This document shows, piece by piece, positions 1 through 64,000 of a stretch of 64,000 nt of DNA (positions within the stretch are counted from its first letter, which is position 1; every line of letters begins with the position of its first letter). The translations under genes were made by a program, and so were the position numbers. The notes under the pieces are model-generated. The model was not told the origin of the DNA and searched no databases. It saw nothing but the letters and a program-made list of their open reading frames with translations. The DNA is from Dryococelus australis (taxonomy: Eukaryota; Arthropoda; Insecta; Phasmatodea; Phasmatidae), in the NCBI GenBank assembly GCA_029891345.1, contig CM057002.1:61184777-61248776 (forward strand), written 5' to 3'.

Positions 1-450
1 CCACATGTTTAACCCAGCTACGTTTATGGTATATTTTTAAGCCTAAGTACTTGATAACGTTCTTTCGAGAAATAGGACTGTTGTTAATAATTAAGTCAAA
101 GGTTTGTATTTCAGTACTTGATAGTCTTGTAATAATCATATAGTTTGTTTTATCAATGTTTATTGCTAGTTTATTGTTAACAAGCCGTCTATAAATCTTA
201 TTCTGATCTGTTTGCATATAATACGACAGTTGAGATATTGTATTTGCCATATGAAAAAGATCTGCATCGTCTGCAAACAGGAATAGTAGGCCCTTTAGGG
301 GCAATCCTCCAAGGTCATTTACGTAGATTAAGAATAAAGTTGAGCCCACTACTGAACCTTGGGGAACACCATATATTACTTCCAACTCTACATTATCAGT
401 GCCATTCACTGAAACATATTGCTTTCTGTTACCTAGGCAACTTTTAACTG
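1..450 (-). pseudogene. LINE reverse transcriptase fragment (palm domain)
   Basis: Reading leftward from about 447, the minus strand is open to the window edge and encodes a non-LTR retrotransposon reverse transcriptase. It shows the SCLGNRKQYV-type segment, then GVPQGSVVGSTLF (about 335-371), then IYVNDLGG, then the catalytic FADD box at 266-277 (the usual F/YADD), then a YLGLKI-like segment near the edge. The enzyme would copy element RNA at a nicked chromosomal target. Above 460 the frame meets a stop and family similarity is lost, so the 5' half of the domain and any endonuclease are missing or decayed. The motifs suit the Jockey/CR1/L2-like assemblage, but I cannot name the clade. The rest lies outside the window. 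Confidence 0.85.
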
Positions 451-1898
451 TTGGGATTGTTACAAGTCAAATTAAGTGCTCAGCATGACGCCTTGTCATA
501 ATTAACTTAAACTTTGTTAAACATTTATTCTTAAGTATGCCTTGTAAGTAAAATATTATTTTGTAACGTATAATACATGGTTTGATAGTCTCTCAGGGGG
601 CCATTGACAAGCCTAGCACATTTTAAGCATGCGTGTTTAAAGATATATATAGCACAAGACCTAATACACGACATTTTTGCAGGCCTAAAAATATTTTCAG
701 AAATTGTATTCCCAACAGTCATATGATTCCAAAAAGTGTATAACATCGATAATGAAAATTCTTTAAAACATCATAATGTGGTTGTTTGCACACTGCTGTA
801 GACATCAGAAATTAGGGAAGGAAATTTTATTTCAGAATGTCTACCTACAATTTTACCTCGATACGTAGATGACTGGTGATGGAGTACAAAAAATCTCAAT
901 TCCGTTTCTTTAGAATCAGATTTCTCTTGTCATCCGTGATGCACTGTACATGTTAGTGATTGTATAAGCGCTCGTAACACGTCCTCCTTGGCACAGAGTA
1001 AGTTAAGGTTCTTTGGTAGCAGGTAGATCAGGGGCACTGCATGAAATAACTTAGATTTCGCGTAGGTTTATTTGCTCAGCCTAACGTTACCTATTTCTCT
1101 TATTCGTGTCTACAGTCGTGCAGTTTGAAGGCTGGAATAACGCAGATGAAACTGCAAGATATAACTTGTAAATCTAGTATTGAATGACCATATTCACGTG
1201 TATAATAACAAGAAATTCTTATACACATTTGCAGTAGAATAATTTAATTAAATATTAAAATTGCGACTTTTCTGTCACAAATTAAATGAACACTAAAAAT
1301 AATCCATGCTTGCAAATGAATTTAAGCTTTGTATGAAAAAAATTCTGAAGTTAGTAATATTTTTACCGAATCCATATCTACTGCCTTTATACAATCCGCC
1401 GTATATACTTCACCAACTATAAAAACATATTCAATTTAAATGAGCATTTGAGAGTAATATCAAATCATGAAGCATCTCTTCTGCTTTACTCCTGTGGAAC
1501 CACATTAGTCTACCCTTTGTGTTTATTTATTAATCGCTGTTCAAACAGAATAAAACACAGTATTCATGGGCCATTTCAGGCAGTTGTCACCGTTGCGACG
1601 TCACAAAATTAGAGAGGCAGAGATACGCTGCGCAAAATCACATCATTATGTCTACATCGTGTTAGCGATTAATTAGTTGTATATAGGTATTTTCCCACAG
1701 AAAATATAAATGAGTGTCAGTATGCAGTAAGCAATAATTAATTCGTACAACTTTTTGAGTGCGATGATTAAAAGTCGATGGTCGAAAAGTTCGTAGACAT
1801 AATTTTGTTTCTATATAGTGAAATACATGCAGAAGTTTATGAAAGACAATTAGAACATTTCAAACGTTTCAAGATCTCCGTTGAGTTGTGTCGAGTTG
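451..1898. other. unassigned AT-rich intergenic DNA
   Basis: I see no gene, inverted repeat or tandem array in this stretch. Short open frames such as 531-746 on the minus strand lack recognisable domains. Confidence 0.5.
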
Positions 1899-2036
1899 AG
1901 AGAATTGGGCGGCTCTTAACAACGAGGTCTTGAGAGCCAATGAGGGTGAAGTGAGGAGAGAATGGAGCTGCACCGGAATGCAAGGGTGGGGGGGGGGACG
2001 GGTGATCCCAAATATAACCCGCCGACCAAGGGCATC
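1899..2036 (-). mobile_element. tRNA-derived SINE, truncated copy
   Basis: The minus strand matches the 3' two thirds of the SINE that recurs at 25.2, 25.9, 31.4, 46.4, 48.0 and 49.6 kb. Visible parts are the core (GGTCGGCGGGTT in sense), the C-rich stretch, and the 3' part with CTCAAGACCTCGTTGTTAAG. The tRNA-like head is absent. The minisatellite begins about 75 bp to its right, and its CCCGCCGAC motif resembles this SINE's core. Confidence 0.75.
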
Positions 2037-2109
2037 GTAAGATCTCCGTTGCGGTGTGGCTTAATTTTTTACAAGTTTATTTACCACCGTTGTTTTCTTT
2101 GAAAGATAC

Positions 2110-5100
2110 TTGCAGTTGCCATGTGGAATATATATTTCCGCCGACATGTTTGTAGTTGCCATGTTGAATATATATACCCGCCGACATGTTTGTAGTTCCC
2201 ACGCGGAATATATATACCCGCCGACATGTTTGTAGTTGCCACGTGGAATATATATACCCGCCGACATGTTTGTAGTTGCCACGTGTCATATATATATATA
2301 CCCGCCGACATGTTTGTAGTTGCCACGTGGAATATATATACCCGCCGACATGTCTGTAGTTGCCACGTGGAATATATATATATACCCGCCGACATGTTTG
2401 TAGTTGCCACGTGGAATATATATACCCGCCGACATGTTTGTAGTTGCCACGTGGAATATATAACCCGCCGACATGTTTGTAGTTGCCACGTGGAATATAT
2501 ATAAACGCCGACATGTCTGTAGTTGCCACGTGGAATATATATACCCGCCGACATGTTTGTAGTTGCCACGTGGAATATATATACCCGCCGACATGTCTGT
2601 AGTTGCCACGTGGAATATATATAAACGCCGACATGTTTGTAGTTGCCACGTGGAATATATATACCCGCCGACATGTTTGTAGTTGCCACGTGGAATATAT
2701 ATACCCGCCGACATGTTTGTAGTTGCCACGTGGAATATTATATACCCGCCGACATGTCTGTAGTTGCCACGTGGAATATATATACCCGCCGACATGTTTG
2801 TAGTTCCCACGTGGAATATATATACCCGCCGACATGTCTGTAGTTGCCACGTGGAATATATATAACCCGCCGACATGTTTGTAGTTGCCACGTGGATATA
2901 TATATATACCCGCCGACATGTTTGTAGTTGCCACGTGGAATATATATATAACCCGCCGACATGTTTGTAGTTGCCACGTGGAATATATATACCGCGACAT
3001 GTTATTCACTAATATATATAACCCGCCGACATGTTTGTAGTTGCCACGTGGAAATATATATACCCGCCGACATGTTTGTAGTTGCCACGTGGAATATATA
3101 TATAACCCCGACATGTTTAGTAGTTCACTGAATATATATACCCGCCGACATGTTTGTAGTTGCCACGGGAATATATATATACCCGCCGACATGTTTGTAG
3201 TTGCCACGTGGAATAATATATATACCCGCCGACATGTTTGTAGTTGCCACGTGGAATATATATACCCGCCGACATGTTTGTAGTTGCCACGTGGAATATA
3301 TATACCCGCCGACATGTCTGTAGTTGCCACGTGGAATATATAATACCCGCCGACATGTTTGTAGTTGCCACGTGGAATAATATACCCGCCGACATGTCTG
3401 TAGTTGCCACGTGGAATATATATATACCCGCCGACATGTTTGTAGTTGCCACGTGGAATATATATACCCGCCGACATGTTTGTAGTTGCCAAGTGGAATA
3501 ATATATATATATATATTACCCGCCGACATGTTTGTAGTTGCCACGTGGAATATATATACCCGCCGACATGTTTGTAGTTGCCACGTGGAATATATATATA
3601 CCCGCCGACATGTTTGTAGTTGCCACGTGGAATATATATACCCGCCGACATGTTTGTAGTTGCCACGTGGAATAATATATACCCGCCGACATGTTTGTAG
3701 TTCCCACGCGGAATATATATAACCCGCCGACATGTTTGTAGTTGCCACGTGGAATATATATAAACCGCCGACATGTTTGTAGTTGCCACGTGGAATATAT
3801 ATACCCGCCGACATGTTTGTAGTTGCCACGTGGAATATATATACCCGCCGACATGTTTGTAGTTGCCACGTGATATATAATATTACCCGCCGACATGTTT
3901 GTAGTTGCCACGTGGAATATATATACCCGCCGACATGTCTGTAGTTGCCCACGTGGAATATATATATACCCGCCGACATGTTTGTAGTTGCCACGTGAAT
4001 ATATATACCCGCCGACATGTTGTAGTTGCCACGTGGAATTATAATACCCGCCGACATGTCTGTAGTTGCCACGTGGAATATATATATACCCGCCGACATG
4101 TTTGTAGTTGCCACGCTGGAATATATATACCCGCCGACATGTTGTAGTTGCCACGTGGAATATATATATACCCGCCGACATGTTTGTAGTTGCCACGTGG
4201 AATATATATATACCCGCCGACATGTTTGTAGTTGCCAAGTGGAATATATAATATATATATATACCCGCCGACATGTTTGTAGTTGCCACGTGGAATATAT
4301 ATATACCCGCCGACATGTTTGTAGTTGCCACGTGGAAAATATATACCCGCCGACATGTTTGTAGTTGCCACGTGGAATATATATACCTGCCGACATGTTT
4401 GCAGTTGCCACGTGGAATATATATATACCCGCCGACATGTTTGTAGTTCCACGCGGAATATATATATACCCGCCGACATGTTTGTAGTTCCCACGCGGAA
4501 TATATATACCCGCCGACATGTTTGTAGTTGCCACGTGGAATATTATACCCGCCGACATGTTTGTAGTTGCCACGTCAATATATATATACCCGCCGACATG
4601 TTTGTAGTTGCCACGTGAATTAAATATATACCCGCCGACATGTCTGTAGTTGCCACGTGGAAATATATATATACCCGCCGACATGTTTGTAGTTCCACGC
4701 GGAATATATATACCCCCGACATGTTTGTAGTTGCCACGTGGAATATAATACCCGCCGACATGTTTGTAGTTGCCACGTGGAATATAATATACCCGCCGAC
4801 ATGTTTGTAGTTGCCACGTGAATATATATACCCGCCGACATGTGTTAGTATTCCCACCGCGAATATATATACCCGCCGAAATGTTTGTAGTTGCCACGTG
4901 GAATTAATATAAACGCCGACATGTTTGTAGTTGCCACGGAATAATATATAAACGCCGACATTTTGTAGTTGCCACGCGGAAATATATACCGCCGACATGT
5001 TTGTAGTTGCCACGTGGAAAATATATACCCGCCGACATGTTTGTAGTTGCCACGTGGAATATATATACCTGCCGACATGTTTGCAGTTGCCACGTGGAAT

Positions 5101-5977
5101 ATATATATACCCGCCGACATGTTTGTAGTTCCCACGCGGAATATATATATACCCGCCGACATGTTTGTAGTTCCCACGCGGAATATATAATACCCCCGAC
5201 ATGTTTGTAGTTGCCACGTGGAATATATATACCCGCCGACATGTTTGTAGTTCCCACGCGGAATATATATACCCGCCGACATGTTTGCAGTTGCCACGTG
5301 GAATATATATACCCGCCGACATGTTTGTAGTTCCCACGCGGAATATATATACACGCCGACATGTTTGTAGTTGCCACTGTCATATATATACCCGCCGACA
5401 TGTTTAGTAGTTGCCACGTGGAATCTATATACCCGCCGACATGTTTGTAGTTGCCATGTGGAATATATATATACCCGCCGACATGTTTTAGTGAGTAAAT
5501 CCCGCGACATGATTCACGGGAATATTATATATAACTCCCCGACATGTTTGTAGTTGCCACGTGGAATAATATATACCCGCCGACATGTTTGTAGTTGCCA
5601 CGTGGAATATATATATAATACCCGCCGACATGTTTGTAGTTGCCAAGTGGAATATATATATATATATATATACCCGCCGACATGTTTGTAGTTGCCACGT
5701 GGAATATATATATACCCGCCGACATGTTTGTAGTTGCCACGGGAATATATATATACCCGCCGACATGTTTGTAGTTGCCACGCGGAATATATATACCCGC
5801 CGACATGTTTGTAGTTCCCACGTGGAATATATATACCCGCCGACATGTTTGTAGTTGCCACGTGATATATATATAACCCGCCGACATGTTTGCAGTTGCC
5901 ATGTGGAATATATATACCCGCCGACATGTTTGCAGTTGCCATGTGGAATCTATATACCCGCCGACAAGTTTGTAGAA
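2110..5977. repeat. 40-bp minisatellite array, about 97 units
   Basis: A head-to-tail repeat with a unit of about 40 bp fills this interval. Each unit reads CCCGCCGACATG, then TTTGTAGTTGC, then CACGTGG, then a TA run of variable length. Unit length varies from about 36 to 50 bp, mainly through the TA run. Common variants change TTTGTAG to TCTGTAG, or GCCACGTGG to CCCACGCGG. Degenerate units lie near 2996, 3112 and 5481. No minus-strand frame of the standard unit has a stop, which produces spurious open frames of 570 and 590 codons. The CACGTG core is a palindromic E-box-type site present in most units. Confidence 0.97.
4325..5220. repeat. higher-order duplication inside the minisatellite
   Basis: A run of distinctive unit variants at about 4325-4545 recurs in the same order at about 5007-5220, offset near 682 bp. 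The order is GTGGAAAATATATA, then the CCTGCCGAC variant, then TTTGCAG, then two CACGCGG units. This indicates block duplication rather than single-unit slippage. Confidence 0.7.
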
Positions 5978-6149
5978 CGATTTCGTACCAAACTCTGGCA
6001 CTGCAAAATTCTGACACTTGAAAGTTTAAGAAGTATTTGAAAGTAAATTTATGTTAGTTTAAATATATAAATTATGAATTTGTGTGTACATAATTTTGAT
6101 TTCCTTTTTCCTGATAGCGTGGTTTTGTGGGGGCTGAGGAAAATATACG

Positions 6150-6320
6150 TAGAGCTAGTGATTTTTCGCGAAATAATATGAGCTCATAGTAGAACTCAAT
6201 ACTATAACCACCAATCAGCAGTTTGCCTATTGCTATTGGTTTCCGTCTGCTTGAGAAGACGTTCTCGTATTTGACAGGGCCACTCAGAATTCGTCAACAT
6301 CGGCACAGCTCCTACTTCAT
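6150..6320 (-). mobile_element. hAT-like MITE, family E, truncated
   Basis: The sequence starts TAGAGCTAGTGATTTTTCGC and matches the right half of the complete family E element at 32,275-32,564 in reverse. Shared features are the internal ATTGG, the CTTGAGAAGACGTTCTC segment and the GGCACAGCTCCTAC segment. The other terminus is missing. No transposase is encoded, so mobilisation would have needed an autonomous hAT relative. Confidence 0.65.
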
Positions 6321-7570
6321 TCGTTTAACACTTTCACGCCTGCACACATTTACTATAATTGAAGACAAGTTAGAAGTGAATCACCTGTGTACACCACTGC
6401 AGGAAAGTCTATACTTACCACTCTTCTATTGGTCCACACCACACTGGGCGTGCTTACTGTGCTCCACGACGTTCATCATTGGCTGGTCGTCAACCACTGA
6501 GGTTGAGAGCTGATCAAGCTCCAATCAAATGTATCTTACTGTGTAAAAGATTTGCAATCAAGCGTTTCCTATAAGGGTACAACAAATTTTTTTTTTTCCC
6601 AGGGAAACTATATTTGCTGGGTTGTATTGTTCTTGTAAGATCCTGTCAAATACTGGCGGAATAATGACTCTATAAACCATGCAAGTTTTATCTTCAAGGA
6701 CGACGACATTTTTAAACTGGCGTCGCTCGAACTTAGCCCGAGCGTAGTCCAGAACGCGTTAAAGAAAGTTAACACGTGCCAAAAAGTAGTTCAACCAATC
6801 AAGGCAGGTAAACGACCCTACATTGTTTTGAAATATAACGTCTGGAAAACTTTGCGCGGAATTCTCTACCCCTAAATATAGGCATTAAAAAATATTTGTA
6901 ATTAACGGTTCAGTTTAATGCCAGAAAAACTAACCACATCAGCGGGTGGTGTTACGCGCCGCATTTACACAACATTTCATCTAGAAAAAGTATAAACATT
7001 CGTTATTACATGAAATTCAAAACCAGAACATTTGTCCAAAGACCTCAACCGGATAAGTCTACAAATATACATATAGAATCGGGAACAAGTTTCGCGCTGT
7101 GCAAGGAAAAACTTTAAACTTTTTCTATTTGAATTCACGCCTGCAGAGAGTTTCTGTGAGATACGCTGGAACACGAATTTCCAAAGTAGCAGTACAACTT
7201 TGGAAACAGAAAAGGTCAAAGCTTGGCGCGCTGTGCAGATACAACTGACGAAGAACTTGCGAAGTTTGATCAATAACAAGATCCAATGTGAATAAGAACT
7301 CTTCGTTGCTCGGATCGTTACGATGATACGGTCGTCGTTCTGTTAAACGTAAAATTACTACACTATTTTGTCCGGAAAGTGACGTTTAAATATATAGTCA
7401 AGTTCAAATGAGAAAATAATCTCCGCGCAGCTTTGTGGGGGAAGGAAAGTAAGGGCGGCAGTATAGGGGAGGGATATCACGAGCGCCTGCCGCTGGAGGG
7501 AGGGAAATCATGTGACACTGCTGGCGCCGTACAGACCAAACTGATAACATCACTCTTCACTACCGCGCTG
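6321..7570. other. unassigned intergenic DNA
   Basis: No gene is recognisable. Around 6420-6500 there are two ATTGG boxes in a context reminiscent of the hAT-like MITEs, but without identifiable ends. A purine-rich, GC-richer patch lies at 7425-7560, just left of the TTAA-flanked MITE. Confidence 0.4.
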
Positions 7571-7574
7571 TTAA

Positions 7575-7985
7575 CGGGCCTGCCTGTCAAGCCGGCAGTC
7601 GCGAACTACAAATGGGGAATCAATGTTAAACGAAATTCCTTCTCATTGTGCCAATTCTAAAGATAAATATTCCAAACAAAAAACACGTTTACGCGATTTG
7701 CTCAGAGAATACTGCTACATAAAATTGTTTTTGAAAAAAAAAATAAAATAATAATAATAATAATAATAATTTGTCCGTCTTTTTTTGTTATATTTAATTT
7801 CAATATTTATATTTTATAAAAAACACATGAAACCAAAAATTGGCAAAATATTTTATCGTAGCATCATTCCTTAAGACATTTTGTTTGAAATAGTAATCCG
7901 TAAAATTGGCGCAATGAAAAGGAATTTCGTTTAACATTGATTCCCCATTTGAAATTCCCGACTGCCGGCTTGGTAGGTAGACCTG
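7575..7985. mobile_element. TTAA-flanked MITE, family O, copy 1 (411 bp)
   Basis: The element is flanked by TTAA at 7571-7574 and 7986-7989. Its ends form an inverted repeat of roughly 85-100 bp, including CAAGCCGGCAGTCG, AAATGGGGAATCAATGTTAA and ACGAAATTCCTT. The middle is AT-rich and holds an AAT/AATA microsatellite. TTAA target duplication is the hallmark of piggyBac-type transposition, so this is probably a non-autonomous piggyBac-like element. A second copy lies at 24,787-25,186. Confidence 0.85.
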
Positions 7986-7989
7986 TTAA

Positions 7990-10900
7990 ATACCACGCGG
8001 TGCGACCTAGTATTTATTGACAGGTAATATTCCCTGCGTGGAGCAGCTCTTGCCGAACCGCTCTCGGCCGCTGTCACAAATGACCTGTACAACCTCACTC
8101 CTTTGCGAAGCGGCAATGGACTCACCTGGCTCGCCCGACGCGTTTTGGTCTTTCGCGCGGTATTTTCTTATTTGGATTTCTCTATGCCCCGTCGTAAAAT
8201 TGAAACAAAGCAAAGTCTTCTTGATACGGTTGTAATTCAAGTACGCATATTTTCCAAACACAATTATCAAACACGGTAGACGACAACGTTTTACTGTCAA
8301 GTAAATTCTCATCAGACAATTCTCTGTGATCATTTTCATCACTTAGTGTGGGCATATAAAGTCTGTGCTGCATATTAAATAACCACATCTGACTCGATAA
8401 TAGACAACGACGAATACTTCCTACTAAGTGGTGATTTCTACCATGACGTATACGAATACTCGTAACAATTACCAACGTATAACCGTCAGGCAAGCTGGCG
8501 AAATTATAAGTTTCTTCAGCAAAATCCTATGGGCGTCTAACCCTAACACTACAAAAGTCAAATTACTATCATAAACGTAAATTTCTGGTCGTTGGAAACA
8601 AACAGTCTTTTGACTCATGATCAAATTCCTTGTTATATATTTATTTGCCTACGTAAATATAGAAGCAAAGTAATTGACAGAATGAGATAAATGTTTACAA
8701 GAACAAATGTATAGAGGGGTAAGTAGGAGTGAAACCATACGCCCGGCATTGTAACGTGGATCTTGAAGTATAATGTCTGCGGAAACAGATATGTGTGCGC
8801 TTGTGGTTTAGAGCGTTTGGCAGCGAAAATTTTATTTATTTATAATTGTACGAAATATTGTTGAACTCGTAGACATATTACTCAGGAGTGCCATTTCTTC
8901 ACATACAAAGATCTTCAGAAGGCACACTTTTTAAACAATGGCCTACAAAAATCGCAAGTTTAGTGTTTTGGGACGCACAAACCATTAAATAAATAAATAA
9001 ATAAATAAATATAAATATATATAATTCACATGAGATAATTCACATTGAAATTAGAGACATGAACTACTTCAAGGAAACTTAAAACTCACGCTATAAATAG
9101 AGTCAGTGATTTTTTTCTTGTGAAAAATATCTGAAATTTTGGTATATTCCAATGCTCTAACCACAAACAGAACGTTTTCTTTTGCCATTAGTCACTCTCT
9201 TTATGAGGAGCAGTATCTGATTTTAACCGGGCAAATTAGAATTACACAGCTTTGGCAAGGAAACAAAGTTATTCGCGTACTGAGAGTAACATGTTAAAGT
9301 AGCCATTCAGTGTTTTTAAATATAACTTGTCTCGAAATATTTTCACGAAATTTCACTGCCGCTAGCTGTTAAACATTTTTTGCAGTTTAAAAAAAATTGC
9401 TTAAAATATGAAAATGTTTGCATATTTTTAATTTGTAGCAGTCGATAACTTTTTGTAAAAAAAAATTTTTTTCTAAACATAACTTAAATGTAATAAAGAC
9501 TTGCCGTTCTAGTCGTCCCTGTTACATTTCCTGAAAATGTTATCGTTTATTTGCACGTTCCAAAAACAGTAAAAATTGCTATTTTGACAAACCATGATGC
9601 AAAAACTAATATGCGAGAGCGAAAAAAAAGAAGAAGAAGTTTAACACAAGGAAAGAGCATTTACAAGTTGTGCCATCTGTTTTTTTTTTTTTTTTTTTTT
9701 TTTTGCGAAAATAATTACGCGGAGGATAGACTTCAGTATACTATGCGCACACTTGCAGTCTTCATTTGACTACTGGCCGCTAGTCTCTGCGCGAAGACAG
9801 TATGTTACGTGAGTGAGGAAATAGGAATCACGCTTCCCCGATTACTGACCGACCGTGATTCGCGGGCAGACAGATCAGTCGCGTAACATTTCAACCGATC
9901 CGACCACGAACGTTGTTCTGAACAAGAGAGCGTTGGAACACAACTTGTACTGAGATATTTCCGCGACGAACAGGCGCGCCTATAGTCACTGTATAAATAT
10001 TGTCTGTAAGTTCCACGGTATTACTGCAGCCCTTGAGTTGGGGATACCAAACATCACATACGGTGAAAGATCTTGTTGTGGAAATGACATCATTGCCTCG
10101 TCGAGTACTTTTGTGTTCGCGGTACAGTAGAAAGGAAAAAAAAAAGAAAGTCAGATTCTATACGGCATCAAGATTCATGATCTCCCTCTCCCCTTTTCTT
10201 TTCCGAGAAGACTTCTAATGATGTTTTTAAATTGGATGTACTTGAGGAACGGCCAAAGTCTCGGTTTCATTAAGACTTTGGAGAAAAATGTCGTCTGTGG
10301 TAATTATGGCCTACAGGTCTTTAGGATGAAGCAATAATAATCAATCGATCAAATTATGTGAGTGGATCTCTTCCCAGGAAAAAAAAAAAAGCTCGTCGAA
10401 CCAGTTTGTTTTTTATTCCTGCGATAGTTAAAAAACATCAGTCTAAGCTCAATAATTCAGTTACTTTTGCGTTGAGTACGACATGAATTTGAATGCGATG
10501 GGGAAAAAAAAAATGTCGCGCTCAGTACGAAATATTTGAAACTGCCAAGCCTTTTAAGGAGATAAATCGTTTTGTCGTGAACGCAGGCATTTCTCAGTGT
10601 AGTAATGGGACCAGAAAATAAGACGAAGCACAAAGCAGCTTCACTTCCAGTGTTAGGGTGTTCCTTTCAACAAAGTTGTGGAATTCACATGCTCGTGTGT
10701 AACTGTTAGTATGCCGGTCGTTGAGCGGTCAGTTATTTGCCCATGTTGTTTACGTGCCAGCTAGTGTACATCGTGCAACCTTGGAACAAGTTCGAGGAAC
10801 GCAAACACCATGGAAGATGTTTTTGAAGTTCACCACGCTCATACTTCACGCATAAGCTGATAATCAACGAAGCGTGAACTCAAAGGTGTGGTCGTATTTC

Positions 10901-11445
10901 TCAGTATATGCTTATTGACTCCAAGGAGCCTAGATGTCTGAAGCAACGGGGAATTGGGGAAGGTCGTACAAACATATTGATACATAAAACATGCACATAT
11001 ACACACACATATTAATAATATTGACAACATATTTAAAGAACGATCAAATTTTATGTTATATTAGCAATGAGTGCAAAATTACCGACACGAGCCACTAAGA
11101 AACTTTTACCCCACCATTAAAAGTGGGACGGACCCTCGTATGTTTTGAGAAATTGTTGTTTGCGCGAATACACGTATCTCGGTAAATAAAAAATGTTCTG
11201 CAAATACGACTTTTTTGTCAGAAAAGATAAAAAAACAATTATTATCTATGACCATTTTTTTTGTCGTATTAAATGTATTCTTGGAGAGAAAAAATCGTGA
11301 AAATGGTTAAATATAGCATTTTTATGCAGTTTCCTTGAGATGAAAGATAAAAGTACAAAGATAACGGCTTAGTTTAATCTGTGTTCTTTCGTCGCGTGTA
11401 ATAAAACCCCACTGTTACATGTATAATTTGCACAGTACAGCGTTA
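7990..11445. other. unassigned intergenic DNA
   Basis: No gene or complete transposon is recognised. The stretch contains an AAAT microsatellite near 8985-9012, a T24 homopolymer at about 9680-9704, and patches of A-rich low complexity. Short open frames here have no domain features. Confidence 0.4.
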
Positions 11446-11525
11446 CGGCGAAACACTGCACGTCTTGCGCGTAGGAGCGATGAGGCACTAGGCGTGCGTG
11501 TTAGTGTCGCCCGTATCGCTCCCTC
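11446..11525 (+). repeat. GC-rich dispersed repeat, family M, copy 1
   Basis: This segment aligns with 36,412-36,510 (reverse) and 60,075-60,160 (forward). Shared landmarks in order are TTGCGCGTAG, then GCGATG, then a TCGCCCGTATCGCTCC box. The family has no obvious termini, and the identity of the ancestral element is unknown. Confidence 0.5.
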
Positions 11526-11764
11526 GCTTCTTGACCTTGGGCGTGTGGGTTCCAAGGGGGGTCCCTCCCACTCTCAATGTCCGTGTAAATATCCCCCTCC
11601 TCTTGTCGCCCTTCGCTTTATTCCTATCTCTCCGCATACGTATTTTTTGTAATGTGCAAAATAAATTTAATACGAAAAATTTCTTTACAAATAAAATTTC
11701 GAAATAAGCGGCCTCCTTAACGATTCCGACTGCGTACAGCTGTTCTGCGCGTACGGGGCATCGT

Positions 11765-11845
11765 AACGCGAGAGCTGTAAGGCCGAATCTCGCTCACTTA
11801 TCGCTTGCCTCGTCGCTGCTACGCGCAAGGCGCCCAGCAGGCGTG
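11765..11845 (-). repeat. family M repeat, partial copy
   Basis: In reverse orientation this contains GCGCCTTGCGCGTAGCAGCG followed by ACGAGGC and GCGATAAG, which resembles the family M landmarks. It lies 240 bp from the forward copy, so the two form a weak inverted pair. Confidence 0.4.
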
Positions 11846-12762
11846 TATAGTCTTTCCTTCTATGCCTCACCTGGACTTGACGTTCTGTGGCCACCCCGTA
11901 CTTTAATGTCACGATACGGAAGATAAACGCAGGATGCGTGCCTAAAGACAGCTCTCATGTTTCGGTATAGAAAACTTTGTAACTGTTTTAGTCATATTCA
12001 CTCATAAGAAAATAATCCTGCAGCTCAAATCGGAACTTGAAACTTGTCTTCGAGCAATAAACGTTTCTCGACTGAATGTTTTTCGTGCTCAGACATCAAT
12101 GCGAAATATACCACTGTTTTAGAATTGCGAATTTTCTACCAAACCTCTGCGACACGCATTATGCTTTAGCCAGGCGTATACCTTCATCTGTGACACTGGA
12201 AATGATCCCACGATTTGGGGAAGTGACTCAAAAAGACTGCAGAAACTAAATTGCTAACATAAATACGTGGCAAGATATAATTATTAAATATGTATCTAAC
12301 TTAAGCAATCTAACCACAGCATGGAAAAATATTGTTGGTAGTGTAAACACATTTGTCCCATTGATGATGTCATATTTTTATGTAGTTTTGAAAGCAAAGT
12401 ATTCTGTGTTTAGTTACCCATGTGTGGATATCAGTAAATAGCAAATACAAATGATCAAATTATTAAACACTTTGTATCTTGAGGCAAATTATCTATAAAG
12501 AAACGTTCACTGTTTAGAAAGTTTTGGTTACCACGACAGATTATGGAAATTAATGTCACGCTGAAACTATTTAATAATTTCTGTTAATGCTAGTATCACA
12601 AATATTTTAATTTTTAATTTTGACTTTCTATTTCAACTTGCAAAACTTTGGTATGACCAACAAATTACACCACAAAACTTCTTACCATACGACTTCATCA
12701 CATTACGCACATGCGCGTGTGCACACACACAGACTGCATATTTGTATATATACATATATAAG

Positions 12763-12814
<52 letters not shown>

Positions 12815-13389
12815 TCTATAGTCTCTCTCTGTGTGTGTAGAGGCACCGAGAATAGAGCTTTAATTTTTTTCCCTATCATTTAAACACATTTTCTTTTAGG
12901 CGCCATTCAAAGCGCGCCATACTGTGATGTGATTTTAACTTGGTTAAATGTTTTACTCAAAAAAATAAAAAAATAAAACTTATGTTTATGTAGGGAACTA
13001 ATGATAATTTTGGTAGACTGAGGTAAGAAATTCTCTACCAAAATCCATAAACTTGTTGTAAAATGGGTTACTTTATTAGGTAAATATTTTTTCCACCACA
13101 TTATTTTCGAATTATGAGAAGGCCTGTTTATTATACACTACGACATCGAAACATTGCTGTTCAATAATAATTATTGCCGCCATGTGCAGTTTTAATATTT
13201 ATATAATTAGTATCTGACCTACATATCGTTCCTCCATAGAGTTATCAAGAGGTCAGCTTGTTTTAATGATTGTTTCTGCAATATCTGGCTGACTCGGCTT
13301 TGATGCTACGATGAATGATTCTCCACGCGTTGCTCAATATTCCAAAGTAGCACTCAGTGTATCATTTAGGTTTAGACAAACTATTTATA
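11846..13389. other. unassigned DNA with TA microsatellite
   Basis: I see no gene. The clear structures are a short CA tract near 12,720 and an uninterrupted TA tract at 12,772-12,812, bordered by TG and CT dinucleotide runs. Confidence 0.5.
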
Positions 13390-13802
13390 AAGACTGTTCA
13401 CGATAAAGTTAGCACTTTTTAAATCAACCTTAGAAAAAGTTACCTGCGTATATTTTAACGAGCGCACCGAGTGACATTCGCCCAGCAAAGTTGGTAACGG
13501 TGGAGGGAAAGTAGTTCCATATCTTAACGTCGAATAAAAAGTGTAATGTAACAATTTGTGATATCTTAAAATATTTCTTTCGCTTTCTGTTTTTTGAATG
13601 CATATAAGTGTAAAAAATAACAGCTCTGTAACATATTTACTTTTCTAATAATTCCATTTTTTTCACCTGACCGACGCATGAACAAAGTGATGAGGCCCAT
13701 GGCAATGTTAATTTTAACGTAAAGCGGTAGAATACACGACTTACATACAAGTAGATCTTAAGTAGGGCTTTCAAAAGTGCTCATTTTACCGTGAACAGCC
13801 TA
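13390..13802. mobile_element. TA-flanked MITE, family A, copy 1
   Basis: The ends are AAGACTGTTCACGATAAAG and its reverse-complement counterpart ending GTGAACAGCCTA, with TA on each side. Internal landmarks shared by all family A copies include a GACCGACGCATGAA box, GTAGATCTTAAG, and CATATCTTAACGTC near the middle. The length is close to the family's usual 400-430 bp. The TA duplication and terminal inverted repeats suit a Tc1/mariner-type origin, but no transposase is present. Confidence 0.88.
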
Positions 13803-15138
13803 TAAAGATATTTTTCCTACTGTGGTAAACGTCCCTTCAAAAGGCTTAATGCTAACTAAGAGTTACCAAAGCCTTCATCACAATCAAATCACCATCGTGA
13901 AGAAAGTCTTGACGCTGGAAGTGTTATCTTACCAGCTTTGCAGTTTTACGTAAGATATTGAATAGTATTAATATTACCATTAGCAGCACCAACATAAATC
14001 TATTAGAGTCGGCAATTAAGAGTTGCATGCTGACAGAAGAAGATTTGAAAAGAAGTATTTGAAATTCAAGCCGCTGTCATTAGGTATAATTATTGATAGC
14101 GGTGGCACGATAGTGCATGTGTTGTATCGGTACTCATAGCTGAAACCACCTGCCCTTACACGAGGTCCATACCGAGTAGTCGATACTCAGTTCGTCCATG
14201 CTGTGACCTGTTTCTCAGTATCTGAATATATCATTTCTCACTTCATGTAAAATAGTTTTGCCCTGAAATATATCAGCTGTTTTTTTTTTTTTTTTTTTTT
14301 TTTTGTTTCAGCTAACAGCTATAAACGTAAGTGGAAAAACTGGTGGATGCCTCCGCGATGAAGAAGGTGACGCAACGGAAGGAAAACAGTTCTGGAGTCA
14401 CGAGGAAATACTCGAAACAAAAATGCCATCTACGATCAACTTAGGGGTGCAACCACTGATGAACAGGGCGATGAATAGACGACGATGTCTCACACGAAAT
14501 GATAAGATGATGTATTATACTATAAGAGCGCTGGATAGGAAGACATTGTTTACTTTGTTTTGTTTGCGTTCTATGCATAAAACATGTTGTAATTTTGTAT
14601 ACAGGTACATTTATTTACTTGATCTTAATTTATACGGCCTTTCTAAGAGTTACTTTTTGCACGTTTTGTTTTATTACATGCTTGTTAATTTGTTTTACAC
14701 CTGAGTACAACTGGCACCCTACAACTGTGCCGACACACCGTTTAAAATAATCGTGTTCACCAGAAAATAGTTTTTTTTTTTCTGGCACTTTTGATTGCGC
14801 ATCACACCTAAATCAGGACTGTCTGGTGCCATGGCATCAACTGTAGCCATGACGACGCCCTCAGAGAGGAAGGGTCTAGATCCTGTCATTTGTCCCAGCT
14901 GTTTTGCTGGTTTTAAAACTTCTTGGTGCCAAGATATTAAATACAACCGTCATGGCTTGATGTTGTAATATTCAAAAGGCATCTCGAATATATCGGTTCC
15001 TCAAGTGAAATGATAATCCAAAATGGAAATAAACAAAGCCATGAAGCCATCTCAAAGCTGAAAGTTCACCAAATGGTTTCCGAAAAATTCTGTCATTCCT
15101 TACATAAAATGAGTCTCTATTTTAGCTATCAGCGCAAC
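13803..15138. other. unassigned DNA with a splice-acceptor-like T tract
   Basis: A T24 run at about 14,280-14,304 precedes GTTTCAG, which resembles a splice acceptor. The following open frame to 14,704 has no recognised domain, so I do not call an exon. The rest is unassigned. Confidence 0.35.
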
Positions 15139-15437
15139 CTTAAGGCCACGATCCTTCATTTCTACAGATTTTGTGAAAATTATTTTTTTTGAACCCGAAT
15201 GGGAGCCGATATTGTAAAATCGTCTTAAAATTTTGTTAATAATGGTTTTTATTAAGTACTCAAATTTTTTCAACCCAAAAAAATTGTATAATTATAACTA
15301 ATTATTAACTAACAAAATTTCCGTTAGTTAATTAATTGAATAAAAGTACACACTTACTTGTGTTGAAAGAATTGGATTGCATAAAAAAATCAATTTGTAT
15401 AGTCCATTTCAAATAAGTGGTCTCAAATTTGACAGCT
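15139..15437. mobile_element. foldback element family N, left arm plus loop
   Basis: It begins at CTTAAGGCCACGATCCTTC and matches the left arm and AT-rich loop of the complete foldback at 32,838-33,203. Instead of a right arm it ends in a 35-bp segment (GTCCATTTCAAATAAGTGG and onward to TTTGACAG). That segment recurs inverted at 18,777-18,812, next to a right arm. Confidence 0.7.
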
Positions 15438-15508
15438 TTAGGAAAGTAGTGTCAATGGCATCTGGATGGCTATTTATCCTTCCGCCACAGCTGAACTGTC
15501 ATTGAAGG

Positions 15509-15594
15509 TGACTGTTTGCAAACAAACACCATGTGACTACCAGTATTTGTAAACAAACAACATATGACTGCCTGTTTTTGTAAACAAACTGCAT
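15509..15594. repeat. three short repeats centred on forkhead-type motifs
   Basis: Three degenerate repeats of about 30-35 bp each contain a TGTTTGCAAACAAAC or TTTGTAAACAAAC core, followed by a CATATGACT-like tail. GTAAACA is the forkhead-family binding core. Whether a factor binds here cannot be judged from sequence. Confidence 0.6.
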
Positions 15595-18500
15595 GTACCT
15601 CCTCCCAAATGATTTTTAGAAGCTGTGAAGGGCTGTTCATACAGTTGCAGGTTAGCAACAGTCCCATTTTTTTAGCTTATAAATATTTTATCTAAATTAC
15701 TAACAGCCCATGTAATAAGTTTATAAATTGATAATTTTTTACCTTGCATGAAATTTGTAACCTGGATGCACGAAAATGAAATTTTATTTTGACTGTAAAA
15801 TTAATAAGATATTTTACTGTTTTTTAATTTACGGTACTCTAAATATATTAATTACAACTAATCTTGTCACACTTACCTGAGGAAAGTTCTTTTAAACATA
15901 AAAATTTAGCATGGTTTCCACGTACACCAAATACCAAGATCCCCCCCCCCCAGGAATGAACAAATACCGAAATAACCCCCCCCCCCCCTCTAACCTTTTT
16001 TCAAAGACAGTATACATTCTTAAATTTAGACTATGCCTACTATTGCATTAAAAGTACATAATTCAGCTTCGTGATATGATATGACAACAAACTCTGTACA
16101 GCCTGATACTTTTATGGTGGCTATAATTCTCAGGATGTTAGTAGGTAGACAAAATAATATTTAAGCAAATGTTACTTAAATTCAGTAATTTTAATAACTC
16201 TCACTTAGTAACGTAAATATTAAGTATTGCAGGTCTACATACAAATTACTTTAATAACTTTTCTCAAATACCTTCGTGTTCAGATTGTCATGCTGCAAAT
16301 AAATACTGATTTCTGACTAATACAATGTTGATATTTACACTGAAGTTCAGTCGCACAACCTCCCTCCTCAAAATTGTGAATACAGTCCTAGGCTTGTTCT
16401 CGGGTACCTAATGAAAAACTGTATTTCAGTTCAGAGATGTTACAAAGCGCTCTAGAGAAGCAGATATGACCTACAGCAACAATATATCAAACGAACATGA
16501 TACTTACACACTAAAATGATGCTCCACCTACCCAAGATTGAAGACATCATAAAGTTCATTTTCCTTAGCGATAAATTTTAGAATGTCACAGTTCCTGTTG
16601 ATGCATGAGACACTTCTTTATGAAGTTGGAGCACCTTCGTTGGGTGCTTAAATTGAAAGAATTTTGTTTAATAAGCATGCTGTAATTTACTTGATATCAA
16701 AACGTTGTCTTTCCAATGTAATCGTGTTTATGTGAATTATTCTTTCGTTATTCTTACAATATTCTTAACAATGTATGTTAAAAACATATGAGCGCTTTTA
16801 ATTTGCAAAATAAAAATGCTCAAAAGTTAACGAAAGACTCCAACGTTGAAACCTACATGCCATTATGTTACTTTCAAATACAGCCTTTAAAAACAGGAAA
16901 AACCTTTAAATTTATTTGCTAACAAGTATCCCTGCGTACAAGCTTGACAAATTCTATATACGTTCCAAAAAAATACAAGTGATACAACTTACAAGTTTGT
17001 ATGGCCAGTAAGCTTTACATCTTGAAACCCTCCAGAACCAGAGTGTTAGAGTTCCAATCAATAATAACACAGAGAAATGTTCATAGCAATGAAATGTGGG
17101 CCTAATTAGGGTATCATCTTTATTTTATTTCGAGGGAAAAGGAAAAGGCGAACAGAAGGGGAAAGAGGGGGGGGGGGGGGGGGCTCTAGTTCATCGTCTT
17201 GCTAATGAAATACTACATAGATTGTTGTAAGCCCGACCGATTCTATCGTCCGATCAGCAATTTTGGATAAGAAATTATATCTATTCTTCGTCGTGTCGTG
17301 CGGCACGACGCACAGAATGTACAACATTGCAAATTGAAATTGTATTGCAAGCTTTCCCTACAATGGTAAGTACGCAGCTTATAAGAAAATTGAATCGAAA
17401 GCTACTGTACCTAACGCATAAAAATAATAATTTTACTTTTGTATGCTTTAGCGATGCCGATTTGTCACCATTGGTTATTACAAATTCCCCTCTTGTTCAC
17501 CACCTTTGAGTCTAACGTAGCCTATCAGCGCCTTATACATAGCTAGGTTAAATGCAGAGAGCGTGGTGTCGGTCGTGCTGTAAATTCAAGTAGTCACATT
17601 GAAATGTGTCGTGGTTGCGTTTTTGGTCGTGTCGTGCTGTGTTGGTCGGGGCTATGTAATTCCGGCATGAGTGTGTGGCATTTTGGGTTGCATATTGTTT
17701 TGATGGAGCTCAGTGGAAATTATTGCTCATATGGAAATAACATTTTAACTATTTAACTTCGAAAATTATAACTTTAATTAAAATACAAAACACGATACAT
17801 ACGTTGCTGTTCGTATTCGTACAGATGCAGCAACATATACACGCACACACTTTGACCGAAGGTTACACTTACACTCGAATTTACGACGTAGACAAACAAA
17901 TATTGTTCACTCACTACAAAAGTGTGGAAAATTGCGGCATTTTTCAGGCCACGTGCATTTAAATAATTATATTAACGGTTTACAAAACAAATACATTTAC
18001 AAAACACGAAAACTTACTGTTGTAACCCCTTGAACACGTGTTTTTCTATGACATTCCTTGCAAGTTTACATCTCTAAAATCACGATTGTTCATCACTAGC
18101 ATTAAATAATTTATTTGCAAAATCTTTCAGTAAAATTAACACTGCGCACGTGTCCTAATACAAACAAACTTAAACTTATATACGTAAATTATATTCGTGT
18201 CACTTCATTGTGGAAGGCGGTTAGGAAATGGCGGAACGAGCAAATTTAACGACGTGCCGATCAATATTTCATTTCACTCAACAAAATGCACTACAACGGT
18301 ACCTACAATCAACTATGTTTGGAGAAAGCAAATAAAAAATAATTAATTACCGATTAAATATTCTGACAACACCAATAAGATATTAGTATAATAAACACGA
18401 TGAGAAAAAACGCGCTCCCACAACTTCCTTCACCTGGCTGGAAACATAAACATGGCTAGCCATTGGCTGGAAACGTTTACTGTTCAAATGTGTCGACATA

Positions 18501-18776
18501 CTCTGTCATAAATGCTGAACATGTTTTTGAAGTCCCGTTACTAATGGCCAAGAAAATTTAATATTACTTTAGAAACATATTTTAAACCATAAATGTTGTA
18601 AGTATAATTAAAATTTTAAATTACAACTTTTAGTTCCGAGTACTATTTTCTTCCAAAGACATAATCAAAATAGCCAACCTAACAACACGGATCCCGCACA
18701 GTTCATCAGCTGATACAATACTGTAGGAGCGAGAGCATTTACTGTTTGCATAGTGTGTAGGTTTGTCACATTGTCT
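15595..18776. other. unassigned DNA between inverted family N arms
   Basis: No transposase or other gene is recognisable. Homopolymer runs include C10 near 15,942, C12 near 15,977 and G17 at 17,167-17,183. A 15-bp palindrome, GTCGTGCGGCACGAC, lies at 17,295-17,309 in a short region richer in CpG and GTCGTG motifs (17,280-17,660). Confidence 0.4.
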
Positions 18777-18911
18777 GTCAAATTTGAGACCACTTATATG
18801 AAATGGACCATAACAAAATTGTAAGAAGATTTTACAACACCGGCTCCCACGTGGGTTAAAAAAATTAATTTTCACAAAAGCCGTAGAAATGAAGGATTGT
18901 GGCCAAGTTAC
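18777..18911. mobile_element. foldback element family N, right arm
   Basis: This holds the inverted counterpart of the family N arm. It starts with GTCAAATTTGAGACCACTTA, continues through ATTTTACAACACCGGCTCCC, and ends GGATTGTGGCCAAG. It lies 3.3 kb from the left arm in opposite orientation. It may be a separate decayed copy or the far end of one larger element. Confidence 0.65.
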
Positions 18912-19987
18912 GGCACTGTTATGGGATGAGTGTTTTTAACTCCCCAGCTCAACAGCGGCGATGTTGAACTCGCCTGCTACGCTCCACGACTGTCTCCGGT
19001 ATTTCCGGAATAGGGGTCAATTACAAGGAGCTCCGTCTTGTGTAATCCCTCCCGCGTCTGCGTGCAGAGGGGTTCATGGACGAATGCCTTTGTTTGTACA
19101 GACGGTCCGCCGCGACAATACAGCGAGCGTCATTTGTTGTTTGCGTTCAACAACGGCAATCTCTCAGTATTTTCCTTTTTCCATTGTCACGAAAGCTGTC
19201 TAGAGGCAAACATTTCAATTCTCTCTCCAAAGTCCGCGTTGCGTGTTAGGCGCAAAGGAGTGGCTGCCGTTTTAATGCATTCCTGTTCGCGTTTAGAATG
19301 CTTTCCTTGTCGAGATAGGCTTGTGCAAGCATCGTATCGTCTGCCCGCACCCGTAGCCTTGTGCATACGCGTGCAAGCATGTATACGCAAATGCTGTAAC
19401 GTGTCAACCACAGAACCGATTGAAATGCAATTTCATGGGCATATGGTGCAAAATAGGGATGGGTTGATACTACATTCTCTCGATACTCGATGCAGATATT
19501 CTTCTCGATACCAAATTAAAATTGCCATGAACACGAAACAATTTGCGGGCAAGAAAATGGTTAATTTTGCAAGTGTCATTGACACACACTGAAACTATAT
19601 AAAAACCAACATTACACTGAAAACAAATGGCGGACGGCCTGTAACCCAAACGTCTTTGAACAATGATAAACTAACACAGTTTCCTTCGATCACGTTGCTA
19701 CAGTAAAAGCTGTAATCAAACATTGAGGAGAATGATAGCTCAGTACACACTTGTTTTGCAATTTCGCACTTTTTTTATTGTATTTTGCGACTTCAAGGAA
19801 ATTACTGTAACGTTAAATAAATATAATCTTTGTGAATATTTAATGACGCAGTTGCATCAGATAATTATTGCAAGTGCGGGATTCACAATAAGGACTCATG
19901 TTGCTCACTCGCGCCTATCGGTGCTCGCGTTCACGTTAATAACTTCCGTGAGTATAGTTAAGTTCTTTTCATTCGTTAGGCGTCTCA
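18912..19987. other. unassigned GC-richer intergenic DNA
   Basis: Open frames at 18,961-19,203 and 19,038-19,592 overlap in different frames and show no domain, signal peptide or repeat structure. I do not support a gene here. Confidence 0.4.
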
Positions 19988-20168
19988 TACGCTGTTCACG
20001 GTAAAGCAAGCACTTTTGAAAACCATCTCACTTGGAATAATATCTAAACACTGTGTTTGAGGCTTACATGGCAATATTTATTTAAAAAGGTGGTTAAAGG
20101 GTAAAAAAAAATGGCTGAAACAAAAAAGTAAATAGGGCCTCAAAAGTGCTTCCCCTTGAACAGCCTTA
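19988..20168. mobile_element. short MITE, family B
   Basis: The ends carry the family A-type terminus (GCTGTTCACGGTAAAGCAAG on the left, CCTTGAACAGCCTT on the right). The 180-bp body differs from family A and includes AAAATGGCTGAAAC and CACTTGGAATAATA. Related bodies occur at 31,709-31,943 and 44,884-45,110. Confidence 0.7.
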
Positions 20169-20964
20169 TAGTTGTGAAGCTCTAGCCATAATTACAACAG
20201 GGGCAAGTTTTGCCTACCATGCAGCGTCATAAGCGTTGCCATTCGTAAGAAGTTGAATTAAACTATCTCTTATTTTATTCAAATATTTGTCATTTAGTGA
20301 TGCGAGTTATTTCGATAATAACCAAACTCTGTTTGTCTACAGCACCATAATTAAAACAGGTTATTGTTCATGAATAAATATACAATAACACCCAGCACTG
20401 TGTTTATGTCTTATAATATTTAACGCTATGTAAGGAAAAAATGTGCAGTTGTATAACCAAAATAAATTGGTTTATATACATATGTTTATATACGTGTTAC
20501 AAGACACCAGAGGGTCCATCCGAATTTGAGGGTTGGAGGTCGTAATAAAAATATAATAACTAAATTTGATTTTAGTTTATGCACACAGCCACTGTTACTC
20601 TCAGTGAGTGAAACATATAGTGTCTATCCCAATTCTAATTATAGCCCTTATCAATGTCTCTATATTTATTACAGTCACTTAATTCACACTCGTTATTTAC
20701 ACATATTCAATCCGTCTGTTGCCATCACTCCAAATGTCTTACACTCACGCATTAACTAGTGTAGTCCTGCCCATCAGTCTCACTCTTCACTGTACAGATG
20801 CTCGCAGTCCCGCGGGCTCCACTCCCGCTGATCACTCTCACCGCCAATCGTCTCTCTGCTGGTTCGTCGTCTTCGCTGTATTCGCATACTTGTCGCTCGA
20901 GGTCGCACAACCCTCCAAACTCTCAACTCTCAGAAACTGTCGGCTCGGAAGCCCGCCGTGGCTG

Positions 20965-20996
20965 GAATATTCTATGTGGAACGTTCTGGAACTTTC
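20965..20996. promoter_or_regulatory. heat-shock-element cluster in the LTR
   Basis: GAACGTTCTGGAACTTTC at 20,979-20,996 is four alternating GAA/TTC units at exact 5-bp spacing, the classic binding array for heat shock factor. A further GAATATTC lies at 20,965-20,972. The site falls in the putative U3 part of the minus-strand LTR. Function is inferred from motif quality only. Confidence 0.65.
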
Positions 20997-21106
20997 CCCG
21001 AGCCCCGAGTCTCGCTCAGAGAGACGAGGACTTTGAATCAGATCATTATTTCAGATAACCGCAGAAATTCAATCAGCCGAACGTCAGGACCGCGCGTATT
21101 GCGCTA

Positions 21107-21369
21107 CACTGTAAAGAAATTTCTGGTAAACTTCCTAAACTGTAATGGAATTTTTTAACCTAAACCGTGTATGGAAATAGTATCAGGCTAAAAATATGGG
21201 AATTTTTAGCTTCGCTACTAAAAAAGTTGCGAACTTCCCTACGCATATGACTTTCGTGAGCAACTGTAAGAAAGTTACTATTAATGAATAGGAAAGTTAT
21301 TTACCATTCACGTTTTGTCACTGTACGTATACACTGAAATGGTAAGTTTGCAAATAATTTCTTAGCGCG
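21107..21369. mobile_element. CACT-end MITE, family H, copy 1
   Basis: It is flanked by TA on both sides, starts CACTGTAAAGAAATTTCTGG and ends ATAATTTCTTAGCGCG, a decayed inverted copy of the start. A second copy is at 54,407-54,679, sharing CCTAAACT, GTAATGGA, GAACTTCCCTACG and the middle spacing. It is inserted into the LTR. Confidence 0.75.
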
Positions 21370-21408
21370 TAGGTATATCGCTGTGGCACGCGGCGGCACG
21401 CCTTTGTA

Positions 21409-21533
21409 ATTTTAAAGCGATTCTTCGGTTATCGCTGGCTTGGTCTTCAAACATTCCTTCGCTCTTGAGAACAGGACATGGCAAGAGGAGGGACGAAGAG
21501 CCGTGAGTATGCACCAATAGCATTTATAGGTCG

Positions 21534-21576
<43 letters not shown>

Positions 21577-22442
21577 GTCATGTGTAATGTGACACTCACC
21601 ATTAAGGCATAACATTTGCCAGAACTTCCCACTGGCAAAACGTCTCTCTCCCTTGGTTTAACTACAGTATTAGAATACAAATCACAGAAATATACAAATG
21701 TTTGATTGAAAGTGGCCACTTGAAATAACGAATGGCAACAATAAGTTATTTATGAATGGGCCATTTAAATCTTGCGAAGGTTAAAGAATTTACAAATGAA
21801 ATAATACTTCTCAACTCACAACGCTGGATAGCCTTACTCATTTACATCATTTTTTGCATCCGTTTTTAAGTAGCAGGTATCTGTGCAGATAAGTACAGTT
21901 ACAATGCAGCGGGCCAGTTTATAAAGTGTTACATTTAAAACGCGTGTATGAAATATAAAGATAAAATACTGCCTAAGATGGAAATGGCGGGACATGCGAA
22001 ATGAACACGACAAAAACCAATAAACCCCAACTGTTTGCGTTGTTTACAGTATCGTGTCACTCACCAACCAATGAACGTTCACCTGTTTATTTGTGCATGC
22101 ACTTTGTGCAGGCACTGTAAAACAACAATGTTATTCTCAAACAAATCTGCACTTGATTTGATGAAATTACTAGTTACTTAAATTTTATATGCTCTGAGGC
22201 ATTTTAAAAGACGTTTTACGTGCCGTCTGCCTTTTGGAACTCGTTCTCTGTTGGTTAAATATTGCTTACAATTTTTCCAACATATGAAATAAACATGCAG
22301 CTCAGTGCAGCCGTTGAAAAATTCCTACGACATAGTCCTTTCATGTGCAACATCAATCATACGTTTATTTCAATTTTGGTAGCGTGTACTAATTTTAAAT
22401 GAGTTGTACAATTTGTACAATCGGGTACAGTGAACCATTGTA
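21409..22442. other. unassigned DNA with TA microsatellite
   Basis: A pure TA tract occupies 21,537-21,572. No gene or transposon end is recognised in the rest. Confidence 0.45.
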
Positions 22443-22871
22443 TAGGCTGTTCGCGGTAAGATGAGCATTTTTGAAAGCCCTGCTTAAGATCTACTTGTAT
22501 GCACGTTGTGTATTCTTCCGCTTTATGCAAGATTAACATCGTCACGGGCATCATCACTTTATCCATGCGTCGGTCAAGTGAAACTGTGAAATTGTTAGAA
22601 AAGTAAATATTTTTCAAATCTGCTCATTTTTACACTTCGATGCATTAAAAAAAAAAAAATCAGAAAGCGAAGGAAATTATTTATGTTATCAGAAATGGTT
22701 AACCAACACTTTTCATTCGGCGTTAAGATACGGAACTTCTTTCCCATCCATCGGTACTAACTTTACTAGGGGCATGTCAATCAGGGTGCCCGTTAAAATA
22801 TACGCAGATAAGATCGGTGATTGTTTTCTAAAGTTGATTTCGAAAGTGTTCACTTTATCGTGAACAGCCTT
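22443..22871. mobile_element. TA-flanked MITE, family A, copy 2
   Basis: It is flanked by TA. The left end is TAGGCTGTTCGCGGTAAGAT and the right end is TTTATCGTGAACAGCCTT. It is in the opposite orientation to copy 1: AAGATCTACTTGTATGCACG near the left, GCGTCGGTCAAGTGAAACTG in the middle, AAGATACGGAACT later. It is complete at 429 bp. Confidence 0.9.
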
Positions 22872-23829
22872 TAATCCATTGTATTTCTACATTAATCAGT
22901 TACTAATGACCGTAGCAATATTCTCCTTATTTTGTGAACACTAGATTAGAGTGATGATAGCTGGACAGCCTGGACGCTGGTGGGAACCACAGACTAAAGA
23001 TGAGGTAAGACGGATATTCGTGTTCTGCGCATGTCAAAATCACGTTTAAACAAAGATGTTCCTTTCGTTTACATTTAGGATTTACATTCCGTGCTTTAAC
23101 GCAAAAAAAGAAAACATCTTGCATAACTTAAGTACACCGTGTACCTGTCCTTTTGAAAAGCAATACTAGCATTTAACATTTTTGAATAGTAATACTGGCA
23201 GCTAACCTTTTTCTGCTTCATCTTATATGTTTTGACGATAAAGAAGACGTTAAGGTGACTTATCAACCTATTTTCCTCTACATGTGCGCAAATAATTTTT
23301 GAAGAAGTTCTTAAAAACTTAGAGGGTAAGTAGGCGTTGACGTCTCGTTGACAGCAAAATCATTACAGGTGACATCAGAAATATACGCAAGATTTATAAG
23401 AGAATTAAAAATACACTCGTGACTTACCAGGAATTTAATATCAGAAAAAAACTTGCAAAGTTAAACTAGTGTACAACCAACTGCATCACGGAGGTAGGAT
23501 TCGGCGCATTAACTTAGGGTGCAATCAGTCTATTGTTTGGAATGATAGCGTCCACTAACCTAAAATATACAGTTAATATGGTAAAAGTAAAAAAGACAAG
23601 CACATAGAGAATAGCTTTTTTAATCCTTTCCGGTAAAAATCCGTATCTCCAGAACACAAGCGTTTACGCGTAAACTACGATTTCACAGAAAACTTTTCCG
23701 TACATAGTCCCCTTAAGCCCTAGCTATCTATCTAGTTCACGTACCGATCACTCAAGTGTAAAGTTCAGGTGATGAGGGATTTTAGACTGGCCAGTGTGTT
23801 AAGCCATCCAACCATCGGTTTTACATTTA
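22872..23829. other. unassigned intergenic DNA
   Basis: Nothing recognisable beyond AT-rich sequence. Confidence 0.45.
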
Positions 23830-24250
23830 AAGGCTGTTCACGATAAAGCGAGGACCTTAAAAAGTCACTGCTCCTAGCTGCATATACTTACTTGAACGGG
23901 CGCACTGAGTGACATGCGCCCGGTACCTAACGTTGGTAACGATGGATGGAAATTAGTTCCATATCTTAACGTCAAATAAAATGTGTTTGTGTTACATAAC
24001 TATCTGTGATAATTCAAATTACTTTTTTCGTTTTTTTTTTTTTTTTTAATGCATCGAAGTGTACAAATAGCAGATGTGTAAAATATTAATTTTTCAAGAA
24101 ATTTCATATTTTCTGTTGACCGACGCACAAATAAAGTGACGAGGCCCATGAGAATGCTAATTTTACATCAGGCGGAAGAATACACAACGTGCATACAAGT
24201 GGATCTTAAGCAGGGCTTTCAAAAGTGCCCATCTTACCATGAACAGTCTA
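23830..24250. mobile_element. TA-flanked MITE, family A, copy 3
   Basis: It is flanked by TA, runs from AAGGCTGTTCACGATAAAGC to ACCATGAACAGTCTA, and has the same orientation as copy 1. It carries GACCGACGCACAAATAAAG and a GTGGATCTTAAGCAGGGC box. It is full length. Confidence 0.9.
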
Positions 24251-24786
24251 TACAAAGAGTGTCGTAAAAAAAAAATTTCATGAGTTACACGAAATGTTCG
24301 TACAAACAGTCATTTGCTACCACTTTAAGTTTTCAAGTTATTGCATTTTGTAATGCGGGAAAGACTTTATAGCCATTCTGTATATCTGGTACTTTATTGA
24401 CTTCATAGTTTCTATAGCTTGATTATTTGCGATCTACCACAACCTGGCTACGCCCACGACTACAGCTGACTTGAAGAACGACGTAATTACGTTTCCTCTT
24501 GGCCGCAATTTTTGTATATCCTTAATGCTTGAAATACGTTCGGAAGTCTATGTGATCCGACTTACCTCAGGCCGTCAACGAGAGTCAGTCTTTTCTCAAC
24601 CACTGCGGTATCTTCGACGCCCATCTAAACGCGCTGCTTTAACGAGCCGCGAGCTTTGAAAACCTCCGCTTTGAAAGAAGTAAACTAAGTCTTGCAGTGT
24701 ACCTTCTGCTCCCCGACAATCGAGTAAGCAACAGAAAACAGACTTCGCATGTTTGCGACGTTATTCTTACACGTTAGACAGGTTAA
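24251..24786. other. unassigned intergenic DNA
   Basis: No supported gene. The 62-codon frame at 24,471-24,659 has no recognisable features. Confidence 0.45.
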
Positions 24787-25186
24787 CGTGCCTGCATACC
24801 AACTTGGCAGTCGCGAACTACAAATGGGCAATCAATGTTAATCGAAATTCCTTCTCATTGCGCCAATTCTAAAGATAAATATTTCAAACAAAAAACACGT
24901 TTAGGCGAGTTTCTCAGAGAATATTGCTACATAAAATTGTTTTTGAAAAAAAAAATCCATCTTTTTTTGTTATATGTAAATTTCAGTTTTTTACATTTTA
25001 TAAATAATATATTAAGCAAATGAATTGGCAAAATATTTTAAGGTAGCATAATTCCTTAAGAAATTTCACGTAGAATATTTTTTGTTTGAAATATTTATCT
25101 TTATAATTGGCGCAATGTTAAGGAATTTCGTTTATCATTGATTCCCCATTTGTAGTTCGCGGCTGCCATCTTGGTAGGCAGGCCCA
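24787..25186. mobile_element. TTAA-flanked MITE, family O, copy 2 (400 bp)
   Basis: TTAA flanks it at 24,783-24,786 and 25,187-25,190. The arms match copy 1 at 7,575-7,985, including CGCGAACTACAAATGGGCA and the inverted TTTGTAGTTCGCGGCTGCC. It lacks most of the AAT microsatellite of copy 1. Two independent TTAA-bounded copies define the family ends well. Confidence 0.88.
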
Positions 25187-25247
25187 TTAAACAAGAAAAC
25201 CTGTGTAGCGCAACATTCAACACGAAAATACCTTTTTTTTTTATTGG

Positions 25248-25448
25248 GGGCCGCATTGGCCCAGCGGCTAGAGCACTCACCTCCCCATAACGGCGAACCG
25301 ATTGTGATTACCGTTGGGGTTACCCCCGGATTTTCGCACATGCTGGTCAGTGGGTTTTCTCGGGGATCTCCAGTTTTCCCCCGCTCTGGCGTTCCTCTGA
25401 GCTGCTGCATACCGCGCTTCACGCTCGTCGGGTCTCAAGAGCCACACA
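25248..25448 (+). mobile_element. tRNA-derived SINE, near complete
   Basis: A tRNA-like head (GGCCCAGCGGCTAGAGCACT, an A-box type segment) is followed by the family core with GGGTTTTCTCGGGGATCTCC and the C-rich tract, then the 3' part with GGGTCTCAAGAGCC. TTTTATTG flanks both sides approximately, as expected for LINE-driven insertion. The copy is diverged. Confidence 0.75.
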
Positions 25449-25852
25449 AACTTTTATTGAAAATATGTAACTAAACTTGTGAGGTAATGAAAATTTGTAA
25501 GGCTGCGTCTATGCCAATCCAAGATATTTTTGTTAAGCACCATTATATTTCCTCACTATAACCACATTTTTTTTCTTCCTTAATCAAACTTTTAATATCA
25601 CTCATAGCTAAATTTTCATTTCAAATTCCTAGTGCGACAAATTACAATAAAGTGTATGCTAATTTAATAATTAAGGGAACTCCAATTACTGCCCAGGGAG
25701 ATAAAATTGAAAGAATTAAAATGCTAAATAAACTTAACAAAGTGAATTTTAAAAGCAATAAGGGAAGGAAGTTAAGAAATATAAAATATAAAGACTAGGG
25801 TAAAGGAATACTGAATTCAGAGAGTGTCTGTAAAATAGCGGTTGGGGGGGGG
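25449..25852. other. short AT-rich spacer between SINEs
   Basis: AT-rich DNA ending in a G-run near 25,844-25,857. No gene. Confidence 0.45.
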
Positions 25853-26093
25853 GGGGAACTGAGGGTCTCTTAATGAGGTTTCGAGAGCTGATGCGGGTGA
25901 AGCGAGGTGATTACGGAGCAGCGCAGTGCCGGAATGCAAAGACGGGGTGAACTGGGATATGCTTGAGGAAACCCGCCGAACAGAGGAACGATTCCTACGT
26001 ACGGAAATCCAGGAGTGACCCCTTCGGGAATCGAGCCTCTGTTTGCCTAGGTGGGAGGTGAGTAGTCTGACCACTAGACCACTGCGGTCCCGT
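25853..26093 (-). mobile_element. tRNA-derived SINE, minus strand
   Basis: The minus strand reads from a head near 26,093 (GGGACCGCAGTGGTCTAGTG) through CTCACCTCCCACC, the core with GGTTTCCTC, and the 3' end with TCGAAACCTC. The order of domains matches the other copies. It lies about 400 bp from the copy at 25.2 kb, in inverted orientation. Confidence 0.8.
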
Positions 26094-26164
26094 CAAACAG
26101 GAACATAATTTTCTATACAATAACTGTAGATTTCTGCGTAGATAATTGAACTGACGCGGTCTAG

Positions 26165-26400
26165 CTTTTTCTTTTGCGAATCGGTACCACGTGTTCATTC
26201 ACCGTGTCCACAATGTGGATACGTTGCAAATGAATGAAAGTTATGACCTGCACTGTACACAGCAGGACTAATGTTATTTTTGGACTTTTCTACACCTCTT
26301 TGACATGAATGGTTAATGCCAGTATCATCGAACAAGCAGCACGTTGTTCATTGGCTGAAAAAAAATGGCTGAACAGAAGTACAGTTCATACCAAAAAATT
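26165..26400. repeat. dispersed repeat, family R, copy 1
   Basis: This stretch aligns in reverse with about 59,765-59,950. Shared landmarks are GTTGCAAATGAATGAAAGTT, CACAGCAGG, GGACTTTTCTACA, ATGAATGGTTAATGCC, and CAAGCAGCACGTTG. No termini are visible. Confidence 0.65.
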
Positions 26401-26591
26401 ATGTGATTGCTCGGAAATTAATGTGTAACAACGGGGTTGGGCTGGCTGCTTCCTGGTTGAGAATTCGGTATAGTGATAAACGAGTTAGTGAAATTATGTT
26501 TTTTAGGCGCGCCTGATAAAGATAGGTTTATTCCACTAGGGACTTTTTCAGCTGTATTATATGCACTTATTTGCTATCGAATCCTTTTGTA

Positions 26592-26992
26592 AAGAACGTC
26601 CACGATAAAGTGAGCAGTTTAGACATGAACATTAGAAAAAAATCACTGACCGTGCCTCCAAGTATTATAATAGGCGCACTGAGAGACATTCGCCCAGTAA
26701 AGTTGGTAATGATGGATAGAAAATAAAAAGTGCTAGGTAACCATTTGTGATAACGTAAAATTATTTCTTTCGCTTTGAATTGTTTTTTATTGCATCGAAG
26801 TGTAAAAATGAATAGATTTGTAAAGTATTTACTTTCTTAACAATTTCGAAGTTTCATTTGACCGACGCGTGGGTAAAGCGATAAGGCCCATGACAATGGT
26901 AATTTGACATAGGAAGGAGGAGTACACAACGGGTTCACAAGTAGATCTTAAACAGGGTTTTAAAAAGTGCTCATTTTACTATCAACAGCCTA
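26592..26992. mobile_element. TA-flanked MITE, family A, copy 4
   Basis: The left end is AAGAACGTCCACGATAAAGT after TGTA, and the right end is TATCAACAGCCTA. The internal GACCGACGCGTGGGTAAAGC and GTAGATCTTAAACAGGG boxes fit the family. It is complete but diverged at both ends. Confidence 0.8.
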
Positions 26993-27009
26993 TGCCATTA
27001 ATGTATAGC

Positions 27010-27270
27010 TAGAGACCTGCAAAATTCGCGTTATTATTTTGCATCAAGAGGAAATTCACAGTACTGTATACACTCGAGTTGGCGTAGTTTCTCCGTTGGC
27101 CTCTGCTTCGATGTCAACTCACTCCTTTTCTGAGTGGAATGCACGTGATTGGGGTACACTGTTGTGGAGCGTTCATGTATAGGCTCAGAGTTAATAAGGG
27201 CGTGTCACATCTAGACTGGAAAGTGTTTTAAGTTTAACATGTCCTCAAACAATAACGCGAATTTTGTAGA
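27010..27270. mobile_element. hAT-like MITE, family F, copy 1
   Basis: It starts TAGAGACCTGCAAAATTCGC and ends with the inverted AACGCGAATTTTG. The flanks TGTATAGC and CCTATAGC match at six of eight positions, consistent with a decayed 8-bp target duplication. Two more copies lie at 40,400-40,694 and 45,267-45,529. Confidence 0.75.
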
Positions 27271-27685
27271 CCTATAGCCTGCTTCCCGGAAAGATCAGAA
27301 TACTCAGTAATTAAATTAAAGAATACTGAAAAAACCAAATGTTATATTTGCTTCCATGCAGAGCTTGAGAGTAATATTTCTCACACTCGGATATTTGTTT
27401 CAAGACAGTATCTTCGAAATTGGCCTCAAAAAACCGAATTTCATTAACATGTATTGCCCTATACCAAATTCACAACCAGGCAACAGACTTAAGTACGTAA
27501 ATAAACACACTTTTCTTTTGTGCGTGTAAGGAACGTGGCTGACGTTTCCTTGATCAGTGTGTTTTCTCCCGGGATTCTCCTGTTTCCGCTGTAACTGGAT
27601 TCTGTCGCCGATGCACTCTAAATCTCACGTAGTAACTTCAATCGGTAAAAATGGTTTACTGAATCTTTATTTAATGAGATATTGA
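27271..27685. other. unassigned intergenic DNA
   Basis: No gene recognised. The final 8 bp, GATATTGA, are the target site shared by the next two MITEs. Confidence 0.45.
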
Positions 27686-27958
27686 TTGGGATAGAAAAAT
27701 TTCGCGAATTAATTTCGGTACAAGATAGAAGCCAAACACATATACTGTGAAGTCACCTTCGCAATTGGATCACAGTTTATTAGACCCGCCCTGCACTCCC
27801 CTGGGCCAATAGCGGACTTGCAAGGAAACAACTTGAGGATCCCATAACTGCCAGGTGTGAGGCAACAGCCAATGAACATACAACTAAGGCTCTAGTATGC
27901 AGAGGACTGAGGAATCTATCCTACAGGTCATTGAACTCGCGAAATTTTCCTATTTATA
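27686..27958. mobile_element. hAT-like MITE, family C, copy 1 (273 bp)
   Basis: The element runs from TTGGGATAGAAAAATTTCGC to the inverted CGCGAAATTTTCCTATTTATA, flanked by identical GATATTGA at 27,678-27,685 and 27,959-27,966. Family marks are CGCAATTGGATCACAG, GGGCCAATAGC, CAGCCAATGAAC and GCAGAGGACTGAGGA. The 8-bp duplication and TAGGG-type ends are typical of the hAT superfamily. Confidence 0.92.
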
Positions 27959-27966
27959 GATATTGA

Positions 27967-28262
27967 TAGTTACAAGTGTTTTTCGGGAAAATAATTCATG
28001 ACCAGTTGAACTCCAAAACACTTTTACTCATACGCACTATAGTGGTTGGATGAATTTAAATGTCACAATCCTCAAGTGAAGTGTTTGTCCACGAATAACG
28101 GATTTTCAGCATCGGAGTACCTGATTACGATTGGCCCAGTCAAATAAGAATGTCTTCTCACGTAGACATACGACCGATAAAAAAAGGAAGTCGTGATTGT
28201 GAATGTAGTATATTTAAGTCTAGCATGGCCATAAATATTTTCCCGAAAAACACCTGTCCCTA
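27967..28262. mobile_element. hAT-like MITE, family J, copy 1 (296 bp)
   Basis: The ends are TAGTTACAAGTGTTTTTCGG and, inverted, TAGGGACAGGTGTTTTTCGG. It is flanked by GATATTGA on the left (shared with the preceding MITE) and again at 28,263-28,270. It carries an internal GATTGGCCCAGTCAAATAAG box and a CTTCTCACGTAGACA segment. A second copy lies at 60,190-60,454. Confidence 0.9.
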
Positions 28263-28289
28263 GATATTGAGTAGGTTTACCAAGCACTG

Positions 28290-29049
28290 CACTGAGAAAA
28301 ATGTTTAATTGAATCAAGCAAGATTTGTTTGGTGCAACCAAATTATTTGTTTGTATAGGGGCATTGAAAAATTTTGTTGCTGAAACCAAATTATTTTGTT
28401 GTTCTCATTTGCTTGCCCCAAACTGTAATATTTGGTTGGTGCGACTAAAGATTTGTATGGCTACACGTACATTAAACAGTTCGGGCCGATATAAAAAATT
28501 TTACACGTTCGACCGAGTTTCGAACCCAGATCACCTGCATCCGAGCGGTACGCTTTAGTAATCTCAACTAATGTGACATCATGTGCCGTTGGAGAGCTTT
28601 CTGATAGATATATTGCAAATATTGGACAACGTGTGCACACAAATATTTCAAGTTTTACAGCTTTACTTGTCAGTTTCTTGTTGCGTTGTTTTATTAATGT
28701 GTTTACACGATTGTTAAGAATCAGTGGATGCACTAACAAACACGGTTACTATCCTAATTGTCACAAAAATACAAACAAACTCTCGAGCTGTATTTTCGAA
28801 CGAAGGCACTCAAATGACGGGCCAAACAAATATATACAGTTGATTCAAGAAAATATTTTGTCGACAGTCAAATTTTTTTTTGGGCCAACACAATGATTTT
28901 GTTTATTCAAACAAATATTTTGTTAGACGAAAAATAAGTTATTTCGTTGCTTCTCAAAATTTGTTTGCTCTTCAATATATTTTGTTAGGGCCACTAAATA
29001 TATATTTGGCCCTATACAAACAAACATTTTGTTCGATTTTTTCTCAGTG
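28290..29049. mobile_element. CACT-end inverted-repeat element, family I (760 bp)
   Basis: It starts CACTGAGAAAAATG and ends with the inverted TTTTTTCTCAGTG. The subterminal regions are packed with degenerate, alternately oriented AACAAAATT/TTTGTTTG motifs. The flanking dinucleotide reads TG on both sides rather than TA. A tRNA-like segment lies inside at 28,506-28,575. No transposase frame is recognised. Confidence 0.65.
28506..28575 (-). other. tRNA-like segment inside family I element
   Basis: On the minus strand this carries CTGGGTTCGAAACTCGG, a near-perfect T-arm with a B-box, preceded by a TTAGTTGAGATTACTAAAGC stretch that could be an A-box relative. It does not fold as a convincing functional tRNA because the acceptor and anticodon arms are poor. 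Confidence 0.45.
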
Positions 29050-29315
29050 TGGTTGGTGCTGGTCGGCGACGCTATTCTGGCCGAGCGTGCGGCTAGCGTT
29101 CGCGGAAACAAGCAGCTGCTTCACTTCTGTACTCGCATGTACTCTGTGTGCCGGATATAAGAGCTAGCTGGTGCGAGTGTTCCTTTCCGCAGCTCTACGA
29201 GCTTCCGCCAGCTGGTGACTGCGGACGAGATAAACTACGCTAGTTTGTTTTCGCGTGCCGAAGATCGTAGCGCGTGTGTTTCTTTAAAAAAAAAATTTAA
29301 TGACGTGGTGGTCTC
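29050..29315. other. GC-richer spacer
   Basis: This short region is richer in CpG than its surroundings and leads into the 20-bp tandem repeat. I see no gene in it. Confidence 0.4.
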
Positions 29316-29572
29316 GTGAAAGAAGTGCGCACGTCGTGAAAGACTCGCGCACGTCGTGAAAGAAGTGCGCACGTCGTGAAAGAAGTGCGCACGTCGTGAA
29401 AGACGCGCGCACGTCGTGAAAGACGCGCGCACGTCGTGAAAGACGCGCGCGCGTCGTGAAAGAAGTGCGCACGTCGTGAAAGAAGTGCGCACGTCGTGAA
29501 AGACGCGCGCACGTCGTAAAGAAGTGCGCACGTCGTGAAAGACGCGCGCACGTCGTGAAAGACGTGCGCACG
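29316..29572. repeat. CpG-rich 20-bp tandem repeat, about 13 copies
   Basis: The unit is GTGAAAGACGCGCGCACGTC, with the middle varying between AGTGCGC, CGCGCGC and CTCGCGC. One unit near 29,516 is 19 bp. Each unit has three to five CpGs in otherwise AT-rich DNA. The minus strand is open in all frames across it, which is a repeat artefact. Confidence 0.95.
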
Positions 29573-30479
29573 CGCTAGAACGAGAACGAAGTCGCTCGTG
29601 TTTGTGGAAGTTTTTTTTTTTCTTTCGGGGGACCGCTCCGCCTCAGTTACAACATGCATAACCACGTCACCATTAAAATTCCCAAGAAAATTTGGAACTA
29701 ATTAAGGACAAAATTACTGTGGAGAGTGCCCATTTAATAACGCAAAATTGGAATTAACATTTTAAAAAAATTACTGTTGCCCAATTTTACGGGAAAGTAG
29801 AGCTCATGTATAAGAACGCATTTTGTATTGACGAAAAATGGAAACGGACTCAGTGCAAAAAAAAAAATTATACAGAATCTCTTTGTATTCTTCCATAGCT
29901 CCGGGTTTCGGAGAAGCATTTTTCGTCGCTGGAAACACAAATTTATTGTCACAGAGGCAGTAAGGCTATAATGGCCACTTAAAAGGTATTTCTTCGGACA
30001 TAAAATAACTTGATGGAGATTTTTGGACATTCGCCATTGCGATGCAGATGTCTGTCATGGAAAAATTGCACTGAACACGAAAAAAATGCAAGACAAGTAA
30101 TTTAAGGAAAAGAAAATAAATATGTGCATACGACACAGTAAAATTCCAAGAGGATATACAGTAAAAAAAAAAAAAAAAAAAAAAAAACCAGAGCAACAAC
30201 TAATGACGAAAAATATATGTATATATACATGACCAACAGAAAACACATAGAAAACAACACAGGCTAGAAACCTGCTTGAAAATGTTAGGACAGCACTCGC
30301 AAAATAAGTAGGACGAAATTGAACAACACAACAAATAGACTCACTCAAACACAGCAGTTTCACCAGACACGACAGAATGCAAGCCAGGCATGCTGTAGTC
30401 AAGAATATATATGCACAGAGCCAGAAAATTCCATGAAGGACTCTTGTCAAATAAAATAAAACAGAACAGCAAGCTAAAT
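29573..30479. other. unassigned DNA with A-rich tracts
   Basis: No gene recognised. An A27 run lies at about 30,161-30,187. The long minus-strand frame at 30,055-30,507 is low-complexity and hydrophobic because of this tract, and I do not accept it as coding. Confidence 0.4.
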
Positions 30480-30683
30480 GCGGAAAACGAAAATTTCGCA
30501 AGTTCAATGACCTGCCTGTAGGCTAGACTCCTCAGTCCTCTACATACTGGAGCCTCAGCTGTGTGTTCATTGGCTGTTGCCTCACACCTGGTAGTTATGG
30601 GATTCGCAGTGTGTTTCCTTGCAAGTCTGCTATTGGCCCAGAGGCGTGCAGGGCGGGTCTAATAAACTGTGATCCAACTGCGA
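30480..30683. mobile_element. hAT-like MITE, family C, reverse, truncated
   Basis: It reads in reverse from GAAAATTTCGCAAGTTCAAT through CCTCAGTCCTCTACATACTG, CATTGGCTGTTGCC and CTATTGGCCCAGAGGC to CTGTGATCCAACTGCGAA. It then ends abruptly in a TA microsatellite (about 30,684-30,707). The far terminus is lost. Confidence 0.85.
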
Positions 30684-31011
30684 ATATATATATATATATA
30701 TATATATGCCATGTAGTGGATTGTGAGCTGCCGGCAAAACTGGGGCAGTTTTCAACACCAAAGGATACCAAAACAATAATATTCCATTATTGTTAGAAAA
30801 CAATGAAGTTTGGTTCTTCGACTTTGTCAGTAAAACCAGTTCACCAAATGTTCATATCGTTTTGTGCCCCCATGTAAGAAGTGTGTAGATATTTTATTGA
30901 GTATTTCGTTATTGTTTATATTGTGTGATTGGATGTGTACTGAATAATAGGTTAAGGGTAAACACCTCTGTATATTGTTTGTGAAAGTAAATTTATTAAT
31001 TTTAAAAAAAT

Positions 31012-31072
31012 TGTTAGAGTCGTGGGCTGGTAATTTTTTGACTCAGGTTCAAACCTCGCTTAAGTACGAAAT
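31012..31072 (+). other. tRNA-like segment near a CACT-end element
   Basis: The segment TTAGAGTCGTGGGCTGGTAA, followed by a CTCAGGTTCAAACCTCG box, resembles the D-to-T-arm part of a tRNA. The anticodon arm is not convincing. About 264 bp to the right lies the CACT-type end at 31,336. Confidence 0.35.
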
Positions 31073-31097
31073 GTTTTAACTTTTTTAATATCATTCT

Positions 31098-31336
31098 TAT
31101 ACACGGTAGAACACCAACATAACGAAAATTAAAGATATGTTTACTATCTCTTTTTATTTTAAACGGAAAGTACAGAAAACTAACTTGGAAATTAACGGAA
31201 AGGTTCCGTGAAATTTACGGAAAGTCCGTTCCTGAAAATCAATGTGTCCATAATTTTACGGAGAGTTTGCGGGCACTTCTGGATAAATTTTTACCAGCAC
31301 TTTTCAGTAAAATGAAGGAATTCTTTTAAAACAGTG
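31098..31336. mobile_element. CACT-end element, right part
   Basis: The right terminus, read inward, is CACTGTTTTAAAAGAATTCC and is followed by TA. The body carries repeated ACGGAAA/TTCCGT motifs. The left end is not resolved, and the start given here is only the first point where the motif pattern is visible. Confidence 0.45.
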
Positions 31337-31338
31337 TA

Positions 31339-31374
31339 GGGCTCAGAACTGCTCACTTTACCGTGAGTAGCCTA
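31339..31374. mobile_element. family A MITE terminal remnant
   Basis: GGGCTCAGAACTGCTCACTT and then TACCGTGAGTAGCCTA match the right 36 bp of family A. The CACT-end element directly abuts it and may have inserted into it. Confidence 0.6.
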
Positions 31375-31394
31375 TACTCAATTTGCGCCCTAAG

Positions 31395-31627
31395 TGGGGC
31401 CGCGGTGATTCAGTGATCAGACTTTTCGCATCCCACTCCGGCGGGGTTGCTCCCGGATTTCCGCTTGTGGGAATCGAGCTGGACGATGTCGCTGGCAGGT
31501 GGGTGTCCCTTGGTGATCTCCCGTTTCCCCCGCCTTTGCATTTCGGCGCTGCTCCACACTCACCTCGTTTCACCCTCATGTGCTCTCGACGCCTCGTTGT
31601 TAACAGCCGCCCAAATATCTTTACTCC
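31395..31627 (+). mobile_element. tRNA-derived SINE
   Basis: It begins GGGGCCGCGGTGATTCAGTG and continues through CGCTTGTGGGAATCGAGCTG, the C-rich tract, GCGCTGCTCCACACTCACCT and CGCCTCGTTGTTAACAGCCG to an AAATATCTTTACTCC end. All parts appear in family order. Flanking duplications are not clear. Confidence 0.82.
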
Positions 31628-31708
31628 ACACTCCGTATTTAGTTTAGTAAGCGCGGAACACAAAATAAGACAATTTCTCCTTTGACAATTTCTCCTAGAA
31701 CCGCTTAT

Positions 31709-31943
31709 AGACTGTTCACGGTAAAGTGAGCACTTTTGAGGCCCTAGTTACTTTTTCCTTTCAGCCAATGTTCATTCTTTATCCACTTTTAAAAATAAAT
31801 ATTACCACGCAAGTAATAAACACAGTGTGTATATTACACCGCACTCGGAAGTTAACGTCCAAGGTTAAAATAAAGTACATTTATTGACTATTATTCCAAA
31901 AGAAAGGGTTTCCACATGTGCTCACTTTACAGTGAATAGCATA
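31709..31943. mobile_element. short MITE, family B
   Basis: Ends are TAGACTGTTCACGGTAAAGT and the inverted GTGCTCACTTTACAGTGAAT. The body contains TTTTTCCTTTCAGCCA, ACACAGTGTGTATATTACAC and CGGAAGTTAACGTCC. These correspond in reverse to the element at 44.9-45.1 kb. Confidence 0.75.
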
Positions 31944-32274
31944 TAACTATAAAATACGTCACAGAGCATGATGCACCTACAAACACCAGCTAGCCACAAG
32001 TATGGCTAGTGTTACATATAGGTGTACGTAAAGTTGGTTGGCCATATCCTCCAACAGATCACGCCGTTGCCAGACATTTGTGGTACATCCGGCGAGTTCT
32101 GAGTGGGTATAACAAAAATTGAAGGCGTGGCGTAAGCAAAGTTCAACAGCAAATGAAAATGTCACCTCACATACACTGTTGGAAGGGACGATTCCAGTAA
32201 GTACATAATTTCACCCAGTATCGAAAATGTTTATCTTGAATTTCTTGAAAGTATTTTGCTACGAGGCCGATAAG
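31944..32274. other. unassigned intergenic DNA
   Basis: No gene recognised. It ends with CCGATAAG (32,267-32,274), the target duplicated by the next element. Confidence 0.4.
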
Positions 32275-32564
32275 TAGGGATAGTGAAATTTCGCGAAAAG
32301 ATTCCAAGACGAGTTATATTTGAAAACACTAGGTTTACCTATCTTGAACGGCTGAATTACTTTTTGACACGTGTTAACTGTCCGCACACGAAATACGTAG
32401 GAGCCGTGCTGATGTCGCCGAATTCTGAGTGGCGCGGTCAGACATGAAAACGCCTTCTCAAGCAGACAGCAACCAATGACAGTAGGCAATTTGCTTTGCA
32501 GTTGCTTATATTATTGAAGTTTACCGTCTACTCATATTTTTTTCGCGAAAAATCACTAGCTCCA
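32275..32564. mobile_element. hAT-like MITE, family E, complete (290 bp)
   Basis: It starts TAGGGATAGTGAAATTTCGC and ends with the inverted TTCGCGAAAAATCACTAGCT. Perfect 8-bp duplications, CCGATAAG, lie at 32,267-32,274 and 32,565-32,572. An internal AGCAACCAATGACAG box fits the CCAAT motif seen across related families. This copy also shows the undisturbed CACTAGGTTT site that is occupied in the copy at 52.6 kb. Confidence 0.93.
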
Positions 32565-32837
32565 CCGATAAGTGCAGAAATTCCGAGGGCGACCCAGGAA
32601 TAATAGTCGGATGCTTTAGTAACCTCGCGTGCAAGGGCACCGATTTGTGCATACAGTCATTTTAAGACGAAAATGTTATCAGTGACAATGTCGCTTTGGT
32701 GGGTGGTAGGTAGGTAAGTATTTGGACTTAGTGTCTCTTCGACAGCGAGGTCATTAGACACGATTGTTGGGTGGTGATGAATATTTACTGCTTTTACCTG
32801 GGCTACTTAAAATATTCTGAACAAGAATTCTCGTACT

Positions 32838-33203
32838 TAAGGCCACGATCTCCCATTTCTACAGCTTTTGCGAGAGTGAATTTTTTTTTAACCCAAACGG
32901 GAGCCGATAATGTAAAATCATCTTACAATTTTGTTACAAATTGTTTTGTATTATGTACTCTAAAATGTTTTAATACAAAAAAAAAACTATACTTTTATCC
33001 AATTAACTAATTAACGAAAATTGAGTTTATTTGATAATTATTTAAAATTATACAGTTTTATGTTGAAAAAATTAGATTGCACTACACAATAAAAAACAAT
33101 TTGTAACAAAATTACAAGAGGATTTTACAATATCGGCCCCCGTTTGGGTTCAAGAAAATTATTTCTCGCAAGAGCTGTAGAAATGGGAGATCGTGGCCTT
33201 AAA
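32838..33203. mobile_element. foldback element family N, complete
   Basis: Arms of about 110-120 bp are inverted repeats. The left runs CTTAAGGCCACGATCTCCCA and onward through CAAACGGGAGCCGATAATG. The right is the inverted CGGCCCCCGTTTGGGTTC and ends GGGAGATCGTGGCCTTAAAG. The loop is AT-rich. The element encodes nothing and could form a long hairpin. Confidence 0.88.
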
Positions 33204-33445
33204 GTGATAGTGAAAACCTCGGTTGGACCCTTTCAGCCATAGCGATCTATACGCATTGCGCGTTGTACAGGAAGTGGATTTCATGATGATGTACACAGCA
33301 GAAAACGATACCCGTAGTGACAATGGGACATGGGAAATATATTTTTTGAGCCAACATATCTCCCAAAACACTGAAGCGTCCTTATTATTGAATGCAGCAT
33401 TTTTGACTCAGTTTGGCAATTTGCAGGTCAACCATAATTTTTGCA

Positions 33446-33590
33446 AGTGGGAATCGTGCCGGACGATGCCGCAGGTCGGCGGGTTTTCTCGGGGATCTCC
33501 CGTTTCCTCCAACCTTACATTCCAGCGCTGCTCCATTCTCACCACATTTCACACTTATCGGCTTTCGCGACTCGGTCAACCATAATTGTT
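33446..33590 (+). mobile_element. tRNA-derived SINE, 5'-truncated
   Basis: It starts within the core at AGTGGGAATCGTGCCGGACG and continues through GGCGGGTTTTCTCGGGGATC to the 3' part. The tRNA-like head is missing. Confidence 0.78.
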
Positions 33591-33681
33591 CTGTCTTGAG
33601 AATGTCAGAATTATCATTGGCCCGGCGAAATGAGAAATCATGCGCCACACACACACACACACACACTCGACTATCCATAAC

Positions 33682-34057
33682 TAGGGCTACCTAGTTTTTG
33701 CGAAAATATTCCAGGACTAGGCCTATTTGTACTAAAAAAACAGCTCAGATCCACTGTCGTCATTGTATTAAACTAACTGTGACGCATTGCAGATGTCTGT
33801 CCGCGAATCACGGACACTCAGTGTCCGAGTTACATAACTCTGGTTGGCCCCACTCAAGCAAGTAGCTGTCTCTGAACAAAAACACGTGGTCCATAACCAA
33901 AGAATAAACTGCACGTGTGCCATAGGTCATTCGAGTCTGTAGCCTTCGCGTAAATAATGTGACGTAAACAATAACGAGAGGAAATTGTGTAAAATGCGCA
34001 CGGTATGTTGCAACTTAGGAAGCGGTCAAATTTCCCCGCGATTCACCATCGTCTGTA
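33682..34057. mobile_element. hAT-like MITE related to families J and K, decayed
   Basis: The left end TAGGGCTACCTAGTTTTTGC and the J-like middle (TCTGTCCGCGAATCACGGAC, GGTTGGCCCCACTCAAG) are followed by a K-like right end (GGTATGTTGCAACTTAGG to CATCGTCTGTA). It could be a diverged family or a recombinant. No clear target duplication is seen. A CA microsatellite lies just left of it at about 33,645-33,665. Confidence 0.5.
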
Positions 34058-34084
34058 GGCGTCCGATAAGGTAGTGTGGCGATA

Positions 34085-34509
34085 TAGGATGTCGACGGTA
34101 AAATGTGCACTTACGAAAGCCCTGCTTAAGACCTACTTGTATGCACGTTGTGTATTCTTCCGCCTTATGTACAGTACACAATTCACATTGCAATGGGCCT
34201 CATCATTTTATTCACGCGTCGGTCAAATAAAACTATGATATTATTAGAAAAGTAAATATTTTAAAAATTTACTCATTTTTACACTTCGATGCATAAAAAA
34301 ACATAAAGTTAAAGAAATAATTTGTTACCACAAACGGTTATCATACAATTTTTATTAGACGTTTAGGTATGAAACTACTTTCCATCCATCATTACCAACT
34401 TTATTGGGCGTATGTCACTCAGTGCGTCCGTTAACATATATAAAGGCAGGGGCAGTGATTTTTTTCTAAGGTTGATTTCAAAAGTGCTCACTTGATCGTG
34501 AACAGCCTT
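34085..34509. mobile_element. TA-flanked MITE, family A, copy 5
   Basis: TA flanks both ends. It begins TAGGATGTCGACGGTAAAAT and ends TTGATCGTGAACAGCCTT. Internal order matches copy 2, including ACCTACTTGTATGCACGTTG and CGCGTCGGTCAAATAAAAC. Complete. Confidence 0.9.
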
Positions 34510-36411
34510 TAGATATCACTCGTCGAGACTTCAGTCCGTAGACGCATTAACAGCTGCTGCCAGTAGCCACAAAGCAAGTAAGATAAAGAGACGAAGCTGA
34601 ATGCTGTTCTGGTGGGTCGTTATTTTACTCTATGTTTGGGCTATTAGGTAGAATTTGCTGCCAACCGCACAACTCTTAAACATAATTATTTCAATTTTCA
34701 GAGACAGACGTCTTAATTATTGACAGTAACAATTTTGGTACGAATGTTATAATTAAATGCTGTATTTACAAACGGTAAGATGGAACTAAATGTGTGTTTA
34801 ACAATAGATGTTTGAGAATACATAGGTTGGCTACTCTGTTAACTGCACAATCGTTTATTAAGATGCCAATTGTACATACTTCTTTCTTTTAAAAAGTCAT
34901 TGTCGCTGATATCAATAACTCTTGTACCATTTATTCTTAGGCAATCAGCATTTGAAAATTTAATAAAGCTCGATTATTCCAATTCCTTCAATCGGTTGCA
35001 AACATCAACTCCACCTTCTCCAGCAACGAACATAACGGGATAAAAACAAGTGAACAACTCAACGCTCAGGCGCTGACAGTGCATGCCTACATTAAAATGA
35101 TATATTTTATGAATGATGGTGAGAATAATTGAACTTAATTTACTTGTGAGTTAAGTATATTTAAAAACATAATTATATTGTTTATAAAACATACAGCTTT
35201 TTTTTTTATTAAAGAGCCTTTTTTTTTCAACAGTTGGCGAAGTCATTCTACCTAATAATTTAGTGGCCCACGAAATCCCTATAGAACTTCGACCCCTTCC
35301 AGTAGCATACATAAACTGCAGTCACGGAATGGTAATAATCACGCTGAGATTAAATGTCGTGGCGGTTCCTTTTGATGTGGCCGTACAAACTCTCTGATTG
35401 GCTGCCCGAGGCTCTGGGAACAGGCCTTGCGTCCGATTGGCGGCTGCATGCGGCGAAATGTTCCAGGCGCTGATGAGCACACGGCGTCCCGACACCCGAC
35501 ATTTTGTTGGCCAGTGTAAACAGCGCGGTACGTAACAGACCGAGCATTTTGTTCACCCAAAATACCGAAACACATTTCTTGTAAATAGCCAGCGACTATA
35601 GAAAAACTTATAACATCCAAGAACTTGCGTCGAAATTCTGCATTGAAAAGAGCACAATTTAAATACTCGATCATTTTATTAGTTATTTTCTTGTGAAAAA
35701 AAAAAAAAACAAACAAACAAATATAATATCATTCGTGTAAACGTTTCGTTTTGAAATTTTATATTTTTCTGCTCAAATTTTAATTATTGAAATTTATTTT
35801 TAATTTTGACAAAAAATAATACTACCGAAATGAAAATAGGAAAGTGAGAACATCTGTGTTTTTTAATATAATTAGCCAGTGATACTTCCCTCCACGTAAC
35901 TGGTTGCAAAATAAATTATATTTATAACAGGGAAGTCGGTAACATTTAATTTTAATATGTATCAAATGACTGTTTGCAAAAAAAAAAAAAAAAACCGACT
36001 TTCCGCCGATTATAGTAAGCACATGTAGTACCTGGATATACCTTCTGTTGACACTATTTCTCGTGTTTGTCTAGCATGCAAACCGGTCTCCTGTTCACCT
36101 TTTCTACTCGTATTCTCGCTCAAGAAAGGTTAGCGAGCGTTCTATGCGCCAAGGTCACATTTCCCAGCCGTCCCAGGTGCAAAGTGCAAATGGCACTGCA
36201 CTCTCCCGCTGTAAACGAGCTTAGGGTTGACAGTCCCCCACAAATTCGTCGACGACAGAATGACAGGTTATGGACAAGCACGGCCATCACTATTGCGTGT
36301 ACGCTTTGGAGTACACACTTTGTAGAAGGAAAAGAATGGAACTTATCTAGTTTGTGTCGGACCTTTAGGCTCCTGGCTGCCTGGAACTTTTTTTTTCCCA
36401 CTTTTAAGGCT
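34510..36411. other. unassigned DNA with a GC-richer patch
   Basis: No gene is supported. At 35,340-35,530 the composition rises and two ATTGG boxes occur (near 35,398 and 35,437), which could be promoter-like or MITE-derived. Minus-strand frames there show no known domain. Confidence 0.35.
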
Positions 36412-36510
36412 GAGAAGTGCGGGAGCGATAAGGGCAATACTGCCAAGCGCATAAAGCGCGACATCGCCTCTAAGGGCAAGGCTCTGAACTGGCGTGCTGT
36501 GTTCGAGTCA
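36412..36510 (-). repeat. family M repeat, copy 2
   Basis: In reverse this shares CGCCAGTTCAGAGCCTTG with the copy at 60 kb, followed by GCGATG and a GCAGTATTGCCCTTATCGC box. It abuts the family A MITE starting at 36,522. Confidence 0.6.
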
Positions 36511-36521
36511 CAGTGCATGTA

Positions 36522-36931
36522 AAGGCTGTTCACGATAAAATGAACACTTTTGAAAGTCCTGCTTGAGATCTCCTGTAGATTGTGTATTATTCCGCCTTAT
36601 GTAATATTAACATCGACATGGACCTCATCACTTTATGCATGTGTCTGTCAAGGGAAACTGAAAATATTAGAATAGTAGATATTTTACTAATCTGGTTATT
36701 TTTACACCTCCGATTCATTAAAAAGAACTAAAAGTGAAGGATATAATTTAATTCATCACAAATTGTTACCTAGCACTATTTATTCGACGTTAAATATGGA
36801 ACTACTTCCCTTAAATCGTTACCAACTTTACTGGGCGCATGTCACCCATTGAGCCCGTTGAAATATATGCAGGCAGGAGCACTGACATTTTCTAAAGTTG
36901 ATTTCACAAGTGCTCACTTTTTCGTGAACTT
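36522..36931. mobile_element. TA-flanked MITE, family A, copy 6
   Basis: It starts AAGGCTGTTCACGATAAAAT and ends TTTTTCGTGAACTT, having lost AGCC from the right terminus. TA lies at both sides. The interior follows copy 2 orientation. Confidence 0.87.
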
Positions 36932-37119
36932 TAAGCGGTGACCCTATTATTTTATTGGTGGAAAATCTATAGGAAGTTTAAGTGCAGGGCCCTTGAGTAG
37001 TGCTTTTATGTATCTGACGTGTATATTTGGAGATACAGCTCTTTGAAATGGACGTTTTTGGCCGTTTTGGATTACTTTGAAATGGCGTTTCTAACGTGCG
37101 TGACTTTTTTTGAAAGTAC

Positions 37120-38020
37120 TGTTACGTGCTGATTGCCGCACGGGGCCGCGGGCGCTATGCGCGGACTTGGCTCTGTAGGGAGTGACCCACCTCGACTCTC
37201 CTCCCCCAAGGCAGACCCTCTCGCGGTTCCGTCGCCGGGCGACCGGGGATGATTGACAGCTGACCTGGCTACCGTCACAGCCCCTCCTCCTCTCTGCTGG
37301 AGAAGCCTGACGACTTAGGAGTATGCGCAGGAATATTCTGGGAACTAGCACCCTTGGCATCAATGCGGCATTAGGAACATTTTCTAGGCGATCGCCGACG
37401 ACATTATAAATATAACCAGAGCTAGAGGGTTAGCAGTCTTATTGTAGGAGCCATCTGGCTGAGTGCGCTTAAAGAGTAAGGTCTGGTGCAACTAGGAACA
37501 TCGGTGAAGAGGACGGACGACGGGAGATTGCAAGACGGCGACGGACGAGGTGTTTGCGGTGAAAACGGACACAAGGGCGTAAAACCCACAGAGTAAAGGC
37601 TACTGTGCAGAAGGACGCTCGGTGAACTTTAGAACACTGCGGACTGGTGGGACCTGGACTGAACTAACGTGAGAATGAATAAATAAGTGATAAGGATTTT
37701 ACTGTAAATATTGGAACTGTCAAATATGGGCATATAATTAATAAAGTGATTGAAAAGGTTTGATATACTGTTTGTTGGGACTGATTTTAGTTATATAATT
37801 ACAGTATTTCCTTCGAAGTAATTGACAATTGTATCGATTGAATTAATTAATTGCAAATAGAAAACTATATCAATCTTATGTGAGGTATTGAGACGGGAGC
37901 ATTTTCTTTGTAAATTGTTGTAAATAAATCAGGAAATTATGATTAACTATTTTATTTAAATTAAGACCTCCATCCATTAACGAACCTGGCTAAACCCACT
38001 GACTTTAAGAAATTGTAACA
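37120..38020 (+). mobile_element. solo LTR of an LTR retrotransposon (901 bp)
   Basis: The sequence starts TGTTACGTGC and ends AAATTGTAACA, the usual TG...CA form with a short inverted repeat TGTTAC/GTAACA. The flanks are GTAC and GTAT, a 4-bp duplication with one mismatch. Inside are a GC-rich region with GAATATTCTGGGAAC, a TATA box at 37,405-37,414, and AATAAA at 37,678 and 37,740. That order fits U3, R and U5. There is no internal coding region on either side, so it is a solo LTR. It resembles the minus-strand LTR at 20.5 kb at its 3' end. Confidence 0.78.
37405..37414 (+). promoter_or_regulatory. TATA box of the solo LTR
   Basis: TATAAATATA lies downstream of the GC-rich upstream part and about 25-35 bp before TTAGCAGTCTTATTG, a plausible start region. 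Confidence 0.55.
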
Positions 38021-38063
38021 GTATTTAACAGACTTTGTCTGAAGTGTGCATTACTTTAATGTA

Positions 38064-38475
38064 AAGGCTGTTCACGATAAAGCGAGTACTTTTGAAATCA
38101 ACCTTCGAAAAAAGTCACTGCATATATTTTGACGGGTGCCCGAAGTGACATACGCCGAGTTAAGTTGGTAACTATGGATGGGAAGTAGTTATGTATATTA
38201 ACATCGAATAAAAAAGTTAGGTAACAATTTCTGATAACTGAAATGATTTATTTCGCTTTCTGTTATTTTTTAATGCTTCGAAGTGTAAAAGTGAGCAAAT
38301 TGGTAGAATATTTACTTTTTTAATAATTACATAGTATCACTTGACCGACGCATGAATAAAGTTACGAGACCCATGACAATGTTAATCTTACATAAGACGG
38401 AAGAATACACAACGTGTTTGCAAGTAGATCTTAACCAGGGCTTACAAAAGTGTTCATTTTACCGTGAATGGCCTA
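38064..38475. mobile_element. TA-flanked MITE, family A, copy 7
   Basis: It starts AAGGCTGTTCACGATAAAGC, 43 bp right of the LTR, and ends ACCGTGAATGGCCTA, with TA on both sides. The body is complete, in copy 1 orientation. Confidence 0.9.
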
Positions 38476-38869
38476 TATAAGCACATTGGGTGCACGTTTA
38501 ATAGTTTCATGGGAAAACGTGTATTTAAAACATTGTAACGCAATTCAAGCACTAAGTCGCCGGGAGACTTGGAAATTAACCCAATCTTCAAAATAAATTT
38601 CTAACAAAAAGTACCGAATGCTATGAAATCAGATACCCCCCCCCCCCCCCCCGGGGGGTTAACCTTAAACTGGCATGAAAAATAAAAGGATGAAGTGGAG
38701 AAATCAACTAAACAGTGGAACGAACAGGAGACCAATCAGGAGATCGGCTAGGATCCGGTACTGTAGGCATGCACATGTACGCAGCATGATGTAACGAGGG
38801 TCTACGTGAAGCAAAAGCGCGGTGTACTCTCATCACTGTAGTAGAAGTTACTGCACAATGCACAGCGGA
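38476..38869. other. unassigned DNA with C17G6 run
   Basis: A C17 run followed directly by G6 lies at 38,636-38,658. Sequence from about 38,700 may belong to the left end of the Tc1-like element, but I cannot identify its terminal repeat. Confidence 0.4.
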
Positions 38870-39451
38870 TGGAAAGCCGATATGACCAAAAGAAAGTCCC
38901 GTAGACGACATCTGGACGACTTTACCCGAATGTCGAATCGTTGGGAAGTTGGAAGAATAACGAAGTGTGGCTAGTGCGGCCTAGCAATTCGGAATCGGGC
39001 ACAGCATTGCGATAGGAGCCTGAAAGGAATTTAAAACGACTGGATCAGGTTTACGATGGTCATCCGTGAGCCACGACGACGACGGTGGACCGGTGGTTTG
39101 TCCTACAGACGAGGGGTGAGATCGACGTACTGCTGGATGCGTGATATCGCATTCTACAGTGGCCAGGAGACTGCACACAGCTGGTTTCTTTACTCGGCGA
39201 CCAGTATTGTGCGTGCCATTGACGCCTGTCCATCGCAGACGGCGTCTGCTGTGGCGCCTGGAATACAAGGACTGGGGAGCTCGGCAATGAGGTCGAATGC
39301 TCTTTACGGATAAGAGCCGATTTACCTAGTCTAATTATCAATTCCGGAAGTATCTACATCTGAGGAGGGTGAGGAACATGCAATCGTCCCTCCAACACGT
39401 CGAAAGGCACCAGTTTACAACTGACTGATTTATTGTTTGGATATTCATAAT

Positions 39452-40027
39452 TAGGCATAGTTAGAGATGATGGAAAATCGCGAAAATTTTTTGGGCCAAC
39501 TTACCTTCCATAGCACTCTAACTAGTTTATTCTTTTATGATTGGATGGCCAAGGGTTTGACTCCGCTAAGTTTGTTTGCAGACCAATCACTAACATTCTG
39601 CCTCGTAGTATCATAATCCTCATCGGCCCAGTGAAATGGGGTAGTAGCTTCATACGTGCATGACAGACGATAAGGAAAGAAAACTGTCTAACATGTGTAC
39701 AGTACGTTGAATCCTAGAAAACAGTCAACTTTTCCCTCGATAAACCACCATCTTTAGGCATAGATAAATTTCGGGAATACATTTCGGGACAAGATAGACT
39801 TGAAACACATATGCAGTGAAATCCCCTTCGCAATTGGATCACAGTTTATTAGACCCTCCCTGCACGCCTCTGAGACAATAGCAGACTTGCAAGGAAACAC
39901 CTTGCGAATTCCATAACTGCCAGGTGTGGGGCAAAAGCCAATGGACACACATCTGAGGCTCCAGTATGCAGAGGACTGAGGAGTCTAGCCTACAGGTAAT
40001 TGAACTCGCGAAACTTTCCTATCCCTA
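39452..40027. mobile_element. hAT-like MITE, family C, split by a family K insertion
   Basis: Family C begins at 39,452 as TAGGCATAGT and resumes after family K at 39,757 as GGCATAGATAAATTTCGG. It ends CGAAACTTTCCTATCCCTA at 40,027. The outer flanks TTCATAAT (39,444-39,451) and TTCATTAT (40,028-40,035) match at seven of eight bases. It lies in the Tc1-like pseudogene. Confidence 0.88.
39462..39756. mobile_element. hAT-like MITE, family K, inside family C (295 bp)
   Basis: It starts TAGAGATGATGGAAAATCGC and ends with the inverted GATAAACCACCATCTTTA. The flanks are GGCATAGT and GGCATAGA, an 8-bp duplication of family C's own first bases. Family marks are CTAACTAGTTTATTCTTT, GATTGGATGG, CAGACCAATCAC and ACAGTACGTTGAATCC. 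Confidence 0.9.
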
Positions 40028-40399
40028 TTCATTATGTTTCTTCCAAGGAGGTTCAGTCATGCGACTGCTTTTGTACCAAGATTCTCCTTCCTCAAGTGCG
40101 TCTTTTGTACCAAGATTCTCCTTCCTCAAGTACGTCTTTTGAGTTCCTCTTCATGGACACTGACGCTACACCTCATCGTACAGCGGCTGTCGCTGAGCTG
40201 TTCGAGAGTGAAGGTATTCGCCACAGGGACTGACCCACACGGTCCCCGGACCTACGTCCAATCGAACAAACATGGGACGTCATCGGGAGAAGTCTGTGTC
40301 AGCACGTCATCAGCCGCCAGCAGCGATTCTGCAGCTGCGATGGGCGCTACACGAGGAAAGGGACGTGATACCTCTAGAGCTCGTTGACAACCTCATACT

Positions 40400-40694
40400 T
40401 AGAGATCTGCAAAATTCGCGTTATTATTTGGGGACACGTTAAACTTTAAACACGTGCACATTCTCAGTACGTTTGTCATTGGACCATACTTTATATGGCA
40501 CGCCCTGCGTAATTCTGCGCCAATAAATGAACACATCACAATTGTGTGCCCTAATCATGCGCTGTTCTAGTCAGAAAGGGCGTGAATTCACATTTATGCA
40601 GGAGCCAATGGGGAAACGACTTTGGCTCTAGTGCATACAGTAGTGTGATGTTCAGCCTGATGCCAAATAATAACGCGAATTTTGCGTGCCCCTA
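40400..40694. mobile_element. hAT-like MITE, family F, copy 2 (295 bp)
   Basis: Ends are TAGAGATCTGCAAAATTCGC and the inverted AACGCGAATTTTGCGTGCCC. The flanks CTCATACT and CTCATAAT match at seven of eight bases. It lies within the C-terminal codons of the Tc1-like pseudogene, which resumes at about 40,695. Internal CCAAT boxes include TCATTGGACC and GCGCCAATAAATG. Confidence 0.9.
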
Positions 40695-40727
40695 CTCATA
40701 ATGAATATTTACAGACGGTACACATGC

Positions 40728-41878
40728 TGAATCAGTTAGGAGGTGATCACATACGCCCTCCTGAAGATAGGACTCGTCTTGCCAGCCGTTTGTCACATGA
40801 ACGTTTCTGCCTTCTATCCTGCTGTGTTCGGAACCCACTTTTGAATAATCGTACTCTGCAACATTCGGATTCCTTTCTTGGTAAGTGTAGCTCACCTATA
40901 CTCGCATATCTCGATGATGCTGTAATATGCTTTGTACCTATTTGAAATACTGATATACAACGTTACGTGTGAAAACCTGCCCCGTCCTTAATTTTTGACC
41001 ACCAGTTTAGCTTCACCTAACATAATCATATAGACTAACCTATAATAAATAATATGCGAAAAATGTTTTTTTTTTTTTGTTTAAACTAACACAAAACTAC
41101 CTAGAATAATGTAATACGTGGTTTTGCGATTTAAGCTAAACTAACCTACCAAATACGAGAGTAAAAGTTTTTTTTTTTTTTTACAAAAAAGAAGCTTAAC
41201 GTAAAATAACAAAATCCGTTTCTAGCAGTTTACACCGGATTAACAGTACCAACGGCCATGTAGGTCCCCAGGCGTCCGTGAGAAACAAGCCGTGGAGGTT
41301 CTATCGTAGTAAGATGAGGCGAAAATACAGAAAGAGTTGATAATCGATCTGCTGCGCAAACTACCCTCTCGACTATCTCATTTGACTTTCGTGGGGAATG
41401 TATTCGCTCTGGTGAACATGGTAGAACGTAAAATCTGAACCGGTGGGGATAATGTACGCTGGGCCGGGGATTTAAGTGAGTATTTAGTAACTGGTAAACA
41501 TTAAATACCGTATAAAATGCGCTGAAAATGCGGTTCGCCGATTTACATGCCTAGTGAGAAGTGCTGACTTAAAAGTGTTAATTTAATTACTTCTTCAAAG
41601 CATGCACCGACCGTAAATTTTTTAACGGTGTCGATTATTTATGAATGATGTTTAGTTAAGGGAGTTAATTAAATTGTCTTATATATACTCAAGGTAGTTA
41701 TAGAGTCATAATTTTAAGAGTAAACGCCCTTTGCCTATTCAGACCCAGTGTACAAAGATGTGTACATTACGCACGTGTAGGTAATTTTTAGTATGTACTG
41801 CTAATTGTGAAGCTCAATGACCAGTGATCTTACCTGTGAATAAATTATTAGCAAAACCCTCTTACTGATTGAAGTCAT
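40728..41878. other. unassigned intergenic DNA
   Basis: No gene recognised. It contains two T-runs near 41,065 and 41,170. Confidence 0.45.
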
Positions 41879-42194
41879 AATTGGTTCACATAATTGTAGT
41901 CGAACATGAAGGTAGCCTACAGCTAATTGTAGTCGAACATGAAGGTAGCATACAGCTAATTGGTTCACATAATTGTAGTCGAACATGAAGGTAGCCTACA
42001 GCTAATTGTAGTCGAACATGAAGGTAGCCTACAGCTAATTGGTTCACATAATTGTAGTCGAACATGAAGGTAGCCTACAGCTAATTGGTTCACATAATTG
42101 TAGTCGAACATGAAGGTAGCCTACAGCTAATTGTAGTCGAACATGAAGGTAGCCTACAGCTAATTGTAGTCGAACATGAAGGTAGCCTACAGCT
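41879..42194. repeat. composite 33-bp plus 13-bp tandem repeat
   Basis: Eight copies of a 33-bp unit (AATTGTAGTCGAACATGAAG and onward to CCTACAGCT) are interspersed with four copies of the 13-mer AATTGGTTCACAT. The order is 13, 33, 33, 13, 33, 33, 13, 33, 13, 33, 33, 33. Both units begin AATTG. Copies are almost identical, so the array is young. Confidence 0.97.
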
Positions 42195-42548
42195 AATTGA
42201 TTGACAACGAAACAAGTGTTGTGTCGCCTTAAGTACAGCACGCATCATAATATTTTTGTTTGCAACACCTGAAATCGTAAATTTAAATGGGTCTGAATAG
42301 ATTAATTATTTCACAGGAAATTTTCATAATCGTGTTACTGATGAATAGTTTTATAATTATTTTCAAACTAATAATAACAATAGGCCTATTTGGTTCGACA
42401 CATCTAGTCGGTGTGTACATATATTAAAAGAATATTTTATAATCGTATTTCTAGCGGTACTTTCATAAATATTTGAAAACTAAAGAACAATATGAAAACA
42501 CACTGATGTGGTTTCACAGTCGCTGTGCACATGTATCACAGTATACGT

Positions 42549-43545
42549 AAAGGGTTGCCCAATTCGCTGGTTCAATGACCTGTAGGCTGGACTCCACAGT
42601 TCTACCTACAATATAGCAAATGTCAAATACTCATTGATCGCGTGCTGTCGCAGTGGATGGCGATCATTTGGCCTGCACTTTGTTTCATTCATTCATTTAT
42701 TCATTTTATTCATCCAAATAATCATACATAATAGTGCAGGACATATCAAATTTGGTTTAACAACAAAACATATATATATATATATGCGCAAGTTTTTTTA
42801 CAAGAAAAACATATAAACTGAACTTAACTAATTTTAATAGAATTCACAAAGTACTTTAAATACAACCTAACTATATTTAAACTATATAATGTATTAAAAA
42901 CAGCCATTCTATTCATTAAAATATTCAGCTGTTGTGTAATAATATTTTCAAATTAGAAAATTGAAAACTCTTTGTTTAAATATTTTCAGATTCTTTAAAT
43001 ATTTGAATTTTTTTGGTAATTTATTTAAAAAATCCTACCTCTTTTAACATGGACGGCATTATAGGTAACTGTGTGTGTATTTGCTTAATATATACAAGTT
43101 TTTTTCCGTCGAGTATCATGTGCATGGATCTGTTAATTTAGAGTAAAAGAATTATGCATGTTTTTCCAAAACTCATATAGCCGTGTTATAAATGCAAATT
43201 CAAGTTACAGTAAGAATGTTCTCATCACTGTTGATTCAGGATTATTCTGATGGATCGTTTTTTGTAAAATGAACATTGCGTTCGGTTCACTAACGTTATG
43301 TCCCCAGAGAATTTTGCCATAAGTGATTAAAGAATAAAAATAAGCATAGTAGGCAGACGTTAGACATTTCACGCTACATTTGGCAGGAAGTTAAGTATTA
43401 TTGGCTCAAGTTTCTCCAGGGAGTGTTAAATAACGTGTGGGCCAAACGCGAACATGACACAAAACAAAGGTACGAGTATTTGTATTCTAGCTTCACTCGA
43501 GCTACACTCGATCTGAATCCGCGCATTCTTATATATCTGTACGTA
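42549..43545. mobile_element. hAT-like MITE, family C2, split by a LINE insertion
   Basis: The left part has AATTCGCTGGTTCAATGACC, TGTAGGCTGG, and GTCGCAGTGGATGGCGATCA. The right part resumes near 43,395 with TTATTGGCTCAAGTTTCTCC and AGTGTTAAATAACGTG, and ends near TGAATCCGCGCATTC. Both halves follow the order of the complete copy at 56,298-56,568. The precise ends are decayed. Confidence 0.65.
42685..43395 (-). pseudogene. LINE 3' end (C-terminal reverse transcriptase region)
   Basis: On the minus strand, from about 43,395, the frame reads CLTSAYYAYFYSLITYGKIL followed by WGHNVSEPNA and FILQK, a conserved segment C-terminal to the LINE catalytic core. Further on, with stops and frameshifts, come IHAHDTRRKK, a KRGRIFLNKLPKKFK segment and LKIFKQRVFNF, all typical of the domain's end. 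The element ends in a TGAA/ATGA-rich tail at about 42,685-42,715. It is 5'-truncated and sits inside a family C2 MITE. It may belong to the same LINE group as 1-450. Confidence 0.8.
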
Positions 43546-43574
43546 CACGTATTGCAAGGAAGGTCGTACGTCCG

Positions 43575-44900
43575 GTAATGTGGAGAGCAAGGCTCGGTGC
43601 CCAATGCTGTCAGCGTCTTTATTATAGGCTATTCAAGGTAATGTGGAGAGCAAGGCTCGGTGCCCAATGCTGTCAGCGTCTTTATTATAGGCTATTCAAG
43701 GTAATGTGGAGAGCAAGGCTCGGTGCCCAATGCTGTCAGCGTCTTTATTATAGGCTATTCAAGGTAATGTGGAGAGCAAGGCTCGGTGCCCAATGCTGTC
43801 AGCGTCTTTATTATAGGCTATTCAAGGTAACGTGGAGAGCAAGGCTCGGTGCCCAATGCTGTCAGCGTCTTTATTATAGGCTATTCAAGGTAACGTGGAG
43901 AGCAAGGCTCGGTGCCCAATGCTGTCAGCGTCTTTATTATAGGCTATTCAAGGTAACGTGGAGAGCAAGGCTCGGTGCCCAATGCTGTCAGCGTCTTTAT
44001 TATAGGCTATTCAAGGTAACGTGGAGAGTAAGGCTCGGTGCCCAATGCTGTCAGCGTCTTTATTATAGGCTATTCAAGGTAACGTGGAGAGCAAGGCTCG
44101 GTGCCCAATGCTGTCAGCGTCTTTATTATAGGCTATTCAAGGTAACGTGGAGAGCAAGGCTCGGTGCCCAATGCTGTCAGCGTCTTTATTATAGGCTATT
44201 CAAGGTAACGTGGAGAGCAAGGCTCGGTGCCCAATGCTTTCAGCGTCTTTATTATAGGCTATTCAAGGTAACGTGGAGAGCAAGGCTCGGTGCCCAATGC
44301 TGTCAGCGTCTTTATTATAGGCTATTCAAGGTAATGTGGAGAGCAAGGCTCGGTGCCCAATGCTGTCAGCGTCTTTATTATAGGCTATTCAAGGTAACGT
44401 GGAGAGTAAGGCTCGGTGCCCAATGCTGTCAGCGTCTTTATTATAGGCTATTCAAGGTAACGTGGAGAGCAAGGCTCGGTGCCCAATGCTGTCAGCGTCT
44501 TTATTATAGGCTATTCAAGGTAACGTGGAGAGCAAGGCTCGGTGCCCAATGCTGTCAGCGTCTTTATTATAGGCTATTCAAGGTAACGTGGAGAGCAAGG
44601 CTCGGTGCCCAATGCTGTCAGCGTCTTTATTATAGGCTATTCAAGGTAACGTGGAGAGCAAGGCTCGGTGCCCAATGCTGTCAGCGTCTTTATTATAGGC
44701 TATTCAAGGTAACGTGGAGAGCAAGGCTCGGTGCCCAATGCTGTCAGCGTCTTTATTATAGGATATTCAAGGTAATGTGGAGAGCAAGGCTTGGTGCCCA
44801 ATGCTGTCAGCGTCTTTATTATAGGCTATTCAAGGTAATGTGGAGAGCAAGGCTTGGTGCCCAATGCTGTCAGCGTCTTTATTATAGGCTATTCAAGGTA
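43575..44900. repeat. 63-bp tandem repeat, 21 copies, containing a MITE end
   Basis: The unit is exactly 63 bp: GGTAAYGTGGAGAGCAAGGC, then TCGGTGCCCAATGCTGTCAG, then CGTCTTTATTATAGGCTATTCAA. Units differ at very few positions. Because 63 is divisible by three, the plus strand stays open for 461 codons, which I regard as an artefact. The last part (TATAGGCTATTCAAGGTA) is the terminus of the family A/B MITE. The array runs directly into a family B body at 44,901. Confidence 0.97.
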
Positions 44901-45110
44901 GAATGTGCACTTTTGAAAGCCCTCTCAATTGGAATAATAGTCGATAAATATATTTTATTTTAGTCCTAGACGCTAACTTCCGAGTACGGTGGAATATACA
45001 CACTGTATTTATTACTTACCTTGCAATATATATTTACAAATATGGTTACAGGATTAAAAATGGCTGAAAGGTAAAAGTAACAAATGTGCTCACTTTGCCG
45101 TGAAAGGCAT
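44884..45110. mobile_element. short MITE, family B, next to the 63-bp array
   Basis: The element starts TAGGCTATTCAAGGTAGAAT and GTGCACTTTTGAAAGCCC, and ends ATGTGCTCACTTTGCCGTGA followed by AAGGCA. The interior includes TTGGAATAATAGTCGATAAA, CTAACTTCCGAG and AAAAATGGCTGAAAGG. Its left terminus is the last copy of the sequence repeated 21 times to its left. Confidence 0.8.
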
Positions 45111-45266
45111 ATGCCTGTAGGTAATGCATTCATAAATGCAAACATTGCTAAACACTGATTTATGTTGAGCATGGTTCCCATTACGGAAAACCAAGCCTAG
45201 AGTTCATTGGCACCGAAACAAGTGTGTCAGCTGAATCTCAGTACGGATCAAAATATCACTTATTTG

Positions 45267-45529
45267 TAGAGACATGCAAAATTTGCGATATTATTCAAGG
45301 ACAGACTGATCTGCAAGTTACTGTTCGTTTGACCAACTGCAGGATTTGGCCGGAAATATATCTGGCACGCCTCGGAGAGAACTCTTGAGCCAGTAATAAT
45401 ATATCAGTGACGGAGTGGTCAATCTCTTTTAAGGAGATAATAATACATGTAGGCTATTTGCTCACTTGCTTATAAGGGCGTGCAGTCTATCCTCTCGTCA
45501 AAAGATATCGCGAATTTTGCACGTCTCAA
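45267..45529. mobile_element. hAT-like MITE, family F, copy 3
   Basis: It begins TAGAGACATGCAAAATTTGC and ends with the inverted ATATCGCGAATTTTGCACG. The flanks CTTATTTG and CTTGTATG share six of eight bases. The interior has GGCACGCCTCGGAGAGAAC near the middle. Confidence 0.75.
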
Positions 45530-45741
45530 CTTGTATGCATAACTTGAGATCAGAAATCGAATTGGAAATGCGAATGATAGAGTGACGAAGCAATACAAAT
45601 ACAGAAGTGTTTCTTGGAACGTTTCTGCACAGAAAAACGACTCTGAATAACCGCGTAAATGGGGCACTAATTCGGTTATAAAATTTTTAGTCATATGTCA
45701 TATTTAGGTCCCGTGTCACCACCGCTTCAACATTGCTGCTA

Positions 45742-46437
45742 TAGGTTTTTTCACTGTAAACTAAGCTCTTTTGAAAGCACTGATATAGATATGCTTGCGT
45801 GCACATTGAATATTTTTACACTATATATAGTGATAGGAAAATTTCGCGAATTCATTTCGGGACAAGATAGACGTTAAGCACATATAGTGAAGACACCTTC
45901 ACAATTGGATCAAGTTTATTAGACTCACCCTGCACGCCTCTGGGCCAATAGCAGACTTGCAAGGAAACACCTTGCGAATCCCATAACTGCCAGGTGCGGG
46001 GCAACAGCCAATGAACACACAGATGAGCCTCCAGTATGCAGAGGACTGAGGAGTCTAGCTTATAGGTCATTGAACTCGCGAAAATTTTCGTATCATTAAA
46101 TGCAAAATTAACATTGCCATGGGCCTGGAAATTTTTCTCATGCGTTGGTCAATTGAAAATGATAAATTGATAGGAAAGAGAATTTTTACAAATTTTAACA
46201 TTTTTTTCACTTCTGTGTATCAAATAAAACAGAAAGCAAAATAAATAATTTTAGTAATCGCAAATAGTTACTTAACGTTTTTAGTTCAGCGTTAGGCAAT
46301 CGAATTATTTTGCTTGTGTCGTTACCAACTACTGGGCACATGACATTCAGTGTGCCTTTTAATATAAATGCAGGCAAGGGCAGTGGCATTTTCTAAAGGC
46401 TGACTGCGCAAGTGCTCGCTTTACCGTGAACAACCTA
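45742..46437. mobile_element. TA-flanked MITE, family A, copy 8, with nested family C
   Basis: It starts TAGGTTTTTTCACTGTAAAC and ends GCTTTACCGTGAACAACCTA. The family A body is interrupted at 45,828-46,098 by a family C MITE and resumes with AATGCAAAATTAACATTGCC. Without the insertion its length is the usual 425 bp. Confidence 0.87.
45828..46098. mobile_element. hAT-like MITE, family C, nested in family A
   Basis: It starts TAGTGATAGGAAAATTTCGC and ends with the inverted CGCGAAAATTTTCGTATCAT. The interior matches other family C copies closely (GGGCCAATAGCAGACTTGCA, GCAACAGCCAATGAACACAC). I cannot see a convincing 8-bp duplication. Confidence 0.88.
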
Positions 46438-46448
46438 TGTAAACGCCA

Positions 46449-46689
46449 TCGTTTGGGCGGCTCTTAACAGCGAGGTCTTGAGAGCCGACGGGGGTGATCG
46501 ATGTGAGTATGGAACGGCGCCGGAATGAAGGGGCGGGCGAAACGTAGAACCCCGAGAAAACCCGCTGACAAGCGGCATCGTCCAGCACGATTTCCACATG
46601 CGAAAATCCGGGAGTGACCCGGCCGGGGATTGGACTTGTTTGGCCTTGATAGGATGCGAGCAGGCTAACCGCGCTGCCACCGAGGCCCC
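46449..46689 (-). mobile_element. tRNA-derived SINE, minus strand, near full length
   Basis: The minus strand runs from GGGGCCTCGGTGGCAGCGCG through the GGTCACTCCCGGATTTTCGC segment, GGCGGGTTTTCTCGGGGTTC-like core (slightly altered), and the GCCCCTTCATTCCGGCGC segment to CTCAAGACCTCGCTGTTAAG. All parts are present in order. Confidence 0.88.
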
Positions 46690-47968
46690 TCAAGAAGTGC
46701 TTCGCCGCAGAATCGTTAACGAACTTCGTCGACTGTTTTTCAATCCCTCTGAAGAAATAATGTAAGCTGCCACAAGGCATCTACCTGCACGTAAATGAAA
46801 CTTCAAATAGCGAATTAGTTTCGGAATTTTGGCGCATTTCATTTTATTGATGAAAATTAACACACGTTAGTAGCGAATTAAATTCTCGGCGTAACAATAG
46901 TGTGTGATTAGGAACAGTTTAATAAAACAGAAACTTAATTTTTGTATAAATATTTACCAAATACTTCGTAAGTAGTCAATAATGCGCAGTAAAAAATGTC
47001 CCTGAACGTTTGTGTAAATTATTAATCTGTTGTGTGCAAAGAAAGTATGCCATTATCTCAGCTTACTCTTAAAAGATTAATAAAACAATTATTCCTTGTG
47101 TATAATTTGACACAGCATTAAAACAACAAAATTAACGCTTTGTTGACTACTACTCTAGCTACACTCGAGCAAAGCTAATTTGAAAAAAATTTCTTTATTG
47201 TTCAGAACAAAACTCGCATGGGCGTGCAGTCTTTGTTAGGCTAGTGTTTAACACGACCTCACAAGAACACGACAGCCAGTAACAATGATATTGCTACCGA
47301 TAGAATTAATTTGTATAACCACTCAAAGAGACATGATTGAATGTAAATCCTTTTATACGACAAAGGGCATTTGAATGGGTCAATATCATCTCGGATCTCC
47401 ATTGGTTGATGATCGGCCAATAATGAACGCTGTAAAGTGCAGGGTAGTGTCCGGTGTGGTATGGACCAATGGGACGATGGTGAGACCTAACACAGACACC
47501 AAGTAGTGTCGGTGTTCTTCCAGCAGTGGCTTTAGGTGACTCGCTTCTAATTTTCTATCGAAAGTGCCAATAAATGCTTGCAGACCTCAATGTGTTAAGT
47601 GCCAGTTGTCAATGGTAGGGGGTGGGGTAGTTCCTCGTCATCTTGGATTCATCATTTTTCTTGCAATAACCTCCATTTCAAAAAGCTTGTCATAGCAAGT
47701 TGCTGAAGCTTTATTAAAATATTAAAGCTCTGTTACCATTGTTAAATTGTGTCTAATGTCTACCAGGAAAAATTGAGATGATTTCTTCCATGCGATTACA
47801 GAGAAATGATGCTACTAAGAGTAGACAATTAATACCAACTTTATAAACTGCACAAGCCAATTCCCTATGCTCTATCGATCAGCAAGATATAATAAAAAAT
47901 GTGTAATGCAGGCTGGGATGAAAATACCATAAATCCAAGTTGGCGGGTACTGACACCATTTAGCTGGA
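46690..47968. other. unassigned intergenic DNA
   Basis: No gene recognised. CCAAT/ATTGG boxes cluster at 47,400-47,470 near an otherwise ordinary sequence. Confidence 0.4.
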
Positions 47969-48199
47969 GGGGCAGCAGTGGTTGAGCGGTTAGCATGCTT
48001 GCCTCCCACTAAGGCGAACCGGGGATTATTTGCATGTGGGAATCGTGGTGGACGATGTCACTGGTCGGCGGGTTTTCTCGGGGATCTCCCGTTTCCCCCC
48101 ATCCCTTCATTCCGGCCCTGCTTTATACTCACCTCAATCACCTTCATCGGGTCTCAAGACCTCTCTGTTAAAAGCCGTCCAAATCTCTTCACTCACCCC
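47969..48199 (+). mobile_element. tRNA-derived SINE with target duplication
   Basis: The head GGGGCAGCAGTGGTTGAGCG contains the A-box-like TGGTTGAGCGGTTAGC. Next come CCCACTAAGGCGAACCGG, the core GGCGGGTTTTCTCGGGGATC, the C-rich tract and an AAATCTCTTCACTCA end. TTAGCTGGA on the left and TTAGCCGGA at 48,200-48,208 match at eight of nine bases. Part of the region after the B-box is deleted. Confidence 0.88.
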
Positions 48200-48822
48200 T
48201 TAGCCGGAATTTTGAAGTCACTTTAATTTGTGATCTACTGAGATTATTAATTAAATTTTTCGAGGGATGATTTTAGTTCTGATGGGAGAAATCGCTGTGA
48301 AAAAAAGTATCCCTCCTAAAATACTGTATGTAATCGTCACTCGCATGCGTATGGATACTATTTTCAAATAACTTGGGGGGGGGGGGAGTAGGGAGTGGGA
48401 GTTTGACTTTAATATGATTCATGTCTATTTCTTTAGCAGGCTGTAAATAATATACACTGTAATTAAGTTCGATGCACAAATCCATACTTGGATGCGAATT
48501 CATCATCACGACCAAATAGTGGCGTGAAATGTTCTGGAACAAACATATGACGTATCGCCAAAGCGGCTTTGTTAGCCGAACTTCCAGACGCATCATCCGT
48601 AGCGCGGCAAGCACTACGTGCCGCTGGAGGCGGTGTTAAATGGGTTGGCTTGTTTCCCGGGAACACGGAGAAGGCATACGAGGCGCGTATCGCTTGATAT
48701 ACGGCACACACGCGCAGTCTTGAAAGCTGCGAAGTAGGACAGAAGCCACTGTAAGTACACACGTCTGCCTCCCGTCGCAGCGGAGACTTTGCAACTACGC
48801 AGCGGTGTGGAAATCCCACGTA
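48200..48822. other. unassigned intergenic DNA
   Basis: Contains a G12-type run near 48,375 and a GC-richer patch at 48,540-48,800 with overlapping minus-strand frames that show no domain. Confidence 0.4.
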
Positions 48823-49247
48823 TAGTCTACTCGCGGTTTCTTCACACTTTTTGAATCAAACCTTTGAAAAATCATCCCATGCATGAAATGCTTAGTTATT
48901 TCCTACATATGCCATGTATCACAAGCATTCTATACCCCTGTTAATATAAAAGTGCATTCGATTTCGTTTAATTAAAGTTTTACGTATATTTTATTTATAA
49001 ATTATAATATTTCGTGTTTATAAAGTATAAATAAAAACAGTGAGAAAACACGTGTGTTGGTAGCGCCTAGTAATAAATAGTTCACATGCAAAATATCATT
49101 ACAACTGAGTGTGCACGAATTTAGTGCGTTGACCTTTGGGTAGTTTTCCAGACTTAGTTCAGCTTTGTCTGCATGAGGCGGAGGAATATCCTGGAAGTAG
49201 AACTTTAGCAAGGCTTCATAAAAGCGTGAAGTAACCGTGAATGGATT
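48823..49247. mobile_element. TA-flanked MITE, family D, copy 1
   Basis: It starts TAGTCTACTCGCGGTTTCTT and ends with the inverted GAAGTAACCGTGAATGGATTA, with TA on the left. The body resembles the split copy at 56,051-56,740: TTTTGAATCAAACCTTTGAA, then ATGTATCACAAGC, then TGTTGGTAGCGCCTAGTAAT, then TGAGTGTGCACGAAT. Confidence 0.75.
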
Positions 49248-49620
49248 AAAGTAATGCCTACCGTAGCATAATTGTGCCACATGTAGCACAATTTGGGACT
49301 GCTGTGAGCCATGCGGTGTAAGCATTCGAAGGCAGTTATACCACACAAGAGCAGCATAAGTCTCGTATATAGCGCAACCACACTATCACTTCCACAACGA
49401 ATGAGGTGTTATAGCAACTGCATACAAAGTAGAACTCTAAATGTTGTGCACGCCTCACTGCAAGTAAAATAATGATGTGTTACACGATAAATGCATCTCT
49501 GTACCCCAGTACAGGCTCAATTTCTGATAACAATGGCGATACAGAGAATGAAGATCTTTCTTGGCTATAAATGGCTATTTGAAAATGTTAAAATATTGTG
49601 GCACGCGTGTGCAGTATACA
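49248..49620. other. unassigned intergenic DNA
   Basis: No gene recognised. Confidence 0.45.
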
Positions 49621-49632
49621 AATAAGGAACGT

Positions 49633-49871
49633 GAGTGAAGAGATTTGGGCGGTTCTCGACAGCGAGGTCTTGAGAGCCGATGAGGGTGATTGAAGTGAAC
49701 ATGGAGCGGCGCCGGGATGAAGGGGCGGGGGCAACGGGAGATCCCCGAGAAAACCAACGGCATCGTCCGGCACGATTCCCACTTGCGAAAGTCTGGTGAC
49801 CCGGCCGGAGATTGAGCCCGGTTCGCCTTGGTGGGAGGCGAGCGTGCTAATCGCTCAGCCACCGTGGCCCC
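49633..49871 (-). mobile_element. tRNA-derived SINE with perfect 12-bp target duplication
   Basis: The minus strand begins GGGGCCACGGTGGCTGAGCG, with the A-box-like TGGCTGAGCGATTAGC. It continues through CTCGCCTCCCACCAAGGCGA, the core, and GCCCCTTCATCCCGGCGCC to AAATCTCTTCACTCAC. AATAAGGAACGT flanks both sides (49,621-49,632 and 49,872-49,883). This is the cleanest retroposition signature in the window and shows the SINE used LINE-type machinery. Confidence 0.95.
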
Positions 49872-49883
49872 AATAAGGAACGT

Positions 49884-50315
49884 AGATGAGATGAGTTATC
49901 GTCTTATATAAAACCATTTCAACATCATATTCATTCTAGGTTATCTATTAGTCTAAAATAAACGTTTTAATTTTTTCCCCATTAATTTATCATAAAAGAA
50001 ATATGCTTTACTGTAAAATACATCACTTTACGTAATTTTCTTAAAAGTAGAAGAAATTTTTATAGATTCACTTTCAGTAGGTTGGCAATACTGTTTGAGC
50101 GCAGTCTGGAGTGGCTGGCCGCCGCCAAGACATCGTGTCTGGTAACAGGAGCGACATAACCTCCATCACTCACTGCCTGCCGCCATCGTCTGGCGAACTG
50201 AATGACAAATAGCAGACGTGAACCCAGTTCGCACTGTCGCTCAACCTCCAGACATGTTGCGATTGGCCAGTGCGTCATTTTCGAAAGCTATTTTTTTTTT
50301 TTTTATATTCTTGTA
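49884..50315. other. unassigned spacer
   Basis: A GC-richer patch at 50,095-50,280 includes an ATTGG box and no coding signal. Confidence 0.4.
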
Positions 50316-50641
50316 AAGGCTGTTCGCGGTCAAATTGAGCACTTTCGAAAGCCCTTTAAGATCTACTTGTTTGCACGTTGTGTATTCTTCAGCCACGTGT
50401 ACAGTTAACATTGCCTCTATCTGGCCTCGTCACTTTACTCGTGCGTTGGTCAAGTGAAACTGAGAAATTATTAGAAAAAATGAATAATTTACGAACGTGC
50501 TAAGTTTTGCACTGTCGTAGCCAACTCTACTGGACGCATGCCAGTCGAGTCAGTGTACCCGTTTAAAATACATGCAGGCATGGGTAGCGACATTTTTCAA
50601 AGGTCGATTTCAAAGGAGTTCAGACAACCATCAACGACCTG
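50316..50641. mobile_element. MITE, family A, copy 9, internally deleted
   Basis: The left end AAGGCTGTTCGCGGTCAAAT after TGTA and the interior (AAGATCTACTTGTTTGCACG, GCGTTGGTCAAGTGAAACTG) are clear. The middle is shortened by about 100 bp and the right end, ACCATCAACGACCTG, is decayed. Confidence 0.75.
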
Positions 50642-50645
50642 CAAG

Positions 50646-50800
50646 TAGAGACCTGAAAAATTCGCGAGTTCAGTGACTACAGACACCCGAATTTCGCGAG
50701 AAGATTTCCGCACATTCCAGATCTCAATAGCCTACGGGGCGTACAAGCAGTTTTGTTTTGCTCATTGGCGCCGTGTCTTTGTGAGAAGACAATTTACCAC
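50646..50800. mobile_element. hAT-like MITE fragments
   Basis: TAGAGACCTGAAAAATTCGC marks a family C2-type end. After about 37 bp a different hAT-like segment follows (GAATTTCGCGAGAAGATTTC, GCTCATTGGCGCCGTG, GTGAGAAGAC). This second segment is also seen at 62,157-62,262. Neither has a partner end here. Confidence 0.5.
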
Positions 50801-50841
50801 AGACAAATAATCACGAAAAGCTGTTTCCTTGTCAACAGAAA

Positions 50842-50973
<132 letters not shown>

Positions 50974-51151
50974 GAACAACTAGTTATTACAAAACAGGAC
51001 AGAAAACAACAGCAAACCAAAAGACAACACGGTGACAAAAAGGAGAAACAAACACAAGTGAACAAACAGTACAAAAACAATATCAGTAGACACAGCTGAA
51101 CAATGCAAACTAAAAACACACAAAAATTGTACGAAAACTACAACGAAACAC

Positions 51152-51208
51152 ATCGGCTCTCAAGACCTCTATGTTAAGAGCAGCTCAAATCTCTCCACTC
51201 CACTCACA
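51152..51208 (+). mobile_element. SINE 3' end fragment
   Basis: CATCGGCTCTCAAGACCTCT followed by TGTTAAGAGCAGC and CAAATCTCTCCACTC matches the last 55 bp of the SINE family only. Confidence 0.75.
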
Positions 51209-52390
51209 ACGAAACACAAGTCAGGAAAAAGTGTTCCTTGTCAGATTACGAGCCCAAATAATTCAATAACTTTGAACAACGCAGGAATCTAAAGAATAAA
51301 ATAAAAGAATAAAATAATAAATACACCAACAGAGAAGATACAAACCGACGAAAAAATTGATTACACAATAGGCCTAATGATTACAAGTCTTCACGACGTT
51401 TCGAGGCCTGGAGTTTGTCCCCTTCTTCAGGTGAGAATCTGGTCTTGTTACTATTGGACAGTGCGTCGTTTCGTAATTTGCGATTCGACTCTCGTCGATT
51501 TAGAAAGATCAGGCTGCCACCTGTTCCTCGCTCGTGGAAACACGTTCATAACGAAAATACTTTACTATAAATGCAAGTAAAACTATCATAGTAACATGTA
51601 ATATTGTGCATAATAATTTCTCGTTTTGCTACTGTATTAGGAAAAAAAATTGCCAAGCTGTAAGGTTGCAAGAAAGCAATTGCCACCAACGACAGCGAAT
51701 TTTTTCTAATTCATATAAAGACATTATGCACTTCATTGGAAAAAAATATTGAGCAATACAAGAGATAAAACTTTAAAAATTATTGCAGGGGAAAGAGTTT
51801 AAAATGGTGTGTATTTAATTTATTTAGCAGACAGTGAACAATAAACATTTATGAAGATTGTTTATTACAGTATCTAATCTAAATGTCATTGAATTTGCAA
51901 AATTTCCCTGTCTCTTATTAGTACTTGTAATATAAATGACCTAAGGACAATTACTTGAAAATTACACTTGAATCCGCGAGAATCAAAAGAGATTAAGAAT
52001 GAACTAAGGGCAATTTACCGTTACGTAATTTTGTGCATTTTGTAGTTGTTCCCACCAACAGGTAACAAACATTTTACAATATAAAACTACGTAAGGGTGT
52101 ATTGAAATAACTGCTTTGCATTTGGTGAAGATTATTATACTTAGTTATTTTCAATTCCAAATTTGGCTGTGTATTTTTTTTATATTTTTTTTTTTTTTTG
52201 CTTTGCTCGTTCTGCTATTTCTGCTGTAACTCGGCAATAAAGAGCAGAAATAGCTGTTTTCTATCGCTTAAACAGAATCTGCTACCGCCACCCTAACAGC
52301 ATACAAAAAGTGTTTCCGGCAACCCGAACACGAACTAGCAGAAAATAGCGTTAATAGTGCTAAACTACCAGATTAGCAAATCACGATTTG
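51209..52390. other. unassigned AT-rich DNA
   Basis: No gene recognised. A T-rich run lies near 52,170-52,200. Confidence 0.45.
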
Positions 52391-52634
52391 TAGGAGCTGT
52401 GGAATTCGCGGATTCATTTCGGAACAAGCAAGAATTCAAATCACGTGCGTTTTTATAACTGTAGCCACTGGTCCGCACGTTGTTTGACACTTCTTGGAGA
52501 ACGCTGGCCCAATAGCCGCCTTCTAATGTGACAGCAGGCAACCAATGTGCAGCTGATATCGGCATATTTGTACATAAGACTGTGGAGCCCAACATGCAGG
52601 CCAACGAACTCGCGAATTCTTCAGGTCTCTAGTT
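52391..52634. mobile_element. hAT-like MITE, family C2, copy
   Basis: It starts TAGGAGCTGTGGAATTCGCG and ends with the inverted CGCGAATTCTTCAGGTCTCTA. The interior has CTGGCCCAATAGCC and CAGGCAACCAATGTGC. Target duplications are not clear. It directly abuts a family E element on the right. Confidence 0.8.
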
Positions 52635-52683
52635 ATAGGTAAGAGTAGCGAAATTTTGCGAAAAGTTATATTTTAAAACACTA

Positions 52684-53672
52684 CACTCTAAATCTGAATC
52701 AGTAAGAATTTCACTGTTTCAATCAGTCAAATGTATCTGACTGATTCAACAGTCACTTCAGTGAATTTAACTGAGGAATCAGTGAAAAAAATGTTAGATT
52801 TCCTTCACTTATTGATTCAGTGACATTTTCCACTGATACATCAGTCATTTTTTTCACTGTTTATTCAGTGGTTTATGTTTGACTGGTGTATCAGTTAAAA
52901 AGAGTTTAAAAATGGCCGTCAGACAACGTTTAAAAATGGCCTTAAATTACGTGTAACAAGTGAAATAACAATGAATAAACTAATAAAACCAATACAAAAT
53001 ACTTTCTAAAATGTGTATCGTCTTTCAAAGTGCCATTTTATGAGGTAATAGGAACACACAGCCTTTCATTCCATTTTTACGTCTTTCATTTCGTTTTCAT
53101 GTAATCGTCACACCTCTCATTTTGAAGGTTTAAACTGCATATATTGTGATGAAGAGAGTGAACTCGTACATACTATTTGTTTTAACAATCTTAATGGTAC
53201 TAGTTAAACCAAAAACGAAAAGTAAAAACACACAATCTAAATCTTCACGATTTCGAGGCGAATCTATAAAATACATATTTTCCCCCCCCCCCCCCCCCTA
53301 ATTCAACTTTGCGTGGTAGCACAGATGATAAGGTAGCGCTCTAGAGTCGAAAGTATTGCGTGTTCAATCCCAGCCATCTCCGAAACCTTTCTTTTTTTTA
53401 CTTTTTTAAATTACGGTAAATTGGGCAATATAAGTAGTAAACTATTCCAAATATATTTATATCGCGTAATTATTTGCGGCTACATTCAATAAAAACAATG
53501 TTTAATTCGCCACTGTAGTCGTCGTCACTTACTTAATCAGTGATATAATTTCACATTACTAATTCAATCAGTGAAACGTTTTCACTGATTCTAAGTGGAA
53601 CCATTTTCATTGATTCGAGTAGTGCAGTTTCACTGCGAATAAGTAGTTTCCCACTGATTCGAATTTAGAGTG
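52684..53672. mobile_element. CACT-end element, family G, nested in family E (989 bp)
   Basis: It begins CACTCTAAATCTGAATCAGT and ends with the inverted ACTGATTCGAATTTAGAGTG. TA is duplicated at both junctions. The empty site CACTAGG in the family E copy at 32.3 kb confirms the ends. The subterminal 200 bp on each side is packed with degenerate CAGTGAAA and ATTCAGT motifs in both orientations. A tRNA-like segment lies inside. No transposase frame is recognised. Confidence 0.9.
53311..53380 (+). other. tRNA-like segment inside element G
   Basis: GCGTGGTAGCACAGATGATA followed by AGGTAGCGC resembles a D-arm with A-box. TGCGTGTTCAATCCCAGCC resembles a T-arm with B-box, spaced as in a tRNA. The acceptor and anticodon arms are not well formed, so a working tRNA is unlikely. 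Confidence 0.45.
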
Positions 53673-53917
53673 TAGGTTTAACTATCTTAATTGGCTGAAT
53701 TACTTTTTGACAGACGTGTTAACTGTCTGTGCACGAATCACGTAGGAGCCGTGCCAATGTTGCCGAATTCCGAGTGGCCCGGTTAAATATGACAACTGTA
53801 TCACAAGTAGACAGCAATGAATGGCAACAGACGGAACTGCTGTTGGTGCTTATAGAAGTGAAGTCTACCGTGTACTCGTATTTTTTTTTTTTTTTTCGCG
53901 AAAAATCCTTAGGCCCT

Positions 53918-54406
53918 GAAGCGCTTCAACAATGCAATATTTTGAATCGTCTACATCTGAAAACCAGCCAACTGAATACCTGCAGAGCTTGCGTATAGGT
54001 GACTTCACTGAACTTCGCTAACACGCATCGTTCAACAGAGATGCGCTGATTCCACCACCCTAGACGTACAACGTAATCGTGTACGTCACGCGTGCGCTAG
54101 TTTCACCCTTATCTCCACAATATATAAAAAACCCCCCTGGAAGTTGGGCGTGTCGATACAATAAATCCGTAGCCTCAAAATGCCTCACGTTTCCTATTTT
54201 TTTTTACGTTACGCGTTACCGACCGACAGATTTCGTCATGCTATTTGCATGTGTTATCCAAGGGGCGGGAAATCGTTTCTCCTCGATTTTGACCCGGACA
54301 GACTGCACGAGTTATAATTTTACTCTCACGACGTCACTCATTCTTTTTCAAACTAATGCTGTGTACTTCTGTAGCTCCTTTCTCTTTTCTCTCATCATTA
54401 TACCTA
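53918..54406. other. unassigned spacer
   Basis: A segment near 54,085-54,115 (GCGTGCGCTAGTTTCACCCT and then TATCTCC) weakly resembles family M. No gene is supported. Confidence 0.35.
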
Positions 54407-54679
54407 TACTGTAAAGTTTTTTCTGTTAAACCTCCTAAACTCTAATGGATGTTTTTAACATATATACTGTACGAAAATAATGCAATACATCGAGCTGCAG
54501 ATTTAGGAATGTTTAGTGTCGCTACTATACATAGTTAGGAACTTCCCTACGTATCTGACTGTTTCCTCAGCAAATGTAGGAACGCTACAGTGAATGTATA
54601 GGAGAAAGCATTACCATTCCCTCTTCCTCACTAATCGTTTACACTGGTATGATAAATTTCCGAATTATTTCTTAGAGTG
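54407..54679. mobile_element. CACT-end MITE, family H, copy 2
   Basis: It starts TACTGTAAAGTTTTTTCTGT and ends AATTATTTCTTAGAGTG, matching copy 1 at 21,107-21,369 along its whole length (CCTCCTAAACTCTAATGGA, GGAACTTCCCTACG, TTACCATTCCC). Confidence 0.75.
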
Positions 54680-55461
54680 TGGCGTTTTTTCGGCCATAAA
54701 GACTACATAAATATTAAAAACGAACAAATACAATACATGCTATTAAATGTCAGAATGTCACATGCTCTGTTCTTACGTCAATGGGCGTTTTAAAATGAGC
54801 GCTTTTCTTCTAGAATTTCTTTTTGCCGCGTGTAAAACATGGCGTTTCCGTGGACAAAAAGACAACTATCTATGCGCAAAAAATGGAGACTTTGTAATTT
54901 TTACAAGCTTAAATAACTTCAGTTAACTTCAAACATTATAATCGCACACTACCGTTGGCAATTATTGAAATGATACCCGTTTTATTCAGGCGTTTATTCA
55001 CTGAATTGCAACTCGCTGCAAGCATTTAATTACCACAGTGAGTGCACGAGTGGGCAGTCCTTTTTTATCATATGATAATTTCAAATGTTTTAAATCAACA
55101 ACAAATTAACTACTCCTGCAAATCATTAAATACGTGCGGTTCGTCCAGCTTTGAAACAGGAATGGTCGGTCGAACTGGTATCACTGTACGTCAATTTCTT
55201 TTATTCCATATTGTCCTCAAAATAACACATGTATTATATTCGATTACTAACCATAGCCAATTTGGCCTTCTCGATAAGAGTGCATACATGAATATTGAAA
55301 TGATGATAAATAAGCAAACTCCCTCTCTGTCTCTCTCTTTTTCACCTATTTTCTCTCTCTATCCCTCTCTCACTCTTTAAACAGTTGAAGGATGGGGGGG
55401 GGGGGGGGGAATCCGGGGAGACACTGACTGCAACGAATACGTGGGTCGGTCAAATACAGCC
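54680..55461. other. unassigned DNA with CT-rich and G-run tracts
   Basis: A CT-rich tract at about 55,320-55,378 precedes a G16 run at 55,394-55,409. The 112-codon frame ending in this tract is not supported as a gene. Confidence 0.45.
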
Positions 55462-55720
55462 GACCTCCCGTGACGTAGTCGGTTGGTGCGCCGCCGGTCT
55501 GCGAGGCGGGAGGTTCTGGGTTCGAATCCCAGGTAAGTCATGGGTGTTAGTTTAAGTTAGGTCATGAGTCAGTTTGTAAGCCGTCCCCTGATAAGCCATC
55601 AGGCATAACACCGGGGGAAATTAACAAGACCTTTCCAGTACCAGTAAAATTCAGCGTGCTGTGATAATGGAAAAGAGGGTGAGGGCGAGGGAGAAATAAA
55701 AATAAAAATAAAAATAAATC
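55462..55720 (+). mobile_element. second tRNA-derived SINE family
   Basis: A tRNA-like head at 55,462-55,539 is followed by a body with CAGTTTGTAAGCCG and a GATAAGCCATCAGGCATAAC hairpin-like segment, then an A-rich tail of AAATAAAAAT repeats at about 55,696-55,720. In the head, the T-arm CTGGGTTCGAATCCCAG is perfect, an A-box-like GTAGTCGGTTGGTGC is present, and CCGCC/GGCGG can pair around an anticodon-like loop. The acceptor stem pairs at about five of seven positions, so it is not a working tRNA gene. Confidence 0.7.
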
Positions 55721-55734
55721 TGTACATTTTCCCC

Positions 55735-56030
55735 AAATTTGGACGGGAGCAGCATCGGAGGGAGGGAGGGAGGGAGGTGGCGCTAGTTGCAGTCGCTGCA
55801 CGAAGAAATGATCAAGTTTGATGAGATGTGGGCGGAGCAGTGATGGAATGAATACCGGGAAGTAAGCGGGAGAACCCCGAGGAAACACCTCCCCCCCAGT
55901 ACGGCAATGTCCTCGACACTCACCACATCAAAATTTGCTTCTGAATTATCTACCCTTCCCCCAATTCAAGACCTGAGCACTGAGCTGGTAAGTGTACAGA
56001 GGAACTGTTCGAACCGTCAACTCGAGCCAC
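55735..56030 (-). mobile_element. SINE-like element sharing the common core, minus strand
   Basis: On the minus strand a head containing GACGGTTCGAACAG is followed by a TTTCCTCGGGGTTCTCCCG core and CATTCCATCACTGCTCC. These resemble the core of the SINE at 49.6 kb, but the rest differs. A GGGA microsatellite lies at about 55,761-55,778. Boundaries are approximate. Confidence 0.5.
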
Positions 56031-56050
56031 ACACGCCAGAAAAAATTGCT

Positions 56051-56740
56051 ATAGTCTATTCGCGGTTTATTCACACTTTTTGAATCAAACCTTTGAAAAA
56101 TAACCCATGTGACACGTGTTTGGGTTTTTCTTTAATACAACATGTATCACAAGCGTTTTGTATTTGTGTTAACGTAAAAGTAAACTTTTGGTTAACTTGA
56201 ACTTTTAATCATATTAAAACTATTAATTATATTTAAACGTCTAATTAATATGAATAAAACCAAAGACAAAATACATGTGTTGGTAATTCCTAGTAAGTGG
56301 AGACCGGAAAATTCGCGAGTTCATTAACCTGTAGTCTAGACTGCACAGTATTGTGTACGATAACGCAGATTAAATCAATTATTGGTTGCTTGCTCTCACA
56401 GTGGAAGACGATAGTTGGGTCTGTGTTTTGTAGCGTGTTTCTTATTGGTTCAGGGTTCTTCAGGAAGTGATAAATAACGCATGAAGTAATTGCAATAATA
56501 ACGTGAACAAACGAGTTTTATAATTCAAGCTTGACCCGAAATGAATCCGTGAATTCTTCAGGTCTCTACTAGTAAGAAATTGCTATAATACATAAAATAA
56601 TTAAAGTGAGTGCGCACGAATACGGCGCGTTGTCTCTTTGGTGTAATTTTCTAGACTCGATTAGATGTTGTTTCCACGAGGTGGTGCGTGGGATAGCCTG
56701 AAAGTAGAACTATTACTGGAAAGTAGAACTATTACTGGAA
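56051..56740. mobile_element. TA-flanked MITE, family D, copy 2, with nested C2
   Basis: It starts TAGTCTATTCGCGGTTTATT and follows copy 1 to TGGTAATTCCTAGTAAG, where a C2 element is inserted, then resumes with AAATTGCTATAATA. The right terminus is lost. Instead, AAAGTAGAACTATTACTGG is tandemly duplicated at 56,701-56,738. Confidence 0.75.
56298..56568. mobile_element. hAT-like MITE, family C2, complete (271 bp)
   Basis: It starts TGGAGACCGGAAAATTCGCG and ends with the inverted GTGAATTCTTCAGGTCTCTA. The flanks are identical 8-mers, CTAGTAAG, at 56,290-56,297 and 56,569-56,576. The unoccupied counterpart CCTAGTAATAAA exists in family D copy 1 near 49,066. Confidence 0.93.
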
Positions 56741-56764
56741 AGCAACACATCAGTACGTCGTTTA

Positions 56765-57164
56765 TAGACTGTTCAAGGTAAACTGAGCACTTATGAAAGC
56801 CCTGCTTGAGATCTACTTGTATAAACATTGTGTATTCTTCCGCCGTATGCAAAATAAACATTGTTATGGGCCTGGTCACTTTCATGCGTCGGTCAGGTGA
56901 AACTGTGAAAAAAAAAAAACAATTAAAGTAAATATATTACATATCTGCTAATTCTTATAATCTGATGCACTGAAAAAGAGAGAGGAAAAAAAAACAGATA
57001 AGAAGATAAATAATATCAGTTTTCACAAATGTTTCACCCAACACGTTTAATTCAACTTTAAAACATGGAACTACTTGCCCTCCGTCGTTATCAACTTTAC
57101 CGGGCGCATGTCTCTTAGGGCGCAGGTAGTTTTCAAAAGTGCTCACTTTATCGTGAACAGCCTT
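56765..57164. mobile_element. TA-flanked MITE, family A, copy 10
   Basis: TA flanks both sides. It starts TAGACTGTTCAAGGTAAACT and ends TTTATCGTGAACAGCCTT. The interior follows copy 2 (GAGATCTACTTGTATAAACA, CATGCGTCGGTCAGGTGAAA), with a small deletion near the right end. Confidence 0.9.
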
Positions 57165-57707
57165 TAGCAATCACCGTCTTATAACTTACTCGCCAGCCGG
57201 TAGCCCCAGCCAATCGGAAAACCTTCTGCAGCGCGCAGTTGTCAATCAGGACACAAGGCCCGTCCCCAGAGCCTGAACAACCAATCAACTCATTGTTTAG
57301 ATACATCCATGCCAAATGAACAGCTATGCCGTTTTATTTATGTATATATGTATCGGTTCCTAAAATATTGTTGAATTATTTTTTAATTGCGGTATTCATA
57401 TCAAAAGGGCACGTAATGGATCGGGCACGTCACGTTTCCGTCCAGTATCCTCGCTACCAGTAGTTTACCGATACGCGATGTCCTGGAACGTGCCCGACCG
57501 TACAACGTGTATTCTGTGTCCAATATGTAGCTGGTAGCGTTTCTGCTCCTGAACCGGAGTATCAGTTTTCAATTCCCGATAGAGACCCTTGAAATTTTTT
57601 TTTTTAAAAGTGGTCAGCGGGCCTACTTCACCTCCATCTTGCGGAAGGCAACGGAAAAGCCACAGATACATCACAACCAGTCGCCCTCGGGCACAGCACG
57701 ATGGTAG
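57165..57707. other. unassigned intergenic DNA
   Basis: Contains CGGGCACGT (57,422) and the inverted ACGTGCCCG (57,488), separated by about 60 bp, and a segment TTGCGGAAGGCAACGGAAAA. I cannot assign it to a known element. Confidence 0.35.
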
Positions 57708-58011
57708 ATAGGTAATGTATGCTCGGAGTCAACAGGGATTAGGGAGTGGATCGATGGCTCGGTCGAGCGCAGGCCGCCATGTTGGATTGTAGACTTCCCG
57801 CTCTGTCATTCTGGTCACGCAACCGCCATATTGGTAGCCAGTAGGTCACCATCTTTGCCAGTCATCTTTGTAGTCAGTATGCCGCCATATTGGTAACCAG
57901 TATGTCATTTTGTGATGCTCTGGCACTTCGAGGGTTTCCTCCGAGTGGTCCCATTTTTCTCTCTCTTTCACTCCCTAATCCATCTTGTCCCCGAGCATAC
58001 ATTACCTATAT
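57708..58011. mobile_element. inverted-repeat element with YY1/Pho-type motifs
   Basis: Terminal inverted repeats of about 40 bp begin ATAGGTAATGTATGCTCGG on the left and are mirrored by CCGAGCATACATTACCTAT on the right. Both continue into GGGATTAGGGAGTGG-like sequence. The interior repeats a CCGCCATNTTGG motif three times (57,773, 57,823, 57,881), with AACCAGTATG-type repeats between. No target duplication is obvious. Confidence 0.7.
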
Positions 58012-58774
58012 ACTCACGATATTTATCACAGATACGTCCGAGTTTCCTACTATACTTCTGGCGATCAACTTATCACCAACTTCCTACTCTCCGTTTCCAA
58101 ACCCCTGGTGACCCAATTACTGGTTTACTTTGAAAAAAGAAAGTCAGTCGCATGTGATGTGGATTAGTAAGGGAACTCAAAATTAACATGTGTTTATTTT
58201 GCTGTTGAAGAAGCGTTTTGTAAGGGGGGATGGTTGCTTGTTAGAATGAAGCACAGAAGTACTGAGTCGGTAAGGGCGTAGCTGGCCGGCACATCTAATG
58301 CAGTTCCCCGTTTGTGTGCAATTGCACTTACGTGCAGTGTTTCAGTAGTGCAGCGACCAAATACAGAGCTTCAAGCGGTGACAGTATCGCTTACTGAAGA
58401 TTCCAGTGGAGTCGTCTATTCTAGTTTCGCACGAGTACGGTTATTATTTTTTCAAATGTAACTGTCTAAATGGGACCTTTTCAGCTACGTTGGATGTCCG
58501 AAATAATTGTTCTGATACGCGGTGATAACTTTGAAGGTACCGTTCTTTAGTTTTATCAAAGGGGTGGAGGTGAGGTTGCAGTCGGATCACCTGCCTCTAG
58601 CAATGGCCAATCGGGCGTTGCCTTTGGCATACATTCCACCACTGCTCCATCTCCACCTAAATATATCACCATCGGCACTGGGACATCGGCTTATAAGCGC
58701 CCCCCCCCCAATATCACTCTCATTCAATCTCGTTTAGGCGTCTGAAGTATTGTTTATAATAAACACATTATCAC
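58012..58774. other. unassigned intergenic DNA
   Basis: No gene is supported. A segment around 58,560-58,690 (ACATTCCACCACTGCTCC) weakly resembles the SINE core. Confidence 0.35.
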
Positions 58775-59348
58775 TTGAGGCGATGGAAATCTGCGAAAAA
58801 GTTTTGAGCCAGCATAATTTCTATAAAACTCTAAGTAGTTTTTTCTTTCGTGATTGGATGAACAAGGTATTGACTCGGCTAAGTTCTTTGCAGATCAACA
58901 TGGAAGTTCTGCCTTGTAGTATCAGAATCCTCATTGGCCCAGAGAAATGTGATAGTAGCTTCGCACATGCATGACAGCCGATAAGTAGGGATAGAAAAAT
59001 CTCGCGAATTTATTTCAGGACAAGATAAACGTCAAACACATATACAGTGAAATCACCTTCGCAATTGGATCACAGTTTATTAGACCCGCCCTGCGCGTCT
59101 CTGGACCAATAGCAGACTTGCAAGGAAACACCTTGTGAATCCCATGACTGCCAGGTGTGGGGCAACAGTCAATGGACACACAGCTGAGGCCCCAGTACGC
59201 AGAGGACTGAGGAGTCTAGCCTACAGGTTATTGAATTCGCGACATTCTCCTATACCTACCAATAAGGAAAGAAAATTTTCGAACATGTCTACAGTACGTT
59301 GAATCCTAGCAAACAGTCAACTTTTCCCGTGATAAACCACCATCTCTA
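58775..59348. mobile_element. hAT-like MITE, family K, split by a family C insertion
   Basis: Family K starts TTGAGGCGATGGAAATCTGC, stops at GCCGATAAG (58,985), and resumes at 59,259 with CCAATAAGGAAAGAAAATTT. It ends GATAAACCACCATCTCTA. The outer flanks ATTATCAC and ATTGCCAC share six of eight bases. Confidence 0.87.
58986..59258. mobile_element. hAT-like MITE, family C, nested in family K (273 bp)
   Basis: It runs from TAGGGATAGAAAAATCTCGC to the inverted CGCGACATTCTCCTATACCTA. The 8-bp flanks are CCGATAAG (58,978-58,985) and CCAATAAG (59,259-59,266). Removing it and one flank recreates the uninterrupted family K sequence seen at 39.7 and 62.5 kb. Confidence 0.93.
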
Positions 59349-59764
59349 ATTGCCACAAAATTGAAGTGAATATCAAACCAGCTGCAAAATATTCCAAACA
59401 ACAGGTATGCTGACGACGTAAAATACAATAATAGCTGTATATTATACGGCAATATAATTACTAATATGGCACTAGCTAGTTAATCGTTATTATTGTTCCT
59501 TAAGGTTGTCGCCTAGCAAGCGCTTGAACTGAGTTGAAGGATGTTTGAAATGTATATTTTTGAAGAAGTTCCCCAAAATGTTTACCTACGGAATGGAAAC
59601 GCGCCTCACACGAGGACGGCAAGAACGAATCGGTACTTTGAAGATAACATGCATGCTATAAATATTATTACGGCGCCCTCTAACATCGCTAGAAACGCCT
59701 TGTTTAACCCGTTCGGTCACGTATTAATTTCCCAGTTGAAGTGTTGCAATCACGTAATTTGTTG
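59349..59764. other. unassigned intergenic DNA
   Basis: The 100-codon frame at 59,541-59,843 has no known domain and overlaps family R, so I do not call it a gene. Confidence 0.4.
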
Positions 59765-59950
59765 GCATGAACTGTACTTGGGTACAGCAATTTTTTTCTC
59801 TACCAATGAGCAACGTGCTGCTTGTTCGATGATATTGGCATGAACCATTCATTTCAAAGACGAATGTAGAAAAGTCCACAAATGACATTAGCCCTGCTGT
59901 GTCTGGTTCCGGTCATAACTTTCATTCGTTTGCAACGTGTCCACAATTGC
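59765..59950. repeat. dispersed repeat, family R, copy 2 (reverse of copy 1)
   Basis: CAACGTGCTGCTTGTTCGAT, then GGCATGAACCATTCAT, then TGTAGAAAAGTCCAC, then AACTTTCATTCGTTTGCAAC align in reverse with 26,165-26,400. Confidence 0.65.
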
Positions 59951-60074
59951 GGGCGTCGTGACTGGACGGGTTAAGTCGGCTTCATTTTAAAACGTACTTA
60001 TTGTCTGGAGACGAGCCGAACTACGACAGAAGACAGCACTCGAAATTTGCTACAGACTTTCCATCAATAAAGTG

Positions 60075-60160
60075 ATAGCGTTGCGCGCCAGTTCAGAGCC
60101 TTGCGCATAGCGGCGATGGGGTGTTTGACGCACATGTCAGTATCGCCCTTATCGCCACCT
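60075..60160 (+). repeat. family M repeat, copy 3
   Basis: CGCGCCAGTTCAGAGCCTTG, then GCGCATAGCGGCGATGG, then GTCAGTATCGCCCTTATCGC align with the reverse of 36,412-36,510. Confidence 0.6.
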
Positions 60161-60189
60161 TGGATCTGAGATTTAGACGCGTAAACAGC

Positions 60190-60454
60190 TCTACAAATGC
60201 AATTCTTAACTGACAAAGGGCGCCACTGTTGACTTCCTTTGGTTATTGGCTGCGTGTCTACGTGAGAAGACATGTTATTATTTGACTGGGGCAGTCGTAA
60301 TAAAGTAACTCCGAATCTGAAAGTCCATGATTCGTAGACAGACTCTTGAGGCACGTGACATTTAAAAATCATCCAACCACTAAAGTGCATATGGAGAAAG
60401 TGTTTTGGAGTACAACTGGACTTGAAATCTTTTCGCGAAAAACACCCTTCCGTA
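60190..60454. mobile_element. hAT-like MITE, family J, reverse copy
   Basis: In reverse it reads GGTGTTTTTCGCGAAAAGAT, ACTCCAAAACACTTTCTCCA, TTTAGTGGTTGGATG, CAGTCAAATAATAACATG and TCTTCTCACGTAGACACG, the same order as the copy at 27,967-28,262. The inner end near 60,190 is not sharply defined. Confidence 0.75.
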
Positions 60455-61001
60455 CCGATTTTCCTTAGAAAGGATTAACAATATGAAAATGAAATTCATA
60501 AGATGGTTTTGTATTTTTTTCCGAGGAACAAACACACTGATAAGAACTTTTGAAAAACATATTACAGAAACTGGACAGATTCCGCAGGTTCGACATCACA
60601 TACTAGACAAGATAGGCACACGATACTCGTTGTAGTTTATATTACCTAACTGTTATCAACGAATTATTGGCTCACTGTATCACGAACATACTATCAGTGG
60701 CCTTGTCACGCAACTCTTTAAAATGCCCGAATTGTTATCGGCCGTAGCATCACGCGAGGACTGCCGTAGAGTGGCTGTGTTATTAACGTGTTATGTCAAC
60801 ATTATTTCATTAACGTGAGTACGCCACGTTATCAGCAACAGTTAATTAAGATATTATCAACACACACACAACATTGTTTTCTGTACACAAGTGGGTATTT
60901 GGTGGTGTTGTGATATCTGGCCATTATCAGGATCATAATTAGTCGTTTTTTTTTTTTTCAGTTAAATGGACAAACCTAAATTTTTATTTTTGCACTCCAT
61001 A
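60455..61001. other. unassigned intergenic DNA
   Basis: No gene recognised. Confidence 0.45.
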
Positions 61002-61175
61002 TAGGTTGTTCATGGCAAAGTGGGCTATTTTGAAAAGAACTTTTGAAAATAATCATTGTTTGTAACTACATTTACACCACATTAGGCATTGGCATATAAG
61101 TTTCCAGTTATGTTGGCAACGGATGAATTGAAATCGTTCTTTACACTAGGCGTTGCATGCGAGTGTAATGTCTAA
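61002..61175. mobile_element. MITE, family A, decayed partial copy
   Basis: TAGGTTGTTCATGGCAAAGT follows TA and matches the family end. Later ACTACATTTACACC and GGCAACGGATGAATTG recall the interior, but the right end is missing. Confidence 0.5.
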
Positions 61176-61183
61176 GATATGAC

Positions 61184-61466
61184 TAGGGATAGGTAAACGT
61201 CGCCAGTTCAATGACATGTATGCTACACTCCACAATCCTTTATATAGTCGAACGTCAGGTGTTTGTTCATTGGCTGTTGCCCCAGTGTTACCCCGCGTTT
61301 AACAGTACGGGATTCGCTTCTTGTTCCATTGCAAGTCGGCTATTGCCGTGGAGTCGTCCAGGGTGTCTCTTATAAACTCTGATCCAATTACGAAGGTGAC
61401 TCCAGTGTACACGCGTTTGAAATCTATATTGTCCTGAAATGAAGTCGCGAGTTTTTCCCATCTCTA
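61184..61466. mobile_element. hAT-like MITE, family C, reverse copy
   Basis: It runs from TAGGGATAGGTAAACGTCGC to the inverted TCGCGAGTTTTTCCCATCTCTA. The flanks GATATGAC and TATATGAC match at seven of eight bases. The interior matches the family in reverse (TCATTGGCTGTTGCC, TTGCAAGTCGGCTATTG). Confidence 0.88.
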
Positions 61467-62156
61467 TATATGACGTAAAAGCTTAATTTTTTTTTTCGCG
61501 TAGTGCTGTCTTCCAAAATGGTACACCAATAACGATATACCTCTCGTTAATTATTTGTTTATATTATGACTTCTCTCAAAGTACAACATTTGGTTTAAAT
61601 TGTTTGAGAGGTTCCTGAGATATGAATATGGCGCCATAAATATAAAACGAAGGTCGTTTTGAAAATAAGAACACTGCGCCGTAGAAGAGAATGTCAGAAG
61701 TCCTTATTAAATGTTGTATGTTTACCGAGTTTAGTGAAATTCAGTTCATAGTTGAAAAGTTTATATAGGGAACACATCACAGACAGAGATAGGAAAATGA
61801 TCTCATAACCCTACCATTCCTTTGGTGGATACGTTAATGCCACAAGGAATACAATTATTAATGCAGACGCGGTGGAAACCGTATTTTACCTAACAATAAC
61901 CGATTTTGAATGCATTTATCGTGATCAGAGCATGACGATTGCGATTATGTGTAGTCAGCTTCGTGCTTTGTTCTTAGAATTCATAGATCGTTCAGAAAGT
62001 AGGGTAGAAATTTCATTAGATAGAAATCTAATGATTATTACTGATCATGTAAACATTCTATTTGACTGAATGATTACCAATTTTGAAGTGGCGATCTTCC
62101 AGAAATAAGTAGGTACACTTTCAGAGAGTAAACGGATTTGTCACATAGTTAGTACG
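61467..62156. other. unassigned intergenic DNA
   Basis: No gene recognised. The 65-codon frame at 61,872-62,069 has no recognised domain. Confidence 0.4.
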
Positions 62157-62262
62157 TAGGGACACACAAATTTCGCAATAAGATTTCCTCGCACACCAGA
62201 TTTCAACACTCTATGAGGGACCAGGACAGTCAAAAACCTTCTCACGTGGCCCCTCAAACATT
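62157..62262. mobile_element. hAT-like MITE, 5' fragment
   Basis: TAGGGACACACAAATTTCGC and AAGATTTCCTCGCACACCAG resemble the second fragment at 50.68 kb. It stops at the family K element, and no partner end is seen. Confidence 0.5.
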
Positions 62263-62271
62263 TACCATGCT

Positions 62272-62568
62272 TAGAGATGATGGAAAATCGCGATAATTTT
62301 TTCAGGCAACATATCTTCTATAACACTCTAACTAGTTTATTCTTTCATGATTGAGTGAACAAGGTTCTGACCCCGCTAAGTTGTCTGCAGACCAATCACG
62401 AACTTTCTGCCTTATGGTATTAGTATTCTCATTGGCCCAGTGAAATGGGGTAGTACCTTCATACATGCATGACAGCCAATAAGGAAAAAAAAAACCGTTC
62501 GGACATGTGTACAGTACGTTAAATCGTAACGAACAGTGAACTTTTCCCGTGATAAAACATCATCTCTT
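62272..62568. mobile_element. hAT-like MITE, family K, complete (297 bp)
   Basis: It starts TAGAGATGATGGAAAATCGC and ends with the inverted GATAAAACATCATCTCT. Perfect 8-bp duplications, ACCATGCT, lie at 62,264-62,271 and 62,569-62,576. It is the reference uninterrupted copy of the family. Confidence 0.94.
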
Positions 62569-62576
62569 ACCATGCT

Positions 62577-64000
62577 GGAGAAAATGGACTGTTGGAGTCA
62601 CTTGAAACTTATATTACTTAAATTTAATTAAATCTTTCACTTTTATAGCGTATATAGTTGGTATCCTAACATTTATTACAATCAAATCATGACTGTACAG
62701 ACCCTGACAAGACATGATAACCTCGCCGGGCTTTGTTGCACAAAATGACAGTTGTCTGTGGTTACTGTACAAAAGAATTTAAGCTCAATAATGATGGAGA
62801 ATAAATATATCAAAATGGCGATATTACATCAATGATATATCGATAAAAATCATCGATTTCATTTCAACGAATTTTATCGATATTAATATATTTTTCCAGG
62901 TATCGGAAATAAATATTTTAAAATGCTCTTTTATTAAACTCTGTTTTAATTCAAAAATTTAATCAAAAGTTACTATGTTACTTTGGTAACATGCACAAAA
63001 ACAGGCGACACATCTATCTGCAATACCTCATGTCCTCAATATTTAATATTCCAAGCAATTTCAATTTTTCAAGTCCTTTACTACATAACATTGCGGATTC
63101 CGATGCACCAGAAATCAGTTTTTTTTTTCGCTGTATCATTTCGTAAAATTTTACTTTTATAAATTACCAATATAAATAATATCGATATTTTTTTCCGATA
63201 TCAACTCCTCTAATATTTTGTAAACAGTGTGATGTGAAAATGTTTTTAATAGGTCTACATATACGTGATTATAGATATGAAACATTGCTATTAACGGTGC
63301 GTACAATACAAGTGCATAATTAGCATATTGTGATAGGTCAGGTCGAGGGATTACAGTCATGTGTTGACAATTACAGCATGTTATATACTATTGCGGATTG
63401 ATACATCGCGGATGGACACAAACACACTCGTGTAATACTGAGAAATATAAAATCGTTTTATAAATGCAGTGACATTATAAACCTAAAGCATTAAATTTCA
63501 TTCTGTTCGGTGGTTGTGATGTTATCAGTAGGGGGACACACTTCCAGACATATTCGTACGATTGCATAAGCCCATCTTTCCAAGGGCAGTAGCCCAATTA
63601 GGGACGTAATTTCATACATGACAAATTTGAGAACTGCATTTCAAATACGGGTTTGAAATGCGGAACTACTTTTCGTAATTCACTGCAACTGTTGCCTTCA
63701 CTGTAGACACGTATGTAGTTATGGACGGGAATATTTCTCAAAAGTTGGCAACGAATAATTAACGGGGTACTTGCGCTGTTACGCGTATTCGTTAGCTTTT
63801 ACGTGGTTACGGCCTACGTTGTAATCGAAACTCGGCCTTGTTTGCATCTGCTGCACTATCTAATAGAAAAAAACACGCCGGGGGGGGGGGGGGGGGGGAG
63901 AGAGATAACGTTGTCAGTCTGCTGAAGTGGGCCGGTTCTCGCTCGGAGCGGAAGAGAAGTGGGTCGTAGTATGTTGTTGGCACAACACCGCAATGCGTGC
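62577..64000. other. unassigned DNA with TATCGATA motifs and a G19 run
   Basis: Three TATCGATA octamers lie at 62,838, 62,875 and 63,180. A G19 run occupies 63,880-63,898. No gene is recognised up to the window edge. Confidence 0.45.

Follow-up and report, generated by a model that had tools for sequence, protein, structure and literature searches.

A 63-bp minisatellite across the edge of a MITE in Dryococelus australis, and a series of duplications at MITE edges in the same genome

We analysed a 64,000-nucleotide stretch of contig CM057002.1 of Dryococelus australis (the window, whose first letter is position 1) and found that a minisatellite of 21 units, each of exactly 63 bp, spans the junction between single-copy flanking DNA and the left end of a MITE. 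The four-base word GGTA stands at both ends of the array, and duplications at MITE edges, graded in copy number, occur at other loci in the genome. The array was very probably born by a duplication between short direct repeats across the edge of the MITE, and then expanded by homology between its own units. We regard the locus as one member of a series at MITE edges, produced by an ordinary mechanism, and the interest lies in this series of births rather than in a new kind of element.

Table 1. Features of the locus (window positions) and the edge duplications read in the genome (contigs C2 to C15)
Feature	Position	Strand	Remarks
63-bp array	43574..44896	+	Each unit joins 47 bp of left flank to bases 1-16 of the MITE TIR
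Family-B MITE, single copy, leaving the array	44885..45114, ends approximate	+	Alignment with 29 relatives
Left TIR, ~35 bp	44885..44919	+	The repeat unit takes in bases 1-16 only
GGTA, flank copy (putative left birth breakpoint)	43574..43577	+	CC before the flank GGTA, AA before the MITE GGTA
GGTA, MITE copy (putative right birth breakpoint)	44897..44900	+	
Retained pre-insertion flank	43574..43622	+	Present in all units; no other genome match listed (40 of 48 candidates scored)
Unamplified family-B copy, for comparison	31706..31946	.	Same window
Edge duplications, C2	12.39, 44.82, 92.39 Mb		Reservations: spacer absent from flank (44.82), flank resembles a decayed unit (92.39)
Edge duplications, C3, C5, C15	C3 21.58; C5 35.23; C15 87.21 Mb		Reservation: MITE body seen at neither edge (C3)
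Edge duplications, C4	4.72, 7.26, 116.86 Mb		
Edge duplications, C6	16.30, 19.88, 199.15 Mb		16.30: two copies, shared word GCAT
Edge duplications, C10	61.23 (this locus), 117.78 Mb		
Edge duplications, C12	14.32, 21.44 Mb		Two copies each, shared words GAAAG (14.32) and CCTT (21.44)
Edge duplications, C13	6.35, 90.88 Mb		Reservation: spacer is TA only (6.35); 90.88: two copies, shared word ATTTTTAAA
Edge duplications, C14	5.89, 8.07, 20.87 Mb		5.89: three copies, shared word ACTTTTGAG; reservation: edges not reached (20.87)

The array and the element at its edge

Tandem Repeats Finder (TRF) placed the array at 43,574-44,900, with a period of 63, 21.1 copies, 98% matches and no indels, and cutting at GGTA gave the 21 units of Table 1. 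These results confirm the initial annotation, which had described 21 units of 63 bp across a MITE junction; its division of the unit into ~45 bp of flank and ~18 bp of transposon end was right in spanning the junction and is corrected here to 47 bp plus 16 bp of a ~35-bp TIR. The phase of the unit is ambiguous across the GGTA common to flank and TIR, and the TIR portion per unit is 16-18 bp, less than half of the TIR. The array starts in unique flank (CC, GGTA, ATGTGG in unit 1), and at its other end the MITE (AA, GGTA, GAATGTGC) takes the place of a 22nd unit. The sequence TATAGGCTATTCAAGGTA occurs exactly at 20 of the 21 array places and with one mismatch at the remaining place, in unit 19; allowing up to three mismatches, it has 29 matches in the window against 0.03 expected. 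The last of the 21 TIR ends (44,883) is the MITE's own end.

Alignment with 29 relatives bore out the presence of a family-B MITE next to the array: the element is ~237 bp long, with TIRs of ~35 bp and a TA target, and at the level of the family it is short, has many similar copies and carries TIRs, as a MITE should. The family-B search listed 41 matches, with the best 40 of 5,177 first-look candidates scored. The local MITE differs from the majority of the relatives at 26 of 232 sites; the relatives themselves average 8.1% divergence from the family majority, a figure biased towards low divergence because they were picked as best matches. About 10 bp have been lost close to the right TIR of the local copy. 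Most of the 29 relatives have TA on either side, and the local copy has TA on the left and, as inferred from the alignment, TG on the right. The TA target alone suggests that the MITE belongs to the IS630-Tc1-mariner superfamily.

The 16-bp TIR word TAGGCTRTTCAMGGTA, common to several MITE families and to both of their ends, has 77,722 exact copies in 3.4 Gb. The TIR of the unit is distinguished by CAAGG in place of CACGG, a base that recurs in 2 of the 29 relatives aligned over their full length and in 1 of 29 aligned at the left end (sets that overlap in at least one copy); the left-end relative, L063, carries CAAGGTAG as well. This base may therefore predate amplification and have been present when the element inserted. 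An argument from the TIR base that the MITE had aged before the array grew is weakened accordingly, since other copies carry the same base and it is no proof of such ageing. Just inside the array boundary, at 44901-44906, three of six bases are substituted, two of them at sites invariant in the 29 full-length relatives; each of these two substituted bases occurs once among the 29 left-end relatives. Chance, a subfamily or mutagenic repair at a breakpoint could each account for them.

In the searches made, the flank half of the unit was found at this locus only. All 21 matches of the 47-bp part in the window lie inside the array, and the 47 bp are absent from the 29 aligned family-B relatives, whose flanks differ; the flank part is thus not a regular piece of family-B interior in these relatives, an alternative that the initial annotation had raised. 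In the genome search, in which 40 of 48 candidates were scored and common words were skipped, 51 bp of flank plus TA in the unit matched array units only, among 60 matches listed. The listed matches outside the array cover other parts of the flank, and we found no paralogue of the locus among them. A genome search with 426 bp of the array returned this locus alone (a single candidate scored), so that neither this search nor the flank search (40 of 48 scored) found an array of the unit at a place lacking a family A/B element. No array units lie on the far side of the MITE.

These observations support insertion of the MITE first and amplification of its junction later, as first proposed and as the simplest order of events: the unit was found nowhere else in these searches, and its 47-bp part is absent from the window outside the array. 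The opposite order, in which the MITE inserted into an array already in place, would also leave array and element touching, but every unit contains the MITE terminus, the window has no copy of the 47-bp part outside the array, and the order array, then MITE, is seen again at other loci; we consider it so improbable as to be negligible. It is very unlikely, too, that the arrays belong to the standard make-up of some element subfamily with foldback-like or Xstir-like tandem ends and were dispersed by transposition. Many arrays do have a MITE end in common, and elements with tandem repeats exist, going by excerpts on Tetris (PMC4079207) and Xmix/Xstir (PMC6004289). Against this, the spacers of the edge loci that we read differ from one another, no second locus of the 63-bp unit was found among the candidates scored, and the array lies outside the element and on one side only.

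The units have a mean pairwise divergence of 1.6% and vary at five sites: position 6 (T in units 1-4, 13, 20 and 21), 15 (units 8 and 14), 22 (units 20 and 21), 36 (unit 11) and 56 (unit 19). The variant GAGAGTAAG is indeed found in units 8 and 14, from which block amplification had been suggested at first. This suggestion did not hold up: identity at a lag of six units is ordinary (P 0.53), and in tests of ten lags the units were more alike than shuffled ones at lag 1 only (P 0.0036, uncorrected). The pattern is thus better explained by growth from neighbouring units than by growth in six-unit blocks. Long tandem arrays are prone to mis-assembly, and the analysis covers a single genome from one individual. 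We nevertheless judge it very unlikely that the unit number or the array itself is an assembly artefact, in view of the definite order of the unit variants, the unique left flank, and the two- and three-copy cases elsewhere, which assemble easily.

An open frame of 490 amino acids crosses the array on the + strand (43491-44963), one of six frames being open through the repeats. We rejected a coding reading, as a gene for a tandem-repeat protein, because 86.5% of random 63-mers keep an endlessly open frame and an open frame is thus expected for most units of this length. The unit folds no better than its shuffles, which leaves slippage driven by a unit hairpin unsupported, and a search of the 64-kb window against Rfam at gathering thresholds gave 0 matches. 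The array is probably without function, and we propose none for it. Recognition of its 21 ends by a transposase, considered in the initial annotation, is putative. Less than half of the TIR is present in each unit; arrays elsewhere with up to 38 bp of MITE end would suit a transposase better. We saw no sign of mobilisation of the array, and a second locus of the unit was not found in the searches.

The window contains further repeats: a 40-bp minisatellite of ~96 copies with many length variants (2110-5975), a composite array that can be read with a period of 33, 46, 79 or 125 (41878-42206), and a 19-bp tandem duplication (56700-56742) that stops ~20 bp left of the end of a family-A MITE (56,763).

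Edge duplications across the genome

Three patterns were searched in the whole genome. Two direct TIR words 20-50 bp apart gave 239 matches (pattern 1), a version that also specified the following base and used shorter gaps gave 101 (pattern 2), and one for units whose TIR word changes earlier gave 45 (pattern 3); the reversed pattern gave 0 matches in each case. Among ~100 of the 239 and ~100 of the 101 matches of the first two patterns, we read by eye at least 21 MITE-edge duplications, this locus included and five with reservations (Table 1); the matches of pattern 1 that were covered end within one array on C4, and the census is a lower bound. Spacers differ between the loci, and unit numbers range from 2 to ~100 (2, 3, 5, 10, 35 and ~100 ends). 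The longest array, on C4, takes 102 steps of 63.5 bp from 4,724,039 to ~4,730,521 and leads into a family-A MITE with both ends.

Pattern 3 added eight candidates (seven arrays and one pair), and the three inner edges read among them all begin as a MITE. At some of the loci found with this pattern the TIR part is not shorter but differs in sequence, and five further single pairs were left out of the counts. Of 23 inner edges compared with a MITE reference set, 20 continue as MITE sequence beyond the TIR, the match at C14:8.07M being to a second MITE further in. The exceptions are C3:21.58M, C12:14.32M and C10:0.706M, the last two of which still show TIR sequence. At the first (L086, C3:21,577,400-21,579,000), 33-bp units carry MITE ends and no MITE body stands at either edge; the element may have been lost, or the array may have another origin.

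A pair of TIR words can also mean that one MITE is nested in the edge of another, and exchange between homologous TIRs could then build an array. The distinction was made by eye: of 13 pair loci, seven look nested (L101, L102, L103, L105, L106, L107, L113) and six look like edge duplications (L104, L108-L112). One of the former, L103 (C2:59,712,150-59,712,600), seems to hold a family-B MITE within a family-A MITE whose left end occurs three times in a row, likely by exchange between homologous TIRs; at L107 the insertion follows the same CTTAAGATATA in another family-A copy. Such pairs and the three units in a row at L103 lend the nested origin some plausibility as an explanation of the array studied here. 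It is nonetheless highly improbable for this array, whose 47-bp spacer is not MITE sequence and had no other match when 40 of 48 candidates from the genome were scored.

We do not claim a general enrichment of minisatellites near MITEs: TRF on 58 MITE loci gave 39 rows with a period of 15 or more, few of them near MITE ends. In one of these neighbourhoods (L073, 1637-1924), a 57-bp array of 5.1 copies with 100% matches lies 40-50 bp outside a MITE left end and excludes that end.

Shared words, proposed origin and birth rate

We looked for a word shared between flank and TIR at the 18 loci that allowed a comparison of outer flank, unit junction and MITE, taking the best unit of each array; the three others of the 21 (C3:21.58M, C14:20.87M and C4:4.72M, the last with a decayed outer edge) were omitted. 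Eight of the 18 have an exact shared word of at least 4 bp, against 1.8% in a null in which 25 real MITE ends were joined bluntly, at random points, to their own flanks (binomial P 5e-10). The words are GGTA (this locus), GCAT, CCTT, AAAT and ATTT at 4 bp, GAAAG at 5 bp, and ATTTTTAAA and ACTTTTGAG at 9 bp. Loci with a single testable unit behave alike, with at least 4 bp in four of seven (P 4e-6), and when one mismatch is allowed per side 12 of the 18 loci reach 6 bp, against 8% in the null. Taken by itself, the GGTA of this locus is modest evidence (P ~0.02). The remaining ten loci fall below 4 bp: four give 0, 0, 2 and 3 bp, and six are unreadable (negative overlap) because edge units or flanks have changed.

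The TIR part of the unit could be read at 16 of the 18 loci and is 16-38 bp there, at most about the length of the TIR. It is 12 bp at C5:2.36M, and the lowest values returned (6 and 11) come from unreadable edges. We dropped an apparent sharp cluster of breakpoints at 16-20 bp, whose lower bound the search pattern itself had imposed.

In the origin that we favour, a non-autonomous MITE with a TA target would have landed beside single-copy DNA, its TIR and the flank 63 bp upstream having GGTA in common by chance. A replication or repair error between the two GGTA repeats (slippage, a template switch or microhomology-mediated joining of sister strands) would then have duplicated 63 bp, made up of 47 bp of flank and 16 bp of MITE end. 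The two copies would have provided 63 bp of homology for unequal exchange, slippage or conversion, raising the number to 21 similar units and leaving the body and right end of the MITE single. The enzymes and steps behind the first duplication and the later growth, and likewise the way in which the units spread, are inferred. Two-copy states at other loci may, by analogy, stand in for the unamplified ancestral allele. The low diversity of the array (1.6%) compared with the 11% separating the MITE from its family majority speaks for this sequence of events; against it stand the 10 of 18 loci with an exact shared word under 4 bp, and the array at C3:21.58M, which has MITE ends and a MITE body at neither edge.

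With the ancestral sequence gone, the first duplication of a minisatellite can seldom be seen. At MITE edges one half of the founding junction is known from many copies of the element and the other is kept in the outermost flank. This allows the junction to be reconstructed, here for a dozen loci or more whose arrays range from 2 to ~100 units. The short-direct-repeat model thereby becomes testable locus by locus within one genome, and the edge loci form a set of candidate VNTR markers.

MITE termini might, more tentatively, be preferred birthplaces of minisatellites, at which 3' ends in the TIR re-prime on a short word in the flank. The birth rate could be raised if a TIR hairpin stalls replication, or a transposase nicks the end, and repair proceeds by template switching. 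Relative to the interior of the elements the excess is about tenfold, with 18 edge loci per 77,722 TIR words and one interior locus per 41,839 copies (binomial P 0.003, Fisher 0.006, with equal pattern geometry and the 18 loci recounted). Eighteen of the 21 edge loci fit the control geometry, three of them with reservations; restricting the comparison to the other 15 gives binomial P 0.010 and Fisher 0.016. The edge search covered units with at least 11 bp of TIR, and the interior controls were two words only, one with no tandem locus among 10,511 copies and one with a single locus among 31,328. The confinement of the TIR part to about one TIR length also fits a hot spot.

The comparison with background sequence points the other way. 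In 243 kb not chosen for tandem repeats, tandem 16-mers occur at ~four times the MITE-end rate by a crude count with rows merged by hand; the raw founder rate of 0.0048 per position, in which one long array is split into many rows, falls to ~0.001 after hand-merging. Background positions have had longer to gather arrays than MITE ends. MITE ends may be ordinary and MITE interiors low, and the unit itself, as noted, shows no unusual folding. With the background count standing where it does, we think a hot spot possible but doubtful. If it is real, each MITE burst would seed new VNTR loci by the tens, every one distinct, and the genome keeps a readable series from first duplication to ~100 copies. 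The sole interior array found, from the word with 31,328 copies, sits in a MITE copy that also has an edge array, a hint of local instability: at C10:117,775,176-117,775,958 (L091/G000), a single family-A MITE carries 10 ends in a 38-bp edge array together with a 59-bp array in its interior.

Comparison with known systems

We found no report of MITE-edge minisatellites as a class among the titles and abstract openings that searches of open-licence literature listed, and the comparisons that follow draw on excerpts of the cited papers. Xmix/Xstir, miDNA4 and the Tetris TIR-220 (PMC6004289, PMC9659126, PMC12628747, PMC4079207) likewise have tandem repeats derived from MITE or foldback sequence. 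In these excerpts the repeats lie inside the element, whereas ours cross its outer edge and were found at one locus; a MITE-borne satellite sits between the TIRs and is dispersed with its element, and the present array is outside and on one side. The tandem CMITE arrays of corals (PMC2872659), for which the excerpt gives replication slippage as the authors' proposal, resemble ours in that a MITE and intervening sequence are repeated together, but there CMITE elements are repeated and here only one end of the MITE (16 bp of it at this locus). Helitron arrays, as excerpted (PMC12628747), share the configuration of many 5' ends with a single 3' end; they are linked to rolling-circle replication, in contrast to the host flank in the unit and the short shared word at the junction that we observe.

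Among the human tandem repeats derived from transposable elements, the excerpted account counts 136 cases of a partial Alu repeated beside a full or near-full Alu (PMC3389668). There, as here, part of an element is repeated beside one complete element; the difference is that our unit includes host flank and that the element part is the end of a DNA transposon. The best account is a model credited to Haber and Louis (1998) in excerpts of PMC6947457 and PMC3389668, by which minisatellites start at short flanking direct repeats of 5-10 bp; the excerpt of the latter adds that this model together with one other may account for only 6% of human TE-derived tandem repeat starts (PMC3389668). Our locus agrees with it in being a one-locus array of units of tens of base pairs, in the short direct repeat that bounds the unit, and in the course that the model gives to events, with slippage or unequal exchange first and growth then driven by homology between units. 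The GGTA that bounds the founding unit on either side is one base pair short of the model's 5-10 bp; the shared word is 4 bp here and 0-9 bp at the 12 readable loci of the 18. A further departure from the model, as excerpted, is that one of the two repeats was here supplied by the insertion of a transposon.
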